Positions 1 through 64,000 of a stretch of 64,000 nt of DNA are shown in pieces (the stretch's first letter is position 1; each line of letters starts with the position of its first letter). The position numbers and the translations under genes were made by a program. This DNA comes from Streptomyces solicavernae (GTDB taxonomy: Bacteria > Actinomycetota > Actinomycetes > Streptomycetales > Streptomycetaceae). The notes beneath the pieces are model-generated. The model did no database searches. It worked only from the letters and a program-made list of their open reading frames with translations, and had not been told where the DNA came from. The stretch covers positions 1 to 64,000 of the forward strand of contig NZ_JASCIR010000027.1 in assembly GCF_029968095.1 (NCBI RefSeq). The letters are read 5' to 3'.

Positions 1-269
1 GCCGCTTCCTTCAGCTTCGAACCGGCCGAAACCTTCACGCTGTAGCCGGCGGGGATGTCGATCGGCTCGCCGGTCTGCGGGTTGCGGGCGGTACGAGCGG
101 CACGGTGGGTGCGCTCGAAGGTCAGGAAGCCGGGGATGGTGACCTTCTCATCGCCCTTGGCAACGATCTCGCCGACGGTCTCGGCGAACGCGGCCAGCAC
201 GGCGTCGGCGTCCTTGCGGGTCACCTCGGCGCGGTCGGCCAGCGCGGCCACCAGCTCACTGCGGTTCAT
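1..269 (-). CDS. hup: HU-family nucleoid DNA-binding protein (3' end outside window)
   Basis: The protein begins MNRSELVAALADRAEV and runs through the IPGFLTFE segment and the DNA-clasping arm RNPQTGEPI to KLKEAA at the window edge, so only a few C-terminal codons are missing compared with the usual ~93-residue streptomycete HU. HU dimers bend and compact DNA without sequence specificity. The start is ATG at 267-269 with GGGAG about seven bases upstream. It is transcribed away from the malic enzyme gene with a 378-bp gap, so it probably has its own promoter. The family call is certain; the gene symbol follows synteny with the S. coelicolor HU gene next to the malic enzyme. Confidence 0.95.
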   Translation of the reverse strand, partial: MNRSELVAALADRAEVTRKDADAVLAAFAETVGEIVAKGDEKVTIPGFLTFERTHRAARTARNPQTGEPIDIPAGYSVKVSAGSKLKEA

Positions 270-647
270 GTTTGTACTCCCGTGTTCTTCTTGCCGTTGA
301 GGCGTGCCACGCGGTCGAGCCGCATGTTCAGCACAGCGAAGCCGATGCTGCCAGGGTCCTTCGTGGGTCCCCGGACCCGGGTCCGTCAGTCGTCGAACCC
401 TCCCGCCTAGAGACGCATCCTGCCCCTAAAAATGGCGGGAAAGCCAATCCGGCACCCTGGGGAGTCACACGAAAAGCGCCACTTCGTCCTAATGGTGACG
501 AAGTTCGCGACGGTCCGTCCAACTCAAGGCCGCGGACGCCCCGGTTCACGCCCAGGATTTCAGGGCGCGCCGCCCGCAACCCTAGAGGGCGGGGCGACGG
601 CGCAGGTTCCACGACGCGCCGCCCCGACCACCGTGGGAACCGTCACA
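270..647. other. Intergenic region upstream of hup, with 14-bp palindrome
   Basis: No convincing gene is seen here. A perfect 14-bp palindrome, CGGACCCGGGTCCG, lies at 372-385, about 100 bp upstream of the hup start. It could be a terminator for the malic enzyme or an operator; it lacks a T-run. The hup promoter must lie here, but no clear -10/-35 pair could be assigned by eye. Confidence 0.4.
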
Positions 648-2081
648 TCAGGCGGTGGAAGCGGCTCCGGCGGCGGCCTCGCCGGCCTTCGCGGCGTTGC
701 GCACGGCCCCGGCGACGGCACCGGCGACCTTGTCGTTGAAGACGCTCGGGATGATGTAGTTCGGGTTCAGCTCGTCCTCGGTGACGACGTCCGCGAGGGC
801 GGTGGCGGCGGCCAGCATCATCTCGGTGTTCACGGTGCGCGACTGGGCGTCGAGCAGTCCGCGGAAGACGCCCGGGAAGACCAGGACGTTGTTGATCTGG
901 TTCGGGAAGTCGGAGCGGCCCGTGGCCACAACTCCCGCCGTCTGACGGGCGATTGCCGGGTCGACCTCCGGGTCCGGGTTCGCGAGCGCGAACACGATCG
1001 CGTCGTCCGCCATGGCCGCGACGTCGTCCCCGCCGAGGACGTTCGGGGCCGAGACGCCGATGAAGACGTCGGCGCCGACGACGGCCTGCTTGAGGGTGCC
1101 GGTGACGCCCTCGGGGTTGGTGTTGTCCGCGATCCAGCGCAGCGGGGAGTCGGCCGCCGCGTCCTTGAGGTCGTCGCGGCCGGCGTGCACGACGCCGTGG
1201 ATGTCGGCCACCACGGCGTGCTTGACACCGGCGGCGAGCAGCAGCTTCAGGATCGCCGTACCGGCCGCGCCGGCGCCGGACATGACGACGCGGACATCGC
1301 CGACGCTCTTGCCGACCACGCGCAGCGCGTTGGTCAGGGCGGCGAGCACGACGATGGCGGTGCCGTGCTGGTCGTCGTGGAAGACCGGGATGTCGAGGGC
1401 CTCGCGCAGGCGGGCCTCGATCTCGAAGCAGCGGGGCGCGGAGATGTCCTCCAGGTTGATGCCCGCGAAGCCGGGGGCGATCGCCTTGACGTGCTCGACG
1501 ATGGCGTCGGTGTCCTGGGTGTCCAGGCAGATCGGCCAGGCGTCGATGTCGGCGAAGCGCTTGAAGAGGGCCGCCTTGCCCTCCATGACCGGCATGGCCG
1601 CCATCGGGCCGATGTTGCCGAGGCCGAGCACGGCGGAGCCGTCCGTCACGACTGCAACGGTGTTGCGCTTGATGGTGAGGCGGCGCGCGTCCTCGGGGTT
1701 CTCGGCGATGGCCATGCACACGCGGGCCACGCCGGGCGTGTAGACCATGGAGAGGTCGTCGCGGTTGCGAATGGGGTGTTTCGACGCCATCTCGATCTTG
1801 CCGCCGAGGTGCATCAGGAACGTACGGTCGGAGACCCTGCCGAGCACGATGCCGTCGATGTTGCTCAGCTGCTCGACGATCTCGTCCGCGTGCGCGGTGG
1901 AGGTCGCGGCGATGGTGACGTCGATACGGAGCTTCTCGTGGCCGGAAGCCGTGACGTCGAGGCCGGTGACCGAGCCTCCGTGGGACTCGACGGCCGTGGT
2001 GAGCTGCGAGACGGCCGTACCGCTCGCAGGCACCTCAAGCCTGACCGTCATCGAGTAGGAGACGCTGGGCGCCGTTGCCAT
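648..2081 (-). CDS. NAD-type malic enzyme with N-terminal ACT domain
   Basis: This enzyme oxidatively decarboxylates malate to pyruvate, linking the TCA cycle to pyruvate and fatty-acid precursors. It is 477 residues. An N-terminal ACT-like ligand-binding domain (about 10-85) is followed by the malic domain (VYTPGVARVC, VTDGSAVLGLGNIG, FHDDQHGTA) and the NAD-binding domain (SGAGAAGTAI). The chosen start (MATAPSV) has GAGGAAG upstream; a longer reading from 2132 lacks one. It aligns by context with SCO2951, reported as the NAD-dependent malic enzyme of S. coelicolor. The ACT domain suggests allosteric control. Cofactor preference is taken from that homologue, not from a residue seen here. Confidence 0.93.
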   Translation of the reverse strand: MATAPSVSYSMTVRLEVPASGTAVSQLTTAVESHGGSVTGLDVTASGHEKLRIDVTIAATSTAHADEIVEQLSNIDGIVLGRVSDRTFLMHLGGKIEMASKHPIRNRDDLSMVYTPGVARVCMAIAENPEDARRLTIKRNTVAVVTDGSAVLGLGNIGPMAAMPVMEGKAALFKRFADIDAWPICLDTQDTDAIVEHVKAIAPGFAGINLEDISAPRCFEIEARLREALDIPVFHDDQHGTAIVVLAALTNALRVVGKSVGDVRVVMSGAGAAGTAILKLLLAAGVKHAVVADIHGVVHAGRDDLKDAAADSPLRWIADNTNPEGVTGTLKQAVVGADVFIGVSAPNVLGGDDVAAMADDAIVFALANPDPEVDPAIARQTAGVVATGRSDFPNQINNVLVFPGVFRGLLDAQSRTVNTEMMLAAATALADVVTEDELNPNYIIPSVFNDKVAGAVAGAVRNAAKAGEAAAGAASTA

Positions 2082-2132
2082 GCCGACTTCCTCTTTCACC
2101 TGTATGTCGCGTGCGTCATCCGATCGTCGCAC

Positions 2133-2390
2133 CTACCGCTGGGTACGTGGTAGCCGCCCCGGATTGAGAACGTTGTGTTCACACGCTCGCCGGGGCGGGT
2201 TCGGACGCTCACCGAGTGGATTCGGAAAACATATTCCACCATACGAGAAGTGGCGGATCGTGGGAAGAGTTTCCTTGAACGCTGGAGGAACCTCCAGGGC
2301 TGACGACGAAGAGGCCCGCGCCACCATGGGTGACGCGGGCCTCTCGTACGGTGCGAAGACCGTGTCGTTCAAGTGACACCGACCCGCCAT
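2133..2390 (-). CDS. Possible small protein (85 aa), doubtful
   Basis: An open frame beginning MAGRCHLNDTVF has GAGG five bases before its ATG and ends just upstream of the malic enzyme start. No family is recognised. A perfect 10-bp hairpin (2311-2343) falls inside it, which argues that this stretch is mainly a terminator and leader region. It could be a leader peptide for the malic enzyme or not translated at all. Confidence 0.2.
   Translation of the reverse strand: MAGRCHLNDTVFAPYERPASPMVARASSSSALEVPPAFKETLPTIRHFSYGGICFPNPLGERPNPPRRACEHNVLNPGRLPRTQR
2311..2343 (-). terminator. Strong hairpin downstream of the HelD-like gene
   Basis: GAGGCCCGCG at 2311-2320 pairs perfectly with CGCGGGCCTC at 2334-2343; four inner pairs (CACC/GGTG) extend the stem. 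It lies about 190 bp after the stop of the helicase-like gene and before the malic enzyme start. There is no T-run, as is common in Streptomyces terminators. Confidence 0.65.
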
Positions 2391-2530
2391 GCTCGCCTCG
2401 CGGCAAGTGGTCGCTCGTAGCGACGAAGGTTGGGCCCGGGGGCTTGGATCGGGCCGGTGCCACGTCCAAGGTAACAAAGGATTCCGGGTTGGCAATTCCC
2501 GTCCCGGGTGGCACTTTTCGGCAGCCGCGG

Positions 2531-4849
2531 TCAGTCCCGCAGCAGGTCCGGCACGCCCGCCGCGTCCGGCTCGTCGCGCCTGCCCGAGACGACCGTGAGC
2601 TGCTGGGTGGCGCGGGTCAGGGCGACGTACAGGACGCGCAGGCCCGCCGGGGACTCGTCGGCGATCTCCGCCGGGGAGACCACCACCGTCGCGTCGTACT
2701 CCAGGCCCTTGGCCTCCAGGCTGCCGAGGGCCACCACGCGGTCGCCGAGCTCCGCGAGCCAGCGGGCCGCCTCGGCGCGCCGGCGCATCGCGACCACCAC
2801 GCCGATCGTCCCGTCGACCCGGTCGAGCAGCGCCGCGGCCTGCGCGCGGACCGCCGCGCCCAGATCGCCGTCGGGCCCGTCGGGTACGGCAACTGCGTCT
2901 CGTACGACCGCGAAGCGCGGCTCGACGCCCGTCGACCTGACCGCCTTCGGGGCGACCGAGCCGGGCATGGCGAGGGCCAGGACCTTCGCCGCGAGCTCCG
3001 CGATCTCCGACGGATTGCGGTAGTTGACGGTCAGTTCGAAGCGGCGCCGGGGCCGGGTGCCCAGGGCCTCGTCGCGCGCGGCGGCGGCCTCGTCCGGGTC
3101 CGACCAGGAGGACTGCGCCGGGTCGCCCACCACGGTCCAGGTGGCGTGCCGGCCGCGGCGGCCCACCATCCGCCACTGCATCGGGGTCAGGTCCTGCGCC
3201 TCGTCGACGATGACGTGCGCGTACTCGACCCGCTCCTGGGCGAGGCGCTCTGCGCGCTCGCGCTGGGTCTCCTCGCGCTGCGGCATCAGCTCCTCCAGGC
3301 CGGTGAGCTGGTCCAGCGGGTCAAGGTCGCGCTTCTTCTTCGGCCGTGCCGGGGTGCCGAGCATCGTCTGCAGCTCGTCCAGGAGGGCCACGTCGTGCAC
3401 CGACAGGCCCTCGCGGCGCAGGGAGCGGGCCAGGCGGCGGGTCTCGCCCGGGTTGAGGACCCGGCGGGACCAGCGGCCGAGGCGCTTCTCGTCGGCCATC
3501 GCGGTGAGCACCTGGCGCGGGGTGAGCTCGGGCCACCAGGCGGCGAGGAACGCCAGGAAGGCGTCCTCGGTGGACACGTCCTCGTCGAAGGAGGACCGCA
3601 GCTCGGCCGCCAGCTCCGGGTCCGCATGCCGGTTCGCCGCACCGGACTTGGCCCACAGCGCGTCCAGGAGCAGCTTGCGGGCGCGCGGGCGCAGCAGGTT
3701 CACGGGGGCGGTGCCGCCGAGCACGGCCTGCCGGATGCGGGCCAGCTCGTCCGCCTCCAGCTCGATACGGCGGCCGAAGGCGACGACCCGGAGCAGGGTG
3801 GGCGCGTCCGGGTGCTCCAGCACGCCGCGGGCCGCCTTGCGCAGCACCTTCAGCATCCGCGACGACCCCTTGACGCGGGCCACCGGCGGCTCGTCGTACA
3901 CCGTCGCCTCCGCCCCGTCCGGCTGGTCGTAGAGGGAGCCGACCGCGCGGATCGCGACCTGCCCCTCCTCGCCGAGCGAGGGAAGGACGCCCTCGGTGTA
4001 CGCGACGAGCAGCGGGGTCGGGGAGACGATCAGGATGCCGCCCGCGTACCGCCGCCGGTCCTGGTAGAGCAGGTACGCGGCGCGGTGCAGGGCGACGGCG
4101 GTCTTGCCGGTGCCGGGGCCGCCCTCCACGTATGTCACGGAGGCGGCGGGGGCGCGGATGACCAGGTCCTGCTCGGCCTGGATGGACGCCACGATGTCCC
4201 GCATGGAGTGCGAGCGGGCCTGGCCGAGCGCCGCCATCAGGGCGCCGTCGCCGAGGGCCGGGAGTTCGGCGCCGTCCAGGTACGCGGTCAGCTCGGGGCG
4301 CATCAGGTCGTCCTCGACGCCGAGCACCTTGCGGCCCTTGGACCGGATGACGCGGCGGCGCACCACCCGGCCCGGGTCGACCGGCGTGGAGCGGTAGAAC
4401 GGCGCGGCGGCCGGGGCGCGCCAGTCGATGACGAGCGGCGAGTAGTCCGCGTCGAGGACGCCGATGCGGCCGATGTGCAGGGTCTCGGCGATGTCGGCCG
4501 TGCGGTCCGGCCGGACCGCGTCGTCCGCGGGCTCGACCGAGGTGTACGCGCCGTCCGGGCCCTTCTTGCCGTCCTTGCCGAGCAGCAGGTCGATGCGGCC
4601 GAAGAGGAAGTCCTCGAACTCGTTGTTGAGGCGGTTGAGGTGCACGCCCGCGCGGAACACCTGCGCGTCCCGCTCGGCGAGCGCGCCCGGCGTGCCGACC
4701 TGGCCGCGCTTGGCGGCGTCGTGCATGAGGAACTCGGCCTCGTGGATCTTCTCTTCGAGGCGGCGGTAGACCCGGTCGAGGTGTGCCTGTTCGGCACCGA
4801 TCTCCCGGCCCCGTGTGCCTGACGGCATGACTTCGTTGGCGTCGGCCAC
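2531..4849 (-). CDS. HelD/HelR-type superfamily I helicase-like ATPase (RNA polymerase recycling)
   Basis: The 772-residue protein has an N-terminal antiparallel coiled-coil region (about 15-70, EQAHLDRVYRRLEEKI), a Walker A (GGPGTGKTAVAL, about 241-252), a Walker B (VIVDEAQDLTPMQW, about 547) and late motifs VNYRNPSEI and SLEAKGLEYDA of UvrD-like helicases. This layout is that of HelD proteins, which use ATP to pull RNA polymerase off DNA. The Streptomyces paralogue HelR gives rifamycin tolerance. Which subtype this is cannot be fixed from sequence alone. The start is GTG at 4849 with AAGGGG upstream. A 47-bp gap separates it from the anti-sigma gene, so an RNA-polymerase ligand follows a sigma/anti-sigma pair on the same strand. 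Confidence 0.85.
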   Translation of the reverse strand: MADANEVMPSGTRGREIGAEQAHLDRVYRRLEEKIHEAEFLMHDAAKRGQVGTPGALAERDAQVFRAGVHLNRLNNEFEDFLFGRIDLLLGKDGKKGPDGAYTSVEPADDAVRPDRTADIAETLHIGRIGVLDADYSPLVIDWRAPAAAPFYRSTPVDPGRVVRRRVIRSKGRKVLGVEDDLMRPELTAYLDGAELPALGDGALMAALGQARSHSMRDIVASIQAEQDLVIRAPAASVTYVEGGPGTGKTAVALHRAAYLLYQDRRRYAGGILIVSPTPLLVAYTEGVLPSLGEEGQVAIRAVGSLYDQPDGAEATVYDEPPVARVKGSSRMLKVLRKAARGVLEHPDAPTLLRVVAFGRRIELEADELARIRQAVLGGTAPVNLLRPRARKLLLDALWAKSGAANRHADPELAAELRSSFDEDVSTEDAFLAFLAAWWPELTPRQVLTAMADEKRLGRWSRRVLNPGETRRLARSLRREGLSVHDVALLDELQTMLGTPARPKKKRDLDPLDQLTGLEELMPQREETQRERAERLAQERVEYAHVIVDEAQDLTPMQWRMVGRRGRHATWTVVGDPAQSSWSDPDEAAAARDEALGTRPRRRFELTVNYRNPSEIAELAAKVLALAMPGSVAPKAVRSTGVEPRFAVVRDAVAVPDGPDGDLGAAVRAQAAALLDRVDGTIGVVVAMRRRAEAARWLAELGDRVVALGSLEAKGLEYDATVVVSPAEIADESPAGLRVLYVALTRATQQLTVVSGRRDEPDAAGVPDLLRD

Positions 4850-4896
4850 CGAGTTCCCCTTCTGCTGTGCTGGGCAGCCGTCAACCGTACGCGAAG

Positions 4897-5673
4897 TTAC
4901 GCGTCGACCTCCACAAGACGTCGGCCGTCGAACGTGCGGACCTCGAACCGGTCGATGTCGGACCGCTCCATCGCCGCGCCGCCGTGCACGTACAGCGGGG
5001 TGCGGGCCCGGGGGTGCGGGCTGTCCTCGATCCCGTAGCCCCGCTCCGGCACCGACCAGGACGTGACCGTCTCCTCCTCGCCGTTGCGGCCGACGGCGAC
5101 GAGGCGGCACTTCAGGGGGCCCTTGACGTTCTTCAGCTCCAGGACGGTGTGCGTGCCCCAGGGTTTGGCCTCGGTGCCGACGGTCGCGGTGACGTCGCTC
5201 GCAGGGTCGGTCGCCGCGACCTTGTCGGCGATGTGATGGAAGAACGCGTCCTGCGCGGGGCTCGTCGGATGGGCCTCGGGCGTACGCGTACCCGGGTGGT
5301 CCTCGCCGGTCGCGGCGAGGGCGGCGAGCGGGGCGGCGACGATCAGGGCGGCCGCGGCGGCGAGCAGCAGGCGGCTGCGTCTGCGGCGGCCGGTGCGCTC
5401 GCGGGCGGTCTCGGCGAGCAGGCCGTCGAGGAGGCGTCGGCCGGGCTGCCGGGGTGGTGCGGGCACGCCGTCCGCTGCGAGCGCGGCGAGCATCGGCTCC
5501 ACGCCGGCCAGCTCGCCCAACTCCCGTACGCAGTAGGCGCATTGGGCGAGATGCGCCTCGAACGCCGCGGTCTCCCGCTCATCCAGGAGGCCGAGGGCGT
5601 ACGCCCCCACCGGCTCGTGCACGGACTCCCCCGCCGGGAACCCCTGCGGTCCCGGCCCCCCGTACGCGTTCAC
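4897..5673 (-). CDS. rsuA: Zinc-binding membrane anti-sigma factor for SigU
   Basis: The 258-residue protein carries the ZAS motif H-x3-C-x2-C (HLAQCAYC, H41, C45, C48), then a basic stretch and one transmembrane helix (LLLAAAAALIVAAPLAALAA, about 101-120), and an extracytoplasmic C-terminal domain. Such proteins hold an ECF sigma factor inactive at the membrane until a signal releases it. Its GTG start overlaps the sigU stop (GTGA at 5670-5673), so the two are translationally coupled. The name RsuA is taken from synteny and the published SigU/RsuA pair of S. coelicolor. Confidence 0.88.
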   Translation of the reverse strand: MNAYGGPGPQGFPAGESVHEPVGAYALGLLDERETAAFEAHLAQCAYCVRELGELAGVEPMLAALAADGVPAPPRQPGRRLLDGLLAETARERTGRRRRSRLLLAAAAALIVAAPLAALAATGEDHPGTRTPEAHPTSPAQDAFFHHIADKVAATDPASDVTATVGTEAKPWGTHTVLELKNVKGPLKCRLVAVGRNGEEETVTSWSVPERGYGIEDSPHPRARTPLYVHGGAAMERSDIDRFEVRTFDGRRLVEVDA

Positions 5674-6245
5674 GACGTCACCCCCCGCTCCGCAAGTGCC
5701 AGTTTCATCGAGCGCAGCGCGTAGAACACCCGCGAGCGGACCGTGCCGGGCGGTATGCCGAGCGTCTGCGCGGCCTCGTTGACCGTACGGCCCTTGAAGT
5801 ACGTCTCCACGAGGACCTCGCGGTGCGCGGGCGTCAGGTCGTCCAGGGCGTCCGAGAGCGTCATGAGCCACAGCGCCTTGTCGATCTCGTCCTCCGCGGG
5901 CATGACATCGAGGGGCGACGGGTCGACCTCCTGCGGCCGGGCCTGCCGGCTGCGGTGGCCGTCGATGACGATACGCCGGGCCACGGTCACCAGCCAGGGC
6001 CGTACGGAGCCGGAGGCGTGGTGCAGGCGGCCCGCGTTCTTCCAGGCCCGGATGAGGGTCTCCTGCACGACGTCCTCGGCGCGCTGCCGGTCGCCGGCGA
6101 CCAGGCGCAGCACGTACGAAAGGAGCGGGCCCGCGTGCTCCCGGTAGAGCGCGCGCATCAACTCCTCGTCGACGCCCGGGGGTCCGGGCGCGCGGTGGCG
6201 GGCCCGCGGGCGACGGTCGGCTGCCACGACGGAATCCTTGCGCAC
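5670..6245 (-). CDS. sigU: ECF RNA polymerase sigma factor SigU
   Basis: Region 2 (LMRALYREHAGPLLSYVLRL, then DVVQETLIRAWKN) and region 4 (LTPAHREVLVETYFKG, then GIPPGTVRSRVFYALRSM) are complete. A GTG at 6251 sits directly on a GGAG, so the GTG at 6245, spaced five bases from GGAGG, is the better start (191 residues). SigU directs RNA polymerase to envelope or secretion-related genes; in S. coelicolor its overproduction delays development. The last codons overlap the anti-sigma gene. Both genes probably share one transcript. Confidence 0.9.
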   Translation of the reverse strand: MRKDSVVAADRRPRARHRAPGPPGVDEELMRALYREHAGPLLSYVLRLVAGDRQRAEDVVQETLIRAWKNAGRLHHASGSVRPWLVTVARRIVIDGHRSRQARPQEVDPSPLDVMPAEDEIDKALWLMTLSDALDDLTPAHREVLVETYFKGRTVNEAAQTLGIPPGTVRSRVFYALRSMKLALAERGVTS

Positions 6246-6327
6246 GCGCACCTCCGCTGTCCCGGTGTTCGCCGGGGTACCGGTTCGCCGGTTTGCTCAG
6301 TACGTACGTGCGCGGGGGGCGCGGCGT

Positions 6328-6891
6328 TCAATGGGTTCTGCGGCGGTGCCGGGCGACGCGGACCCGGTTGCCGCAGACCTCGCTGGAGCACCAGCGGCGG
6401 CGCCGGCCGCGCGAGGTGTCGAGGTAGAGCAGCGGGCAGTCCTCGCCCTCGCACTGCCGGACGCGGGAGCGGGCCGCCGGGTCGGTGAGCAGGTCGACGG
6501 CGTCCCGCGCGACGGCCGCGAGCAGGGCCTCTCCGGCCGGGGCGGGGCGCAGGGTGCGGAGGAGGTCGCCGGTGGGGGTTCGCACGGCGTGCGGGGCGGG
6601 TGGGGCGGGGGCGGCGCGGGCGTTGAGGCGGTCGAGGGCGGCCGTCCCGGCGTCGAGGGCGACCGTCCCGGAGGGGTCCTGGGTGAACAACTCCCTTATG
6701 TCTGCGCGGAGTTGGCGGAAGGCGGTGACGCAGTCCGGGCCGAGGGCGGTGAGCGGGGTGCCGGGCGGGACGAGTCCTGCGCAGAGGATCCAGGCGCGGA
6801 GGGTGTCGGGGCCGTTGAGGTGTTCGGTGGGGTGGGCGGTCGCGAGGAGGTCGAGGCAGGTCCTGCCGCACGAGGCCGCTGCTGCCGGCAT
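6328..6891 (-). CDS. CGNR zinc-finger regulator with ABATE domain
   Basis: The 187-residue protein has an N-terminal ABATE-type domain (CLDLLATAHPTEHL) and a C-terminal CGNR zinc finger with cysteines in CEGEDCP and WCSSEVCGNRVR. The last motif names the family, which is thought to bind DNA through the C-terminal half. The start is ATG at 6889-6891. Targets are unknown. It sits behind sigU on the same strand with an 82-bp gap. Confidence 0.85.
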   Translation of the reverse strand: MPAAAASCGRTCLDLLATAHPTEHLNGPDTLRAWILCAGLVPPGTPLTALGPDCVTAFRQLRADIRELFTQDPSGTVALDAGTAALDRLNARAAPAPPAPHAVRTPTGDLLRTLRPAPAGEALLAAVARDAVDLLTDPAARSRVRQCEGEDCPLLYLDTSRGRRRRWCSSEVCGNRVRVARHRRRTH

Positions 6892-6914
6892 GCGCGTGTC
6901 ACCGCCTTGGGGTA

Positions 6915-7026
6915 CGGGTACGGGGCGCTCCCCTATTTTTCCCCTGCCCGCCCCTTTCCCGAAAGCCTGCGGCGCCTCGGGGACTCCGCCCCGGGGGTCC
7001 GGGGGCTCCGCCCCTGCACCCCCGCT
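6915..7026. repeat. Dispersed GC-rich intergenic repeat (copy 1, partial)
   Basis: The stretch contains CCCCGCCCCTTTCCCG-like, AAAGCCTGCGGCGCC and GGGGCTCCGCCCC-like blocks that recur at about 37508-37663, 51060-51200 and 55860-56010. The inverted blocks can fold into hairpins and may end transcription of nnaR. Such elements are common between Streptomyces genes. Confidence 0.6.
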
Positions 7027-7030
7027 CCCC

Positions 7031-8179
7031 CTACACGTCCGCGTACTCGGACTCCGCGGAAGGGTCCAGCGCCAACCGATACCCGCGCTTGACCACCGTC
7101 TGAATCAGCTTCGGCACCCCCAGCGCCGCCCGCAGGCGAGCCATCGCCGTCTCGACCGCGTGCTCGTCCCGCCCCGACCCCGGCAGCGCACGCAGCAGCT
7201 CCGCACGGCCCACCACCCAGCCGGGCCGCTCGGCCAGCGCCCGCAGCAGGGCCATCCCGGCCGGCGGCACCGCACGCAGCTCGCCGTCGACGAGAACGGC
7301 GTGGCCGCGGATCTCCACACGGTGCCCAGCGAGGTGCAACGTACGGGCGCGGGCCGGGAGTTCGACGCAGAGCTGCTGCACCATCGGCCCGAGCCGGAAG
7401 CGGGCCGGCTGGACCGGGTCGAGGCCGTGCGCCTCCAGGGGAACGGCGGTGACCGGGCCGACGCAGACCGGCAGCACGTCGTGGCGCAGCGCGGCCAGGA
7501 GCGGGTCCAGCCGGCCGAGTTCGCGGGCCCGGTCGAGCAGGGACACGACGGCCGGTGCGCTGGTGAAGGTCAGGGCGTCCACGCCGCGCGTGAGGCTCGC
7601 CTCGATCAGCCGGTCCACCGGGCCCAGGTCCTCCGGCGGCATCCAGCGGTAGACGGGCACCCCGACGACCTCCGCGCCGCCCGCCCGCAGCGACTCGACG
7701 AACCCGGGGAGCGGTTCGCCGTGCAGCTGCAGGGCGATACGGCGGCCCTCGACGCCCTCGCCGAGCAGCCGGTCGAGCACCTCGGCCATCGACTCGGAGC
7801 CGGGCGACCACTCCTCGGTGAGCCCGGCCGCGCGGATCGCGCCCTTCACCTTGGGCCCGCGGGCGAGGAGCCGGAGCCCGCGGAGCCGGTCGAGAAGCGC
7901 CTCGCCCAGGCCCCAGCCCTCGGCGGCCTCGATCCAGCCGCGGAAGCCGATGGCGGTGGTGGCGACCACCACGTCGGGCGCGGTCGCGATGATCTGCCGG
8001 GTGGCGTCGAGGAGTTCGCTGTCGTCGGCGAGCGGCACGATCCGCAGCGCGGGCGCGTGCAGGACGGCCGCGCCGCGCCGGGTGAGCAGCGCGCCGAGCT
8101 CGTCGGCCCGCCGTGCGGCGGTCACACCGACGGTGAAGCCGGCCAGCGGGCCGTGTTTTGCTTGGTCATTGGGGTGCAT
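7031..8179 (-). CDS. nnaR: NnaR: uroporphyrinogen-III synthase-like nitrate-assimilation regulator
   Basis: The protein is 382 residues. The N-terminal two thirds follow uroporphyrinogen-III synthase (HemD): GFTVGVTAARRADEL, LTFTSAPAVVSLLDRA, CVGPVTAVPLEAHG. The last ~95 residues are an OmpR-type winged helix (GMALLRALAERPGWVV, HAVETAMARLRAALG, IQTVVKRGYRL). In S. coelicolor this protein was shown to act with GlnR in activating nitrate/nitrite assimilation genes rather than in haem synthesis. Its neighbour here is the nitrate transporter gene, as expected. The start MHPNDQAK (8179) is preferred over 8230, which has no ribosome site; the better one is weak (GAGAA). Confidence 0.88.
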   Translation of the reverse strand: MHPNDQAKHGPLAGFTVGVTAARRADELGALLTRRGAAVLHAPALRIVPLADDSELLDATRQIIATAPDVVVATTAIGFRGWIEAAEGWGLGEALLDRLRGLRLLARGPKVKGAIRAAGLTEEWSPGSESMAEVLDRLLGEGVEGRRIALQLHGEPLPGFVESLRAGGAEVVGVPVYRWMPPEDLGPVDRLIEASLTRGVDALTFTSAPAVVSLLDRARELGRLDPLLAALRHDVLPVCVGPVTAVPLEAHGLDPVQPARFRLGPMVQQLCVELPARARTLHLAGHRVEIRGHAVLVDGELRAVPPAGMALLRALAERPGWVVGRAELLRALPGSGRDEHAVETAMARLRAALGVPKLIQTVVKRGYRLALDPSAESEYADV

Positions 8180-8368
8180 GAGGTTCTCGTTCACTGAGGA
8201 GCACTGAGGAGCCTTGAGCTCTCGCAGCATGTCAACGGGGAGTGACGGGCTCGGATCGCTCCGATGTCGTACGTGTTACATGTCGTACGAGGCGCCTCGC
8301 CCCTGCCGTACGGGGCGCCCCGCTCCGTAACCGTACGACCTCCCGGCCGGCAACCCGCCGCCGCGCGG

Positions 8369-9748
8369 TCAGACCTGCGCGAAGCTGCGCCGCGGGGCGG
8401 GCTCGGCGTCGGCCGGGCCCGTGGGGCGCGGGGTGACGCGCCGCAGGTATACCGCCCAGGTGACGGCGAAACAGGCGGCGTAGCAGACCAGGAACGCCAC
8501 GAACGCGGCGGTGCCCGAGCCCACGGCCTGGAAGGACTGCCGGAAGGCCATGTTGATGCCGAGCCCGCCGAGCGCGCCGACCGCGCCGATCAGGCCCATC
8601 GCCGCGCCGGACAGCCTGCGCCCGTAGGCCGCCGCCTCCTCCCCTCCGAGTCCCTGGGCGAGCGCCTTCGCCTGGAAGATGCCGGGGATCATCTTGTACG
8701 TGGAGCCGTTGCCGAGCCCGGTCAGGACGAACAGGGCGATGAACGCCGCGGTGAACAGGGTCAGCGACTCCCGTACGGACGCCACGAGGATCACGGCGGT
8801 CGCCGCGCCCATGGCGACGAAGTTCCCGAGGGTGATCCGGGCCCCGCCGAAGCGGTCGGCGAGCGCGCCGCCGACGGGCCGGATCAGGGAGCCGAGCAGC
8901 GGCCCGATGAACGTGATCGACGCGGCCTGCAGCGGGGTGCGCCCGAACTGGGTCTGCAGGACGAGGCCGAACGCGAAGCTGTAGCCGATGAACGAGCCGA
9001 AGCTGCCGAGGTACAGGAACGCCATGATCCAGGTGTGCGGGTCCCGTACGGCCTCCTTGACGGCGCCGGTGTCGCCCCGTACCGGCGCGAGGTTGTCCAT
9101 GAAGAGGAACGCGCAGACCGCGGAGAGCACGACGAGCGGGAGGTAGATGCCGAGCAGCAGGCGCGGGCCGCCCGCCGCGCCGATCACCGCGAGGCCGATG
9201 AGCTGGACCACGGGCACGCCGATGTTGCCGCCGCCCGCGTTCAGGCCGAGCGCCCAGCCCTTCCTGCGGAGCGGGAAGAAGCCGTTGATGTTCGTCATGG
9301 ACGAGGCGAAGTTGCCGCCGCCGACGCCGGTGAGCAGGGCGCACAGCAGGAACGTGGTGTACGAGGTGCCGGGTTCCATCACCCAGAACGCCGCGCCCGT
9401 GGGCAGCAGCAGCAGCGAGGCCGCGACGACCGTCCAGTTGCGGCCGCCGAAGCGGGCCACGGCGAAGGTGTACGGGACCCGCACCACGGCCCCGACCAGC
9501 GTCGCCATCGACACGAGGAAGAACTTGCCGGCCGCGTCGATGCCGTACTCCGGGCCCATGAACAGCACGAGCACGGACCACAGCGTCCAGACGGAGAAGC
9601 CGATGTGCTCGGAGAGGACCGAGAAGGCGAGGTTGCGGCGGGCGATGTGCCAGCCGGTCTGCTTCCAGAAGCCCTCGTCCTCCGGGTCCCACTGCTCGAT
9701 CCAGCGGCCCCCCTTGCGCGAGGGTGCGGTGGTGGTCGGGGCTGTCAT
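8369..9748 (-). CDS. narK: NarK-type nitrate/nitrite MFS transporter
   Basis: The 459-residue protein has twelve hydrophobic segments and the nitrate signature GGGNFASSMTNINGFFP, which marks the NarK/NRT branch of the MFS. It moves nitrate or nitrite across the cytoplasmic membrane. The ATG at 9748 has GGAGG four bases upstream; a GTG directly before it is too close to the site. It lies upstream of nnaR on the same strand with a 189-bp gap and is a reported target of GlnR and NnaR in S. coelicolor. Confidence 0.92.
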   Translation of the reverse strand: MTAPTTTAPSRKGGRWIEQWDPEDEGFWKQTGWHIARRNLAFSVLSEHIGFSVWTLWSVLVLFMGPEYGIDAAGKFFLVSMATLVGAVVRVPYTFAVARFGGRNWTVVAASLLLLPTGAAFWVMEPGTSYTTFLLCALLTGVGGGNFASSMTNINGFFPLRRKGWALGLNAGGGNIGVPVVQLIGLAVIGAAGGPRLLLGIYLPLVVLSAVCAFLFMDNLAPVRGDTGAVKEAVRDPHTWIMAFLYLGSFGSFIGYSFAFGLVLQTQFGRTPLQAASITFIGPLLGSLIRPVGGALADRFGGARITLGNFVAMGAATAVILVASVRESLTLFTAAFIALFVLTGLGNGSTYKMIPGIFQAKALAQGLGGEEAAAYGRRLSGAAMGLIGAVGALGGLGINMAFRQSFQAVGSGTAAFVAFLVCYAACFAVTWAVYLRRVTPRPTGPADAEPAPRRSFAQV

Positions 9749-9797
9749 CACGCCTCCACGGATGCGTCGGTACGTGCCGGCGACGCTAGGGAGGGTG

Positions 9798-9838
9798 CAT
9801 TTCAGGCCGGTGCCCTCAGGTGACCTTCGCGCAACCTT
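9798..9838 (-). promoter_or_regulatory. Possible GlnR/NnaR binding region upstream of narK
   Basis: On the minus strand, pentamers GTTGC, GTCAC, GCACC and AAATG recur with an 11-bp phase, as in GlnR boxes (gTnAc-n6-GaAAc). Only GTCAC fits the consensus well. A -10-like TAGCGT at 9783-9788 would place the region near -45. This is weak evidence supported mainly by the identity of the gene. Confidence 0.3.
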
Positions 9839-9892
9839 GCTCTCACCCGCCGGTCAGCCAAAGTGTGAGCGGCCCGTCATCAATCGGTTCCG

Positions 9893-9970
9893 GCTCGTCA
9901 TGACCTGCTCGTCCTGACCGGCTCGTCCTGACCTGCCCGCCGTCACCTGCCCGCCATCACCTGCTCGTCC
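9893..9970. repeat. Degenerate direct repeats at the end of the LysR gene
   Basis: Units of the form CTCGTCCTGACC and CTGCCCGCC(A/G)TCAC follow one another across the 3' end of the LysR gene, including its last codons (AMDEQVMAGR). They look like local slippage duplication. Confidence 0.4.
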
Positions 9971-10905
9971 ATGGCCGGAATCCACGCATCCTCCGGGCGC
10001 CGCAGCCAGCCCCGCTGCGCCGCGGCCCGTGCGCAGGCGGACCTGAGCGCGTCCAGGGCGGGGTGCCGCAGGCCCCTGCGCCACACCAGGGAGACCGGCG
10101 ACAGCGGCACCGGCGCGACCAGCGGCCGCAGCACACAGCCCGGCATCGCCGGGAAGTCGACCACCGCGAGCACCGGCGTACGGGTCTTGGCCATGATCCG
10201 CCGGAACTCCTCGGCACCCACCGCGAGCGGCGCGGGCGCGGCGACCTCGATGCCGCGCCCGGCGAACAGGCGGCGGGCCAGGTCCGTCCACTCCGGCGTC
10301 CGCGGGTTCCCGGCGCCCGCGTACACCGCCTCGCCCGCGAGCGCGTCGAGCGGCACCTCGGCCAGGCCCGCCAGCGGGTGCTCCTCGGGCAGCACCACGG
10401 CCATCGGCTCGTACCGTACGGGGAGTTGGGCGAGCCCGGCGCGCAGGGCGGCGTCGAGGCCCGCGTACCGGCCGAAGGAGGCGTCCAGGCGGCCCGCGAC
10501 GATCTCGGCGGCGGCGCCGGTCAGGCCGCTCTCGTAGCGGGCCATCAGCTCGCAGTCCGGGGCGAGTTCACGGGCCTCGGCGAGCAGCCGCTCGAAGACC
10601 AGACCGGGGCTGTTCACGTCGACGAGCAGCGGCCGCCGGGTCCCGGTCGCGGCGGCGAGCAGCGCGTCCTGGGCCGCGAGCACCCGCCGCGCGTACGGGA
10701 CGAGCCGCTCCGCGTCCGGGGTCGGCGCCACCTGCCGGGTGGTCCGTACGAACAGCTCCACCCCCAACTCCCGTTCAAGGCGGCGGACATCACGGCTGAG
10801 CGCCTGCTGGGCGATGTGCAGCCGGGCGGCGGCGCGGGTGAAGTGCAGCTCCTCGGCGACGGCCAGAAAGCAGCGCAGCAGCCGGGGTTCTATGTCTCGG
10901 GGCAC
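9943..10905 (-). CDS. LysR-family transcriptional regulator
   Basis: The 320-residue protein starts with a LysR winged helix (EPRLLRCFLAVAEELHFTRA, then LHIAQQALSRDVRRLE) followed by a periplasmic-binding-like effector domain. It is divergent from the MFS transporter gene, 99 bp away. LysR proteins usually control the divergent gene, so a small effluxed molecule may be the inducer; that is inference. The GTG start at 10905 has no strong ribosome site. The C-terminal codons run into a repeat tract, so the exact end of the protein may vary between strains. Confidence 0.88.
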   Translation of the reverse strand: MPRDIEPRLLRCFLAVAEELHFTRAAARLHIAQQALSRDVRRLERELGVELFVRTTRQVAPTPDAERLVPYARRVLAAQDALLAAATGTRRPLLVDVNSPGLVFERLLAEARELAPDCELMARYESGLTGAAAEIVAGRLDASFGRYAGLDAALRAGLAQLPVRYEPMAVVLPEEHPLAGLAEVPLDALAGEAVYAGAGNPRTPEWTDLARRLFAGRGIEVAAPAPLAVGAEEFRRIMAKTRTPVLAVVDFPAMPGCVLRPLVAPVPLSPVSLVWRRGLRHPALDALRSACARAAAQRGWLRRPEDAWIPAMDEQVMAGR

Positions 10906-11004
10906 CGCCGCAATCTACCGCCGCGGCGATCCACAACCACCGCGCGTGAATCGGGCTCCTACAGGTGTTGGACGCGGAACCGTCACCGCGCGGAGTCTGG
11001 CCGC

Positions 11005-12264
11005 ATGCCCCTTCCCTACGCCCGGCTCTTCGAGCCTCCCGGCACCCGCGCGTTCACTCTCGGCAACCTCGTCGCCCGGCTCCCCATGGGGATGTTCGGC
11101 GTCAGCGCCATCATGATGATCGCCGAGCGGTACGGGAGTTACGCCCTCGCCGGGGCGGTCACCGCGACCGGGCTCGCCGCGACCGCCGTGGTCGCCCCGT
11201 ACACCGCGCGGCTCGTGGACCGGCACGGCCAGGCCCGCACCGCCGTGCCCGCCACTGCTCTCGCCGTCCTCGGCTCGCTGCTGCTCGCCCTGTGCGTGCG
11301 CCTGGAGGCGCCCGCCTGGACGCTGTTCGCCGCGTACGCCCTGACCGCCGCCACGCCCAACACCGGCGGCATGTCGCGCGCCCGCTGGCAGCACCTGTAC
11401 GCGGGCGACCCGGCCCGGCTGCACGCCGCCAACTCCTTCGAACAGGCCGCGGACGAGCTGTGCTTCATGCTCGGTCCGGTCGTCGCCGCGCTCCTGTGCA
11501 CCGGCCTCTTCCCGGAGGCGGGAACCGTCACGGGCGCACTGCTTCTGCTCGCCGGGATCCTGCTCTTCACCGCCCAGCGCGCCACGGAACCGCCGCCCCA
11601 CAGCGGGCCGACCAAAACCGCCTCCCCTCTGCGCGCCCCCGGAATGCTCCCTCTGGTGACGGTTTTCCTCGCCACAGGTGCGGTTTTCGGCTCCATGGAG
11701 GTGGTGACGGTCGCGTACGCCGACGGGCTGGGGCAGGCGTCCGCGGCGGGCCCGGTCCTCGCCCTGCAGGCGGCCGGTTCGTGCGCGGCGGGACTGCTGT
11801 ACGGCGCCCGCGCCCCGGGCGGCCCTGCCGAGCGGCGCTTCCTGTGCTGCCTGGCCGGGATGACGGCCCTGCTCGTCCTGCCGCTGCTCGCCGCGGGGAC
11901 CGGTTCGCTGCCGCTGCTCGCCGGGGCGCTGCTCGTGGCCGGCATCGCGACGGCGCCGACCATGGTCACCGGCATGGGCCTGGTGCAGGCCCGCACCCCC
12001 GAGGGCCGCCTCAACGAGGGCATGACCCTCGCCGTGACCGGCCTGCTCGGCGGCATCGCCTGCGGCAGCGCGCTCGGCGGCCAGGCCGTCGAGCACCTGG
12101 GCGCGCGGGCGGGCTATCTGGTGCCGGTCACCGCGGCCGCGCTGGCCCTCGCGCTGTTCAGCACGGTGTCGGTCTGCGCCAGGAGCATCCGAGCCCGCCG
12201 TCCTCGACAGACGCCGCCCGCTGCGCCCCCAACGGCTCCGGCGGCGTCGGAACGGTCTCCTTAG
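11005..12264 (+). CDS. MFS transporter
   Basis: The 419-residue protein has about twelve transmembrane segments, beginning LVARLPMGMFGVSAIMMI, and a cytoplasmic loop with the DRHGQAR motif of major facilitators. The substrate cannot be named. The ATG at 11005 has GGAG nine bases upstream. It is divergent from the LysR gene. The C-terminal tail is rich in Pro, Ala and Arg. Downstream sequence changes character and begins the tnpB-remnant island. Confidence 0.85.
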   Translation: MPLPYARLFEPPGTRAFTLGNLVARLPMGMFGVSAIMMIAERYGSYALAGAVTATGLAATAVVAPYTARLVDRHGQARTAVPATALAVLGSLLLALCVRLEAPAWTLFAAYALTAATPNTGGMSRARWQHLYAGDPARLHAANSFEQAADELCFMLGPVVAALLCTGLFPEAGTVTGALLLLAGILLFTAQRATEPPPHSGPTKTASPLRAPGMLPLVTVFLATGAVFGSMEVVTVAYADGLGQASAAGPVLALQAAGSCAAGLLYGARAPGGPAERRFLCCLAGMTALLVLPLLAAGTGSLPLLAGALLVAGIATAPTMVTGMGLVQARTPEGRLNEGMTLAVTGLLGGIACGSALGGQAVEHLGARAGYLVPVTAAALALALFSTVSVCARSIRARRPRQTPPAAPPTAPAASERSP

Positions 12265-12338
12265 ACCGTGCCCTGTGTGGTGATCGGTCGCTGGGCTGTT
12301 CATGGGGCGGGGGACTTGGAGCTGAGGAGATTCTCCAG

Positions 12339-12470
12339 GAAGCGGATCCCGCTGGTCGTGTACTCGGCGGTCTTGCGCGACTTCTTCCTCGACTTGAAGC
12401 ACGGGTACTTGGCCCACTTGCCGAAGACGCGAGCGCTCTCTGCCCGCGCCCGCAAGACAGCGAAGGCAGC
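12339..12470 (-). pseudogene. Remnant of an IS200/IS605-family tnpB
   Basis: The minus strand encodes FGKWAKYPCFKSRKKSRKT followed by AEYTTSGIRF, which matches the conserved segment in the N-terminal third of TnpB (consensus about KRAKYPRFKSRKKSRxSAEYTTSAFRF). Everything after it, including the RuvC nuclease domain, is missing, as is the true N-terminus. TnpB is the RNA-guided nuclease carried by IS605-type elements. Only a scar remains, marking past insertion at the edge of the island. Assignment rests on motif recognition. Confidence 0.7.
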
Positions 12471-12494
12471 CGCTCGAATATCTGGCTGGTTCAA

Positions 12495-12515
12495 GTCCCC
12501 CTGCGAATAGGGGAC
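12495..12515. other. Hairpin, possible insertion-sequence end
   Basis: GTCCCC at 12495-12500 pairs with GGGGAC at 12510-12515 around a nine-base loop, next to the tnpB scar. IS605 elements carry subterminal hairpins at both ends, so this may be a leftover end. It could also be the terminator of the MFS gene, although it is 230 bp away. Confidence 0.35.
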
Positions 12516-12585
12516 CTTGACCGCTTCCGCTGTCCGAGGAATCGTCATGCAAGGCGGTGCAATCGGCTCCACACCGGAGGCAGGC

Positions 12586-12846
12586 ATGGCATTACGGTTC
12601 ATCGGGATTGATCCCGACACGGGTCAGCAGGGTTCTCCCACAGTGTGGGTCGACGAGGAAAACGCGGAGCTGGTGTTCCAGGGCTGGAGGCCCAGCGCAG
12701 AACTGGAAGCCGAATGCGCAGCCACGGAGGTTCCCGGGCACGCCGTCGGGATACCGGACCACGAGGCCGTCATACGGATGCCCGCCCGCATGACACACCT
12801 GATCAGGGAGGCGTGCGATGACATCGAGCGACGCACCCAGCTTTGA
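12586..12846 (+). CDS. Small acidic hypothetical protein upstream of DUF6879 gene
   Basis: This 86-residue protein (MALRFIGIDPDTGQQGSPT to IERRTQL) is not recognised. GGAGGC lies close before the ATG at 12586. Its end overlaps the DUF6879 gene by 29 bases, so the two are likely translated together. An open frame continues upstream to 12517 but without a ribosome site. Small proteins of this kind commonly precede DUF6879 and XRE genes in streptomycetes. It may be part of the same regulatory set. Confidence 0.65.
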   Translation: MALRFIGIDPDTGQQGSPTVWVDEENAELVFQGWRPSAELEAECAATEVPGHAVGIPDHEAVIRMPARMTHLIREACDDIERRTQL

Positions 12847-13351
12847 AGACCTGCTCGCGGCTACCCAGCACTCCGCATGTCATCTGGAGATGCGCGATGC
12901 CTACGGCGTCGGCGACGAAAGGGAGGACTTCGAGCACTGGCGTCGCACCGGCGACCGGGATACCGATCCCACCTCGGCGTACTGGACCCCATGGGTTGAG
13001 CTGATCGGCCGCACATCGGGCCGGGGCGTGACGGTCCGTCGGGCGCGCATCGTGTCCGAGCCGGTGACCGAGTACATCAAGTACGAGCATGCGGGTGCCT
13101 CAGTGAACGTGCACGCCGGGGAAGACGTGCGATGGCTGCCCCGACGTCATGCCTCAGACATCGCGTTGCCAGGCAACGACTTCTGGCTCTTCGACCGCAC
13201 TGCGGTTCTGTTCAACCACTTTGCGGGCGACGGGAACTGGTCTGAGCCGAAGTGGGAAGTGCGCACCGAGCCGGCCGTCATCGAGTTGGCTGCACGGGCC
13301 TTCGAAACGGTGTGGGAGCGCGGCATCCCCCACGAGAAGTACGTCGTCTGA
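12818..13351 (+). CDS. DUF6879 family protein
   Basis: The 177-residue protein reads SFEDLLAATQHSACHLEMRD, then VRRARIVSEPVTEYIKYEH, WLPRRHASDIALPGNDFWLFD and FETVWERGIPHEKYVV, the typical shape of DUF6879 proteins. Their biochemical role is not known. They occur almost always beside XRE/DUF5753 regulators in actinobacteria, and this copy is 24 bp upstream of one. The ATG has GGGAGG seven bases before it. A role as partner or effector of the regulator is inference. Confidence 0.85.
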   Translation: MTSSDAPSFEDLLAATQHSACHLEMRDAYGVGDEREDFEHWRRTGDRDTDPTSAYWTPWVELIGRTSGRGVTVRRARIVSEPVTEYIKYEHAGASVNVHAGEDVRWLPRRHASDIALPGNDFWLFDRTAVLFNHFAGDGNWSEPKWEVRTEPAVIELAARAFETVWERGIPHEKYVV

Positions 13352-13375
13352 CCAACACGACTGAAGACCTGGTAC

Positions 13376-14224
13376 ATGACTGCCTCCCCCTCGTCAGCCG
13401 CCCAGGCTGCCCGTGAACGCCTCGCTGTCAGGCTGCGGGACCTACGCCGTGAAGCTGGACTGACTGGCGAGGAGTTGGCCCGTCAGTGCGGTTGGAGCCC
13501 GTCGAAGCGATCCCGGATCGAGAACGCCAGGACTCCTCCCTCGGACGCGGACGTGCAGACCTGGTGCGCAGCGTGCGGCGCCGAAGAATTGGCGGCCGAT
13601 CTTGTGGCCGCCAACCGGCAGGCCGATCAGATGTACGTGCACTGGAAGAAGCTGCACCGGCACGGCATGCGCCGCGCTCAGGACGAGGTGCTGCCGCTGT
13701 ATGCGGGCACGCGGCACTTCCGGATCTACTGCTCCAATGTCGTTCCCGGCGTCCTCCAGACCGAGGCATACGCGACCGCGCTGCTGTCGACGATCGCACG
13801 TTTCCAAGGCACGCCGGACGATGCACCCGACGCTGCCCTCTCCCGGACAGAGCGATCTCAGACGCTGCACGAGGGTGGGCACACCTTCGCGTTTCTGCTG
13901 GAAGAGACGGTCCTGCGGTACCGCATCGGAGATGCCGAGACCATGTCCGGGCAACTCGGCAACCTCCTGGCGGTCATGGCCCTGCCGAACGTCAGCCTCG
14001 GCATCATCCCGTTCACTGCTCCGCGTCAGATCTGGCCACTCGAAGCGTTCTATCTCTTCGACGACCGACAGGTAAGCGCAGAACTTCTGACCGCCGCCGT
14101 GAACGTCACCGCGCCGAGCGAGACGGAGGTGTACGCGAAGGCCTTCGCAGGACTCGCCGAAATCGCCGTGTATGGGAGCAGGGCACGGAACTTGATCACG
14201 GACGCCATTGCCGCACACGGGTAA
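13376..14224 (+). CDS. XRE-family helix-turn-helix regulator with DUF5753 domain
   Basis: The 282-residue protein has an N-terminal helix-turn-helix (RLRDLRREAGLTGEELA, CGWSPSKRSRIENAR; about 15-65) and a C-terminal DUF5753 region (YAGTRHFRIYCSNVVPGVLQT, FLLEETVLRYRIG, SLGIIPF). These proteins are abundant in Streptomyces, and relatives such as WhiJ control development, often with a small DUF397 partner. Here the partner position is taken by the DUF6879 protein. It is the third gene of an apparent operon. No strong ribosome site is seen before the ATG at 13376. Confidence 0.9.
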   Translation: MTASPSSAAQAARERLAVRLRDLRREAGLTGEELARQCGWSPSKRSRIENARTPPSDADVQTWCAACGAEELAADLVAANRQADQMYVHWKKLHRHGMRRAQDEVLPLYAGTRHFRIYCSNVVPGVLQTEAYATALLSTIARFQGTPDDAPDAALSRTERSQTLHEGGHTFAFLLEETVLRYRIGDAETMSGQLGNLLAVMALPNVSLGIIPFTAPRQIWPLEAFYLFDDRQVSAELLTAAVNVTAPSETEVYAKAFAGLAEIAVYGSRARNLITDAIAAHG

Positions 14225-14287
14225 CTCGCGTGCAATCTGATGCAAGGAAGTGGAGCACCAAATGCCGCCGCTTCTAGCGTCGTTGGC

Positions 14288-14470
14288 ATGGCAATCAGCA
14301 TCAGCGCATACGTGATCCACGCGGACGGTCACCGCACCGGAGCGCGCACCTTACACGCGGGCGAGGGCGGCCCTCCACTGTCGTCGAGCGCGATGCCGAT
14401 GTGCCGGTGCCACCGCTGCAAGCCCAAGGCTCCAGCGTCCCCCACCGAAAGAAGGGACCGCACGACGTGA
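14288..14470 (+). CDS. Small Cys-containing hypothetical protein (60 aa)
   Basis: Reading from MAISISAYVIHADGH to the end, the chain has a C-terminal MCRCHRCKPK cluster with three cysteines and a histidine. Its stop overlaps the GTG of the next gene (GTGA, 14467-14470), which is the best evidence that it is translated. An in-frame ATG at 14240 would add 16 residues. No ribosome site stands out for either. The family is not recognised. The cysteine cluster could bind metal. Confidence 0.45.
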   Translation: MAISISAYVIHADGHRTGARTLHAGEGGPPLSSSAMPMCRCHRCKPKAPASPTERRDRTT

Positions 14471-14970
14471 GCACAGTCCTTGAACCCCGCACCGTGTCTA
14501 CGGGCACCCGTGACCCACGAGAACTCCTCAACGCGGTACAGCCACAGGTGAAGCACCTGACGATCAACGTCTTCGACAGCGGCATGACCCTCTGGGACCG
14601 GGAAATCGCCCTGCTGTTGCGCGACAACGAGATGGTCCGCGACATGGCCGAGCGCATCCTCGGGAACGCCGTGATGTACATGCTCACCTCGATCGAGCGC
14701 CCTGACTGGCACCTCGGCGTCGGCAAGCTCGTCGACAAGGGCGTTCACCAGATCTACTTGGACACCCCGGTCCTGTTCGCGTTCTTCGCCACCTACAACA
14801 GCGGCGAGTTCAAGCACCACGCACCTTTCATCCAGCGCCGCCGCGACGGCATCGTCTTACGCACCGCAGACATGCTGCGCGCCAACGGGTTCGAGCCCGA
14901 CGGGGAGCTGTGGGCCGTGGACGGCGCGGAGTGCTCTCCGTGCGACAACATGGTCCCCGACTCCCACTGA
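14467..14970 (+). CDS. Hypothetical protein (167 aa)
   Basis: This protein begins STVLEPRTVSTGTRDPREL, has a helical middle (DREIALLLRDNEMVRDMAER) and ends with WAVDGAECSPCDNMVPDSH. No family is recognised. It is translationally coupled to the preceding 60-residue frame. A Cys-x2-Cys pair near the C-terminus is the only obvious motif. It lies between the XRE regulator and a SAM methyltransferase, 104 bp from the latter. Base composition is less GC-rich than in the flanking core genes, consistent with transfer. Confidence 0.65.
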   Translation: MSTVLEPRTVSTGTRDPRELLNAVQPQVKHLTINVFDSGMTLWDREIALLLRDNEMVRDMAERILGNAVMYMLTSIERPDWHLGVGKLVDKGVHQIYLDTPVLFAFFATYNSGEFKHHAPFIQRRRDGIVLRTADMLRANGFEPDGELWAVDGAECSPCDNMVPDSH

Positions 14971-14983
14971 CCCCTTGACCGAC

Positions 14984-15049
14984 CCGCGGTGGGACCAAAT
15001 TTCTCGCCGGCCACCAGGACCAACGTCCCACCGCGGCCGGGTGGCCGGC
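14984..15049 (+). promoter_or_regulatory. Interlocked inverted repeats in the methyltransferase leader
   Basis: Repeat A (CCGCGGTGGGAC, 14984-14995) pairs perfectly over 12 bp with 15025-15036. Repeat B (GCCGGCCACC, 15006-15015) pairs perfectly over 10 bp with 15040-15049. The order A, B, A', B' means the hairpins cannot both form as simple stems; they are alternatives or a pseudoknot. The ribosome site GAGGAA of the methyltransferase begins about 14 bases after B'. A regulatory leader or a protein-binding DNA site are both possible. Confidence 0.6.
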
Positions 15050-15074
15050 CCAACCGCCATACAGAGGAATCCAG

Positions 15075-15728
15075 TTGTCCGCACGCCACGACATCAACGC
15101 CGAACGCGAACTCTGGGACACCTACGCCGAGAGCGCCTTCAAGCCGGACGCCGAGCCGGTCTTCTGCTGGACCCAGTACTCAGGGCACGGGCCCGGCCCG
15201 GAACTCCTCGGCGCACCGGCCACCGTCCTGGAAATCGGCTGTGGCACGGGCCGGGCCCTGGCCTACCTCACGGGTCGGGGCATCAAGGCCACAGGGGTAG
15301 ACCTGTCCCCGGTCATGGTGAGTAAGACCCGGGAGCACTGGAAGGCAACCGGGGCGCGGTTCGAATGCGCCGAAGTCCTCGACTACCTCGCCGACACGAC
15401 CGACACCTTCGACGCGGTGTACTCCATCTTCGGCGCCGCCTGGTTCACAGCCCCAGCCCGTTTGTTCCCGCTCGTCGCTGAACGGTTGACTCCCGGCGGG
15501 GCGTTCGTCTTCTCGCAGCCGCCGGCCATTCCCGGCGCCTACGGCCCGCAGGGCATGTACAAGGGCGGCTTCGCCGGACCGGCCATGTTCACCTACCGCT
15601 ACAGCTACACGCCCCGGAAGTGGAAGAGACTGCTTCGTGGCGCCGGATTCGCGGACGCCGACGTACAGGTCCTCGACGCGCCCCGGACAGGGCACATCGG
15701 CACCCTGATCGGGCGGGCCACCACCTGA
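15075..15728 (+). CDS. Class I SAM-dependent methyltransferase
   Basis: The 217-residue protein has motif I LEIGCGTGRALAYL (about 51-64), an acidic residue after the second strand (ATGVDLSPVMV) and the LTPGGAFVFSQPP segment, as in small-molecule methyltransferases. The start is TTG at 15075 with GAGGAA six bases upstream; no ATG or GTG fits better. The substrate is unknown. It closes the island and faces the tmRNA gene, with terminators between them. The structured leader just upstream suggests its expression is controlled after transcription starts. Confidence 0.85.
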   Translation: MSARHDINAERELWDTYAESAFKPDAEPVFCWTQYSGHGPGPELLGAPATVLEIGCGTGRALAYLTGRGIKATGVDLSPVMVSKTREHWKATGARFECAEVLDYLADTTDTFDAVYSIFGAAWFTAPARLFPLVAERLTPGGAFVFSQPPAIPGAYGPQGMYKGGFAGPAMFTYRYSYTPRKWKRLLRGAGFADADVQVLDAPRTGHIGTLIGRATT

Positions 15729-15738
15729 CAGGCCACGA

Positions 15739-15763
15739 GCCCCGCCGCACCAAGCGACGGGGC
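15739..15763 (+). terminator. Hairpin after the methyltransferase gene
   Basis: GCCCCG at 15739-15744 pairs with CGGGGC at 15758-15763, ten bases after the stop codon. The stem is short and lacks a T-run. Confidence 0.45.
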
Positions 15764-15785
15764 CCCAGCGTGCCCCCAAGACATG

Positions 15786-15828
15786 CAAAAAGCCCCTGAC
15801 CTAGCGACAAAAGAGCAGGTCAGGGGCC
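15786..15828 (-). terminator. Rho-independent terminator of tmRNA
   Basis: GCCCCTGACCT at 15792-15802 pairs perfectly over 11 bp with AGGTCAGGGGC at 15817-15827. On the minus strand the stem is followed by TTTTTG, a classic intrinsic terminator starting ten bases after the tmRNA 3' end. In the other direction it can also stop the methyltransferase transcript. Confidence 0.9.
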
Positions 15829-15836
15829 ACATGAGG

Positions 15837-16225
15837 TGGTGGAGATGGCGGGAATCGAACCCGCGTCCAACGGTGCGGAATCAGGGCTTCTCCGTGTGCA
15901 GTTCGCTGCGATTTTCTCGGCCCCGGAGATCACGCGAACAAGTCTCCGACGGGCCCAGCCACTGTTTGATTTCCCGCTGCACCCCGTGACCGGGTGTAAC
16001 GGTTTAGTTCCCTTGATTATGCCAGGATCCGGGTCGGGAACGTCCCCGGGCTGACACCCATTAAGGGTCCTTCACTCACCGCCTATCAGGCAGCGAGGGC
16101 GAAGGACTGGGAATCGCGCTTGGTGTTGGCGATTATTGGTTGCGACATATGGTTAACGAGATCATTGCCGCTTCCTCGACACGCTTCCCCTGCTTCGACA
16201 TCCGCTGTCGAAACCGATCATCCCC
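15837..16225 (-). ncRNA. ssrA: tmRNA (transfer-messenger RNA)
   Basis: The tRNA-like ends are clear: 5' GGGGATGATCGG at 16225 pairs with 3' CATCTCC-ACCA ending at 15837, with CCA encoded. The T-arm is GCGGGTTCGATTCCCGC. The messenger part encodes the tag ANTKRDSQSFALAA followed by TGA (16131-16087). tmRNA rescues stalled ribosomes by adding this degradation tag, together with SmpB encoded next upstream. Length is 389 nt, normal for Streptomyces. A -10-like TACGAT with TGGCAC 18 bp before it lies upstream on the minus strand (near 16290) and may be the promoter. Confidence 0.97.
16087..16131 (-). other. tmRNA tag reading frame
   Basis: The resume codon GCC is at 16131-16129 and the frame reads ANTKRDSQSFALAA then TGA at 16089-16087. 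The C-terminal LAA is the part read by Clp proteases. Confidence 0.93.
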
Positions 16226-16360
16226 ATGTTGATTTTTCAAGATGGCCCCCGAGGGGACCGCAGCCCCGTCACCTGCGGAGCGTGCTCCATCGTACAGACA
16301 GAACGCACGACGGTGCCAGCTAATTCCCGGCTCACCCCCTGCGGCAACCCTGCGGCACCC

Positions 16361-16861
16361 TCAGGCGCGCTGCCGTCGCCGGACCGCCGACATCGCCCGG
16401 TCCGCCTCGCGGCGGTCCTGCTTCTCGCGCAGCGTCTGCCGCTTGTCGTACTCCTTCTTGCCCTTGGCCAGGGCGATCTCGACCTTCGCCCGGCCGCCCT
16501 TGAAGTACAGGGCGAGCGGCACGATCGTGTGGCCGGTCTCCTGCGACTTGGACTCCAGCTTGTCGATCTCCACCCGGTGCAGCAGCAGCTTGCGCTTGCG
16601 GCGGGCGGCGTGGTTGGTCCAGGTGCCCTGCGCGTACTCGGGCACGTGCACGTTGTGCAGCCAGGCCTCGTGGCCGTCGATCTGCACGAAGCCGTCCGCC
16701 AGCGAGGCCCGGCCCTGGCGCAGCGACTTGACCTCGGTGCCGGTCAGGACGACGCCGCACTCGTAGGTGTCGATGATGAGGTAGTCGTGCCGGGCCTTCT
16801 TGTTCTGGGCGATGATCTTCCGCCCGTCACCCTTGTCCTTGTCTTTTTTCTTCGCAGCCAT
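16361..16861 (-). CDS. smpB: SsrA-binding protein SmpB
   Basis: The 166-residue protein shows the SmpB core: [49 protein letters not shown] and the basic tail [15 protein letters not shown]. It binds the tRNA-like part of tmRNA and enters the decoding centre with it. It is transcribed toward ssrA on the same strand with 135 bp between them. Its start lies 18 bp after the stop of the S41 protease gene, so smpB probably shares that transcript and perhaps the ftsEX one. Confidence 0.97.
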
Positions 16862-16879
16862 AGTGCCGCCATTTTCGCA

Positions 16880-18043
16880 CTACGAGGGGGTGCCGAGGCC
16901 ACTCAATACGGTGCGGGCCCGCTCGGCCACGCCCTCGTCCACGACCAGGTCGGGCGTGATCCCGCGGCCGTCGACGGTGCGGCCGGACGGCGTGCGGTAG
17001 TGGCCGACGGTGAGCTCGGCGACGGAGCCGTCGGGGAGCCGGCTCGGCATCTGCACCGAGCCCTTGCCGAAGGTCCGGGTGCCCAGGACGACCGCGCGGC
17101 CGCGGTCCTGGAGGGCCCCGGCGAGGAGTTCGGCCGCGCTCATCGTGCCGCCGTCGACGAGCGCGACCAACGGTCTGCCCGTGTCGCCGCCCCCGCGCGC
17201 GTGCAGGGCGCGCTGCTCACCGCGTACGTCGTACGTCGCGACCAGGCCGCCGTCGAGGAACGCGGACGCGGCGGTGACGGCCTCGGCGACCAGGCCGCCG
17301 GAGTTGCCGCGCAGGTCGAGCACGATGCCGGCGCCCTGCGGGGCGGTGCGGACCGCTTCGCGGACGCCTTCGCCGGTGCCCTTGGTGAACGCGGACACCT
17401 TGATCCACAGGGTGCCGTCGGCCCGCTGCTCGACGGTGACGGTGGGGGTCCTCAGGCGGGCCCGGCGCAGGCTCTCGGTCCAGGTGTGCGAGCCGCGCTG
17501 CAGGCGGAGCTCGACCTCGGTGCCCGCCTCGTCGCGGGTGCCGCGCAGCCGGTCGACGACCTCGCTGACCGGGCGGCCCGCTGTCGGCCGTCCGTCGATG
17601 GCGTGGAGCCGGTCGCCGGTGCGGATGCCGGCGCGCTCGGCGGGGCCGCCGCGCTGCACCCGGTCGACCTCGATGCGGCCGTTGCCGGTCCGGCGGACCC
17701 ACAGGCCGACGCCGGTGTAGGCGCCGGCCAGCTCGTCGGCGAACGCGCGGTACTCGGCCGGGTCGTACACCGTGGCCCAGCGGTCGCCGCTGCGGCTGAC
17801 CTCCGCCTCGGCGGCCGCGGCGGGCGACTTGCCGTCGGCCATGGCCTCGGCGGCGGCGTCCACGACGCGTTCGCTGTTGGAGGCGGGGGCGGCCGAACGG
17901 GCCGACAGGTCCGCCTCGTTGCGACCGGGGACACCGAAGGAGCCGGTCGCGGCACCCGTGGCGAGGACGCCCGCGAAGACCAAGGTCAGGGCCGCCCCGC
18001 GGCGGACGCTGCGGGACCGGGAGCACTTATCGAGGCCCGACAT
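16880..18043 (-). CDS. S41-family carboxy-terminal processing protease, membrane-anchored
   Basis: The protein is 387 residues: an N-terminal signal anchor (GAALTLVFAGVLATGAATG), a PDZ domain (YTGVGLWVRRTG, QRGGPAERAGIRTGDRL) and the S41 catalytic domain. The serine is in GGTMSAAELLAGAL (about 300) and the lysine in GTRTFGKGSVQ (about 325); the terminal motif VDGRGITPDLVV is present. Such enzymes cut envelope proteins from the C-terminus outside the membrane. It sits between ftsX and smpB, a common actinobacterial order. The start MSGLDKCS is chosen because the longer reading adds an unlikely N-terminus. Confidence 0.92.
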   Translation of the reverse strand: MSGLDKCSRSRSVRRGAALTLVFAGVLATGAATGSFGVPGRNEADLSARSAAPASNSERVVDAAAEAMADGKSPAAAAEAEVSRSGDRWATVYDPAEYRAFADELAGAYTGVGLWVRRTGNGRIEVDRVQRGGPAERAGIRTGDRLHAIDGRPTAGRPVSEVVDRLRGTRDEAGTEVELRLQRGSHTWTESLRRARLRTPTVTVEQRADGTLWIKVSAFTKGTGEGVREAVRTAPQGAGIVLDLRGNSGGLVAEAVTAASAFLDGGLVATYDVRGEQRALHARGGGDTGRPLVALVDGGTMSAAELLAGALQDRGRAVVLGTRTFGKGSVQMPSRLPDGSVAELTVGHYRTPSGRTVDGRGITPDLVVDEGVAERARTVLSGLGTPS

Positions 18044-18103
18044 GTCGGTGAGTCTAGGACAACGCGGGGCGCCGCACGGCCGGTTGACCGTACGACGCCC
18101 TGG

Positions 18104-18120
18104 AAGGTGTGTCACACCTT
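18104..18120. other. Palindrome over the ftsX stop codon
   Basis: AAGGTGTG at 18104-18111 and CACACCTT at 18113-18120 form an eight-base perfect palindrome around one base, covering the ftsX stop. It may bind a regulator of the protease gene or be chance. Confidence 0.3.
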
Positions 18121-19029
18121 GAGGTACTTGCGCAGCGCGAAAAATGCCGCAAGGGCGGGCATCAGCAGACCGATACCGAGGACCAGCGGCAGCTTCGCGA
18201 TGAGCTGGTCCCAGCCGACGAACTGGATCAACTGCAGCTTGTCCGCGAGCGCGAGGCCGTGGTCGATGAGGAAGTAGCGGCCCACGACCAGCATCACGCA
18301 GGCGACACCGGCACCGAGCAGACCGGCGAAGGCGGCCTCCATGATGAACGGCATCTGGATGTAGAAGCTGGACGCGCCGACGAGCCGCATGATCCCCGTC
18401 TCACGTCTGCGGCTGAACGCCGATACGCGCACGGTGTTGACGATCAGCATCATCGCGACGATCAGCATCAGGCCCATCACCGCGAGCGCCGCGTAGTTCA
18501 TGCCGTTGAGCAGCTCGAAGAGGTTGTCGACGGTCTTGCGCTGGTCCTCCACCGCCTGGACGCCGTCGCGCCCGTCGAAGGCCGACTTGATGACCTGGTA
18601 CTTCTCCGGGTCCTTGAGCTTGATCCGGAAGGATTCCTGCATCTGGTCCGGCGTAAGGGAGTTGACCAGCGGGGAGTCGCCGAACTGCTCCTTGTAGTGC
18701 TTGTACGCCTCGTCGCTGGACTCGTGGATGACGTTCTCGACGGCCGGCATGTCGTCCAGGTCGGCCTTGATGGCGTCCTTCTGGTCCTGCGTGACCTCGC
18801 CCTTGGTGCACTTGGGGTCGGCCTCCGCGTCTCCCTTGTTGCAGAAGAAGATCGCGACGTTGACCTTGTCGTACCAGTAACCCTTCATCGTCTCGACCTG
18901 GTCGCGCATGAGCAGCGAGCCGCCGAAGAGCGCCAGGGAGAGGGCGACGGAGACGATGACCGCGAAGGTCATCGTGAGATTGCGGCGGAGACCGACGCCG
19001 ATCTCCGACAGGACGAATTGGGCGCGCAT
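18112..19029 (-). CDS. ftsX: Cell-division ABC permease-like protein FtsX
   Basis: The 305-residue protein has one N-terminal transmembrane helix (AVIVSVALSLALFGGSLLM), an extracytoplasmic domain (about 45-175) and three C-terminal helices, the FtsX layout. With FtsE it controls peptidoglycan hydrolases by an ATP-driven shape change across the membrane. The ATG at 19029 lies 77 bp after the ftsE stop; both are one operon. The extracytoplasmic domain contains the pair CNKGDAEADPKC, which could form a disulfide. Confidence 0.95.
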   Translation of the reverse strand: MRAQFVLSEIGVGLRRNLTMTFAVIVSVALSLALFGGSLLMRDQVETMKGYWYDKVNVAIFFCNKGDAEADPKCTKGEVTQDQKDAIKADLDDMPAVENVIHESSDEAYKHYKEQFGDSPLVNSLTPDQMQESFRIKLKDPEKYQVIKSAFDGRDGVQAVEDQRKTVDNLFELLNGMNYAALAVMGLMLIVAMMLIVNTVRVSAFSRRRETGIMRLVGASSFYIQMPFIMEAAFAGLLGAGVACVMLVVGRYFLIDHGLALADKLQLIQFVGWDQLIAKLPLVLGIGLLMPALAAFFALRKYLKV

Positions 19030-19106
19030 GGCGTCCTTTCAGTGCTTCTCGTAGCTGCCCGGTACTGCGGGGGCGGTACTGCCGGGGCTCGTGCTCATGC
19101 TCGTAC

Positions 19107-19796
19107 TCAGTGCTGGTAGCCGTAGACGCCGCGCGACTGGTCGCGGACGAGGCGGCCCTTCTCCAGCTCGATGACGCGCTTGCGCATCTGGTCCACGATC
19201 TGCTGGTCGTGGGTGGCCATCACGACGGTGGTGCCGGTCCGGTTGATGCGGTCGAGCAGCTTCATGATGCCGACGGACGTCTGCGGGTCCAGGTTTCCGG
19301 TGGGCTCGTCGGCGATCAGCAGCATCGGGCGGTTCACGAAGGCGCGGGCGATGGCCACGCGCTGCTGCTCACCGCCGGAGAGCTCGCCGGGCATCCGGTC
19401 CTCCTTGCCGCCGAGTCCGACCAGGTCGAGCACCTCGGGGACGGTCTTGCGGATGGTGCCGCGCGGCTTGCCGATGACTTCGAGCGCGAACGCGACGTTC
19501 TCGCCGACGGTCTTGTTGGGAAGGAGGCGGAAGTCCTGGAAGACGGTGCCCAGCTGACGCCGCATGTGCGGCACCTTCCAGTTGGACAGGCGCGCCAGGT
19601 CCTTGCCGAGGACGTGCACCTGGCCGTGGCTGGCGCGCTCCTCGCGAAGGAGCAGCCGCAGGAAGGTGGACTTTCCGGAGCCGGAGGACCCCACGAGGAA
19701 GACGAACTCGCCCTTCTCGATCTCCAGAGAGACGTCGCGCAGCGCGGGACGGGTCTGCTTCGGGTAGGTCTTGGACACGTTGTCGAATCGGATCAC
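19107..19796 (-). CDS. ftsE: Cell-division ATP-binding protein FtsE
   Basis: The 229-residue ATPase has Walker [10 protein letters not shown] (36-44), the ABC signature [14 protein letters not shown], Walker [13 protein letters not shown] and the switch histidine in MATHDQQ. It powers FtsX. The GTG start at 19796 has GAGG seven bases upstream; longer readings into the upstream region have no support. It heads the ftsE-ftsX-protease-smpB gene string on the minus strand, and its promoter lies in 19797-20048, which also holds the start region of a divergent gene. Confidence 0.96.
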
Positions 19797-20048
19797 GGAT
19801 GCGCCTCGTACGTCTGGGGGGCGTCGGGGGTAGGTGAGCGTGACCCTACGCGAAGCGGCGCGCGCGGCGCAGTCGGCGTCCTGGGTTGCGCGTTTTATCA
19901 CGGATCCGTCCGGCGTGCGGCCTGGCACACTTCGGGCTGAACCAGATGAGTTCCGACGGCCCGCGCCGAAATCCGGGGAAGCTGGCACAGTGGTAAGGGG
20001 AACGGTTGCGTGTCCGCGAGCGTTGTGCGGAGGCAGAGAGGAGGCGGC

Positions 20049-20243
20049 ATGACCTTTGACAGGTTGGTCTGCGCGAACTGCGCGGCGCCGGTGAGCGAAG
20101 GGCGCTGCCCCGTATGCAGGGCGAACCGCCAGCGGATGCAGCAGGAGGGGCCCCTGGCCGGGCTGAACCTGAACCCCGCGGCCCTGATCGCGCTGCTGCT
20201 CGTACTGATCGGCGCCGTGGCGTTCCTGGCCCACCAGGCCTGA
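20049..20243 (+). CDS. Small zinc-ribbon membrane protein
   Basis: The 64-residue protein has two CxxC pairs (C8/C11 in CANC and C20/C23 in CPVC) that form a likely zinc ribbon, and one C-terminal transmembrane helix (about 44-61, [17 protein letters not shown]). The ATG has GAGGAGG upstream. No enzymatic function is implied. It is divergent from ftsE and followed by a strong bidirectional terminator. Its position next to ftsEX is conserved in Streptomyces as far as remembered. Confidence 0.8.
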
Positions 20244-20354
20244 GCCGCCACCCCACGCGTACGGAAGCACGACGCGTACGAACATGATGACGAGGCGCGC
20301 ACGAACACGACGAGGCGCGCACGAGCGAACACGGTGAGGCGCGCACGAACACGG

Positions 20355-20391
20355 CGAAAGGGCCCGGAGCTGGATGCTCCGGGCCCTTTCG
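20355..20391. terminator. Strong bidirectional terminator
   Basis: Sixteen bases from CGAAAGGGCC (20355-20370) pair perfectly with 20376-20391 around the loop TGGAT. The ends give A- and T-rich flanks (GAAA/TTTC). It serves the zinc-ribbon gene on the plus strand and the LAETG gene on the minus strand. Confidence 0.92.
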
Positions 20392-20422
20392 GCTACTGCT
20401 GTCGCTCGGCTACCGCCGGTGA

Positions 20423-21079
20423 TCAGGCAGCGGCGCCGCGGCCACCCACGAGGCGGGGCAGCATACGGAAGCCGACGCCGCCCGCGATCATCGTGGCGGC
20501 ACCGACCAGCAGGAACGTGGTCTCGGCGGCGCCCGTCTCGGCGAGCTCCCCCTTGTCCTTGCCCGCGTCGGCGGGGACCTGCGGAGCGGTGTCCGTCAGG
20601 CCTTCCTTGCCCTGGCCCTGCTCGACGGGCTCATTGCCGCCGTCGGGGTCGGTGTTGTCGTTGCCGCCGCCGTTGTTGCCGTCGCCGGGCACGGTGGGCT
20701 CGGCGGTCGGCTCATCGGTGGGCTCGTCGGTCGGCTCGTCCGTCGGCTCATCGGTGGGCTCGTCGGTCGGCTCGTCCGTGGGCTCGTCGGTCGGCTCATC
20801 GGTGGGCTCGTCGGTCGGCGGGTCCGTGGGGACGTCCGTCGGCGGGTCCGTCGGGATGCCGGTCGGCGGGTCGGTCGGCTCGTCGTCGTCGCCACCGCCC
20901 GGCAGGTCGACGCCGACCTCCAGGCCGTTCTCGTCGACGCCGACGTCGGCACCGACGACGCCCAGGTCGACACCGATGCCCACGGCGGAGGCGGCGCCGG
21001 CCGCGGCCAGCGAAGCACCGGCGGCGATCACCGCACCGGCCGCTATCCGCGCAACGCGGATCCGCGTCTTCTTCGTCAT
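20423..21079 (-). CDS. Secreted LAETG sortase-anchored protein with PTDE repeats
   Basis: The 218-residue precursor has a signal peptide ([21 protein letters not shown]), a low-complexity stalk made of PTDEPTDEP repeats (about 68-125), and a C-terminal sorting signal: LAETG, a hydrophobic segment and Arg-rich tail. LAXTG is the target of class E sortases, so the chain is probably linked to peptidoglycan. The acidic repeat region should be extended and could span the wall. A small hairpin (21085-21099) overlaps the ribosome site and might limit translation. No catalytic domain is seen. Confidence 0.88.
20690..20890. repeat. Tandem 12-bp repeats in the LAETG protein gene
   Basis: Units of GTGGGCTCGTCG/GTCGGCTCATCG repeat in frame and encode PTDE/PTDP tetrads on the minus strand. 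Copy number is probably variable. Confidence 0.85.
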
Positions 21080-21310
21080 CTGCTGCTACCCCCAGTAGCT
21101 GTTTCGTTTTATGGAGCGGCGCCCGGGGCAATGGCCTGTTGGGAGACCGAGAATGGTCATTCGCCCCCCCGTCACACGTGCCCCGGCATACGCATACCGC
21201 GCGCAACCCTTCCCACAATTAAAGGCCGCGTCAAGGCCGTTGAGCGCCATATGTCCGCTATCGAGGGAGTTGACCGTGGTACGGAGATCTGACTGTGACG
21301 GAAAAGGCGA
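21080..21310. other. Intergenic region upstream of the LAETG gene
   Basis: No gene is seen here. It is less GC-rich than its surroundings around 21200-21300 and probably holds the promoter of the LAETG gene. The hairpin GCTAC-N5-GTAGC at 21085-21099 is its only clear structure. Confidence 0.4.
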
Positions 21311-21342
21311 CTGCCGCTCAAGAGGGGCCTCCTGAGCGGCAG
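21311..21342 (-). terminator. Terminator of prfB
   Basis: CTGCCGCTCA (21311-21320) pairs perfectly with TGAGCGGCAG (21333-21342) around a 12-base loop, 62 bp past the prfB stop. Confidence 0.8.
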
Positions 21343-21404
21343 TTACCTTGTCGACAAAGCTCCGGCGTGCGCGCCGGCTTCGCTGCGTCGCCGGTGGTTC
21401 TGCG

Positions 21405-22511
21405 CTACTTCTCCTGCTGCTTGCGCCAGCGGATCCCGGCCTCCAGGAAGCCGTCGATCTCGCCGTCGAGCACGGACTGCGGGTTGCCGACCTCGAACTC
21501 CGTCCGCAGGTCCTTCACCATCTGGTACGGGTGCAGGACGTACGAACGCATCTGGTTGCCCCAGGAGCTGCCGCCGTCGCCCTTGAGGGCGTCCATCTTG
21601 GCGCGCTCCTCCTGGCGTTGACGCTCAAGGAGCTTGGCCTGCAGGACGTTCATGGCGCTCGCCTTGTTCTGGATCTGCGAGCGCTCGTTCTGGCAGGAGA
21701 CCACGATGCCGGTCGGGACGTGGGTGATGCGGACCGCGGAGTCGGTGGTGTTGACGCCCTGACCGCCGGGGCCGGACGCGCGGTACACGTCCACGCGGAG
21801 ATCCGACTCGTCGATGTCCACGTGGTCGGACTGCTCGACGACCGGGAGCACCTCGACGCCCGCGAACGAGGTCTGGCGGCGGCCCTGGTTGTCGAAGGGC
21901 GAGATGCGCACCAGGCGGTGCGTGCCCTGCTCGACGGAGAGCGTGCCGTAGGCGTACGGGGCCTTCACCACGAAGGTGGTCGACTTGATGCCGGCCTCTT
22001 CGGCGTACGACGTCTCGTAGATCTCCGAGCCGTAGCCGTGGCGCTCGGCCCAGCGGAGGTACATGCGCTGGAGCTGCTCGGCGAAGTCCGCCGCGTCCAC
22101 GCCGCCGGCCTCCGCGCGGATGTTGACCAGGGCCTCGCGCTCGTCGTACTCGCCGGACAGGAGCGTGCGGACCTCCATCTCGTCCAGCGCCTTGCGCACC
22201 TCGGTCAGCTCGGCCTCGGCCTCGGCGCGGGTGTCCGGGTCGTCCTCCTCCTCGGCCATCTCGAAGAGCACGCCCAGGTCGTCCAGGCGGCCGCGGAGGG
22301 CCTCCGCCTTGCGGACCTCGGCCTGCAGGTGCGACAGGCGACTGGTGATCTTCTGTGCCGCCTCCGGGTCGTCCCACAGGGACGGTGCCGCGGCCTGCTC
22401 CTCAAGCACGGCGATATCGGCCCTCATGCTGTCCAGGTCCAGGACGGCCTCGATGGACGTCATGGTGGAGGCGAGGGACTTCAGCTCTTCGGATACATCG
22501 ACGACTGCCAC
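21405..22511 (-). CDS. prfB: Peptide chain release factor 2
   Basis: The 368-residue protein has the RF2 stop-recognition tripeptide in [12 protein letters not shown] and the catalytic GGQ in [16 protein letters not shown]. It ends translation at UGA and UAA. The frame is continuous; the programmed +1 frameshift that controls prfB in many bacteria is not present. The start is GTG at 22511. It is flanked by the pkaB kinase gene upstream on the same strand, with a GC-rich repeat tract between. Confidence 0.97.
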
Positions 22512-22630
22512 GACACCAGCCTAACGGCTCGGCGAACGAGCACTCATCCCCCTGTGGACAACCGGCGTCCGGCCCGCGTTCTGCGGGCGCCCGGCGGGCG
22601 TCCGGCCCGGGATTCCGGGGCGGGCGGGGC

Positions 22631-22680
22631 TCCGGGGTCCGGGGTCCGGGGTCCGGGGTCCGGGCTCGGGGGTCCGGGGG
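22631..22680. repeat. Heptamer tandem repeats between pkaB and prfB
   Basis: TCCGGGG repeats at least five times with slight drift, in the gap between the pkaB stop and the prfB start. Confidence 0.75.
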
Positions 22681-22697
22681 CCGGGGGCCGGGAGCGC

Positions 22698-23948
22698 TCA
22701 GGGGGTGACCGGGGCGCTGGGGCTCGCGCCCTTGTTGTCCTGCGGCGTCGCGTCCGCGTCATCCCCGCTCACCGCGAGCCAGCCGCCCACCCCGAGCGCC
22801 GCGGCCACGCCGACCGCGGCCGCGGTCAGGGCCACGCGGCGGCGCCGGGCCTCCATGCGGTGCCGGGCGGAGCCGGGGCGCGGGGCGCCCGACGCGCGCG
22901 GTGCGCGGGCCGTGCCCCGGGCGCCGCCCGCGAGCTCGTCCGGGCCCGGCACCCGCATCGACGTGTGGGTGTCGCGGTTGGAGTCCGTCGCGGCGCCCGG
23001 CACCAGCGGCACGGCACCTTTGCGGGGCGCGCTCGGCCGGGGTTCGTACGGCTCGTTCTCGGCGTACGGGGCGGGCTCGTCCTCCGCTTCCGCGTCCGGC
23101 TCGTCCACGTCCAGGGGGCCCATCCCGGCGAGCAGCGGCAGCTGCTCGCGCAGCCGGGCGGCGAGCTCGGAGGCGCGCAGGCGGGACGCGGGCGCCTTGG
23201 CGAGGCACTGCACGATCAGCTGCCACAGCTCCTCGGGGATGCCGGGGAGCGGGACCACGGTCTCCGTGACGTGCCTGCGCAGGACGGCGCCGGGGTGGCC
23301 GCCGCCGAACGGGGTGAATCCGGCGAGGAGTTCGTACAGGACCGTCGCCAGGGCGTAGATGTCCACGGCGGCGCGCGGGGGCAGGCCCTCGATGATCTCG
23401 GGGGCCAGGTAGTCCGGGGTGCCGATCACCTTCGTCGCGCGCGTGCGCCGGGGTGAGTCGACGAGCTTGGCGACGCCGAAGTCGGTCAGGAGGGCGGGGT
23501 GCGAGCCGCCGGGGCCGAGCGGGCCCTCCATGTCGAGGAGGACGTTCTCCGGCTTCACGTCGCGGTGCACGATCCCGGCGGCGTGCGCGGCGGCCAGGGC
23601 GTCGGCCACGTCCGCGGCGATGGCGACGGCCGCCTCCGGGGCGAGCCTGCGCTCCCGGTCGAGGCGGGTGCGCAGGTCGGTGCCGCGGACCAGGTCCATC
23701 ACCAGGGCGAGGTCGTTGCCGTCGACGACGAGGTCGCGAACGCCGACGACGTGCGGGTCCGAGAGGCTGAGCAGCGCCGTGCGCTCCTGGACGAAGCGGC
23801 CCACCAGCTCCTGGTCGGACGCGAGGTCCTCGCGCAGCAGCTTGATGGCGACGGGGCCTTCCGGTCCCTCGCCGAGCCACACCGTGCCGGCGGAGCCGCG
23901 TCCCAGGATCTGGTTCGCGGTGTACCGGCTGCCGATTTTCCGTGCCAA
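22698..23948 (-). CDS. pkaB: Membrane Ser/Thr protein kinase PkaB
   Basis: The 416-residue protein has a Hanks-type kinase domain: glycine loop LGRGSAGTV (15-23), Lys36 in VAIKLL, HRDVKPEN (128-135), DFG (156-158) and APE (182-184). A linker of about 100 residues leads to one transmembrane helix (about 373-395) and a short outer tail without PASTA repeats. The start is TTG at 23948 with AGGAG five bases upstream. Length and the tandem arrangement match PkaB (about 417 residues) of S. coelicolor. It phosphorylates proteins, probably including the neighbouring FHA protein; the latter is inference. Confidence 0.93.
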   Translation of the reverse strand: MARKIGSRYTANQILGRGSAGTVWLGEGPEGPVAIKLLREDLASDQELVGRFVQERTALLSLSDPHVVGVRDLVVDGNDLALVMDLVRGTDLRTRLDRERRLAPEAAVAIAADVADALAAAHAAGIVHRDVKPENVLLDMEGPLGPGGSHPALLTDFGVAKLVDSPRRTRATKVIGTPDYLAPEIIEGLPPRAAVDIYALATVLYELLAGFTPFGGGHPGAVLRRHVTETVVPLPGIPEELWQLIVQCLAKAPASRLRASELAARLREQLPLLAGMGPLDVDEPDAEAEDEPAPYAENEPYEPRPSAPRKGAVPLVPGAATDSNRDTHTSMRVPGPDELAGGARGTARAPRASGAPRPGSARHRMEARRRRVALTAAAVGVAAALGVGGWLAVSGDDADATPQDNKGASPSAPVTP

Positions 23949-24175
23949 AACTGCTCCTACGGGCTCCTGTTGGCAACAAAACTACGCGGCTCCGTCACCA
24001 ACCTTCACGCCCAGGACGGAAATCACCCCTTGGATGTCGACAAATCTCCAGGGTGGCACGCGATGTGGCCGACCCGGGACAGCGAAACGGCCACCACGCG
24101 TGCGTGGCGGCCGTTCACGGTTCCGTCGTTCTCTCTGTGGTGCCGTTCGTTCTCTCTGGGGTGCCGTTGGTACGG

Positions 24176-25831
24176 CTACTGCGTGCCGCCCGAGCCTCCG
24201 CCCGCGCTGCCCGAGTCGCCGCCGAGGTCGCCGATCCAGCCGGTGACCGTGGTGAACCAGTCGGAAAGCTGATCCCAGTAGTTCTTGCCGGTGCCGATCC
24301 ACTCCTGGAGCGGGGTCAGCTCCCAGATCAGCCAGCCCGCCACGAAGAGGATGACGAGCGTGAACAGGCACCCCTTGAGGCAGCCGAGGCCCGGGATGCG
24401 CATCGGGTTGGCGCTGCGGCGGCGCGGTTCGCGCGGCGGGCGGGGCTGCTGGGGCGGCGGCTGCTGCGGCGGCGCGTACCGCTGCGGCGGCTGCTGGGGC
24501 TGCGGCGCGGGCGCGTACCGCTGCGGCTGGTGCTGCTGCGGGGCCTGCTGCTGCGGGTAGCCGTACCCGGCCGGGGCCTGCTGGGGCGGGGGCTGGACCT
24601 GGCGCTGCGGACGGCGCCGGCGCAGCGGGTCCTGGCTCGGGTCGAGGTACTGCTGGACCTGCGTCTGCTCGTTGCGGTCACGCGCCGCGCGGAGCTGGTT
24701 CTCCCAGGGGTGCGGGCCCTCCGGCTCCGGCGGTCCCGGCGGCACCGGGGGCAGCATCGCCGTCGGGTCGGCGTCGCCCTGGCCGGCCGGTCCCGCGGGC
24801 CCGGTGTGCTGCATGACGCTGGTCGCGGCGTTGGGGTCGGCGTCGCCGTACGGGCCGGCGTTGTTCGGCAGCATCTGGGTGGGGTCGGCGGCGCCGGGGG
24901 TCTCGGGGACCGAGGCGGGCGCCGGGTCGGGGGCGAGCAGGGCGCCCACGCCCTCGGCGGCGGCGATCTGCGCGGAGTTCGCGTGCACGCCGATGCCCTC
25001 GGAGACGGTGCGCAGGCCGCGCGCCAGGTTCTCGGCGCTGGGCCGTTCGTCGGGGTTCTTGCGCAGGCAGCGCTCGATGACGGTCCACAGCGGCTCGGGA
25101 ATGGTGCTGGGGCGGCGCGGCTCCTCGCTGAGGTGCCGGTGCAGCACTTCGAGGGCGGTGCCGCCGGCGAACGGCGGGCGTCCGGTGACGAGTTCGTAGA
25201 GCAGGATGCCCGCGCCGTAGATGTCCACGGCGGAGGTCTGCGGGCGGCCCTCGGCGGACTCGGGCGCCACGTACGCGGGCGTGCCGACGAATTCGTGGGT
25301 GCGGGTCAGGCCCGGGGAGTCGGCGAGGCGGGCGATGCCGAAGTCGGTCAGCATCGGGCGCATGCCGCCGTCGTCCTCCTTGAGGAGCACGTTGGCCGGC
25401 TTGAGGTCGCGGTGCACTACGCCGTCGGCGTGGCTCGCGGCGAGCGCGTCGGCGATCTGCGCGGTCAGGAGGGCGGCCGCGACCGGGGTCATCGGGCCGT
25501 TCTCCCGGATGTACCGGTGCAGGTCGGGGCCGTCGACGAGGTCCATGACCAGGGCGAGGAGATCGCCCTCGACGACCAGGTCGCGGGTGCGGACGATGTT
25601 CTCGTGGGTCAGGCGGAGCAGCACGGAGCGTTCGCGCAGGAAGCGCATCACGACGTCCGCGTCGTTCGCCAGCTCCTCCTTGAGGACCTTGATCGCGACG
25701 GTCTCGCCGGGCTGCCCGGCCACTGCGGCCTCGGCGCCCGCCGTCTCCCGCTGGCGGGCTCGCCAGACGGTGCCCGTGGCGCCGCGTCCGAGCGGCTCCT
25801 CAAGCAGGTACTTGCTGCCTACCGGCCGCAC
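24176..25831 (-). CDS. pkaA: Membrane Ser/Thr protein kinase PkaA
   Basis: The 551-residue kinase has LGRGATGTV (14-22), Lys48 in VAIKVL, HRDLKPAN (140-147), DFG (163-165) and the APE-like APES. A long Pro/Gln-rich linker (QQAPQQHQPQRYAPAPQ) precedes one transmembrane helix (LFTLVILFVAGWLIWEL) and a Gly-rich tail. Size and position fit PkaA (about 543 residues) of S. coelicolor. The GTG start at 25831 has GGGAG eight bases before it. The gene is 227 bp upstream of pkaB on the same strand and divergent from the FHA gene. Confidence 0.93.
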   Translation of the reverse strand: MRPVGSKYLLEEPLGRGATGTVWRARQRETAGAEAAVAGQPGETVAIKVLKEELANDADVVMRFLRERSVLLRLTHENIVRTRDLVVEGDLLALVMDLVDGPDLHRYIRENGPMTPVAAALLTAQIADALAASHADGVVHRDLKPANVLLKEDDGGMRPMLTDFGIARLADSPGLTRTHEFVGTPAYVAPESAEGRPQTSAVDIYGAGILLYELVTGRPPFAGGTALEVLHRHLSEEPRRPSTIPEPLWTVIERCLRKNPDERPSAENLARGLRTVSEGIGVHANSAQIAAAEGVGALLAPDPAPASVPETPGAADPTQMLPNNAGPYGDADPNAATSVMQHTGPAGPAGQGDADPTAMLPPVPPGPPEPEGPHPWENQLRAARDRNEQTQVQQYLDPSQDPLRRRRPQRQVQPPPQQAPAGYGYPQQQAPQQHQPQRYAPAPQPQQPPQRYAPPQQPPPQQPRPPREPRRRSANPMRIPGLGCLKGCLFTLVILFVAGWLIWELTPLQEWIGTGKNYWDQLSDWFTTVTGWIGDLGGDSGSAGGGSGGTQ

Positions 25832-26420
25832 GTCATGCGCTCCCTGTCGATCTGGTCCTGCTGGTCTGGTGTCTGGTGTCTGGGGGTTGGTGTTTGGTGT
25901 CTGCTGTTTGGTGACTTGCTGTCCGGCTGTCTGGTGTCCGGCGGTCTTGCTGTCCGGCTGTCTTGTGTCCAGCTGTCTTGTGTCCAGCTGTCTTGTGTCC
26001 GGTGCCGATCACCGGAACGTCGTGGGCTTCCGCACGGGCCCCGACAAGTGTTCCGATCCACTGTAGTGCGGCCCGCCTGGCGCCGGTCTGGCGTTGTCTG
26101 CCCCGGCCCCACCCTCGTACACCTCCCTGTGAGTCCCGCGTACAAGCGGAACAGCGGCTGGAGGGGAAGACGTGCGACCGCGGGCGTTGGTTGCCACGGA
26201 CGTCCCGGACTGGACGTCCGCAACGATCTCATCCGGCCTGCGCAGGCACTTTTGCGAGCAGACCCAGCCAATCAAGATCACTTGGTGGTGGGTGGCGGGC
26301 GTGTTGTCAGTGCCAGGTGCGAGGATGCACAGCAGCACGGAGCCATGCCGTGTTCGGTGGGGGGAGTCACATGGGCCGTCCTCCTGCCGGGCACCCGCGC
26401 AGAAGGGACCGCTGACGGCG
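25832..26420. other. Divergent intergenic region between pkaA and the FHA gene
   Basis: About 590 bp without a convincing gene. The first part is a tract of degenerate repeats (see 25868-26005). The second part is less GC-rich and probably holds the promoter of the FHA gene, but no -10/-35 pair was assignable with confidence. Confidence 0.45.
25868..26005. repeat. Degenerate T/G-rich tandem repeats upstream of pkaA
   Basis: Units such as TGTCTTGTGTCCAGC (15 bp, near-perfect at the right end) and shorter TGGTGTCTG variants fill the interval. They are strikingly T-rich on one strand compared with the rest of the window. Confidence 0.75.
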
Positions 26421-29400
26421 ATGCAGATCCGGCTGTCTGTCCTCGGGCCGCCCGGCGGCCGGACCCCGCAGTCCGGCCAGGGCGCGCCGCCCCGTGCCTG
26501 TGACGTGCTGGTCACGGCGCCCACCGGCACCGCGCTCGCCGCCGTGGCCTCGGGCCTGGCGGCGGCCGCAGGGATCCCGGACGGCCCGGCGGTGGTGTAC
26601 GCGGGCACGGACCGCCTGGACGCCGCCACCGCGACGCTCGGCGAGCCCCCCTTGGTCGACGGCGCCGTGCTCTCCCTGCAGGGCCCGGCCGAGGCCGCCC
26701 CGTCCCTCGCGGGATCCACGGCCCGGCTGCATGTGGTCGCCGGCCCGGACGCGGGCGGCGTGCACCTGCTGCACGGCGGCCGGATCAGCATCGGCCGCGC
26801 CGCCGACGCGGACGTGCCGCTGGACGACCCGGACGTCTCCCGGCTGCACTGCGCGGTCACCGTCGGTGAGGACGGCCGCGTCTCCGTCGCCGACCTGGAC
26901 TCGACCAACGGCACGTCGGTCGACGGCCGCCCGGTGACCGACCGGCCGGTGCGGCTCTCGCCGGGGGCGCTGCTGCGGATCGGCGAGTCCACGCTGCGGC
27001 TCGGCGCCGCGCGGGACGAGGCGCCGCTTGCCGCCTTCGCGGACGGCGAGGGCCAGCTGCGGGTCGGCCCGGAGCCGGAACCGCCCACCGCGCGCGGCGC
27101 CCACGGCGGGCAGCCGCCTCTCGGGGCGACGGTCCGGGGGTACGGAGCGGCGGCCTCCCTCGCCGCCCGCACCGACGTCCCCAACCTTTCCGGGCTGCCC
27201 GACTCGGCCCGTTCGTACGGCGCGGGCGAGGACACCACGTACGCGCGCGGGGACACCACGTACGCGCGCGGGTTCTCCGCCGAGGGTTCGCTGGACCGGG
27301 CGGACGGGTTCAACTCCGGGGACGATGCGGGCGGTTCGGCAGGAGGACCGGCTCGCGGTTCGGCAGGAGGACCGGCTGACGGTTCGGCTCGCGCTTCGGC
27401 GGGCGCGCAGGTTCCCGCGGAGTCGTACGCGACAGCGCCCGGCGCGCCCGGCTCCGAAGGCGACGACGCCTACGAGCGGGGCCGGGCCGGGACGCCCCCG
27501 CGGGGCACGACCGTGCCGCGGCAGGTGCGCAGGCGCGGCGGGATCGGCGCGTGGGCGCGCCGCATCACCGGCGGCCGGACCGAGCGCGAGGAGGCGGGGG
27601 GCGTGCCGGAGGCGGCGCTCGCGCCCGTGGACCCGGCCGTCCCGGAGGCCTGGCCGGACCCGTCCGCGCTGCTGCTGACCGCGCTCGGACCCGGGCCCCG
27701 GCTGTGGGAGCGCGGACCGTCGCACCCCGAGGCGCTGGCCGTGCGGCTCGGCACGGCGGACCGCACGGCGCCCGACGGCGGACTGCTGCCGGCCGTGCCC
27801 GTGACGGTCGGGCTGCGCGAGGCGGGAGCGCTCGGCCTCGCCGGGCCCGGGCCGCGCCTGGCCGGGCTCGCCCGCGCGGCGCTCGCCCAGCTCGCCGCGC
27901 TGCACTCCCCCACCGACCTGGAGATCGTGCTGGTCAGCACGGACCGGGGGCGCAGCGTCGAGGAGCGCACCGCGCAGTGGTCCTGGCTCGGCTGGCTGCC
28001 GCACCTGCGCCCCGGCCACGGGCAGGACTGCCGACTGCTGCTGGCGTACGACCGCGAGCAGGCCGCAGCCCGGACCGGCGAGCTGCTGCGCCGCCTGGAC
28101 GAACACCTTCAGGAGACCTCCAGGTCGGAGAGCTCCAGGCCAGAGAGCTCCAGGCCGGAGGCCTCAAGGCCAGAGAGCTCCAGGCCGGAGAGCTCCAGGC
28201 CGGAGGCGGCGCCCCCGGAGGAGTCCATAGCCCCGGCCACCGCAGCCCCCGCCACGGCCACGTCGGCAGCCCCCACCACAGCCGCGCCGACAGCCCCGGC
28301 CGCCCCGGCAGCCCCGGTCGGCCAGGCCGCCGCCCCCGCCGCGGACGGCGGACCGTCGAGCATCCCCGGCCCCGCCTCCGCGGCCGGTCAACCGGCTTCG
28401 CAGCGGACCGGGTTCAGCGGGCCGCTCACCGTGCTCGTCGTCGACGGCGACCCGGGCTCGGCCGGGCTGCGGGAGGCGACGGTGCGGCTGACCGCCGAGG
28501 GTCCCGCGGCCGGTATCCATGTGCTGTGCCTCGCGGAGGCGCCCGCCGCCTCGCCCGCGTCCCCGATGACGGCGACGTACGAGGCGGCCTGCGCCGCGTC
28601 GCCCGCGTTCCGCGCGTGTGGCGCCGTGGCGTTGCTGAGCGGTGACGTGGCGACGGCGCTGCGGCTGCTGCGTACGTCGCAGGGGCGCCCCGTCGGCCAC
28701 GGCACCGTCGCCTCGGTGGACGCCGTGTCCGCCGCGTGGGCCGAGCGGTTCGCCCGCGCCCTGGCCCCGCTGCGCCCCGCGGACGCGGGCGGCGAGCGGC
28801 ACGCGCGCGTGGCCGCGCCCCTGCCCCAGGCGGCGCGCCTGCTGGACGAGTTGGGGCTCGCCCGCGCCACCCCGGCGTCCCTGCTGGCACGGTGGGCGGC
28901 GGCAACGGACGACCCCGAGGCGCTGGGCGGCCGCGCGCAGGCGGTGCTCGGCGCGGGCCCGCGCGGCCCGCTCTCCGCCGACCTCGCGGCGCACGGCCCG
29001 CACCTCCTGGCGGAGGGCCCGGCGGGCAGCGGGAGAACGGAACTGCTGCGGTCCATGGCCGCCGCGCTGGCCTCCGCGGAGCGGCCGGAGCGGCTGCGGC
29101 TCGTCCTGGTGGACGGCGCGGGCGGCGAGCGCGGGGACGGGCTGCGGGTCTGCACGGACCTGCCGCACGTGACGGCGCATCTGGCCGCCAACGAACCCGT
29201 ACGGATGCGGGAGTTCGCGCAGGCCCTGACGGCGGAGCTGAAGCGGCGGGCGGAGCTGCTCGGCCGGATCGACTTCACGGAGTGGCACGCCAAGCAGGTG
29301 GTGGCGCAGCGGCTGGTCCCGCAGCGCAGCCGGTCCGCGAGCAGGTCCGCGAGCGGGTCCGCCCGCGTCGTTCCCGGAGGCGCGGGGGACCTCTCCGGTG

Positions 29401-30050
29401 CCGGGGATCTGGACAGTCCGCCCAGTACGACGCTCAAGTTGCGGCCGCCGCAAGGGCGTTCGGCCTCCGGGGCGGGGCGCGCGGCGGGCGGTGCGGGCCG
29501 CGGCGCCGGGCAGCCGTCAGCCGTGGCGCAGCCGCAGCCGGAGTCTCCGCTGCCGCGCCTGGTGGTGGTCGTGGACGACCTGGACGCGCTGGTCGCCCCG
29601 GCGCTCGGCGCGCCCGGCCGGCCGTCGGCGGGTTCGGTGGTCCGCGCGCTTGAGGCCGTCGCGCGAGAGGGGGACCGGCTCGGGGTGCACCTGGTGGCGG
29701 CGTCCGGCCGACCGGAGCGTACGGCTCAGACGGAGCTCGCCCGCCGGGCCACCCTGCGGATCGCGCTCGACGCCCCCTCGGCGGCCCCGGAGGACCCGGC
29801 GCCCGGACGGGGCTGGCTGCACACGGCGGACGGCACGGAGACACCGTTCCAGGCGGGGCGAGTCACGGGGCGCATCCCGCGTACGTCCACGCTCCGGCCC
29901 ACGGCGGTCCCCCTGGAGTGGCACCGCATGGGCGATCCGCCGGAGCGGCGTCCGGTACGGGAGCTGGGCAACGGCCCGACGGACCTGGCCCTGCTCGCCA
30001 GCGCGCTGGAGCGGGCGGCATCGTCGTCCACGTCGGCCCCGGCGGGGTAG
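26421..30050 (+). CDS. FHA-domain protein with FtsK/SpoIIIE-like ATPase region
   Basis: This 1209-residue protein has an FHA domain (about 103-190: GRISIGRAADADVPLDD, SRLHC, STNGTSVDG) that reads phosphothreonine, a long low-complexity middle with SSRPE repeats (about 568-596), and a C-terminal P-loop region. Walker A is GPAGSGRTELLR (about 866-877), with Arg in place of the usual Lys. Walker B is LVVVVDDLDAL (about 1047-1057). The later pattern resembles FtsK/EccC ATPases. It is divergent from pkaA, so PkaA/PkaB probably phosphorylate it or a partner. Whether it hydrolyses ATP is doubtful given the Walker A change. The start ATG 26421 is chosen because the FHA-preceding N-terminus begins cleanly there. 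Confidence 0.82.
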   Translation: MQIRLSVLGPPGGRTPQSGQGAPPRACDVLVTAPTGTALAAVASGLAAAAGIPDGPAVVYAGTDRLDAATATLGEPPLVDGAVLSLQGPAEAAPSLAGSTARLHVVAGPDAGGVHLLHGGRISIGRAADADVPLDDPDVSRLHCAVTVGEDGRVSVADLDSTNGTSVDGRPVTDRPVRLSPGALLRIGESTLRLGAARDEAPLAAFADGEGQLRVGPEPEPPTARGAHGGQPPLGATVRGYGAAASLAARTDVPNLSGLPDSARSYGAGEDTTYARGDTTYARGFSAEGSLDRADGFNSGDDAGGSAGGPARGSAGGPADGSARASAGAQVPAESYATAPGAPGSEGDDAYERGRAGTPPRGTTVPRQVRRRGGIGAWARRITGGRTEREEAGGVPEAALAPVDPAVPEAWPDPSALLLTALGPGPRLWERGPSHPEALAVRLGTADRTAPDGGLLPAVPVTVGLREAGALGLAGPGPRLAGLARAALAQLAALHSPTDLEIVLVSTDRGRSVEERTAQWSWLGWLPHLRPGHGQDCRLLLAYDREQAAARTGELLRRLDEHLQETSRSESSRPESSRPEASRPESSRPESSRPEAAPPEESIAPATAAPATATSAAPTTAAPTAPAAPAAPVGQAAAPAADGGPSSIPGPASAAGQPASQRTGFSGPLTVLVVDGDPGSAGLREATVRLTAEGPAAGIHVLCLAEAPAASPASPMTATYEAACAASPAFRACGAVALLSGDVATALRLLRTSQGRPVGHGTVASVDAVSAAWAERFARALAPLRPADAGGERHARVAAPLPQAARLLDELGLARATPASLLARWAAATDDPEALGGRAQAVLGAGPRGPLSADLAAHGPHLLAEGPAGSGRTELLRSMAAALASAERPERLRLVLVDGAGGERGDGLRVCTDLPHVTAHLAANEPVRMREFAQALTAELKRRAELLGRIDFTEWHAKQVVAQRLVPQRSRSASRSASGSARVVPGGAGDLSGAGDLDSPPSTTLKLRPPQGRSASGAGRAAGGAGRGAGQPSAVAQPQPESPLPRLVVVVDDLDALVAPALGAPGRPSAGSVVRALEAVAREGDRLGVHLVAASGRPERTAQTELARRATLRIALDAPSAAPEDPAPGRGWLHTADGTETPFQAGRVTGRIPRTSTLRPTAVPLEWHRMGDPPERRPVRELGNGPTDLALLASALERAASSSTSAPAG
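28123..28207. repeat. In-frame 15-bp repeats in the FHA gene
   Basis: AGCTCCAGGCCGGAG-type units encode repeated SSRPE/ASRPE pentapeptides in the linker between the FHA and ATPase regions. Confidence 0.8.
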
Positions 30051-30068
30051 GCCCCACCGGGCCCCGCC
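30041..30068 (+). terminator. Hairpin at the end of the FHA gene
   Basis: GGCGGGG (30041-30047) pairs with CCCCGCC (30062-30068), overlapping the stop codon. Alternative pairings exist in this GC-rich stretch. Confidence 0.5.
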
Positions 30069-30242
30069 CACCCCTCCGACCGGCCCCACGAGCACGCGCG
30101 CCCGCAGTCCCAACCCCCCGCGCCCTCAAATCACGAGCCCATCACGATCCCCCCTCCCCCCTCGCAGGCGCTATTGCCCGCCCTCACACGCCGGGCGTAG
30201 ACCTGTGCGCACGGGACGCCGCTCGGACGGGACGGGGCAGTG

Positions 30243-31712
30243 ATGCGTACAACTCTGCGTACACGCAAGGCTGTTGGGGCCGGGAGAGCCACCGCCAGGG
30301 GAGTCACCACCGGCAGAGCCACCACCGGAAGAGCCACAGCAGGAAGAGCCACAGCAGGAAGAGCAGCCGTAGCGCTGCTCGCGCTCGGGGCGATGGTGCT
30401 CAGCGGATGCGGCAGCGGCAGCAGCGGTGAGAAGAGCGGCGGGGAGAAGGGGCAGGCCCCCGCCGAGCGGACCGTGCAGCTGCCCGAGCTGGACGGGCAG
30501 AAGGTGTCCGTCGCCGCCGTGTGGGGCGGGGCCGAGCGCGAGGTGTTCCTGCGGGTCCTCGACGAGTTCGAGAAGCGGACCGGCGCCGAGGTGTCCTTCG
30601 TACCGGCGCAGGACCCGATCATCGGCTTCCTTGAGTCGAAGGTCGCGGGCGGGGAGCCGCCGGACGTGGCGATGCTGCCGCAGGTCGGGGCGATCGAGCA
30701 GGCCGTGGCCAACAAGTGGGCCAAGCCGGTCGGGCCGAAGGCGCAGCAGCAGCTGAAGAAGAACTACGCCGAGGGCTGGCGGGAGCTCGGGGCGGTCGAC
30801 GGCAAGCAGTACGGGGTGTACTTCAAGGCCGCCAACAAGTCGCTGATCTGGTACAACACCGCCGTCATGAAGAACGCGGGCGCGCAGGAGCCCCAGACCT
30901 GGGACGAGTTCCTGCAGACGGCGCAGGCGATCTACGACTCGGGCATCGCCCCGGTGTCCGTCGGCGGCGCCGAGGCCTGGACGCTCACCGACTGGTTCGA
31001 GAACGTCTATCTGTCCCAGGCGGGGCCCGAGAAGTACGACCAGCTCGCCCGGCACGAGATCAAGTGGACCGACCCGTCCGTGAAGAAAGCGCTCAGCACG
31101 CTCGGCGAGCTGTTCGGCAGGGAGGAGCTCCTCGCGGGCGGTACGCGGGGCGCGCTCGGCACCGAGTTCCCCGAGTCGGTCAAGCAGACCTTCGTCGGCG
31201 GGGACCAGCCGAAGGCGGGCATGGTCTTCGAGGGTGACATGGTCTCGCTCGCGATCGCGGAGACGGACGCGAAGATCGGCACGGACGCGAAGGTCTTCCC
31301 GTTCCCGGCGGTCGACGGCGAGTCCCCGGCCGTGGTCGGCGGTGACGCGGCCGTCGCCCTGAAGGACACCAAGGGCGCACAGGCCCTGCTCACCTACCTC
31401 GCCTCGCCGGACGCGGCGGCGATCTGGGCGAAGGCGGGCGGCTTCGTCTCGCCGAACAAGAACCTGGACTTCGCGGCGTACCCGAACGACGTGCAGCGCG
31501 ACATCGCCAAGGCCCTGATCGCGGCGGGCGACGACATCCGCTTCGACATGTCCGACCAGGCCCCGCAGGCCTTCGGCGGCACGCCCGGCAAGGGCGAGTG
31601 GAAGGTGCTGCAGGACTTCCTGAAGAACCCGAAGGACGTCGAGGGCGCGCAGGCGGCACTGGAGGCCGCGGCAGCCAAGGCGTACAAGTCGCGCAAGTCA
31701 CACAAGGACTGA
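30243..31712 (+). CDS. Sugar ABC transporter solute-binding lipoprotein
   Basis: The 489-residue precursor has a lipobox (VLSGC) for lipid attachment and a family 1 extracellular solute-binding fold (EREVFLRVLDEFEKRTGAEV, PPDVAMLPQVGAIEQ, FEGDMVSLAIAE). It captures a carbohydrate outside the membrane for the two permeases encoded next. The N-terminus is odd: about 40 residues of TGRATAGRAT repeats precede the hydrophobic core, far longer than a normal n-region. The ATG at 30243 has GGGG upstream and follows directly on a GTG. No internal start replaces it. The ligand is unknown. Confidence 0.9.
   Translation: MRTTLRTRKAVGAGRATARGVTTGRATTGRATAGRATAGRAAVALLALGAMVLSGCGSGSSGEKSGGEKGQAPAERTVQLPELDGQKVSVAAVWGGAEREVFLRVLDEFEKRTGAEVSFVPAQDPIIGFLESKVAGGEPPDVAMLPQVGAIEQAVANKWAKPVGPKAQQQLKKNYAEGWRELGAVDGKQYGVYFKAANKSLIWYNTAVMKNAGAQEPQTWDEFLQTAQAIYDSGIAPVSVGGAEAWTLTDWFENVYLSQAGPEKYDQLARHEIKWTDPSVKKALSTLGELFGREELLAGGTRGALGTEFPESVKQTFVGGDQPKAGMVFEGDMVSLAIAETDAKIGTDAKVFPFPAVDGESPAVVGGDAAVALKDTKGAQALLTYLASPDAAAIWAKAGGFVSPNKNLDFAAYPNDVQRDIAKALIAAGDDIRFDMSDQAPQAFGGTPGKGEWKVLQDFLKNPKDVEGAQAALEAAAAKAYKSRKSHKD
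30281..30370. repeat. Repeats encoding the lipoprotein N-terminus
   Basis: The 15-bp unit GGAAGAGCCACAGCA and diverged copies encode the TGRAT/AGRAT pentapeptides ahead of the signal peptide core. Confidence 0.75.
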
Positions 31713-31716
31713 CACC

Positions 31717-33138
31717 GTGGCCTCGGAAGGAACACCGGCCACACCGCGTACGAGCACCACGAGCACCACAAGCCCGACAAGTCCCCCTAACCCCACCAGC
31801 CCCACCAGCCCCACCAGACCCACCAGCATCCGCGGGCGCGGGCGCAGGCGCCTCGCAGCCGTGGCATTCCTGCTGCCCGCGCTCGTGCTGCTCGGGGCGC
31901 TCGTGGTGTACCCGATCGGGTACTCGCTCCAGCGCAGCTTCTTCGACAAGTCCGGCGAGTTCACCGGGTTCGGCAACTACGTCACGCTGTTCACGGACGA
32001 CACGATCCTCACGGCGATCCGGAACAACGCGATCTGGGTGGTGCTCGCGCCAACCGTCGCGACCGCGCTCGGCCTGATCTTCGCGGTGCTCACCGAGCGG
32101 ATTCGCTGGGGCACGGCGTTCAAGCTGCTCGTGTTCATGCCGATGGCGATCTCGATGCTCGCCGCGGGCATCATCTTCCGCCTGGTGTACGAACAGGACC
32201 CGGACCGGGGCGCGTTGAACGCCGTATGGGTGGGCGTGCACGACACGTTCGCGGAGTCCTCGGCGTTTCCGAAGGCGCACCCGGGCCGGGAGTCGCCGCT
32301 GAAGCCGTCCGGCGACGGCGGTTTCGTCACGCGTACGACCGTCAAGGCCGGGGAACCGGTCGCGTTGCCGCTGCTCGGCGTACCCAAGAAGCGGATGCCG
32401 GACGACGCGGCACCGGCGCGGGCCGCCGCGGCCGAGCCCGGCAAGGTGACCGGCACGGCCTGGCAGGACTTCACGCTCGGCAAGGGCGTGGGCGAGCGCA
32501 ACGCCCCGGACGCCTCCGAGTCCGGCTATCCGGGCATCACCGTCGAGGCGGTCAGGGGCGGCGAGGTGGTGGACCGCACGACGGCCGCCGCCGACGGGAC
32601 GTTCACGCTGTCCGGCGCGGCCGACGGGGCGAGGCTCCGGCTCCCCGCAAGCAACTTCAAGGAGCCGTACAACGGCGTGGACTGGCTGGGTCCGGACAAG
32701 GTGCTGCCGTTCCTCGGGGTCAACTTCGTGACCCTGTCGGTGATTCTCGCGTACGTCTGGATGTGGGCGGGTTTCGCGATGGTGCTGATCGCCGCCGGGC
32801 TCGCGGGCATTCCGCGGGATCTGCTCGAAGCTGCGCGGGTGGACGGGGCGAACGAGTGGCAGGTGTTCCGGCGGGTGACGGTGCCGCTGCTCGCGCCGGT
32901 GCTCGCGGTGGTCCTGGTGACGCTGATGATCAACGTCCTGAAGATCTTCGACCTGGTCTTCATCATCGCGCCGGGCGACGTCCGCGACGACGCGAACGTG
33001 CTCGCGCTGCAGCTGTACAACTCCTTCGTGGACCGCGACTCCGGCGTCGCCAGCGCCATCGCGGTGCTGCTGTTCCTGCTGGTCGTCCCGATGATGGCGT
33101 TCAACGTACGACGCCTGCGCAGAGAGGTGCGGCGATGA
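31717..33138 (+). CDS. Sugar ABC transporter permease with large external insert
   Basis: The 473-residue MalF-type permease has a Thr/Ser/Pro repeat N-terminus, about six transmembrane helices and the EAA loop (EAARVDGANEWQVFRRV) that contacts the ATPase. Between helices 3 and 4 an insert of about 150 residues (near 170-320) faces outward; its part GYPGITVEAVRGGEV with DGTFTLSG resembles a carboxypeptidase-regulatory-like beta sandwich. MalF of enteric bacteria also has an external domain but of another type. The GTG start lies four bases after the lipoprotein stop. Confidence 0.88.
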   Translation: MASEGTPATPRTSTTSTTSPTSPPNPTSPTSPTRPTSIRGRGRRRLAAVAFLLPALVLLGALVVYPIGYSLQRSFFDKSGEFTGFGNYVTLFTDDTILTAIRNNAIWVVLAPTVATALGLIFAVLTERIRWGTAFKLLVFMPMAISMLAAGIIFRLVYEQDPDRGALNAVWVGVHDTFAESSAFPKAHPGRESPLKPSGDGGFVTRTTVKAGEPVALPLLGVPKKRMPDDAAPARAAAAEPGKVTGTAWQDFTLGKGVGERNAPDASESGYPGITVEAVRGGEVVDRTTAAADGTFTLSGAADGARLRLPASNFKEPYNGVDWLGPDKVLPFLGVNFVTLSVILAYVWMWAGFAMVLIAAGLAGIPRDLLEAARVDGANEWQVFRRVTVPLLAPVLAVVLVTLMINVLKIFDLVFIIAPGDVRDDANVLALQLYNSFVDRDSGVASAIAVLLFLLVVPMMAFNVRRLRREVRR

Positions 33139-34064
33139 GCGCCCCCGACACCACCACGAAGCCCGCCGCCCGGATCGACGCCACCACGAAGACCGCCGCC
33201 CGGACCGCCGGGGCCACGAAGGCCGCCGCCCGGATCGCCGGGGCCCTCAGCGGCGGCCTGATGCAGGTGTTCCTGCTGGTCGTGGGCCTGCTGTGGCTGG
33301 TGCCGACGATCGGGCTCGCGCTGTCCTCGCTGCGCGAGCCCGCCGACATCAGCGCGGGCGGCTGGTGGGAGGTGTTCACGGTTCCCTCCCAGATCACCTT
33401 CGAGAACTACGCACACCTCCTGCAGGACGAGACGATCACCGGCTCGCTGCTCTCCACGGTGGCGATCACCGTCCCGTCGGCCCTGCTCGTCGTCGTGCTC
33501 GGCTCGCTCGCCGGGTACGCCTTCGCCTGGCTGGAGTTCCCGGGGCGCGACTGGTGGTTCCTCGGGGTCGTGGGACTGCTCGTCGTCCCCGTGCAGGTGG
33601 CGCTGCTTCCGGTGTCCCGGCTCTTCGGCACCATCGGGATCTTCGAGACGACGCTCGGCGTGGTCCTCTTCCATGTGGCGTTCGGCCTGCCGTTCGCGAT
33701 CTTCCTGCTGCGGAACTTCTTCGCGGAGATCCCCCGGGAGCTTCTGGAGGCGGCCCGGCTCGACGGCGCGGGTGAACTCCGGCTGTTCTTCCGGGTGGTG
33801 ATGCCGCTCGGCGGGCCCGCGATCGCCTCGCTCGGCATCTTCCAGTTCCTGTGGGTGTGGAACGACATGCTGGTCGCGCTGATCTTCGCCGACTCCAAGA
33901 ACCCGCCGATCACGGTCGCGCTCCAGCAGCAGGTGCGGCACTTCGGCGACAACGTCTCGATCCTCGCGCCGGGCGCGTTCCTCTCGATGGTGATCCCGCT
34001 CGCCGTGTTCTTCGCCTTCCAGCGGCAGTTCGTCTCCGGGGTGATGGCGGGGGCGGTGAAGTGA
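33135..34064 (+). CDS. Sugar ABC transporter permease (MalG-type)
   Basis: The 309-residue protein has six transmembrane segments and the EAA loop EAARLDGAGELRLFFRVVMPL. It pairs with the preceding permease to form the channel. The ATG overlaps the upstream stop (ATGA at 33135-33138). The N-terminal 35 residues are an Ala/Thr/Lys repeat (ATTKTAARTAGATKAAAR) without clear function. No ATPase gene follows; Streptomyces sugar importers often use the shared ATPase MsiK encoded elsewhere, which is the likely case here. Confidence 0.9.
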   Translation: MSAPDTTTKPAARIDATTKTAARTAGATKAAARIAGALSGGLMQVFLLVVGLLWLVPTIGLALSSLREPADISAGGWWEVFTVPSQITFENYAHLLQDETITGSLLSTVAITVPSALLVVVLGSLAGYAFAWLEFPGRDWWFLGVVGLLVVPVQVALLPVSRLFGTIGIFETTLGVVLFHVAFGLPFAIFLLRNFFAEIPRELLEAARLDGAGELRLFFRVVMPLGGPAIASLGIFQFLWVWNDMLVALIFADSKNPPITVALQQQVRHFGDNVSILAPGAFLSMVIPLAVFFAFQRQFVSGVMAGAVK

Positions 34065-34113
34065 CGGACGCGTCAACTCGGCACATTCGTACGTGAGTTG
34101 ACCCCATACCTCA

Positions 34114-34152
34114 TGAGGGCGGTCTCCGGCGGGAACCCGCGGGCCGCCCTCA
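34114..34152 (+). terminator. Terminator of the sugar importer operon
   Basis: TGAGGGCGG (34114-34122) pairs with CCGCCCTCA (34144-34152), with an inner CGGG/CCCG stem and a CTCCTTT tail. Confidence 0.8.
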
Positions 34153-34207
34153 CTCCTTTGGCACATTCGGCGTAACCGGAACCCTCGTTCGGGGGTTGGC
34201 GGGCAGT

Positions 34208-36490
34208 ATGCCCGCGCCGACCCATGGATGTGCAGTGCCCCGGTTCAGTGTCATCGTCCCCGCATACAAGGTGCAGGCCTACCTGCGCGAGGCGCTCCAC
34301 TCCGTACTGAGACAGTCCTTCGCGGACCTGGAGCTGATCGCGGTCGACGACTGTTCACCGGACGGGTCGGGCGAGCTCATCGACGAACTCGCGGCGGCGG
34401 ACCCGCGCGTACGCCCCGTACACCTGCCGGAGAACGTGGGCCTCGGGCGCGCCCGGAACGCCGGCATCGAGCACGCCACCGGCGACTACCTGATCTTCCT
34501 GGACGGCGACGACACCCTCACCCCCGGCGCCCTTCAGGCCACCGCCGACCGCCTCAAGGAGACCGGCTCCCCCGACGTCCTGGTCTACGACTACGCCCGC
34601 ACCTACTGGACCGGCCGCGAAGTGCGGAACATGCAGGCCGCGCAGCTCGCCGAGGACGGCCCGGCGCCGTTCCGGCTCGCCGGCCGGCCGGGCCTGCTGA
34701 AGCTGCTCATGGTGGTGTGGAACAAGGCCTACAGCCGGGAGTTCATCGAGCGGCAGGGCTTCCGGTTCCCTCCCGGTTACTACGAGGACACTCCCTGGAC
34801 CTATCCAGTCCTGATGGCAGCGGAAACGATCGCCACCCTGGACCGGGTGTGCGTGCACTACCGGCAGCGCCGCCAGGGCAACATCCTCGGCACGACCAGC
34901 CGGAAGCACTTCGACATCTTCGACCAGTACGACCGGGTCTTCGCGCACCTCGACGCCCGGCCGGAGTTCGCCGAGTGGCGGCCCGTCGTGTTCCGGCGGA
35001 TGGTCGACCACTACCTGACGGTCTTCGCCCGGCCCGACCGGCTGCCCCGCCGCAGCCGGCCCGCGTTCCTGCGCCGGGCCCGCGCCCAGTACCGCCGCCA
35101 CCGCGTGCCGGGGCTGCGCCTCGACCCGCGCACCCGCGTGCGGCACTGCCTGGTCCGCTTCGCCGCCCACCGCACGTACCGCACGCTGCGCCTCGCCAAG
35201 GCCGCGCGGCTCCGGCTCGGCGCCGCCGCCGGGGCGGTCCGCCGGGGCGCCCGCGCGGCGCTGCTGCGGCTGCACTACCGGGTCCAGCTGTGCCTGCCGG
35301 TACGGGACGACCGCGCGGTGTTCGCCGCGTACCGGGGACACGGGCACGGCGGCAACCCGGGCGCCGTCGAGGAGAAGGTCCGCGAGCTCGCCCCGCACCT
35401 GCGCACCGCGTGGCTCGCCGGCCCCGCCCACCACCACACCGTTCCGACGGCCACCCGGAGGATCACGCCCGGCAGCGCGGCGTACTGGACGGCCCTGGCC
35501 CGCTCCAAGTACCTGGTGCACGACTCCGGCTTCGGCCACCGGCTGGTGAAACGGCGCGGCCAGGTCCGCGTACAGACCCAGCGCGGCACCCCGCTGGCGC
35601 TGACCGGCCTCGACCTGCAGGACCGCCCGGCCGCCGCCCGCACCACGGACTTCGGGGCGCTGCTCGACGACGTCGACACCTGGGACTACGTCCTGTCCGG
35701 GAACCGCCACTCCACCCTGGTCTGGGAGCGCGTCCACCCCGGCTCGTACACCACGCTCGAATACGGCCGGCCGGCCAACGACCGCCTGCTCCAGGCCGGT
35801 TCACGGGAGGTCGCCCGGCTCCGGGACGGCCTCGGCATCCCGCCGGGCAACGTCGCGATCCTGTACGCGCCCACCTCCCGGGACCACCGACGCGCCCCGC
35901 ACCGGCCCCTCGACCTGGACCGAGTGCTGCGCGTGCTCGGCCCCCGCTTCACCGTCCTGACCCGCGCCCACCCGGTGTACGACCAGCCCCTGAGCTCCGG
36001 GGAGCATGCGCGGCTCGTCGACGTCTCGGACCACCCGAGCGTCGAGTCGCTGTGCCTGGCAAGCGACGCACTGCTCACCGACTACTCCTCGCTGATGTGC
36101 GACTACGCCAACCTGGACCGCCCGATCGTCCTGTACGCCGACGACCTCGACGTCTACGAAGCCACCCGCGGCACCTACCTCGACCTGCGGTCCTGCGCGC
36201 CGGGTGCGGTGGCGCAGGACGAGGACGAGCTGATCGACATCTTCGCCACCGGCCACTGGCGCGGCTCGCGCTCCGCGCAGTTGCGGGCCGCGTTCCGTGC
36301 GCGGTTCTGCGGCCTGGACGACGGGCGGGCCGCGGAGCGCGTGGTCCGCCATGTGTTCCTCGGCCAGAGCACGGGGCTGCCGCCCATGGTGCCGCTCGCG
36401 GACCGCCGCCCGGCGCCCGTACCGCCGCCCGGGGAGCACCTGCCCGAGCAGTCGCAGGGCCCGTCCCTGCTGCCCACATACGACAACTGA
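34208..36490 (+). CDS. GT2 glycosyltransferase fused to CDP-glycerol glycerophosphotransferase-like domain
   Basis: The 760-residue protein has an N-terminal GT2 domain (FSVIVPAYKVQAYLREAL, VDDCSPDGSG, FLDGDDTL) and a C-terminal TagB/TagF-type domain with VAILYAPTSRDHR, LLTDYSSLMCDYANLDRP and the acidic ERG/TYLDL-like tail. Such fusions build phosphate-linked wall polymers: the C-terminal half moves an alditol phosphate from a CDP donor, the N-terminal half a sugar. ATG 34208 is one of several possible starts (TTG 34196, GTG 34235); none has a convincing ribosome site. The motif usually TWHGTPLK is replaced by TQRGTPLA, so catalysis in that half may be altered. Confidence 0.85.
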   Translation: MPAPTHGCAVPRFSVIVPAYKVQAYLREALHSVLRQSFADLELIAVDDCSPDGSGELIDELAAADPRVRPVHLPENVGLGRARNAGIEHATGDYLIFLDGDDTLTPGALQATADRLKETGSPDVLVYDYARTYWTGREVRNMQAAQLAEDGPAPFRLAGRPGLLKLLMVVWNKAYSREFIERQGFRFPPGYYEDTPWTYPVLMAAETIATLDRVCVHYRQRRQGNILGTTSRKHFDIFDQYDRVFAHLDARPEFAEWRPVVFRRMVDHYLTVFARPDRLPRRSRPAFLRRARAQYRRHRVPGLRLDPRTRVRHCLVRFAAHRTYRTLRLAKAARLRLGAAAGAVRRGARAALLRLHYRVQLCLPVRDDRAVFAAYRGHGHGGNPGAVEEKVRELAPHLRTAWLAGPAHHHTVPTATRRITPGSAAYWTALARSKYLVHDSGFGHRLVKRRGQVRVQTQRGTPLALTGLDLQDRPAAARTTDFGALLDDVDTWDYVLSGNRHSTLVWERVHPGSYTTLEYGRPANDRLLQAGSREVARLRDGLGIPPGNVAILYAPTSRDHRRAPHRPLDLDRVLRVLGPRFTVLTRAHPVYDQPLSSGEHARLVDVSDHPSVESLCLASDALLTDYSSLMCDYANLDRPIVLYADDLDVYEATRGTYLDLRSCAPGAVAQDEDELIDIFATGHWRGSRSAQLRAAFRARFCGLDDGRAAERVVRHVFLGQSTGLPPMVPLADRRPAPVPPPGEHLPEQSQGPSLLPTYDN

Positions 36491-36655
36491 ACAGACAACT
36501 GCACGGACAACTGCACAGCGGACTGCACGAACAACCCCACATACAACTCAAAAACAGCTCACGAACAGCGAGGCCCGGCCAGCCGGGCCACCGGACCGTC
36601 ACCCCCCACACGCACCACGACTGCCCATCGCACGCACCTGACAACAGGAGCACCC
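36491..36655. repeat. ACAACTGCAC-type repeats upstream of the methyltransferase gene
   Basis: Short units (GACAACTGCACGG, CAACTGCACAG, GAACAACCCCACATACAAC) repeat imperfectly over about 80 bp. The strand is notably A/C-rich. The rest holds the ribosome site of the next gene. Confidence 0.5.
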
Positions 36656-37507
36656 ATGAGCACCACGTCCGCCCCCGAGGCACTGCCCCGCCCCACGCGG
36701 CTCTCCGATGTGAAGGGCTGGTTCTTCCCCGCCGACCAGATGCTCTTCGACTGGTTCCTCGGCCGGCAGCGCGACCGCGACCAGCTCGGCGACCTCCTCG
36801 AACTCGGCGCCTACCTCGGCAAGAGCGCCATCTTCATGGGCTCCTACCTGCAAGGCGCCGAGACCTTCACGGTCTGCGACCTCTTCGACTCGCCCGCGCC
36901 CGACGACCCCAACTCCAAGGAGATGAACCGCTCCTACTCGACGCTGACCCGCCGCGCCTTCGAGGCCAACTACCGGTCGTTCCACGAGGAGCTGCCGGAG
37001 ATCATCCAGGCCCCGTCCTCGGTCGTCGCCGACGAGGTCACGGCGGACAGCTGCCGCTTCGCGCACATCGACGCCTCGCATCTGTACGAGCACGTCCACG
37101 GCGACATCCTCGCCGTACGCGAACTCCTCGGCCCCGACGGCATCGTGGTCCTCGACGACTTCCGCGCCGAACACTGCCCGGGCGTCGCCGCCGCCACCTG
37201 GGGGGCGGTCGCCACGACGGGCCTGAAGCCGCTGTGCATCACGGCCACGAAGTTCTACGGGACGTGGGGGGCGTACGACGAGGTGCACGAGGAGCTGCGG
37301 GGGATGCTGCGCGGGCGGGACGATCTGTGGCACGGGGTGGAGGAGGTCGCCGGGTACCCGATGATCCGGATCGACGGCAAGAAGACGAAGGCCCCGGCGC
37401 AGCCGGTCTCCCGGTACGAGGCGGAGGCCCCGGCGCCTCCTGCTGAGCCGACGACCCGCACGGGCGGCTTCGCCCGCCTGACCCGCACCCTCAAGGGCCG
37501 CCGCTGA
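36656..37507 (+). CDS. Class I SAM-dependent methyltransferase (Methyltransf_24-like)
   Basis: The 283-residue protein has the glycine-rich motif LLELGAYLGKSAIFMGSYL, an acidic strand end (TVCDLFDS), the HIDASHLYEHVHGD motif and GIVVLDDFRAEHCPG, typical of methyltransferases acting on sugars or related hydroxyls. The ATG has AGGAG five bases upstream. It lies among wall-polymer glycosyltransferases, so O-methylation of a sugar in the polymer is a reasonable inference. The C-terminal 40 residues are basic and unstructured. Confidence 0.82.
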   Translation: MSTTSAPEALPRPTRLSDVKGWFFPADQMLFDWFLGRQRDRDQLGDLLELGAYLGKSAIFMGSYLQGAETFTVCDLFDSPAPDDPNSKEMNRSYSTLTRRAFEANYRSFHEELPEIIQAPSSVVADEVTADSCRFAHIDASHLYEHVHGDILAVRELLGPDGIVVLDDFRAEHCPGVAAATWGAVATTGLKPLCITATKFYGTWGAYDEVHEELRGMLRGRDDLWHGVEEVAGYPMIRIDGKKTKAPAQPVSRYEAEAPAPPAEPTTRTGGFARLTRTLKGRR

Positions 37508-37663
37508 GCCCTGCGGGGCGTTCTTTTCCCCTCCCCGCCCCTTCCCGTAACTGGGGCTCCGCCCCAGACCCCGCTCCTCAAACGCCGGAGGGGCTGAATT
37601 TGCGGCGCAGCAGCCGAACGACCAGCGCCGCAGGCTTTCGGGAAGGGGCGGGGAGGGGAAGAA
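37508..37663. repeat. Dispersed GC-rich intergenic repeat (copy 2, near complete)
   Basis: It contains CCCCTCCCCGCCCCTTCCCG, GGGGCTCCGCCCC, CTCAAACGCCGGAGGGGC and CTTTCGGGAAGGGGCGGGG blocks in inverted order. It lies between two convergent genes and can form hairpins that end both transcripts. Other copies are near 6915, 51060 and 55860. Confidence 0.75.
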
Positions 37664-38824
37664 CTACAGCTCCAGCAACCCGAACAACTCCTCCCAAGCC
37701 CGCAGAATCTCCCCCTCCGAGAACCGCTGGACGTTCCGCCGAGCCCGGTCCCCCATCGCGTCCCGCATCCGCGGATTCCCGGTGAGCCGCAGCAACCCCT
37801 CCGCCAGCGCGCCACTGTCCCCGGCAGGGGCCAGCACCCCGTCCTCACCGTCCCGGACGATCTCCCGCACCCCCGGCGCACAGTCGAACGCCGCACACGG
37901 CACCCCGCTCGCCATCGCCTCCATCAGCGCCAGCGGAAACCCCTCCCCGCGCGAGGACTGCACGAACACCGAGGCCCCGGCGAGCGCCCCCGGCACATCG
38001 TCCGTGCGCCCCATCCAGCGCACCGAACCGTCGAGCCCGAGCCCCGTGCACTGCGCCCGCAGGTCCGCCTCCTCGACGCCCGCGCCGTAGATCCGCAGCG
38101 TCCACTCGGGCCGCTCGGGGGCGACCAGGGCCCAGGCGTCGAGCAGCATGTCGATGCCCTTCTGGTCGTGCAGGCGGCCGATGGACGCGACCACCTTCTC
38201 GGTGCGCGGCGAGGGCGCCCCGGGCAGGTGGGCCAGGGCGTTGGGCATGAAGCCGACGTTGTGCATGCCGTCGGCGATCCAGTCGTCGGCGTCCTCCTGG
38301 GTGAGCGTGAGCCAGCGGTCGACGTGCGGATAGTTCTGCTTGATCCAGCGGTAGCGGTGGCAGGCCTTCGTGTACGCGTACGACTCGTGGCTCATGCCGA
38401 TCACGGTGAGCCCGGTGGTGTCGGCGGCGCGGACCCACTCCATCGGCCAGACCTGCGTGACGATGACGACGCCGCCGGGGCGGGCCGCGCGGAACAGGGC
38501 GGACAGCTCGTCCACGGCCCGCTGCTTGTCGGCGGTGCGCGTGGCCTCCCGGCGCCGTTCGGCGGGGCGGAGGCGGCGCAGGCCGGTGCGGCGGCGCGGG
38601 GCCGGGGGGTGGGCGGGGTGCAGGGCGGTCATCGGGTAGCCGAGGGGTTCGGGCAGGGTCAGCTTGAGCTCGGCGGGGTGCACGCCGAGGGTGTGCACGC
38701 GGTGGCCGTGGGTCTGGAAGAGCCGGGCCATCTGGTGCATCCAGGCGGTGACGCCGCCCAGTTCGTCGGTGCTGTTGGAGAACAGGAAGATGTCCCGCTC
38801 CCGGACGTCCACGGCCGTACTCAT
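37664..38824 (-). CDS. GT4 glycosyltransferase (module A)
   Basis: The 386-residue GT-B enzyme has the GT4 pattern: N-terminal GGVTAWMHQMARLFQTHGH, then SIGRLHDQKGIDMLLDAW and FVQSSRGEGFPLALMEAMASG with the E-x7-E catalytic motif. It transfers a sugar from a nucleotide donor. Its ATG overlaps the stop of the upstream polymerase gene by four bases (38821-38824). A close paralogue sits at 59900-61066 in the same position behind another polymerase gene, showing the module was duplicated. Confidence 0.92.
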   Translation of the reverse strand: MSTAVDVRERDIFLFSNSTDELGGVTAWMHQMARLFQTHGHRVHTLGVHPAELKLTLPEPLGYPMTALHPAHPPAPRRRTGLRRLRPAERRREATRTADKQRAVDELSALFRAARPGGVVIVTQVWPMEWVRAADTTGLTVIGMSHESYAYTKACHRYRWIKQNYPHVDRWLTLTQEDADDWIADGMHNVGFMPNALAHLPGAPSPRTEKVVASIGRLHDQKGIDMLLDAWALVAPERPEWTLRIYGAGVEEADLRAQCTGLGLDGSVRWMGRTDDVPGALAGASVFVQSSRGEGFPLALMEAMASGVPCAAFDCAPGVREIVRDGEDGVLAPAGDSGALAEGLLRLTGNPRMRDAMGDRARRNVQRFSEGEILRAWEELFGLLEL

Positions 38825-41628
38825 GTGCGGTTCCTCCTGACGCACCGGGCGAACAGGGCATCGACGACCGCCTGCGCGGACGTGCCGCCGTCGTGGGCCC
38901 CGAAGTCGGCGGCGAAGGCCCGCCGCCGCTCGGCGTGCCCGGTGTCGGCGGACTTGAGGTCGGCGAGGGTGCGCAGCAGCGCGTCCTCGGTCTCGACGAC
39001 CGGGCCCGGCGCCCGCTCCCGCAGGTCGAAGTAGCTGCCCCGCTCGGCGGCGTACGCGTCCAGGTCGGGGGCGAAGAGCACGATCGGGCGGTCCAGGAGT
39101 GCGTAGTCGAACATGATCGACGAGTAGTCCGTCACCAGCACGTCGGCCAGGCAGAGGAGTTCGCTGACGTCGTGGTGGTCCGAGACGTCGATCAACGTGC
39201 CGGGGGCGCACACCGGAAGCTCCGCCCGCTCCATGTAGTGGGCGCGCACGAGCAGTACGTGACCGTCGCCGAGCTCTTCCGTGAACCTGCGTACGTCGAG
39301 GCGGAGTTGATGCCGCCCGTCCCCCGGGGTGCCGCGGAAGGTGGGCGCGTACAGGACGGTCTTCTTGTGGTCCGGGATGCCGAGCCGGGCGGCGAGCTCG
39401 GGGCGGGGGAGGCGGCCCTCGGCCTCGTCGCGGGCGCGGGCGGCGACGAGCCGGTCGTTGCGCGGGTAGCCGAGCGGGAGGAGTTTCCGCGGCGGCAGCC
39501 GGTAGGCCCGCGCGAGGGTGTGCACATCGTGCTCGGAGCGGACCAGGAAGTGGTCGAAGCGGTCCACGGCACGCTGCAGCTTCGCGCGCTGCGGGGTGTT
39601 CTGCATGCGTACGCGCGTCTCGTCGAAGCCCATCCGCTTGTACGCGCTGCCGTGCCAGGTCTGCAGGTACGTGGTGTGGGCGGGCTTGTCGAGCGCGTGC
39701 GGGAAGCCCTGGTTGTCGATCCAGAACTCGGCGCGGGCCAGGGCCCACAGGTACCGCCAGGACCAGCGCCGCACCAGCTTCGCGCCGTCCGGGAAGCCGG
39801 CGGGTGAGGAGGCGTACGACCAGGTGCAGCGGGTTTTCAGGCCCCGGGCGCGCAGCTCTTCGTAGATCGCGCGGGGGCTGTCGCCGTACGCCTTGCCCAT
39901 GTGGGCCTCGAAGACGACCGAGCGGCGGCGCACCGGCAGCTTCACAAGGAGCCGGTTGTGGACGCGGACCTTGACGGATCCGGAGTGCAGCCGGTCGCGC
40001 TTCTTCTTCAGGGTGTTCAGCAGCTTGCGGGCCTTGCGGGCGGGCCGGAAGTGGGTGACGTACGTCGTCAGGCGGCGCAGGGTGCGCGCGGGGCGGCGGC
40101 AGGCCTGCAGTTCGAGGGCGAGGTGGTGGCCGGCGGTGGCGTACGGGAGCCAGGTGTCGGCAAAGAGGCGGCCGGTCGGGCGGGGCCGGGCGGGGAAGCG
40201 GCTGCCCTTGCCGACGACCTCGCGCTCGGCGAACACCTCGGCGAGGGCGCTCTCGCCGCCCGCGGTGAGCACGATTCGGGTGTCCCAGATCCGCTCGCTC
40301 ATCCCGCGTACGGGAAGCAGCGCCGGGTCGACGCGGAGCCGCCAGCCGAGCCGGTCGCCGTGGTGCACGGCGTCGTCGACGGGCAGCCGGAAGATCCGCT
40401 TGCCGCCGCGCAGCCGCAGTTCGAGCTCGACGGCGACGTCGGTGACGGCGGGGAGCTTGTCCAGGGGCAGGACGATCTCCCCCGCCAGGTCCAGGCGGCC
40501 GGCCTCGCTGACGCAGCGGGTGAGCCGGTTGAAGAGGCGCAGCCCCTTCAACGGCCGGTGCTGGTGGCCGAGTTCGGTGACGTCCGAGGGGTGCGCGGCG
40601 CTCCAGTGGACCCGCCCGTCCCGCCCGGCCAGCGGCGAGACCACGGTGCCGGGCCGGGCCAGGGCGTACGCGGCGGCCTGCACGCCGTCCGCGTCCCCGG
40701 CGGCGAGCAGCGTCACGCACATCCGCTCCTCGGGCGGCAGGCAGGACCAGTGCTCGGGGGCGATGTGGGCGGTGAGGCGGGCGTGCGCCTGGGCGGCGAG
40801 CTCGGCGCGCTCGCCGCGGGGCAGCCTGAGGAAGCTGCGGGCCAGCGGCAGCAGGTGGTCGGCGACGAAGGCCCGGTCGCGGGCGTCCCGCAGTCCGGTG
40901 CGGCCGCGGCGGTCCAGCTGCAGGCCGATCCGCGCGGAGGCTTCGAGCAGAGCGCACAGGTCCGTGCCGTGGTCCACGGGGGCGCGGTGGGTGACGATCA
41001 GGTTCGGCACGAGGGTGATGCGGCGGGCGGCGAGCGCGGCCCGTACGCCGAAGTGCACCTCGCTGCGGGCCAGGTCCTCGGCGTGCCTGAGGGCGTGCCG
41101 GTCCATGGCGTCGCGGCGCAGGCAGAATCCGCTCACCAGGGCGTCCCTGGCGACGAGTTCGGGCGCCTGGGCGAGGTCGGTGACGGTACGGGTGCGGGCG
41201 TGCAGGGCGTCCTGCCAGTGCGGGCCCTGCTGCTTGCCGCCGGGTCCTGCGAGGCGGGTCCAGCGTCCTGCGACCAGGTCGGCGTCGGTGCGGCGGGCGG
41301 CCTGCAGGAGGTTGCGCAGGGCGTGCTGCTGGAGGCGTTCGCCGGAGTCGAGGAGCAGGACGTGGCGGCCGTGGGCGGCGTCGAGGCCGAGGTTGCGCAG
41401 GGCGGCGGCGCCGCGCACCTCCGGCGGGGCGTCGATGACGCGGACCCGGTCGGGGTGGCGGGCGGTGAGGAGGGTGGCGGTGCGGCGTACGTCGGCGTCG
41501 GTGCGGTCGCCGACCAGGATCACCTCGACGGAGCGCAGGCTCTGGCCGAGGGCCGACCCTGCGGTCGCGGTCATGGCGTCGGGGTCGTCGCCGAGGGTGA
41601 CGACGACGCTGAACTCCGGGGTGTTCAC
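38821..41628 (-). CDS. GT2 / CDP-glycerol glycerophosphotransferase fusion (module A, second polymerase)
   Basis: The 935-residue protein has an N-terminal GT2-like domain (FSVVVTLGDDPDAMTAT, LLLDSGERLQQ), a middle beta-rich linker and a TagF-type C-terminal domain with TWHGSAYKRMGFDE, VLYAPTFRG, LVTDYSSIMFDYALLDRP and the YFDLRERAPGP tail. The GT2 part lacks a clean DxD (DSGE at that site), so it may be inactive or structural. It polymerises or primes an alditol-phosphate chain. The GTG start overlaps the upstream stop by four bases (41625-41628). Confidence 0.88.
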   Translation of the reverse strand: MNTPEFSVVVTLGDDPDAMTATAGSALGQSLRSVEVILVGDRTDADVRRTATLLTARHPDRVRVIDAPPEVRGAAALRNLGLDAAHGRHVLLLDSGERLQQHALRNLLQAARRTDADLVAGRWTRLAGPGGKQQGPHWQDALHARTRTVTDLAQAPELVARDALVSGFCLRRDAMDRHALRHAEDLARSEVHFGVRAALAARRITLVPNLIVTHRAPVDHGTDLCALLEASARIGLQLDRRGRTGLRDARDRAFVADHLLPLARSFLRLPRGERAELAAQAHARLTAHIAPEHWSCLPPEERMCVTLLAAGDADGVQAAAYALARPGTVVSPLAGRDGRVHWSAAHPSDVTELGHQHRPLKGLRLFNRLTRCVSEAGRLDLAGEIVLPLDKLPAVTDVAVELELRLRGGKRIFRLPVDDAVHHGDRLGWRLRVDPALLPVRGMSERIWDTRIVLTAGGESALAEVFAEREVVGKGSRFPARPRPTGRLFADTWLPYATAGHHLALELQACRRPARTLRRLTTYVTHFRPARKARKLLNTLKKKRDRLHSGSVKVRVHNRLLVKLPVRRRSVVFEAHMGKAYGDSPRAIYEELRARGLKTRCTWSYASSPAGFPDGAKLVRRWSWRYLWALARAEFWIDNQGFPHALDKPAHTTYLQTWHGSAYKRMGFDETRVRMQNTPQRAKLQRAVDRFDHFLVRSEHDVHTLARAYRLPPRKLLPLGYPRNDRLVAARARDEAEGRLPRPELAARLGIPDHKKTVLYAPTFRGTPGDGRHQLRLDVRRFTEELGDGHVLLVRAHYMERAELPVCAPGTLIDVSDHHDVSELLCLADVLVTDYSSIMFDYALLDRPIVLFAPDLDAYAAERGSYFDLRERAPGPVVETEDALLRTLADLKSADTGHAERRRAFAADFGAHDGGTSAQAVVDALFARCVRRNRT

Positions 41629-44600
41629 GGCCGGCCTCCTTGCTGCTCGGAGTTCAGCACGAAGTCGGCGACGCGGGCGGCGGCCCGGCCGTCGTCGAGG
41701 TCGCAGTACGTCTCCCGGAACGCGGCGTACGCGGCGGCGTGTCCGGCGGTGGCGACGAGTGGGTCGGCGAGGGCGGCGAGGAGTTCCTCCTGCCCGGCGA
41801 TCAGCGGTCCCGGCGCGTTGGCCTCGAAGTCGAAGCAGAAGCCGCGCAGGGTGTCGCGGTAGTGGTCGAGGTCGTGGGTGTGGAAGAGCATCGGGCGGCC
41901 GGTCTGCGCGAAGTCGAACATCAGCGAGGAGTAGTCGGTGACCAGAATGTCGCTGATCAGCAGGAGTTCGGCGACGTCCGGGTAGCGGGTGACGTCGCGC
42001 ACGAAGCGGCTGCCGGGGACCGTGCCGCCGACCAGGTAGTGACGGCGGACCAGGAGGACGTGCCGCTCGCCGAGGGCCCGTTCGGCGGCGGCGAGGTCGA
42101 GCTGCAGGTCGAGCCCGTAGCGGCCGCCGTTCCTGGGCTGGTTCTCGCGCCAGGTCGGGGCGTAGAGGACGACTTTCGCGCCGTCGGGGATGCCGAGGCG
42201 TTCGCGTACGGCGGCGGCGACCTTGCCGCGGTCGGGGGCGTGCAGCAGGTCGGCGCGCGGATAGCCGTACTCCAGGACCTCGCCCTCGTACCCGAAGGCG
42301 CGGCGCAGCAGGGGCGTGGAGGCGCGGTTGGGGCTGACCAGGGCGCTCCACTGGGCGGCGCGGGCGGGCAGGGTGGCGATGTAGGCGGGGTCGGCGGAGA
42401 CGCTTCCCGCGACGTCCCGGCCGATGCGCTTGAGGGGGGTGCCGTGCCAGGTCTGGACGACGGTCTGGCCGTCGGCGCGCTCGAACCACTGCGGCAGCTG
42501 GGTGTTGGTGACGATCGCGCGGCAGCGGGCCAGCGCCTCGTACCACTCGGCGCTCCACAGGACGACGGGCCGGGCGCTGGGCGGTACGACGGCCTGCTGG
42601 TCGCGGACCACCCACAGGTGCTCCAACCCGGTGTCCCTGCCCGCGAGTTCCTCGTGCACGGCGCGCGGCGAGTCCGAGTACTGGCGGCCGTCGAAGCTGC
42701 TGTAGAGGACGGCCTGGCGGCGAGGTGAGGCGCGCAACTCCTGGTAGCGGGCGCGCAGTTCGGCCTGGCGGGGCGCGCCCCGGTCGGCGGCGGGCAGGGC
42801 GCTGCCGGAGGCGAGGAACAGCCGGTCGTGGGCGCGCCGCGCCACGCTGAACTCCCGCCCGCCGAGCTCCCGTACGAGCGGCAGGGCCTGGTGCTGGCCG
42901 GGGGCGACGTGCATGGGCAGGGCCTCGCCCTGTCCGCCCGCGGCCCGGAAGTACGGGTGCCAGCGCCCTTCGGCGAGCGGCAGCTCCCCGGCGAGCCCGG
43001 CGACGGCGGCGGGCGCGAAGGCGGCGTGGAAGCGCCCGTCGCGCAGGTGGACCGGCAGGGTGATCTCCTCGTCGTGGCCGCTGTGCCGCAGGACCAGGTC
43101 GACGGGGCCGGCGGCGAGCGCGGGGAAGCTGCCGCCGACGGTGAGTTCGCCGTCGGCGTCCCAGGTCAGGGTCTCGGCGATGGGGCGTACGGTCTGGTCG
43201 CGCAGCTCCAGGTTGCCGCTGGAGTTGGCGGTCAGATACAGCTCGCGGCCGGAGCGCAGCGCGTACCGCCCGGAGGGCAGCGTGTCCCGGGCGCCGACGG
43301 GGACCCTGCTGCCGTCGGCCCGCAGCAGATACGCGCCCCAGGGCTCGGCCTCGCGCGGCGCCGCGTCCTGATCGGGGGTGAACGCGGAAAGCGGCACACG
43401 CGCGGTGAACGTCCGGCCCTCGGTGTGCAGTTCGACGTCGGCGCCCTCCTTGGAGTGCCAGTTCTCCACCCGCAGCAGCGTCCCGGGCGCCGCCTCCAGA
43501 AGGGTGCCCTCGACGAGCACGTCCGCGCCGTCCAGGCGGTGCCCGGTGAGCTGGGCGAGGGTGCGCTCCACCTTCAGCTGGAGGCGGCCGCGGCTGAGCG
43601 TCGGCACCACGCGCGCGTGGTCGTCGAGATAGTGCACGGCGGCCGGGGTCGCGCCGCCCGCCATCCGCAGCGGTCCCCGGCGCAGCGCACCGCCGCCGAG
43701 CACCGCGGTCTCGGCCTGCCAGACGGCGCTGCGCCGCCCGGTGAGCAGCTTCCGCGGGTCGACGACGGCCTCGAACCCGGCCCAGTCGTAGCGGTGCAGC
43801 CCCTGCCGGGAGGCGTAGGTGGCCTCGCGCAGGAAGGTCGTACGGGCCCGCAGCGGCAGCAGGCGCCGTCTGCCGAGCCGCAGCCAGAGGAACTTGACGC
43901 GTCCGGCGAGGCGGCCCGCGGGCAGGTTGCGGCGGTAGGCGAAGCCCTTCAGGTGCAGCTTGCCGTCGCGCCACTCGGCCTGCGAGACGCGGGTGACGAG
44001 GGGAAGCTCGGATCGTTTCAGCGCGGCCACGTCGCGCGGCAGCGCCCCCTGAAGGACCGGGTAGTCCGCGCGCCGCCGGCGCAGCCCCCGCACCCGGAAT
44101 GCGCCCGGGTGGCCCTTCTCGTACGCGAGCAGGGCGAGGACCTCGTCGACGCGGCCCTCGGTGACCAGCTGCCACTTGACGCGCAGGTGCAGTGGCAGCG
44201 CGGTGAGCACGGAGCGGTCGACGGCGGCCGCGTATCCGCCCGCGTGCCGCAGGAACGCCTCGCGGTACGCCCGGTCGCCTTCGGGCAGGACGTCGAGGAA
44301 GTAGCGCAGGTCGGCGACGAGCACGGAGGAGTCGTAACGCCGTTTGCCCTCGGCCCACTTGGTGTGCTCGTCGGAGCCCGGCGCCGCGTCCTTCGCGCGC
44401 GCGGCGAGGAACGCGGAGGCGGTCGTGCAGGCGGCGGTGCGCTCCTCGACGGCGCGTGGGGTGGTGCGGCGGTTGGTGATGGAGCCGTCGCGGTCGCGCC
44501 AGAGGTAGACGGTGTCGCGCAGGACGTCCACGGCGCCGGCGAGGAAGTGCGCGGGCACGATGACGGGGGTGTCCTCGAACAGCACGCCCTCGGGGAAAGC

Positions 44601-45122
44601 GAGTCGGTGCCGGTCCCAGAACTCCCTGCGGAACACCTTGTTGCAGGCGATGCGGTCGGCGAGCAGCGACCAGTCGCGGGTGACGTGGACACCCGAACGC
44701 GTGGCCCGCATCGGCTTCTTGAACATCCAGGACTGCTCGGCCCTGCCGTTCACCCTGAGCCGGTGCACATTGCCGCTGACGAAGTCGGACCCGGACTCCG
44801 CCAGGGCGGCGAGCATCTTCTCGTACGCGTCGACCGGCACCAGGTCGTCGCTGTCCACGAAGGCGAGATGCGTGCCGCGGGCGTGCCGGACCCCGGCGTT
44901 GCGGGCGGCGCCGAGGCCGGCGTTCTCCTGCCGGAAGAGCCGGAACCTCGGGTCCCGCGCGGCGTGTTCGCGGGCGATGCGGGCGCTCCCGTCGGTGGAG
45001 CCGTCGTCGATCATGACCACTTCGAGGTCGGTCATGGTCTGGCCCGCGAGTGACTGCAGGCAGGCGCCGAGGTAGTCCTCGACGTTGTGGACGGGGACGA
45101 CGACGCTGAGGCGGGGTGCCAT
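41625..45122 (-). CDS. GT2 / CDP-glycerol glycerophosphotransferase fusion (module A, first polymerase)
   Basis: The 1165-residue protein starts with a full GT2 domain (LSVVVPVHNVEDYLGACL, IDDGSTDGSARIA, FVDSDDLV) and ends with a TagF-type domain: TWHGTPLKRIGRD, VVLYAPTWRENQ, LVTDYSSLMFDFAQTGRP. Between them lies an unusually long beta-rich region of about 450 residues, absent from classical TagF. It heads a tightly coupled trio with 4-bp overlaps. Alditol-phosphate polymer synthesis at the inner membrane face is the likely role; the exact alditol cannot be told. The start MAPRLSVV is the natural GT2 beginning. Confidence 0.9.
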   Translation of the reverse strand: MAPRLSVVVPVHNVEDYLGACLQSLAGQTMTDLEVVMIDDGSTDGSARIAREHAARDPRFRLFRQENAGLGAARNAGVRHARGTHLAFVDSDDLVPVDAYEKMLAALAESGSDFVSGNVHRLRVNGRAEQSWMFKKPMRATRSGVHVTRDWSLLADRIACNKVFRREFWDRHRLAFPEGVLFEDTPVIVPAHFLAGAVDVLRDTVYLWRDRDGSITNRRTTPRAVEERTAACTTASAFLAARAKDAAPGSDEHTKWAEGKRRYDSSVLVADLRYFLDVLPEGDRAYREAFLRHAGGYAAAVDRSVLTALPLHLRVKWQLVTEGRVDEVLALLAYEKGHPGAFRVRGLRRRRADYPVLQGALPRDVAALKRSELPLVTRVSQAEWRDGKLHLKGFAYRRNLPAGRLAGRVKFLWLRLGRRRLLPLRARTTFLREATYASRQGLHRYDWAGFEAVVDPRKLLTGRRSAVWQAETAVLGGGALRRGPLRMAGGATPAAVHYLDDHARVVPTLSRGRLQLKVERTLAQLTGHRLDGADVLVEGTLLEAAPGTLLRVENWHSKEGADVELHTEGRTFTARVPLSAFTPDQDAAPREAEPWGAYLLRADGSRVPVGARDTLPSGRYALRSGRELYLTANSSGNLELRDQTVRPIAETLTWDADGELTVGGSFPALAAGPVDLVLRHSGHDEEITLPVHLRDGRFHAAFAPAAVAGLAGELPLAEGRWHPYFRAAGGQGEALPMHVAPGQHQALPLVRELGGREFSVARRAHDRLFLASGSALPAADRGAPRQAELRARYQELRASPRRQAVLYSSFDGRQYSDSPRAVHEELAGRDTGLEHLWVVRDQQAVVPPSARPVVLWSAEWYEALARCRAIVTNTQLPQWFERADGQTVVQTWHGTPLKRIGRDVAGSVSADPAYIATLPARAAQWSALVSPNRASTPLLRRAFGYEGEVLEYGYPRADLLHAPDRGKVAAAVRERLGIPDGAKVVLYAPTWRENQPRNGGRYGLDLQLDLAAAERALGERHVLLVRRHYLVGGTVPGSRFVRDVTRYPDVAELLLISDILVTDYSSLMFDFAQTGRPMLFHTHDLDHYRDTLRGFCFDFEANAPGPLIAGQEELLAALADPLVATAGHAAAYAAFRETYCDLDDGRAAARVADFVLNSEQQGGRP

Positions 45123-45383
45123 GCGGTGCACACGATCCTTCCGGACGGCAGGGCTACACGGGCTACACGGGCTACACATCAAGACCTTTTAAGGGTCTAC
45201 GGGTTAACAACAGACGGCTCTTCGCACAGTCACCCCATGACGGCCGTTCGAGTGAAAACAGGCCGATCCCGACCCCACGGCACTCACGCCGTGAGACCGG
45301 GACCGTCTCAACTCACCTGCGGGGACTGCCTGTTACGGCCTGCTGTTACGGCCTGCAGTTACGGCCTGCCGCTAGGCCTGCTG
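45123..45383. other. Leader region of the module A operon with small repeats
   Basis: It holds a triplicated GGCTACACG (45153-45180) and the TGTTACGGCC repeats described separately. The middle part (45180-45300) is less GC-rich and probably contains the operon promoter. Confidence 0.5.
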
Positions 45384-45390
45384 TCACGGC
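45330..45390. repeat. TGTTACGGCCTGC repeats over the TylF-type gene end
   Basis: Four to five units of about 13 bp (CTGTTACGGCCTG, CAGTTACGGCCTG, CTGTCACGGC) run into the last codons of the methyltransferase gene. Confidence 0.6.
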
Positions 45391-46199
45391 TTGACGGCGA
45401 TCCGCCCCTCGTCCATGCGCAGGAGCAGCAGCCGCGCCCCGGTGTGCTCCAGGAACTCGTCGACGGCCTGGCGGGAGCCCTGCCAGTAGCCGTAGTCGTC
45501 GATGAGCAGGACGCCGCCGGGCGACAACCGGTCGTAGAGGTGGTCGAGTTCGTGTTTCGTGGAGGCGTACCAGTCGGTGTCGAGGCGCAGGATGGAGATC
45601 TGCTCGGGCGCCTCGTCGGGCACGGTCTCCTCGACCTTGCCGACGACGTAGTGCATCCGCTCCTCGGGGTAAGGGACGCTCTCGAAGCCGGACTTGACGT
45701 CGTCGAGGTCGGCGACGGCCCAGATCGGGCGGTCCTTGCCCTGGATGTCCAGGAGTTCCTGCGCGGGCCTGCCGTCGCGCCGCACGTCCAGCTCAGTGGG
45801 CGGGGTCATGCCCTCGTACGTGTCGAAGAGGTACAGGTGGCGGTCGGTCGCGCCGAGGGAGAGCAGGGTCTTGGCGCAGGCCTGCATCGAACCGCCGCGC
45901 CACACCCCGCACTCCACGATGTCGCCGGGGATGTCGTGGGCGACGACGTGCCGGATGGCGAGGATGAAGGCGTTGAGCTTCTCCGGCGAGGTCATCGTGC
46001 GCGGCTTCACCTCGCGGATGATCGCCTTCGCCTCGTCGTCGTAGTCGTCCGGGAGCACCAGGTCCTTGGGCTTCGGCTTCGCCTTGGGGGCGGGGGCCGG
46101 GGCTGCCGCGGACGGCTTCGGTGCGGGGGCGGCCGCTCGGGTCAGCTGGTATCCGGTGAGCTGCTTCAGTACGCCGTTCACTGCTTTTCGCCATGCCAT
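45384..46199 (-). CDS. TylF/MycF-family O-methyltransferase
   Basis: The 271-residue protein has the family motifs IVECGVWRGGSMQACAKTL, LYLFDTYEGMTPPTE, SILRLDTDWYASTKHELDHL and GGVLLIDDYGYWQGSRQAVDEF, in which the aspartates bind magnesium. TylF and MycF methylate sugar hydroxyls on macrolides, so this enzyme probably methylates a sugar of the wall polymer. The first 45 residues are an Ala/Pro/Lys-rich extension. The ATG at 46199 is chosen over upstream frame extensions that overlap the next gene. Confidence 0.92.
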   Translation of the reverse strand: MAWRKAVNGVLKQLTGYQLTRAAAPAPKPSAAAPAPAPKAKPKPKDLVLPDDYDDEAKAIIREVKPRTMTSPEKLNAFILAIRHVVAHDIPGDIVECGVWRGGSMQACAKTLLSLGATDRHLYLFDTYEGMTPPTELDVRRDGRPAQELLDIQGKDRPIWAVADLDDVKSGFESVPYPEERMHYVVGKVEETVPDEAPEQISILRLDTDWYASTKHELDHLYDRLSPGGVLLIDDYGYWQGSRQAVDEFLEHTGARLLLLRMDEGRIAVKP

Positions 46200-46254
46200 G
46201 CGGCGGGACGATACGCGCGCGCCGCCGCCGATGTCACGTTTCGTCAACGAATCC

Positions 46255-46995
46255 TTACTGTGCGTGCGGTGCGGGGGTGTGGGACGTCGTGGGCCGCGCG
46301 GGCTCGGGCACGGCGGCGGGCCTGCCGCACTGTCCGCGCCCGGCCAGCGGTTCGGGCAGCGGGACGCCCTCGACGCCGCCGACGCGGTTGGCCCACCACC
46401 GGGTGGTGGCCCGAACAAAGGTCATGGTGAGCCGGGGGTAGTTCTTCGGCTTGCGGAAGACGCCGACGGTGTCGCCCCAGTAGGCGTGCTTGGCGTCGAT
46501 GCCCTTGTAGCTGTGCCAGATGCCCTTGGCGGGCGGGAAGTCGGTGTAGGCCTCGACGAGTTCGAGCTGCGTGTACGCGGCCAGGGCGCGGAAGCCGTCC
46601 GGGTAGTAGCGCCAGCAGTCCTGCTGGTCGTGCTCATGGCCGCGGGACGGGGCGGTGACGAAGGCGGTGCCGCCGGGCCTGAGCACGCGGGCGATCTCCA
46701 GCATGGACGCCCAGAAGAACGGGATGTGCTCGAAGGCCTGACCGGACAGCAGGAAGTCCGCGCTGTTCGACTTCACCGGAACGCGGTACGGCCTGGGCAT
46801 CACGCGGTCGACGTTGGGGCCGTCCCACACGTCGACCCCGCAGTAGTCGATGTCCCGCCCCTTCAGGAGCGCCCGGTGCGTGAGCTTCTGCCCGTCCGAG
46901 ACACGGGAGCCCAGGTCGACGACCCGCTGGCGGCGGTCGGTGGGCATGTACTCCTCGATGCAGAGCGCCATCTGCTCGTACGCGGACCTGTGCAC
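46255..46995 (-). CDS. Class I SAM-dependent methyltransferase
   Basis: The 246-residue protein has RVVDLGSRVSDGQKLTH as motif I, DYCGVDVWDGPNVD, and the LRPGGTAFVTAPSRGHEHD segment typical of Methyltransf_11-type enzymes. The substrate is unknown; its neighbours suggest a cell-wall sugar. The GTG at 46995 has GAGG four bases upstream. It is upstream of the TylF-type gene on the same strand with a 55-bp gap and divergent from the gene at 47114. Confidence 0.85.
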   Translation of the reverse strand: MHRSAYEQMALCIEEYMPTDRRQRVVDLGSRVSDGQKLTHRALLKGRDIDYCGVDVWDGPNVDRVMPRPYRVPVKSNSADFLLSGQAFEHIPFFWASMLEIARVLRPGGTAFVTAPSRGHEHDQQDCWRYYPDGFRALAAYTQLELVEAYTDFPPAKGIWHSYKGIDAKHAYWGDTVGVFRKPKNYPRLTMTFVRATTRWWANRVGGVEGVPLPEPLAGRGQCGRPAAVPEPARPTTSHTPAPHAQ

Positions 46996-47113
46996 GGGGC
47001 CTCATCCTCAACTCGGGTGCGTTGCGGTCATCAACGGCCTGCCGGGCGACGAGGTCACGCCCCGCGGGCCCGTCCGGCGGGGACTTCGGGACGGGTCGGG
47101 GCAAAGTAGGCGA

Positions 47114-48112
47114 ATGCATCGAATGGGGTTCGTCGTACGGAGCCGTTCGCACCGGTTCCGCCTGGAGCGGCTCGCCGCGGGCCGCTCCCGCGGGCGCGGG
47201 GCCCTGCTGCCGCCGCCCGTCCACCTCTCGCTTGGCGACAGCCGGACGTTCAACCTCGCCCTCGACCCGCCGGAGCCGGTGGGCCGCGCCCGGCTCGTCG
47301 TCTCGCGCGGCGGCGTGCGCCATGAGGTGCCGCTCGCCGTGGAACGCCGCGCGGCGGGCGGCGGCCGGCTGCTCACCGCGACCGCCACGCTGCGCGGTCC
47401 CGGCGCCGAGCCGGGCGCCTCCGGCCTGCATCTGGCCGACGGGGTCTGGCGGCTGACCGTGGTCACCACCGGCCCGGAGGGCCGCGTACGGCGGCGGGGC
47501 CTCACCCTCGGCCCCGAGGCGCCCCCACCGACGGCACCGCCGCCCGCGACGCCTCCTGCCATGCCGCCTGCCACGCCGCCCGCCACTCCGACGCTGCGGT
47601 ACGCGCCCGACGCCCGCACCGGCGCCCTGATCCGGGTCGTGCGCTGCCGCGGCGGGCGGGCCGCGCTGCAGGTCACCCGGCCGCTGCCGCACGCCGAGCT
47701 GGTCCGCTTCGAGCCGCGCGGCGACGGCGCCGCCGTACACGTCCGGCTGGTCGCGGCCGCACCCGAGGGCTGGCGCGCGGAGGCGGTACGGCGCCGGGAC
47801 GGCGTCACCGTACCGGCCCGACTCAGCTCGCAGAACGGCAAGTTCACGCTCGACCTGCCGCTCGGCGGGATGGCGGGGGCCGGACCCGGCCAGTGGGTGT
47901 GGGACTTCCGGCTGCTGCGCGGCCCGGACCCGGCCCGCCACGCGCTGCCGCTCGCCCGCCGCCTCACCGACGTACGCGACCCGGCGACCGCCTTCCCCGC
48001 GCCGTTCCGCGTCTTCGCGCTGCCCTGCGGCTCGCTCGTCCGGGCGCACGCCCACTTCACGAAGTCCGGCGGGTTCGCCGTGACCTGCCTCGAACTGACG
48101 GAGGACCGATGA
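47114..48112 (+). CDS. Hypothetical protein coupled to the Stealth fusion gene
   Basis: The 332-residue protein has two beta-rich halves (LSLGDSRTFNLALDPPEPVG; RFEPRGDGAAVHVRLVAA, FTLDLPLGGM) joined by a proline-rich linker with PPATPPAMPPATPPATP repeats. The style is like the beta-rich linker regions of the large polymerase fusions in this locus, but no transferase motif is present. Its stop overlaps the ATG of the Stealth fusion (48109-48112), so the two proteins are made together. A second ATG at 47123 is possible. Role unknown; a scaffold or polymer-binding part is one guess. Confidence 0.72.
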   Translation: MHRMGFVVRSRSHRFRLERLAAGRSRGRGALLPPPVHLSLGDSRTFNLALDPPEPVGRARLVVSRGGVRHEVPLAVERRAAGGGRLLTATATLRGPGAEPGASGLHLADGVWRLTVVTTGPEGRVRRRGLTLGPEAPPPTAPPPATPPAMPPATPPATPTLRYAPDARTGALIRVVRCRGGRAALQVTRPLPHAELVRFEPRGDGAAVHVRLVAAAPEGWRAEAVRRRDGVTVPARLSSQNGKFTLDLPLGGMAGAGPGQWVWDFRLLRGPDPARHALPLARRLTDVRDPATAFPAPFRVFALPCGSLVRAHAHFTKSGGFAVTCLELTEDR

Positions 48113-51057
48113 AGATCACGTACCTGCTGACCCGGGGCGACGAGACGGGCGGCACCGAACTAGCCACCTGCACCCAGGCCCAGCACCTCGCCGGCCGGTG
48201 CGAGGTCGAGGTCCTGTCGGTGTTCCGCACCCGGCCCGAGCCGTACTTCCCCGAGGCCCGCGCGCTGCCCGTGCGCCACCTGGTCGACCGCACGGCGAGC
48301 CCCGGACGCCCGGTCCGCGAGTCCCGCCTGGACGAGGAGACCTGCCGCACGCTGGCCGCGCTGCCGAGCGAGCTGGTCGCGCCCGCCTGGGAGCCGACGT
48401 TCGACCGGCTCTCCGACGTCGAGCTGTCGACGGCGCTCGCCGCCCTGGACACGGACGTCCTGGTGACGACCTCGCCCGCGCTCCTGGCCGCGGCCGTGAC
48501 GCACGCACCGGCCCGGGTGGTGACGGTGCATCAGGAACATCGCCCGTCGCAGCGCCGCGGCGCCTCCGTCGAGCCGCTGCTGCTGCACGGGCCCCGGCTC
48601 GACGCCCTGGTCACGCCGGCCGAGCGCACCCGCCTGTGGCTCGCCGAGTCCCTGGGCGCCAGCGCGCCCGAGCTCGCGGTGATCCCGAACGCTGTCCCGG
48701 ACGGCTTCCGCCCGAGCGCCGACGGCGAGGGCCGGGTGATCGTGATGGCGGCGCGTCTGGCCGGGGAGAAGCGGGTCGACCACGCCGTACGGGCCTTCGC
48801 CCAGGTCGCCGACGCCCACCCGGACTGGACGCTGCGCGTCTTCGGCGGCGGCCGGCCGGCGGACGAGCTGCGCCGCCTGGTCGACGGCTCGGGCCTGCAG
48901 GACCGGGTCGAACTCCTCGGCCCCTGCCGGGACATGGCCGCCGAGTGGGCCAAGGCGGGCCTGAGCCTGCTGACCTCGGGACACGACGAGGCCTTCCCGC
49001 CGGTCCTCCTGGAGGCGCTGGCGGCCGGGGTCCCGGTGGTGGCGTACGACGTGCTGACCGGGCCCGCCGAGATCGTCCGGCACCGGGTCGACGGGCTGCT
49101 CGTGCCGCCGGGCGACGTCGACGGTCTCGCCGCCGCGATGAGCTCCCTGATGGGCGACCCGGAGACCCGCCGGGGCTATGGGCTCGCCGCGCGCCGGGGC
49201 GTGTACGAGCGCTTCTCCCCGGTCCGCGTCACCGGGCTCTGGGAGGACCTCTTCACCCGGCTCGTGGCCCGCCGCGACCGCCCCGAACGGCTCGCCGAGC
49301 GGGCCGACCGGGCCGCCGCCGCGATCGGTGCGGGCGGCGGGACCTTCCGGGCCACCGCCCCGTACCTGCTCAGCGCCCTGCCGGCCGCCGACGAGCACGC
49401 GCGCGAGAACGAACTCCTGGAGACCGGCGCCGCCAAGCGCCTGGTCCGCTCCGTGGGCCGCCTGGCCGAGCAGCGGGACGACCTGACGCTGCCCGCCGCG
49501 GTCGACCGGAACCTCGAACTGACCGCCTCCGCGCTCCGGTCGTACGCCGTCCCGTACGTCCTGGTGCGCACCGGCGGGACGACACACACCCTCGCCGTGG
49601 ACGCCGCCGACCGCGCGCTCGCGCTCAAGGCACTGGCCGAGGCCGCCTCCGGCGAGGCGGTCTACGCGGAGCTGGTCCGGCCGCGCGACGCCGCCCCGGG
49701 GCCGGTGCTCGCCGAGCGCCTGGACTCGGTGGGCGAGGTCGCCGGGGTGAAGATCTTCCGGCCGGTCACCACGTCCACGCTTTCGCTGCGGTACGGGGCG
49801 GGGGAGGCCTGCACGGTCGCTTTCTGGCGGCGGGAGCAGGAGGGGGAGGGCCAGGGCGAGGGCCAGGGACAGGGCCAGGGACAGGGCCAGGGACAGGGAC
49901 AGGGACAGGGCCGGGGACAGGGAGAGGGAGAGCGCCAGAAGGAGGGCCAGGGGAAAGGCGAGGGGGACGGCGGGCCATGGCGCGCGCCGTTCGGCACCAC
50001 GCTCGCGGGCGCGGAGCTGCCGTCCCTGCGGCCCTCGGCGGCGCTGACGGTGGCCGGCCGCCGCCACCCCACCCTTGAGGTGTTCGCCGAGCGCCTGATG
50101 AAGGACGTCGACTTCCCCGTGGACGCCGTCTACACCTGGGTGGACGACACCGACCCGCGCTGGCGCGCCCGCCGTGACGCGGCGCGCGGGCCGGCCGGCG
50201 AGTCGGCGGACAACGGGACGGTGCGCTTCCGCAACCGCGACGAACTCCGGTACTCCCTGCGGTCGCTGGCGCAGTACGCGCCGTGGATCCGGCATGTGTA
50301 CCTGGTGACGGCGGGGCAGCGCCCGGACTGGCTCGACCCCGGCCACCCGGGCCTGACGGTCGTCGGCCACGAGGAGATCTTCCCGGACCCGGCGGCGGCC
50401 CTGCCCACCTTCAACTCGCACGCCATCGAGGCGCAGCTGCACCGCATCGAGGGCCTGTCGGAGCACTTCCTGTACCTGAACGACGACGTGTTCCTCGGCC
50501 GTCCGACCACCCCGGAGACCTTCTTCCTCAGCTCCGGCCTGGTCCGGCTGTTCTGGTCGTCGGTGCCGGTGCCCGCGCAGCCGCCGTCGGACGCGGACGA
50601 GGGCTGCCTGGCGGCGGCGAAGAACAACCGGGCCCTGCTCCAGCGGGACTTCGGGCGCACCCTCACGCACGGCTTCCTGCACGTCCCGCACGCCCTGCGC
50701 CGCAGCGTCCTCGAAGAGCTCTCCGAGCGGTACGCGGACGAGCTGGCCGCCACGTCCCGCAGCCGTTTCCGCTCCCGCACCGACCTGTCCCCGGTGTCGT
50801 CCCTGTACCAGCACTACGCGTACCTGACGGGCCGCGCGGTGCCCGGCGCGCTCGCGTACGACTACGTCGACATCGCCGACCGGGCGGGGCACGCGCGGCT
50901 CGGGCGGATCCTGCAGAGCCGCAACAAGACGGTGTTCTGCATCGGCGAGTCCCAGGACGGGACACTCTCCGAGCAGGAGACGGCGCTCGCGCTGCGGGCG
51001 TTCCTGACGGCGTACTTCCCGGTCCCCTCGCCCTACGAGCGGTCCCGGCGCTCCTGA
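48109..51057 (+). CDS. GT4 glycosyltransferase fused to Stealth-family sugar-phosphate transferase
   Basis: This 982-residue protein joins two enzymes. Residues 1-395 are a GT4 domain (KITYLLTRGDETGGTEL, VMAARLAGEKRVDHAVRAF, SGHDEAFPPVLLEALAAG). Residues about 665-975 are a Stealth domain: CR1 FPVDAVYTWVDDTDPRW, CR2 RFRNRDELRYSLRSLAQYAP with HFLYLNDDVFLGR, then HGFLHVPHALRRSV and HYAYLTGRAVPG as the later blocks. Stealth proteins transfer hexose-1-phosphate to make phosphodiester-linked polymers. The two halves are linked through a Gln/Gly tract (580-617). A fusion of this kind would add both a sugar and a sugar phosphate. It is coupled to the preceding gene. Confidence 0.9.
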   Translation: MKITYLLTRGDETGGTELATCTQAQHLAGRCEVEVLSVFRTRPEPYFPEARALPVRHLVDRTASPGRPVRESRLDEETCRTLAALPSELVAPAWEPTFDRLSDVELSTALAALDTDVLVTTSPALLAAAVTHAPARVVTVHQEHRPSQRRGASVEPLLLHGPRLDALVTPAERTRLWLAESLGASAPELAVIPNAVPDGFRPSADGEGRVIVMAARLAGEKRVDHAVRAFAQVADAHPDWTLRVFGGGRPADELRRLVDGSGLQDRVELLGPCRDMAAEWAKAGLSLLTSGHDEAFPPVLLEALAAGVPVVAYDVLTGPAEIVRHRVDGLLVPPGDVDGLAAAMSSLMGDPETRRGYGLAARRGVYERFSPVRVTGLWEDLFTRLVARRDRPERLAERADRAAAAIGAGGGTFRATAPYLLSALPAADEHARENELLETGAAKRLVRSVGRLAEQRDDLTLPAAVDRNLELTASALRSYAVPYVLVRTGGTTHTLAVDAADRALALKALAEAASGEAVYAELVRPRDAAPGPVLAERLDSVGEVAGVKIFRPVTTSTLSLRYGAGEACTVAFWRREQEGEGQGEGQGQGQGQGQGQGQGQGRGQGEGERQKEGQGKGEGDGGPWRAPFGTTLAGAELPSLRPSAALTVAGRRHPTLEVFAERLMKDVDFPVDAVYTWVDDTDPRWRARRDAARGPAGESADNGTVRFRNRDELRYSLRSLAQYAPWIRHVYLVTAGQRPDWLDPGHPGLTVVGHEEIFPDPAAALPTFNSHAIEAQLHRIEGLSEHFLYLNDDVFLGRPTTPETFFLSSGLVRLFWSSVPVPAQPPSDADEGCLAAAKNNRALLQRDFGRTLTHGFLHVPHALRRSVLEELSERYADELAATSRSRFRSRTDLSPVSSLYQHYAYLTGRAVPGALAYDYVDIADRAGHARLGRILQSRNKTVFCIGESQDGTLSEQETALALRAFLTAYFPVPSPYERSRRS
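49846..49965. repeat. Repeats encoding the Gln-Gly linker
   Basis: GGCCAGGGACAG-type 12-bp and 6-bp units repeat and encode an alternating Gln-Gly tract with Glu at both ends. Confidence 0.85.
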
Positions 51058-51059
51058 CC

Positions 51060-51215
51060 GCCCCGGGTGAATCCAGCCCGTCCGGCGCTTGAGGGCGAGG
51101 GCGCAGGCCGACAAACCAGCCCCCCGTCCGGCCCGAGGACAAGGCAGGCCGATGCAGGTCTGGGGCGCAGCCCGGGGACCGCAGCCCCAGGGACCGCAGC
51201 CCCGGACCACGGCAA
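51060..51215. repeat. Dispersed GC-rich intergenic repeat (copy 3, degenerate)
   Basis: TGAATCCAGCCCGTCCGGCG, a CTTGAGG block and repeated GGGACCGCAGCCCC units lie between two convergent genes. It shares the CCAGCCCGTCCGGCG core with the copy near 55880. Confidence 0.65.
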
Positions 51216-52826
51216 CTACGCGGCGGGCGCCGACCACCCCACCGGCTTCTCCGGCGGCCGCCGGACATAGTGCCGCAGCACCCCGCTCCGCGTCCGGTAA
51301 TCGGCCCGCAGCAGGAACTCCTCGCTCACGACGGTGAGTTTGGCCCGCTCGGTCGCACTCTTCGGGTCCCACGCGGTGCTCGCCGCGTACGGCTCCGCGA
51401 GCAGCCACACGTGCTCCAGGTCCGCGAGCCGCCGCCGCAGCTCCCCGGGGCCGGTCTCCTGTCCGTACAGCGTCCCCGAGGCGGCCGCGGTGCGCGCGAG
51501 GGCGATGTCGTTGGTGTTCTGGAACTCGCGCGGGTAGGCCAGCGCGGTGCGCCGCGCGACGGACGGGAGGTACAGCATCGCGTCACCCGGACCGATCCGC
51601 TCCGCCACGACCTTGGCGAGCGCCGCCGGGTCGTCGGGCCGCTGGTCCGTCGTACGGTCTCCCTGGTGCAGCGGCAGCTGCCAGCAGAACGCGAGCGCGA
51701 CCACCGCGGCCCCGAAGAGCGCGCCGCCCGCCCGGCGGCCCGGCCGGGAACGCATCATCCGGAAGCCGCGGGCGATCCGCTCGGCACCGGCGGCGGCGCA
51801 CAGCGGCACACCGGCGAGCGCGAAGAACAGGAAGCGGTCGTGGTGCAGCGGCGCGTACTGGGAGGCGGCCAGGAGGACCGCGGGCGGCAGCACCATGAGC
51901 GGCATCGCGACCGCGTTGAGGGAGAGCCGGCCGGTGCGTTCGAGGGGCGAGTTGAGGGAGACGCAGGCGAGCAACAGGGCCGCGGTGAGGACGAGTTCGG
52001 TCGGCCCGGCGAAGGCCTTGAGGAGAGAGGCGGAGCTGCCCTCGTCGGCGGCCGCGAGCCAGGCCGGGTGCCCGCTCTGGCCGAGGGTGAGCCGGGCCAG
52101 CGGCAGCAGCACGGTGAGCGTGGCGCAGCCGCAGACGGCCCAGTTGCGCCAGGCCTGCCGGTCGAGGCGTTTCCAGGACAGCAGCAGCGTGACGGCGTGC
52201 GCGAGCAGGATCAGCGCGGCGAGCTGGTGCAGCAGCACGGTCGCGGTGACGACGGCCCCGTACAGGCACCAGTCCTTGACGCGGCCCTGCCGTACGGCCC
52301 GGACGAGCAGCAGCGTGGCGCCGGTGACTCCGGCGGCGACGAGCGCGTAACTGCGGCCCTCCTGGGCGTAGTAGCCGGTGAGTGGGGTCGCCGCATAGAG
52401 GAGTCCGGCCCAGAGGCCGACGCGGGGGCGGGCGAGGCGGACGCCGAGTGCGGCGACGAGGCCCGCGGTCGCGGCCCCGGCGAGCACCGACGGCAGCCGC
52501 AGGGCGACCTCGCCGGGGTGCACGGAGAGCACGGCGTGCATGAGGAGGTAGTAGAGGCCGTGGACGGCGTCGGCGCTGCCGAGCAGCCGCACGATCTCGG
52601 GGAGCGAACGGGTGGCCACCTGGTGAGTGACCCCTTCGTCGCGCCACATGGACGCGCGGTCCAGGCCCCAGAGGCCGAGGACGAGCATGGCGGAGGCGGG
52701 AACGAGCACGGCCGTGACGGCCGGCCTGGCGGTGAGCGCCGCCCATGCGGTGCGGACGTGGCCCGGCGCGGCGGCCGTGGCGGACGGTCCGGCAGCGAGG
52801 GCCGCGCGAAGAGTCGTGACCTGCAT
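51216..52826 (-). CDS. GT39/PMT-like membrane glycosyltransferase
   Basis: The 536-residue protein has about ten to twelve transmembrane helices and the early acidic motif MWRDEG in the first external loop, followed by LYYLLMHAVL and LPSVLAGAATAGL, as in GT-C enzymes of the mannosyltransferase/ArnT type. These use a polyprenyl-phosphate sugar and act on the outer membrane face. The substrate is unknown. The ATG at 52826 is 82 bp from the divergent GT87-like gene, so the two may share a control region. Confidence 0.85.
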   Translation of the reverse strand: MQVTTLRAALAAGPSATAAAPGHVRTAWAALTARPAVTAVLVPASAMLVLGLWGLDRASMWRDEGVTHQVATRSLPEIVRLLGSADAVHGLYYLLMHAVLSVHPGEVALRLPSVLAGAATAGLVAALGVRLARPRVGLWAGLLYAATPLTGYYAQEGRSYALVAAGVTGATLLLVRAVRQGRVKDWCLYGAVVTATVLLHQLAALILLAHAVTLLLSWKRLDRQAWRNWAVCGCATLTVLLPLARLTLGQSGHPAWLAAADEGSSASLLKAFAGPTELVLTAALLLACVSLNSPLERTGRLSLNAVAMPLMVLPPAVLLAASQYAPLHHDRFLFFALAGVPLCAAAGAERIARGFRMMRSRPGRRAGGALFGAAVVALAFCWQLPLHQGDRTTDQRPDDPAALAKVVAERIGPGDAMLYLPSVARRTALAYPREFQNTNDIALARTAAASGTLYGQETGPGELRRRLADLEHVWLLAEPYAASTAWDPKSATERAKLTVVSEEFLLRADYRTRSGVLRHYVRRPPEKPVGWSAPAA

Positions 52827-52908
52827 GCGCCACAGTTTGTGCTATTAACTCACCGATCCTGTGGATTGACGGCTCCTCAGGTGGTTCGTGCGACCTACGC
52901 TGCCCTCG

Positions 52909-54225
52909 ATGACGACCACACTCCTGCCGCCCCGGCCGGAATTCCCCGGACCCGGCCGCCGCACCGCCGCCCGCACGCTGTTCACCCTGGCCGCCCTGGG
53001 TGTGACCTGGGTGGCCACGCGCGCTGTGATGCTGCTCCTGCTCGCCCGGGACGGCCGCCACCCGCTCGGCGTCGGCGGCATCGCCCGCGAGGTCCACACG
53101 CTCTACTTCCACTGGTACGGAGTACTCAGGCAGGGCGGCTTCCCCCTGGACGACCCGCTGTGGCAGTACCCGCCCGCCGCGGGCCCGGTGCTGCTCTCCC
53201 CCGGACTCCTGCCCGGACTCAGCTATTTCCAGGGCTTCGTCGCCCTCGCGCTGCTCGCGGACGCCGCCGTCGCCTGCGCGCTCGCCCGCGTGGGCGCCCG
53301 CCCGGGGCGCCGCCTCGCCGGGGCGGCGCTCTGGGTCGGCGGGCTCCCGCTGCTCCTGCACATCCCGCTGGCGCGGTACGACCTGCAGGTCACCGCGCTC
53401 GCCGTGCTCGCCCTGCTCTGCGCGGCGCGCAGACCCCGTACGGCCGGGGTGCTCGCCGCGGTCGGAGCCCTGGTGAAGCTCTGGCCGGCGCTCGCGCTGC
53501 TCGGCGTGGAGCGCGGGCGGGCCACGCGCGCGACCTGGGGCTCCGCGCTCGCCGCCGCGGCGGCCCTGCTGCTCGTGCTGGCGGCCGTCTTCGACCACCT
53601 CTTCGGGTTCCTGCGCCAACAGGGCGGGCGTGGCGTGCAGATCGAGTCGGTGGGCGGCACGGTGCTCGCGTTCGCGCGGCTGGCGGGGCAGCCGCTGCGG
53701 GTGGAGTACCGCTTCGGAGCGATGGAGTTCACCGGTCCGTACGTCGGCGCGGTCGCACAGGCGTCGCTGCTCGCGACCGGGCTCGGCTGCGCGGCGCTGC
53801 TGCTGTGGCGGGTGCGGGCGCGGCACTGGACGGAGGCGACGCCGTTCGACGCGGCGCTGTGCGCGGTGCTGCTGTTCACCGTCACGAGCCGGGTGATCAG
53901 CCCGCAGTACCTGATCTGGCTGCTCGGCCTCGCCGCGGTCTGCCTCACCTCGCGCGCGACCAGCCAGCGCCCGGCGGCCGCCCTGGTGACGGCCGCGGCG
54001 GCGGTCACCACGCTCGGGTACCCGCTGCTGTACGAGGAGGTCATGGCCGTCACCTGGACCGGAACCTGTGTCGTGTGCGTGCGGAACGCCCTGCTCGTCA
54101 CAGCCGTCCTGCTGTCGTGGCGGGGGCTCTGGAGATCCGGCGTCCAGGCCGGGCCGCCACCGCGGGCGGACCTCCGCCACCTGCCGCCGGTCCCGCTGCC
54201 GCCCACCCCCACCAAACCCCACTAG
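52909..54225 (+). CDS. GT87-like polytopic membrane glycosyltransferase
   Basis: The 438-residue protein has about ten hydrophobic segments and motifs of the DUF2029/GT87 class (YFHWYGVLRQGGFPLDD, WQYPPAAGP, HIPLARYDLQV, ALVKLWPALALLG). Relatives use polyprenyl-phosphomannose in actinobacterial envelope glycan synthesis. ATG 52909 is chosen; a GTG at 52888 with AGGTGG just before it would add seven residues. Its C-terminal 35 residues are a Pro/Arg-rich cytoplasmic tail. Together with the divergent GT39-like gene it suggests late, external decoration of the polymer. Confidence 0.82.
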   Translation: MTTTLLPPRPEFPGPGRRTAARTLFTLAALGVTWVATRAVMLLLLARDGRHPLGVGGIAREVHTLYFHWYGVLRQGGFPLDDPLWQYPPAAGPVLLSPGLLPGLSYFQGFVALALLADAAVACALARVGARPGRRLAGAALWVGGLPLLLHIPLARYDLQVTALAVLALLCAARRPRTAGVLAAVGALVKLWPALALLGVERGRATRATWGSALAAAAALLLVLAAVFDHLFGFLRQQGGRGVQIESVGGTVLAFARLAGQPLRVEYRFGAMEFTGPYVGAVAQASLLATGLGCAALLLWRVRARHWTEATPFDAALCAVLLFTVTSRVISPQYLIWLLGLAAVCLTSRATSQRPAAALVTAAAAVTTLGYPLLYEEVMAVTWTGTCVVCVRNALLVTAVLLSWRGLWRSGVQAGPPPRADLRHLPPVPLPPTPTKPH

Positions 54226-54261
54226 TCGGACAATTCCCTGTAACAGCTAAAATTCCGAGCT

Positions 54262-55899
54262 ATGAACAGCGCTCCGCCTCAGCAGCCCCAGGTCTGCGTC
54301 GTCGTCATCGGATTCAACGACGCGGCCCATGTGGCGGACGCGGTGCGCTCGGCGCTCGAACAGGGCCCCGCGGTCCGCGAGGTCATGGCCGTCGACGACT
54401 GCTCCACCGACGCGAGCCCCGAACTCCTCGGCCGCCTCGCCGCCGAGGACCCGCGCCTCAAACTGGTCCTGCGCTCCGCCAACAGCGGCGGCTGCGGCAC
54501 CCCGCGCAACGACGGCATCGACGCCTGCACCTCGCCGTACGTGATGTTCCTGGACAGCGACGACACGCTGCCGCCCGGCGCCGTCGACGCCCTGCTCTCC
54601 GCCGCGACCGAGCACGGCACCCAGGTCGCCGCCGGCCGCTGCGTCCGCCTCGAACTGCCCTCCGGGCGGCGCGTCCCCTGGCAGCCCGAGCTGTACGACT
54701 CCCCCGCGATCGTCGAGCGCCCGGAGCAGCGGACCCGGCTCGTCCACGACACCCTCTGCGTCAACAAGCTCTACCGCACCGACTTCCTGCGCGAGCACGG
54801 CATCCGCTTCCCCGACGGCCGGTTCGTCTACGAGGACTTCGTGTTCTCCGCGCGCGTGCTCGCCGCCGCCCCGCGCCTCGCGCTCGTCACCGACACGGTC
54901 TACGTCTGGCACGTCCGCCGCTCCGCCACGAAGCTCTCCCTCTCCCTGGACCGGGCGGGCGTCGCGAACTGGCAAGCCCGCGTCGAGGCCCACCGCCAGG
55001 TCGTCGAGATCCTCCTGGACGCCGGCGAGAAGCAGCTGGCCCGCGCCTCCCGCGCCAAGTTCCTCGACCACAGCCTGCGGATGTACGCCAAGGAGCTCGA
55101 CCAGCGCAGCGCCGAGTACCGCCGCGCCTGGTGGGACAGCACGCGCGCGTACCTGCGGACCTTCGACGACGCCGACTTCACGCTCGCGCCCGCGCCCGGC
55201 CGCGTCATCGGCCGCGTCGTCCTGGCCTCCCCCGACCCGGTCGACCTGGACCGCCTCAAGCAGGTCGCCGCCCGCCCGGCCCGGCTCGTCCCGCCGTACG
55301 CACAGGCCGCCGACGCCACGCCGGTCTGGTCCGAGCAGCTGCCCCAGGTGACGCTCGATCACCTCCTGGTCCGCCCGATGCGGGTGCTCCCGCTCGCCGT
55401 CGACGCCGAACTGCGCCCACGCGCGCGTGCCTCCGCACTCCGGCTGCGCCTCCACGACCTGTACGGCAGGGCGAGCGCGGCCGACCCGACCACCGTCGAC
55501 GTCGAACTGCGCCACCGCGACACCGGCCGCCGCGGACTCCGCCGTACAGCGGCATGGTCACCGGAGCGCGCCGGAGCCGCCTGGACCGCCCTGCTCCTGC
55601 TCGACCTGGCCGCGCTCCACACCGGCGTGTGGGACATCAAGGTGCGGGTCCGCTTCGCGGACGGGACGGCGCGCGACACGACGGTGCGCGCGGTCGAGAA
55701 CGCGGGCGTGCTGCGGTCCACAGCCCGCCCGCACCCGCGCCGCGGCGTACTGCTCGTGCGCCCGTACGCCACCGCCTCTGGCAACCTCGCGCTACGCCTG
55801 TCGGTCGGGACGCGAAGCGCGGCGGGCATGCTGCGACGGAAGGCGGTACGGGTGCTGAAATTCAGCCCCTCGGGCACATCCAGCCCGTCCGGCGTTTGA
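54262..55899 (+). CDS. GT2 glycosyltransferase with C-terminal beta-rich domain
   Basis: The 545-residue protein has an N-terminal GT2 domain (VCVVVIGFNDAAHVADAV, VDDCSTDASPELL, MFLDSDDTLPPGAV) and a C-terminal region (about 380-530) resembling the beta-rich linkers of the polymerase fusions here, but no TagF domain. It transfers a sugar within the wall-polymer pathway. The last 12 residues (FSPSGTSSPSGV) and the stop are encoded by a dispersed intergenic repeat, so the original C-terminus has been replaced or extended. Confidence 0.87.
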   Translation: MNSAPPQQPQVCVVVIGFNDAAHVADAVRSALEQGPAVREVMAVDDCSTDASPELLGRLAAEDPRLKLVLRSANSGGCGTPRNDGIDACTSPYVMFLDSDDTLPPGAVDALLSAATEHGTQVAAGRCVRLELPSGRRVPWQPELYDSPAIVERPEQRTRLVHDTLCVNKLYRTDFLREHGIRFPDGRFVYEDFVFSARVLAAAPRLALVTDTVYVWHVRRSATKLSLSLDRAGVANWQARVEAHRQVVEILLDAGEKQLARASRAKFLDHSLRMYAKELDQRSAEYRRAWWDSTRAYLRTFDDADFTLAPAPGRVIGRVVLASPDPVDLDRLKQVAARPARLVPPYAQAADATPVWSEQLPQVTLDHLLVRPMRVLPLAVDAELRPRARASALRLRLHDLYGRASAADPTTVDVELRHRDTGRRGLRRTAAWSPERAGAAWTALLLLDLAALHTGVWDIKVRVRFADGTARDTTVRAVENAGVLRSTARPHPRRGVLLVRPYATASGNLALRLSVGTRSAAGMLRRKAVRVLKFSPSGTSSPSGV

Positions 55900-56010
55900 G
55901 ATTGGGGGAGGGGCCCGGGGGCGGAGCCTCCGAAGCCGACCGCAGGTCTTTCGGGAAGGGGCGGGGAGGGGATCAAAAATGAGCCCGTCCAGCGATTGAG
56001 GACGAGCCCG
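55860..56010. repeat. Dispersed GC-rich intergenic repeat (copy 4)
   Basis: It contains CCAGCCCGTCCGGCGTTTGA, GGGGGCGGAGCC and CTTTCGGGAAGGGGCGGGG, then a second GAGCCCGTCCAGCGATTGAGG. It starts inside the end of the GT2 gene and reaches toward galE. Confidence 0.75.
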
Positions 56011-56125
56011 AAGGGCGATCGACGGCGCCCGAGCCGACAGCGCGGGACGGACCACCGGAACCACGGCCGACCCCAGCACGTTACCGTCACACCACCACAA
56101 ACATCGCACGCGGAACAGGGTGACC

Positions 56126-57142
56126 ATGACCTGGCTGATCACCGGCGGAGCCGGCTACATCGGGGCGCACGTCGTCCGCGCCATGAAGGAGGCGGGCGAG
56201 CAGGCGGTCGTCCTGGACGACCTCTCCGCCGGAGTCGCCGGGCGCATCCCCGAAGGTGTCCCGCTCGTCCAGGGCTCCACCCTCGACCGGCCGCTGCTCG
56301 ACCGCGTCCTCGCGGACCACGGCATCACCGGCGTCATCCACCTCGCGGCGAAGAAGCAGGTCGGCGAGTCCGTGGAGCAGCCGCTGCGCTACTACCGGGA
56401 GAACGTCGAGGGCCTGCGCGTCCTCCTCGAAGCGGTCGTCGACGCGGGCGTCCCGAGCTTCGTCCTCTCGTCCTCCGCCGCCGTCTACGGCATGCCGGAC
56501 GTCGACCTCGTCACCGAGGACACCCCGTGCGTGCCGATGAATCCGTACGGCGAGACGAAGCTCGCGGGCGAGTGGCTGGTGCGCGCGGCCGGCCGGGCGC
56601 ACGGACTGTCGACGGCCTGCCTGCGGTACTTCAACGTGGCGGGCGCGGCGGCCCCCGAGCTCGCCGACACCGGCGTGTTCAACATCGTCCCGATGGTCTT
56701 CGAGCGGCTCACCGCGGGCGAGCCCCCGCGCATCTTCGGCGCCGACTACGCCACCCCGGACGGCACCTGCATCCGCGACTACATCCATGTGGCCGACCTC
56801 GCCGACGCCCACGTGGCCGCCGCCCGCCGACTGGCCAAGGCGCCGAGGCCCGCCACGGCACCGGTCACGGCACCCGGGCCCGGCGCGGACCTGACGGTCA
56901 ACATCGGCCGCGGCGAGGGCGTTTCGGTGCGCGAGCTGATCGACCTGATCAACGACGTGACGGGGTACGGCATCGCCCCGCAGGTCGACCCGCGCCGCCC
57001 CGGCGACCCGGCGCGCGTCGTCGCCTCGGCCGAGCGGATCTCCGCGGAGCTGGGCTGGAAGTCGCGGTACGACGTACGCGCGATGATCACGTCGGCCTGG
57101 GAGGGCTGGGTGCACCGGCACCCGGAGGCGGCGCGCGGCTGA
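56126..57142 (+). CDS. galE: UDP-glucose 4-epimerase (GalE-type)
   Basis: The 338-residue enzyme has the NAD-binding motif TGGAGYIGAH, the VLSSSAAVYG serine region, YGETK as the YxxxK pair and RYFNVAGAA. It interconverts UDP-glucose and UDP-galactose, or the N-acetyl forms, to supply sugar donors. The ATG at 56126 is preferred over the GTG at 56120, which sits on the ribosome site AGGG. In this locus it likely serves polymer synthesis rather than galactose use; no galT or galK is near. A short insert (APRPATAPVTAPGPG) before the C-terminal domain is unusual. Confidence 0.92.
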   Translation: MTWLITGGAGYIGAHVVRAMKEAGEQAVVLDDLSAGVAGRIPEGVPLVQGSTLDRPLLDRVLADHGITGVIHLAAKKQVGESVEQPLRYYRENVEGLRVLLEAVVDAGVPSFVLSSSAAVYGMPDVDLVTEDTPCVPMNPYGETKLAGEWLVRAAGRAHGLSTACLRYFNVAGAAAPELADTGVFNIVPMVFERLTAGEPPRIFGADYATPDGTCIRDYIHVADLADAHVAAARRLAKAPRPATAPVTAPGPGADLTVNIGRGEGVSVRELIDLINDVTGYGIAPQVDPRRPGDPARVVASAERISAELGWKSRYDVRAMITSAWEGWVHRHPEAARG

Positions 57143-57182
57143 CAACTCGCGGTACGCAGCTGACCAGCTCGCACTACGCACA

Positions 57183-57212
57183 GGGGGCGCCCGGAAGTCC
57201 GAGGGCGCCCCC
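57183..57212 (+). terminator. Terminator of galE
   Basis: GGGGGCGCCC (57183-57192) pairs with GGGCGCCCCC (57203-57212) around a ten-base loop, 41 bp past the galE stop and followed by TT. Confidence 0.88.
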
Positions 57213-57320
57213 TTCCGCGTACCCCCGCAGAGCACCCCCGTCCGCGTACCCCGCAGAGCGCCCCCTTCCGCGTACCCCCGCAGAGCGCCCGGGTTCCGCG
57301 TACCCCCGCAGAGCGCCCGG
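57213..57320. repeat. Four tandem repeats of about 28 bp
   Basis: Four copies of TTCCGCGTACCCCCGCAGAG plus a variable GCGCCCGGG-type spacer lie between the galE terminator and the end of the TetR gene. It has the spacing of a small array but no CRISPR-like unique spacers. Confidence 0.85.
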
Positions 57321-57326
57321 GCGGCC

Positions 57327-57938
57327 TCACAACTCCCGCAGCGCCGCCGCCGTGGCCGAGGCCAGCCTGCCCAGATAGCCCTTCGGCAGCCCGGTCCGCA
57401 CGACGACCGAGCGCCAGTACAGCGGGCCCGAGACCAGGTCGAGGGCGAGGTCCTCGTCGAGGCGGGCGCGCAGCTCGCCGCGGGCGACGGCCGCCTGCAC
57501 GATGCCACTGGCCACGCTGTGCTGTCCTTCGCGCAAAGCTTTCTGCAGGGCCTGGGCGATCTCCGGGTTACGGGCCGCCTCCGCCTGCAGGTCCGGGATG
57601 ATCTGCCCGGCCACCGGGTGCTTCAGGGCGCGCGAGGTGACCTCGTACAGCAGCCGCAGATCGCCTTCGAGGGTGCCCGTGTCCGGCGCCGGGAGGCCCT
57701 GCACCGCCACCGCGGAGACCAGGTCGAGGACCAGGTGCAGCTTGGACTTCCAGCGGCGGTAGACCGCCGTCTTGCCGACGCCCGCGCGGCGCGCGATGCC
57801 CTCGATCGACATGCGCGCGTACCCGACCGCGGCGAGCTCCTCGAAGACCGCGGCGCGAATGGCCTCGGTCACATCCTCACGGAGTACGGCGGCGCCCGCG
57901 GGGGCTCTGCGGCGGGTTCCACCGGGGCTTTCAGTCAT
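57327..57938 (-). CDS. TetR-family transcriptional regulator
   Basis: The 203-residue protein has an N-terminal helix-turn-helix (VTEAIRAAVFEELAAVGYARM, IEGIARRAGVGKTAVYRRW; about 22-68) and a TetR_C-like ligand domain. It is divergent from the TagG/TagH-like exporter genes with a 122-bp gap that contains a 26-bp imperfect palindrome. It probably represses the exporter, itself, or both, and responds to a cell-envelope-related ligand; that is inference from position. Confidence 0.9.
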   Translation of the reverse strand: MTESPGGTRRRAPAGAAVLREDVTEAIRAAVFEELAAVGYARMSIEGIARRAGVGKTAVYRRWKSKLHLVLDLVSAVAVQGLPAPDTGTLEGDLRLLYEVTSRALKHPVAGQIIPDLQAEAARNPEIAQALQKALREGQHSVASGIVQAAVARGELRARLDEDLALDLVSGPLYWRSVVVRTGLPKGYLGRLASATAAALREL

Positions 57939-57957
57939 GGGACCAGCATAGGACGGG

Positions 57958-57983
57958 ACGTCGAAACGGTTGCGTTCCGTCGT
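57958..57983. promoter_or_regulatory. Candidate TetR operator
   Basis: ACGTCGAAACG (57958-57968) and CGTTCCGTCGT (57973-57983) match as inverted repeats at 9 of 11 positions around GTTG. It lies 20 bp before the TetR start and overlaps the -35 of the proposed exporter promoter, the usual place for a repressor. Confidence 0.6.
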
Positions 57984-57999
57984 CGCACCGCCCTACTCT
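57970..57999 (+). promoter_or_regulatory. Candidate promoter of the exporter operon
   Basis: TTGCGT (57970-57975) and TACTCT (57994-57999), 18 bp apart, resemble a vegetative streptomycete promoter about 60 bp before the GTG start. Confidence 0.45.
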
Positions 58000-58060
58000 C
58001 GGCGTGACGACGATACGGGTCCGTCCCGACGTTGGTCTCGACGTAAGGAGCCGGTCGGCA

Positions 58061-59059
58061 GTGAGCCAGACGCTGGACACCCCCCAGACACCCGAGGCGC
58101 CCAAGACACCCAAGGCAGCCAGGGCAGCCAGGGCAGCCAGGGCAGCCAGGACACCCAAGGCGCCCGCTCAGGCGCAGGAACCCCTCGACGCCGCCGCGCT
58201 CGCCGCCCTGCACGGGCTCTCGGTCAGCAACGCGCGCCCCTCCCTGCCCCAGTACGTACGGCAGTTGTGGGCCAGGCGGCACTTCATCACTGCCTTCGCC
58301 ACGGCCAAGCTCACCGCGCAGTACAGCCAGGCGAAGCTCGGCCAGCTCTGGCAGGTGATGACGCCGCTCCTGAACGCCGCCGTCTACTACTTGATCTTCG
58401 GCCTGCTGCTCGGCACCAGCCGCGGCATCGAGGACTTCGTGCCGTTCCTCGTCACCGGCGTCTTCGTGTTCACGTTCACGCAGAGCTCGGTGATGGCCGG
58501 AACCCGGGCGATCTCCGGCAACCTCGGCCTGGTGCGCGCCCTGCACTTCCCGCGCGCCTCGCTGCCGATTGCGCTCTGCCTGCAGCAGTTGCAGCAGCTG
58601 CTCTTCTCGATGGCGGCGCTCGCCGTGATCCTCTTCTGCTTCGGGGTGCCGCCCACCTGGTCCTGGTTCCTGGTCGTCCCGGCCCTGGCGCTGCAGTTCG
58701 CGTTCAACACCGGGCTCGCGCTGGTCATGGCCCGGCTCGGCAGCAAGACACCCGACCTCTCGCAGCTGATGCCCTTCGTGATGCGCACCTGGATGTACGC
58801 CTCCGGCGTGATGTTCAGCATCAAGCAGGTCCTCCCCGAGCAGGGCGTGCCGCAGTTCGCGAAGGTCCTGCTCGCAGGCAACCCGGCGGCCGTCTACATC
58901 GACCTGGTGCGGTACGCCCTGATCGACAGCTTCGACGCGGGCCAACTCCCGTACGGCATCGGGGCGATGTGGGCCCTGGCGCTCGGCTGGGCCGTGGTGC
59001 TCGGCGTGGGCGGGTTCAGCTATTTCTGGAAGGCAGAGGAGACGTACGGCCGTGGCTGA
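58061..59059 (+). CDS. ABC-2 type polysaccharide/teichoic acid exporter permease (TagG-like)
   Basis: The 332-residue protein has six transmembrane segments in the ABC-2 pattern (LWQVMTPLLNAAVYYLIFGLL, FLVTGVFVFTFTQSS, NTGLALVMARLGSKTPDLSQL). It forms the membrane channel through which the lipid-linked polymer is flipped or exported, powered by the next gene product. The GTG start at 58061 has AAGGAG ten bases upstream. The first 55 residues hold an AARAARAARAART repeat tract of likely cytoplasmic, disordered sequence. Confidence 0.9.
   Translation: MSQTLDTPQTPEAPKTPKAARAARAARAARTPKAPAQAQEPLDAAALAALHGLSVSNARPSLPQYVRQLWARRHFITAFATAKLTAQYSQAKLGQLWQVMTPLLNAAVYYLIFGLLLGTSRGIEDFVPFLVTGVFVFTFTQSSVMAGTRAISGNLGLVRALHFPRASLPIALCLQQLQQLLFSMAALAVILFCFGVPPTWSWFLVVPALALQFAFNTGLALVMARLGSKTPDLSQLMPFVMRTWMYASGVMFSIKQVLPEQGVPQFAKVLLAGNPAAVYIDLVRYALIDSFDAGQLPYGIGAMWALALGWAVVLGVGGFSYFWKAEETYGRG
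58112..58150. repeat. 9-bp repeats in the exporter permease gene
   Basis: AGGGCAGCC repeats four times in frame and encodes the AAR triplets of the N-terminal extension. Confidence 0.75.
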
Positions 59060-59876
59060 CACCCTCATCAGGACCGCACCCGAAGCCGGGGCGGCGGGCA
59101 GCGACCCGCGCACCCCCACCGTCATCGCGGACGGCGTCGACATCGTCTACCGCGTCAACGGCACCGGAGCGGGCCGCGGCAGCGCGACCGCCGCGCTCAA
59201 CCGCATCGTCCGGCGCACGAAGCACGCCGAGCGCGGAGTACGCACGGTGCACGCCGTCCGGAACGTCTCGTTCACCGCGTACAAGGGCGAGGCCATCGGC
59301 CTGATCGGCACCAACGGCTCGGGCAAGTCCACGCTGCTCAGGGCCGTCGCGGGCCTCCTGCCGACGGAGAACGGCCGGATCTACACCCACGGCCGGCCTT
59401 CTCTGCTCGGTGTCAACGCCGCCCTGATGAGCGACCTGACCGGCGAGCGGAACGTCACCCTCGGCGGCCTCGCCATGGGCATGTCCCGCGAGCAGGTCCG
59501 CGAACGGTACGACGGCATCGTGGAGTTCTCCGGCATCAACGAGAAGGGCGACTTCATCACCCTGCCGATGCGCACGTACTCCTCCGGCATGGCCGCCCGC
59601 CTGCGCTTCTCCATCGCCGCCGCGAAGGACCACGACGTACTCCTGATCGACGAGGCCCTGGCGACGGGCGACCGCACGTTCCAGAAGCGCTCCGAGGCCC
59701 GCATCCGCGAACTGCGCGCCACCGCCGGCACGGTCTTCCTGGTCAGCCACAACAACAAATCCATCCGCGACACCTGCGACCGTGTCCTCTGGCTGGAGCG
59801 CGGCGAACTCCGGCTGGACGGCCCGACGGCGGAAGTACTCAAGGAGTACGAGAAGTTCACGGGCGCCGGGAAGTAG
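59052..59876 (+). CDS. ABC exporter ATP-binding protein (TagH-like)
   Basis: The 274-residue ATPase has Walker A GTNGSGKST, a YSSGMAARLRFSIA signature in place of LSGGQ, Walker B VLLIDEALATGD and the switch SHNNKSI, in which the usual His-Asp is changed. This signature form is typical of O-antigen and teichoic acid exporters (Wzt/TagH class). The GTG start overlaps the permease gene by eight bases. There is no C-terminal polymer-binding domain of the Wzt type. It drives export of the wall polymer made by the surrounding genes. Confidence 0.93.
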   Translation: MADTLIRTAPEAGAAGSDPRTPTVIADGVDIVYRVNGTGAGRGSATAALNRIVRRTKHAERGVRTVHAVRNVSFTAYKGEAIGLIGTNGSGKSTLLRAVAGLLPTENGRIYTHGRPSLLGVNAALMSDLTGERNVTLGGLAMGMSREQVRERYDGIVEFSGINEKGDFITLPMRTYSSGMAARLRFSIAAAKDHDVLLIDEALATGDRTFQKRSEARIRELRATAGTVFLVSHNNKSIRDTCDRVLWLERGELRLDGPTAEVLKEYEKFTGAGK

Positions 59877-59888
59877 CCCCCGGCGCCC
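59861..59888. terminator. Bidirectional terminator around the exporter stop codon
   Basis: GGGCGCCGGG (59861-59870) pairs with CCCGGCGCCC (59879-59888); the stop TAG is in the loop. It separates two convergent genes only 23 bp apart. Confidence 0.82.
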
Positions 59889-59899
59889 GCACACAGAAC

Positions 59900-61066
59900 T
59901 CAGCGGTCCAGGAACGCGAACAGCTCCTCCCAGCGCCGCACGATCTCGCCGGTCGTGTAGCGCTGGACGTTCTGCCGCGCCAGCTCACCCATCTTGTCCC
60001 GCAGCTCCTTGTCGGACATCAACAGGTCCAGCTTGCGGGCGAGTTCGCCGGTGTTGCCGAGTCCGGCGAGCAGCCCGTCCTCGCCGTCGTGGACGATCTC
60101 GTGCACGCCCGGCGCGCAGTCGAACGCCGCGCACGGCACGGCCGCCGCCATCGCCTCCATCAGCGCCAGCGGGAAACCCTCACCGCGCGAGGACTGCACG
60201 AAGACCGAGCCGCCGCGCAGCGCCCCCGGCACATCGCCGGTCCGGCCCATCCACTCGACGGAGCCGTCGAGGCCGAGCGCGGTGCACTGCGCCTTCAGCA
60301 TCTCCTCGTCCTCGCCGGAGCCGTAGATCCGCAGCGTCCAGTCCGGGTGCAGCGGCGCGACCTCCGCCCAGGTGTCCAGGAGCATGTCGATGCCCTTCTG
60401 GTCGTGCAGGCGGCCGATGCTGGTGACGACCTTCCCGGTGCGCGGCGAGGGCACCTCGGGCATGAACGGCAGCGGGTTCGGCAGGTACGACGCGTTGTCC
60501 ATGCCGCCCTTGCGTATCCACAGGTCGGCGTCCTCGCGGGTGAGCGCGAGCATCCGGTCCACGTCCTTGTAGAACCTCCGCACCCGCCCGTAGCGCGAGC
60601 TGGCACGCGTGTACGCGTACGACTCGTGGCTCATGCCGATGACCGTCAGGCCCGCGGTGTCGGCGAGCGTCACCCACTCCATCGCCCACACCTGCGTGAC
60701 GATCACGACCGCACCGGGCCGCGCCCGCCGGAACAGCGCGGTCAGCTTCGCCGCCTGCTCGTGCATGCCCGCCGTGCGCGCGGCCCGCAGCCGCCGCTCG
60801 GCGATGTTGAGTCGCCCCTTGATGCCTCGGGCCGGCCCGACGCGCGGCGGGTGCTCGTCGTAGAGCGTCGTCGTCGGGTACGGCAGGTCCGTGCCGATGT
60901 CCTGCGGCTCGGCGGGCTCGGTGATGCCGATGACGTGCACCCGGTGGCCCTGCTCGGTGAAGAGGCGGGCCATCTGGTGCGACCAGCTCGTGACTCCGCC
61001 CAGCTCGTTGACGCTGTTGCTGACGAAGAAGACGTCCCGCTGGGGGTGTTCCGTACGGGCGCTCAT
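59900..61066 (-). CDS. GT4 glycosyltransferase (module B)
   Basis: The 388-residue enzyme is a close paralogue of the one at 37664-38824: GGVTSWSHQMARLFTEQGH, VTSIGRLHDQKGIDMLLDTW, FVQSSRGEGFPLALMEAMA with the E-x7-E motif. It transfers a sugar in wall-polymer synthesis. Its ATG overlaps the stop of the upstream polymerase gene by four bases (61063-61066), the same arrangement as module A. The two GT4 enzymes likely have related but not identical acceptors. Confidence 0.92.
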   Translation of the reverse strand: MSARTEHPQRDVFFVSNSVNELGGVTSWSHQMARLFTEQGHRVHVIGITEPAEPQDIGTDLPYPTTTLYDEHPPRVGPARGIKGRLNIAERRLRAARTAGMHEQAAKLTALFRRARPGAVVIVTQVWAMEWVTLADTAGLTVIGMSHESYAYTRASSRYGRVRRFYKDVDRMLALTREDADLWIRKGGMDNASYLPNPLPFMPEVPSPRTGKVVTSIGRLHDQKGIDMLLDTWAEVAPLHPDWTLRIYGSGEDEEMLKAQCTALGLDGSVEWMGRTGDVPGALRGGSVFVQSSRGEGFPLALMEAMAAAVPCAAFDCAPGVHEIVHDGEDGLLAGLGNTGELARKLDLLMSDKELRDKMGELARQNVQRYTTGEIVRRWEELFAFLDR

Positions 61067-64000
61067 GAACGGCTCCAGTGCGAGAAGAACTGCTCGACGA
61101 TGCTGCGGGCGGCGGTCCCCTTGTCGTACTCGCCGAACTCGGCCACGAACCGCTCCCGCTCCGGCTGGTACTTGGCGTCGTCCTCGGCCAGCGAGTCGAG
61201 CGCGCCGTACAGCTCGTCCTCGGTCCTCACCACCGGCCCCGGCGCGCGTTCGAGCAGGTCGAAGTAGGTGCCGCGGCCCTCGTGCGCGTACTCCTCGTAG
61301 TCGTACGCGAAGAACAGCAGCGGGCGGTCCAGGAGCGCGTAGTCGAACATCACCGAGGAGTAGTCCGTGATCAGCGCGTCGGACAGCTCCATCAGCGGGT
61401 TGACGTCGTGCCGGGCCGAGACGTCGATGACGGTGCCCCGCACGGACGGCGGCAGCACCACGTGGTTGAGGTAGTGCGCGCGCACCAACAGGACGTACCG
61501 GTCGCCGAGTTCCGCCGCGAACCGCTCCACGTCGAAGGGCAGCTCGAAGCGCTGGTTCCGGCCGCCGTGCTTGCGGAACGTGGGCGCGTAGAGCAGCACC
61601 TGCTTGTCCTCGGGGATGCCGAGCTCGGCGGCGAGCGGCCCGCGCGCCCGGCGCCCTGCGGCGGCCTCGCGCTCCCTGGCGTGCACCAGTGCGTCGTTAC
61701 GCGGATAGCCGACGCGGAGCAGTGTCCTCTCCTGCAGCCGGAACGCCTTGGCGAGGGTGCGCACATCGTGCTCGGAGCGGATCAGGAACCGGTCGAAGCG
61801 GTTCAGGACCCGCTGCTGCTCCTGCTGCCGCGCCTTGGACTTGAGCTTCCAGGCCGCCTCGTCGAATCCCATCCGCTTGAGCGCGGAGCCGTGCCAGGTC
61901 TGGATGTAGGTGGTCTCCGGCCGCTTCGTCAGCTTCAGCGGATAGCTCTGGTTGTCGATCCAGAACTCGGCCTGGGCCAGGGCTCTGAGGTACGGCAGCG
62001 ACCAGCGGCGTACGAGTGTGGCCTCGGCCGGGAATCCCTCCGGGGACCCGGCGTACGACCAGACCGCCTCGAACCGCAGGCCCTGGCGGAGCATCTCCTC
62101 GTAGATCGCCTTCGGGCTGTCGCTGTACTGCTTGCCGAGCTGGCTCTCGAAGACGACCAGGCCCTTCTTCACGGGCAGCCGGCTGAACACCTCGCCGTAC
62201 ACGCGGATTTTGGTCTCTCCCGAGGTGAGCTTCTTGCGCAGCTTTTTCGCCCTCTGGAAGCCGGACTTGGCGAGCTTGCCGGGACGGCCGTGGATGCCGC
62301 GTACGACGAGTTCGCGCACCCGCTCCTTGTCCTCGACGCGGTCGCGGGCGACCAGGCGGAAGGCGAGGTGGCCGCGCTGGGAGACCACGGGTTCGACGTG
62401 GTCGGCGACCATCCGGGTCAGCCGGGGCCGCACCGGAAGCAGGCCCTCCGCCAGGTCGTGCTCGCTCGCGGTCAGCCGGGTCGTGGTGCGCACCCCGTCC
62501 ACGTCCAGTTTGAGGCGTACGTCCCACACCTCGTCGACGATGCCGAGCGGGCGGAGCTTCCCGGCGAGGTCGGCCTCGGCCTCCCAGCTCACGGAGTCGC
62601 CCTCGTGCCGCAGCACGGCCACCGGGAAGCGGAAGCTCTGCAGGCTGCGGCGGCGGGCGCGGAACTCCAGGTGGCCGGTGAGCCGCGCGCCCTCGGGGAT
62701 CACGCCGAGCGGGTTGACGATCCGGCCGGCGAGGCGGACCGTGCCGCCACGCCCCGTGCCGCCACGCCCCGTGCCGCCACGCCCCGTGCCGCCACGCCCC
62801 GTGCCGCCGCGCGTCGTGCCGCCATGCGCCGTGCCGCCGCGCTCCGCGTAGCCGGTGAGGGTGTTGCGCAGGAACATCCGGTCGACGGTCCTGGTGTGGT
62901 GGCCGAGGTCGGTGACGTCCAGGACGTGCCGGCCGAAGGGGTCGTCGAGGTGTTCCGCGCACCAGTAGACATGTCCGTCGCGCTCCACGAGCGGGGCGGA
63001 GATCTTGTCGCGGTTGGTGAGGGTGTCGACCGCCGGGAGGAGGTTGTCCCAGTCGTTCTCCCGGAGGAGATAGGCGCAGACGGCCTGGATCGACTGCACC
63101 TCGTCGTAGGCCTCGGGGGCGAGCGAGGTGAGGTAGTCGCGGGCGATGCCGGCGAACTCCTGGCGGTAGGAGTCGTCGCGGAACGGCAGGTCGCGGAGGT
63201 GCAGGACGAGGTCGTGCTTGAGGAACTTGACGTCCTTGGCGAGCTTCAGCTCGGTCAGGCCGCGTTCGGCGAGGAGCGCGTCGATGCGGCGGTGGATCTC
63301 CATGCGGTGCACGAAGTTGGTCATCTCGTGCCGCCGGTTGGAGATCGACTTGGCGGCCGCCTTCTCGTAGACGTGCCAGAAATACACCTGGTTGGGTATG
63401 AGGGTGATGCGCTCCGCGGCGAGATACGCCTCGGCGATGAACATCAGGTCCTCGTAGAACATCCCTTTGAGGAACCGGAGTTGGTTCTCCATGAGGAAGC
63501 CGCGGCGGTACATCTTGTTCGTGGAGAGCGTGTCCCACACGAACAGGTCCGGCAGCTCGGTGACCGAATCCAGGACCTGGGTGCGCGCGTAGAGCCAGGG
63601 GTACCACTCGACGCGCTTCTGGTTCCGGCGGTCCAGATGCAGGCGTACGCACAGGCCGGAGACGATGTCGGAGCCGTCGCGCTCGGCGGCCTCCAGGAGA
63701 TTGCGGCAGGCGTTGCGCTCCAGGACGTCGTCGCTGTCGAGGAACATCACGTACCGGCCGCGGGTGTGACCGATGCCCACGTTGCGCGGCTCGCCGCACC
63801 CGCCGCTGTTCTCCGGCAGCTGGAAGGCGCGCACCCGCCCCGGGTTCTCGGCGGCAAGCCACTGCGCCACCTCGTACGAGCCGTCGGTGCTGCAGTCGTC
63901 GACGATCACGACCTCGACGCCGCGCAGCGTCTGGTCGAGCACGGACCGCACGGCGGCGCGGAGCCGGGCTTCGTCGTTGTAGACGATCACTACGACGGAG
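61063..64000 (-). CDS. GT2 / CDP-glycerol glycerophosphotransferase fusion (module B, 5' end outside window)
   Basis: About 979 residues are visible; the frame enters from the window edge (SVVVIVYNDEARLRAAVRS), so only a few N-terminal residues are missing. A complete GT2 domain (DDCSTDGSYEVA, FLDSDDVL) is followed by a beta-rich linker with RGGTG pentapeptide repeats and a TagF-type domain: TWHGSALKRMGFDE, VLLYAPTFRKHG, LITDYSSVMFDYALLDRP, TYFDLLERAPGP. It resembles the 935-residue module A enzyme in the C-terminal half but has an intact DSDD in the GT2 half. It is coupled to the GT4 gene that follows. Confidence 0.92.
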   Translation of the reverse strand, partial: SVVVIVYNDEARLRAAVRSVLDQTLRGVEVVIVDDCSTDGSYEVAQWLAAENPGRVRAFQLPENSGGCGEPRNVGIGHTRGRYVMFLDSDDVLERNACRNLLEAAERDGSDIVSGLCVRLHLDRRNQKRVEWYPWLYARTQVLDSVTELPDLFVWDTLSTNKMYRRGFLMENQLRFLKGMFYEDLMFIAEAYLAAERITLIPNQVYFWHVYEKAAAKSISNRRHEMTNFVHRMEIHRRIDALLAERGLTELKLAKDVKFLKHDLVLHLRDLPFRDDSYRQEFAGIARDYLTSLAPEAYDEVQSIQAVCAYLLRENDWDNLLPAVDTLTNRDKISAPLVERDGHVYWCAEHLDDPFGRHVLDVTDLGHHTRTVDRMFLRNTLTGYAERGGTAHGGTTRGGTGRGGTGRGGTGRGGTGRGGTVRLAGRIVNPLGVIPEGARLTGHLEFRARRRSLQSFRFPVAVLRHEGDSVSWEAEADLAGKLRPLGIVDEVWDVRLKLDVDGVRTTTRLTASEHDLAEGLLPVRPRLTRMVADHVEPVVSQRGHLAFRLVARDRVEDKERVRELVVRGIHGRPGKLAKSGFQRAKKLRKKLTSGETKIRVYGEVFSRLPVKKGLVVFESQLGKQYSDSPKAIYEEMLRQGLRFEAVWSYAGSPEGFPAEATLVRRWSLPYLRALAQAEFWIDNQSYPLKLTKRPETTYIQTWHGSALKRMGFDEAAWKLKSKARQQEQQRVLNRFDRFLIRSEHDVRTLAKAFRLQERTLLRVGYPRNDALVHAREREAAAGRRARGPLAAELGIPEDKQVLLYAPTFRKHGGRNQRFELPFDVERFAAELGDRYVLLVRAHYLNHVVLPPSVRGTVIDVSARHDVNPLMELSDALITDYSSVMFDYALLDRPLLFFAYDYEEYAHEGRGTYFDLLERAPGPVVRTEDELYGALDSLAEDDAKYQPERERFVAEFGEYDKGTAARSIVEQFFSHWSRS
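62741..62845. repeat. Seven 15-bp tandem repeats in the module B polymerase gene
   Basis: GTGCCGCCACGCCCC occurs four times perfectly (62741-62800) and three times with changes. On the minus strand it encodes RGGTG-type pentapeptides inside the linker between the two enzyme domains. Confidence 0.93.

Follow-up and report, generated by a model that had tools for sequence, protein, structure and literature searches.

In a stretch of Streptomyces solicavernae DNA of 64,000 nucleotides (contig NZ_JASCIR010000027.1, positions 1 to 64,000; the window in what follows), the spacer between a gene that we refer to as ORF1 and a methyltransferase gene (MT) carries two perfect inverted repeats, A and B, that are interlocked with each other. 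We consider this element, at a probability of about 0.6 and from the evidence of sequence comparison, to be the intercistronic hairpin of the ORF1-MT gene pair, terminator-like or decay-blocking in its predicted action, and present here in a doubled form whose two stems would compete. Across the family, it is the structure of this hairpin, more than its sequence, that is conserved. The genes and repeats on which the analysis is based are the following.

12818..13351, + strand: DUF6879 gene, the upstream neighbour (Pfam PF21806, 3e-54)
13376..14224, + strand: XRE/DUF5753 regulator gene (Pfam PF19054, 1.6e-29; HTH_31, 2.7e-16)
14288..14470, + strand: 60-residue open frame with a CxCHxC pattern, read from the sequence; its stop overlaps the ORF1 start (GTGA)
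14467..14970, + strand: ORF1, 167 residues, conserved family A3, predicted to be all-helical
14984..14995, + strand: 5' arm of stem A, which begins 13 nt past the ORF1 stop, the canonical 5' position of the family hairpin
15006..15015, + strand: 5' arm of stem B, within the loop of A
15025..15036, + strand: 3' arm of stem A (A'), within the loop of B
15040..15049, + strand: 3' arm of stem B (B'), 25 nt from the MT start codon, a distance typical of the family hairpin's 3' arm
15063..15069, + strand: MT ribosome site AGAGGAA, read from the sequence, with a similar site in relatives; it lies outside both stems
15075..15728, + strand: MT, class I SAM-dependent methyltransferase gene (Methyltransf_25, 8.7e-16), with a TTG start

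Layout of the interlocked repeats and their neighbourhood

The DUF6879, XRE/DUF5753, CxCHxC, ORF1 and MT reading frames are all co-directional, and the XRE/DUF5753 gene ends 0.76 kb upstream of the repeats. The small CxCHxC frame had no matches in PHROGs or PADLOC, the two databases searched for it, and ORF1 had none in Pfam, NCBIfam, PHROGs or PADLOC. An AlphaFold2 model of the ORF1 product (all-helical, pLDDT 82.6) retrieved nothing at E <=0.001 with Foldseek (best VIA Z 3.1), and a profile of the ORF1 family found no solved relative.

Two further inverted repeats of the window can be mentioned here. A hairpin at 15788-15824 (GCCCCTGACCT...AGGTCAGGGGC), which is preceded on the + strand by a series of A's (a T-run on the - strand), is probably the terminator of the tmRNA gene at 15837-16225 on the - strand. 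The longest of the window's three perfect inverted repeats of at least 12 bp and a span of no more than 70 is a 16-bp repeat at 20355-20391. A tmRNA-borne island with flanking repeats was considered and rejected: the 32-nt 3' end of the tmRNA occurs only once in the window, and the word "island" that had been applied to this neighbourhood is therefore not confirmed. No tmRNA was detected in the fetched flanks of the 50 relatives that were scanned.

The repeats themselves follow each other on the DNA in the order A-B-A'-B' (14984-15049) within an ORF1-MT spacer of 104 nt. Pairing is perfect in A (12/12) as well as in B (10/10), and B is part of a 13-nt pair that matches at 92%. The preliminary description had placed a 12-bp and a 10-bp perfect repeat at exactly these positions, between ORF1 and the MT ribosome site, and had recognized that as full-length stems they are mutually exclusive; on all of these points it was correct. 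The two stems are nearly equal in predicted energy, with -24.5 kcal/mol for A and -21.8 kcal/mol for B as bare stems and -26.4 and -28.1 kcal/mol, respectively, for the folded segments. Their loops (29 nt for A and 24 nt for B) are both longer than any among 96 relatives, and while the 5' arm of A occupies the usual 5' place of the family hairpin, on the 3' side it is B' that fits the family better than A', which ends 38 nt before the MT start codon. A covariance model built from the relatives gave the window leader 15.6 bits and picked neither A nor B. Loop 3 of a pseudoknot would consist of only three bases, as had been noted before, and since these would have to cross a 12-bp stem, the geometry makes a complete pseudoknot strained and unlikely. 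The order of transcription, in which A' precedes B', implies that A should fold first.

Repeats of this kind had been judged unlikely to arise by chance, and that judgment holds with some tempering. Dinucleotide shuffling of the 110-nt leader, repeated 20,000 times, produced a 12-bp repeat in 15 of the runs; an interlocked 12/10 pair appeared in none of these 20,000, in none of 15 shuffles of the whole window, and nowhere in 1,123,507 bases of fetched loci, which are partly redundant and contain 461 perfect repeats of at least 10 bp (179 of them of at least 12 bp). A and B are also the sole interlocked case among the window's 19 perfect repeats of at least 10 bp and a span of no more than 70. 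The failure of shuffles and fetched loci to reproduce the interlock argues for more than chance. On the other side, the entire region is not distinguished from its shuffles by folding stability (z -1.04, with 32 of 200 shuffles at least as stable), and the 10-mer of B, with up to one mismatch, is enriched in the window (52 sites where 32.1 ± 5.4 are expected), so that the shuffles may understate the chance pairing of B. Chance nevertheless leaves the interlocking of two perfect stems unexplained.

A hairpin that accompanies the end of ORF1

ORF1 and MT form a conserved gene pair in Streptomyces; the nearest named relatives are from Streptomyces and Actinacidiphila. A starting set of 192 loci, each hit by blast with the query proteins, yielded 124 distinct ORF1-MT spacers after removal of 52 duplicate spacers, 10 rows without ORF1, 4 with MT hits below 55%, 1 without MT and 1 without an adjacent ORF1 end. 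Hairpins were counted in the 121 leaders of at least 60 nt, a number that includes the window and excludes three shorter leaders (L021, L060 and L103). The sampling of genomes is uneven, with some redundancy, and the stems were called by simple rules.

With G·U pairs allowed, a stem of at least 10 bp is present in 93 of the 121 distinct leaders, and only 4 of the 121 have no 8-bp stem. For a baseline, genes were predicted by a simple GC-frame rule and the same test was applied to the gaps of 50-250 nt that separate co-directional neighbours: 7 of 56 gaps outside the gene pair contained a stem of at least 10 bp, as against 13 of 19 gaps between ORF1 and MT; stricter gene prediction changed these figures to 3 of 28 and 10 of 13. 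Restricting the stems to perfect Watson-Crick pairing leaves 72 of 113 leaders better than their shuffles (p <=0.05) and 41 that are not, many of the stems containing G·U. The placement of the hairpin is regular. Among 96 relatives, its 5' arm starts a median of 13 nt after the ORF1 stop, its loop has a median length of 10 nt (range 3-23), and its stem ends a median of 28 nt before the MT start.

Compensatory change is apparent in an alignment (A2) of 63 leaders that were hand-chosen for diversity out of 102 relatives. The stem is paired in 93.8% of the cells of this alignment, and 39 cells are changed on both sides of a pair, compared with 12.2 ± 3.4 after shuffling (0 of 500 shuffles reach 39) and with no more than 19 in slid controls; relatedness inflates such double-change counts, an inflation that the slid controls share. 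RNAalifold applied to A1, an alignment of 34 more uniform leaders, gave a weak consensus, with only 4 of the hairpin's pairs recovered and almost no covariation. The mismatches within the helices bear on the nature of the conserved molecule. In 119 leader helices, G·T outnumbers A·C by 102 to 62 (99 to 75 when the helices are left untrimmed), compared with 4187 to 3987 in control helices; taken leader by leader, G·T is favoured in 45, A·C in 19 and neither in 55, although related leaders are not independent of each other. This excess points to coding-strand RNA, and away from a DNA palindrome, as the molecule that folds. Counting over predicted-structure columns gave a more extreme 70 to 5, a ratio that was set aside because the prediction itself biases it.

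What is not shared with the family is the interlock. Among the 124 leaders, interlocked perfect stems above 7/7 exist in the window only; the near-misses are L007, at 7/7, and L193, at 8/8 when G·U is counted. The preliminary description had named homologous leaders that keep neither stem as a result that would refute it, and on this measure the comparison is half unfavourable to it: most of the homologues retain a single stem, close to where A lies, and in the other 123 leaders no perfect stems interlock above 7/7.

Loci in which the gene pair is broken indicate which of the two genes the hairpin accompanies. Ten MT loci have no intact adjacent ORF1. The end of ORF1 persists in 2 of them, and in the other 8 the hairpin is either missing or beheaded. 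In three of the 8 (L052, L068 and L069) the outer 5' arm is gone at a junction with foreign sequence and the 3' part is left; these junctions inside the hairpin are apparent recombination breakpoints. L052 and L069, which are counted as beheaded, re-form an 8-bp stem by using loop bases. The family hairpin is absent from L070, L085, L086, L093 and L108, with other stems of 8, 8 and 9 bp in L086, L093 and L108, respectively. Of the two loci that keep the ORF1 end, L101 has no 8-bp stem and L105 has a 9-bp stem. Only 1 of the 10 loci has a stem of at least 10 bp, and this one (in L068) is an unrelated 18-bp stem further upstream. Since the hairpin is mostly lost at MT loci without ORF1, it appears not to be needed by MT and to go with the ORF1 end instead. 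At 20 chosen loci of distant ORF1 paralogues (36-45% identical), a stem of at least 10 bp lies within 110 nt of the stop in 17; measured from the first stop-codon base, its 5' arm follows at 9-51 nt. An MT-like hit is located downstream in 19 of the 20.

By eye, several of the distant paralogue loci L202, L207, L210, L211, L212, L215 and L216 share a block like GGGTGAGATT past the hairpin, mostly followed by GAACCGGCC; this block is a possible promoter for the methyltransferase gene that follows.

The search for a close relative of the window leader that would be able to test stem B extended over three genus draws (392, 392 and 393 genomes) and a family draw (394 genomes), which overlap, and over GTDB contigs (the best 80 of 242 stretches encoding a relative), IMG/VR (13 loci), phages and plasmids. 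No such relative was found in any of these sets, the closest MT relatives (best 80 of 242 GTDB stretches; 13 IMG/VR loci) being 77% identical, and a scan for the A-B pattern across viral contigs found none. Used as a query, the leader found matches in 56 of 393 genomes. Most of these fall on the end of ORF1 or the start of MT, and the others on short stretches of the spacer. Fifteen of the spacer matches were inspected and proved to be unrelated loci; none had ORF1, MT, XRE or DUF6879 within the fetched stretch, and none of the 15 included the 5' arm of A. The best-shared match, in five genomes (L237-L241), extends over 51 columns at 80% and lies within an open frame of another gene. This stretch resembles the B part of the leader, with the arms GCCGGCCA and TGGCCGGC.

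The gene pair also travels in phages. MT is present in seven Streptomyces phage records, and in Caelumvirus TrvxScott, the one record examined of the seven, it adjoins ORF1. The TrvxScott pair, gp48-gp47 (L111 2417-3651), has the hairpin as well and lies near a serine integrase gene.

Alternative readings of the two stems

Two mutually exclusive stems ahead of an enzyme gene invite comparison with regulatory RNAs, and the preliminary description had preferred a switch between the stems to a full pseudoknot and had suggested a switch or attenuator. Attenuators of the trp type work through mutually exclusive alternative hairpins in a spacer or leader, and the window resembles them in this respect; it differs in that neither stem is followed by a U-tract and that the second stem is not conserved. 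An RNA switch or attenuator in which a ligand, a protein or the speed of transcription would pick A or B, and so set the expression of MT, would fit the absence of the interlock from shuffles and the near-equality of the energies of A and B. Against it count the restriction of the interlock to 1 of 124 leaders, with L007 and L193 as near-misses, an MT ribosome site that both stems leave uncovered, and the lack of any Rfam match, and it is unlikely on balance. The close balance of the two energies keeps some probability with the earlier switch, although the relatives offer nothing in its favour, and of the attenuator only the weak sense of a terminator-like hairpin between two genes stands; among the homologues one stem is conserved and the interlocked one is not, which is not what a two-state attenuator would leave behind. 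A more elaborate version, to which we give quite a low probability, would have the spacer hairpin turned into a four-segment bistable RNA (1:3 versus 2:4) in which transcription speed or a bound factor decides whether MT is transcribed; the factor would perhaps be ORF1 itself, which the hairpin accompanies in evolution. Some SAM and SAH riboswitches are pseudoknots ahead of genes of methyl metabolism, and an A-B-A'-B' topology that precedes a SAM-using enzyme recalls them. A functional pseudoknot, for example a SAM or SAH riboswitch, is nonetheless improbable in the extreme, given that a loop 3 of 3 nt would have to cross a 12-bp stem, that the topology is private to one genome among those compared, and that an Rfam search of the leader found no family at the gathering score. 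A SAM riboswitch or other known RNA family was rejected on that last result; a lax search (E <=10) returned five sub-threshold eukaryotic families, the best at E 0.093. Among the listed paper titles that concern pseudoknot riboswitches of Streptomyces, or methyltransferase together with XRE/DUF397 or DUF5753, none names the element or the gene pair.

Inverted repeats are also typical operators, an XRE/DUF5753 gene lies close upstream, and the repeats had been suggested as a DNA site for its product. The association predicted by that suggestion is missing: stems of at least 10 bp are equally common with an XRE hit in the fetched flanks (23 of 29 leaders) and without one (25 of 31). The window has no further site for the A motif at fewer than 2 mismatches, leader sequences vary widely, and the preference for G·T over A·C speaks for RNA, all of which makes an XRE operator highly improbable. 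We regard as very unlikely an internal MT promoter composed of TTGACC (14975-14980) and an AAATTT-like -10 element (14997-15002), in which case the MT transcript would carry B as a hairpin at its 5' end. The two hexamers are 16 nt apart by eye, and many relatives have TAnnnT immediately before the hairpin; against this, a scan for the E. coli-type consensus found no promoter in 12400-16300, other promoter types being outside that consensus, and the last T of TAnnnT co-varies with its partner in the stem (TACGCT to TACGCC), so that it is not kept for itself. A further proposal concerns stem B only and is compatible with the intercistronic hairpin. The interlock could be a neutral by-product of templated mutation or insertion in the loop of the usual hairpin, which would have created a second perfect stem that serves no function, and we consider this a real possibility, if somewhat short of even odds. 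The interlock occurs in no relative, the 5' arm of A and the 3' arm of B are at the normal positions of the family, the two loops are longer than in the 96 relatives, B-like 10-mers are common in the window, and the foreign-sequence junctions of MT loci L052, L068 and L069 fall within the hairpin. The perfect pairing of 12 and 10 bp, in opposition to this, implies a recent origin or selection.

Predicted action of the intercistronic hairpin

The interpretation of A and B as a doubled intercistronic hairpin predicts the following course of events. As RNA polymerase leaves ORF1, a stem would fold behind it and serve as a partial terminator that lacks a U-tract, as a block to 3'-to-5' decay, or as both. 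The ORF1 mRNA would thereby be more abundant and more stable than the read-through mRNA that carries MT, and the MT ribosome site would remain free. In the window, the loop of the hairpin would have expanded to 29 nt with A at the canonical position, and B, at nearly equal energy, would compete with it. Because a strong hairpin remains in the spacer whichever stem forms, B is more likely to be redundant or incidental than to be part of a ligand-controlled switch.

The composition of the sequences behind the stems is compatible with such a role. Over the 8 nt that follow the stem, U occurs fewer than 3 times in 79 of 97 cases and at least 3 times in 18; in the window there are fewer than 3 both after A' (CCGGGTGG) and after B' (CCAACCGC), as in the U-lacking class of 3' ends described below. 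There is no U-run behind A' or B' of the kind that marks a canonical U-tract terminator, and the terminator scan, being limited to loops of 3-8, was incapable of finding A or B. In the portions of a Term-seq study of S. clavuligerus that are cited here, 353 of the 1,427 3' ends that were mapped consist of a strong stem with no U-tract behind it, a class that its authors liken to I-shaped terminators or to the 3' ends of Rho-terminated transcripts (PMC8269248). The best 40-nt window of the leader, at -24.0 kcal/mol (30 C), lies just past the cut-off of -23 given in those portions (PMC8269248), which is passed by 118 of the 121 leaders (median -32.7 kcal/mol). The element shares with the U-lacking 3' ends, as these excerpts present them, a long GC-rich stem and, usually, the lack of a U-tract; it differs from them in its location between co-directional genes, in the interlocking of its two stems and in being known from sequence alone (PMC8269248). 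The same source states, in the text used here, that long loops weaken terminators (PMC8269248), and the window's loops of 29 and 24 nt, beyond the range of the family, therefore count against the terminator reading. According to the excerpted part of a survey of 13 genomes, poly-U is unnecessary and hairpins past stop codons often cluster (PMC8355165). The window is similar to these clusters in having more than one hairpin close behind a stop with poly-U dispensable; in the part of the survey drawn on, those hairpins are single or clustered, whereas the stems in the window are mutually exclusive (PMC8355165).

The conserved hairpin would set ORF1-MT apart as a unit that probably yields its two products in unequal amounts. 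An interlock that tempts one to propose a riboswitch was resolved through 124 homologous spacers into one stem that belongs to the gene pair and a second pairing that is private to one genome. The ORF1-MT spacers thus provide an example, in high-GC bacteria, of an intercistronic hairpin whose structure is conserved while its sequence varies.
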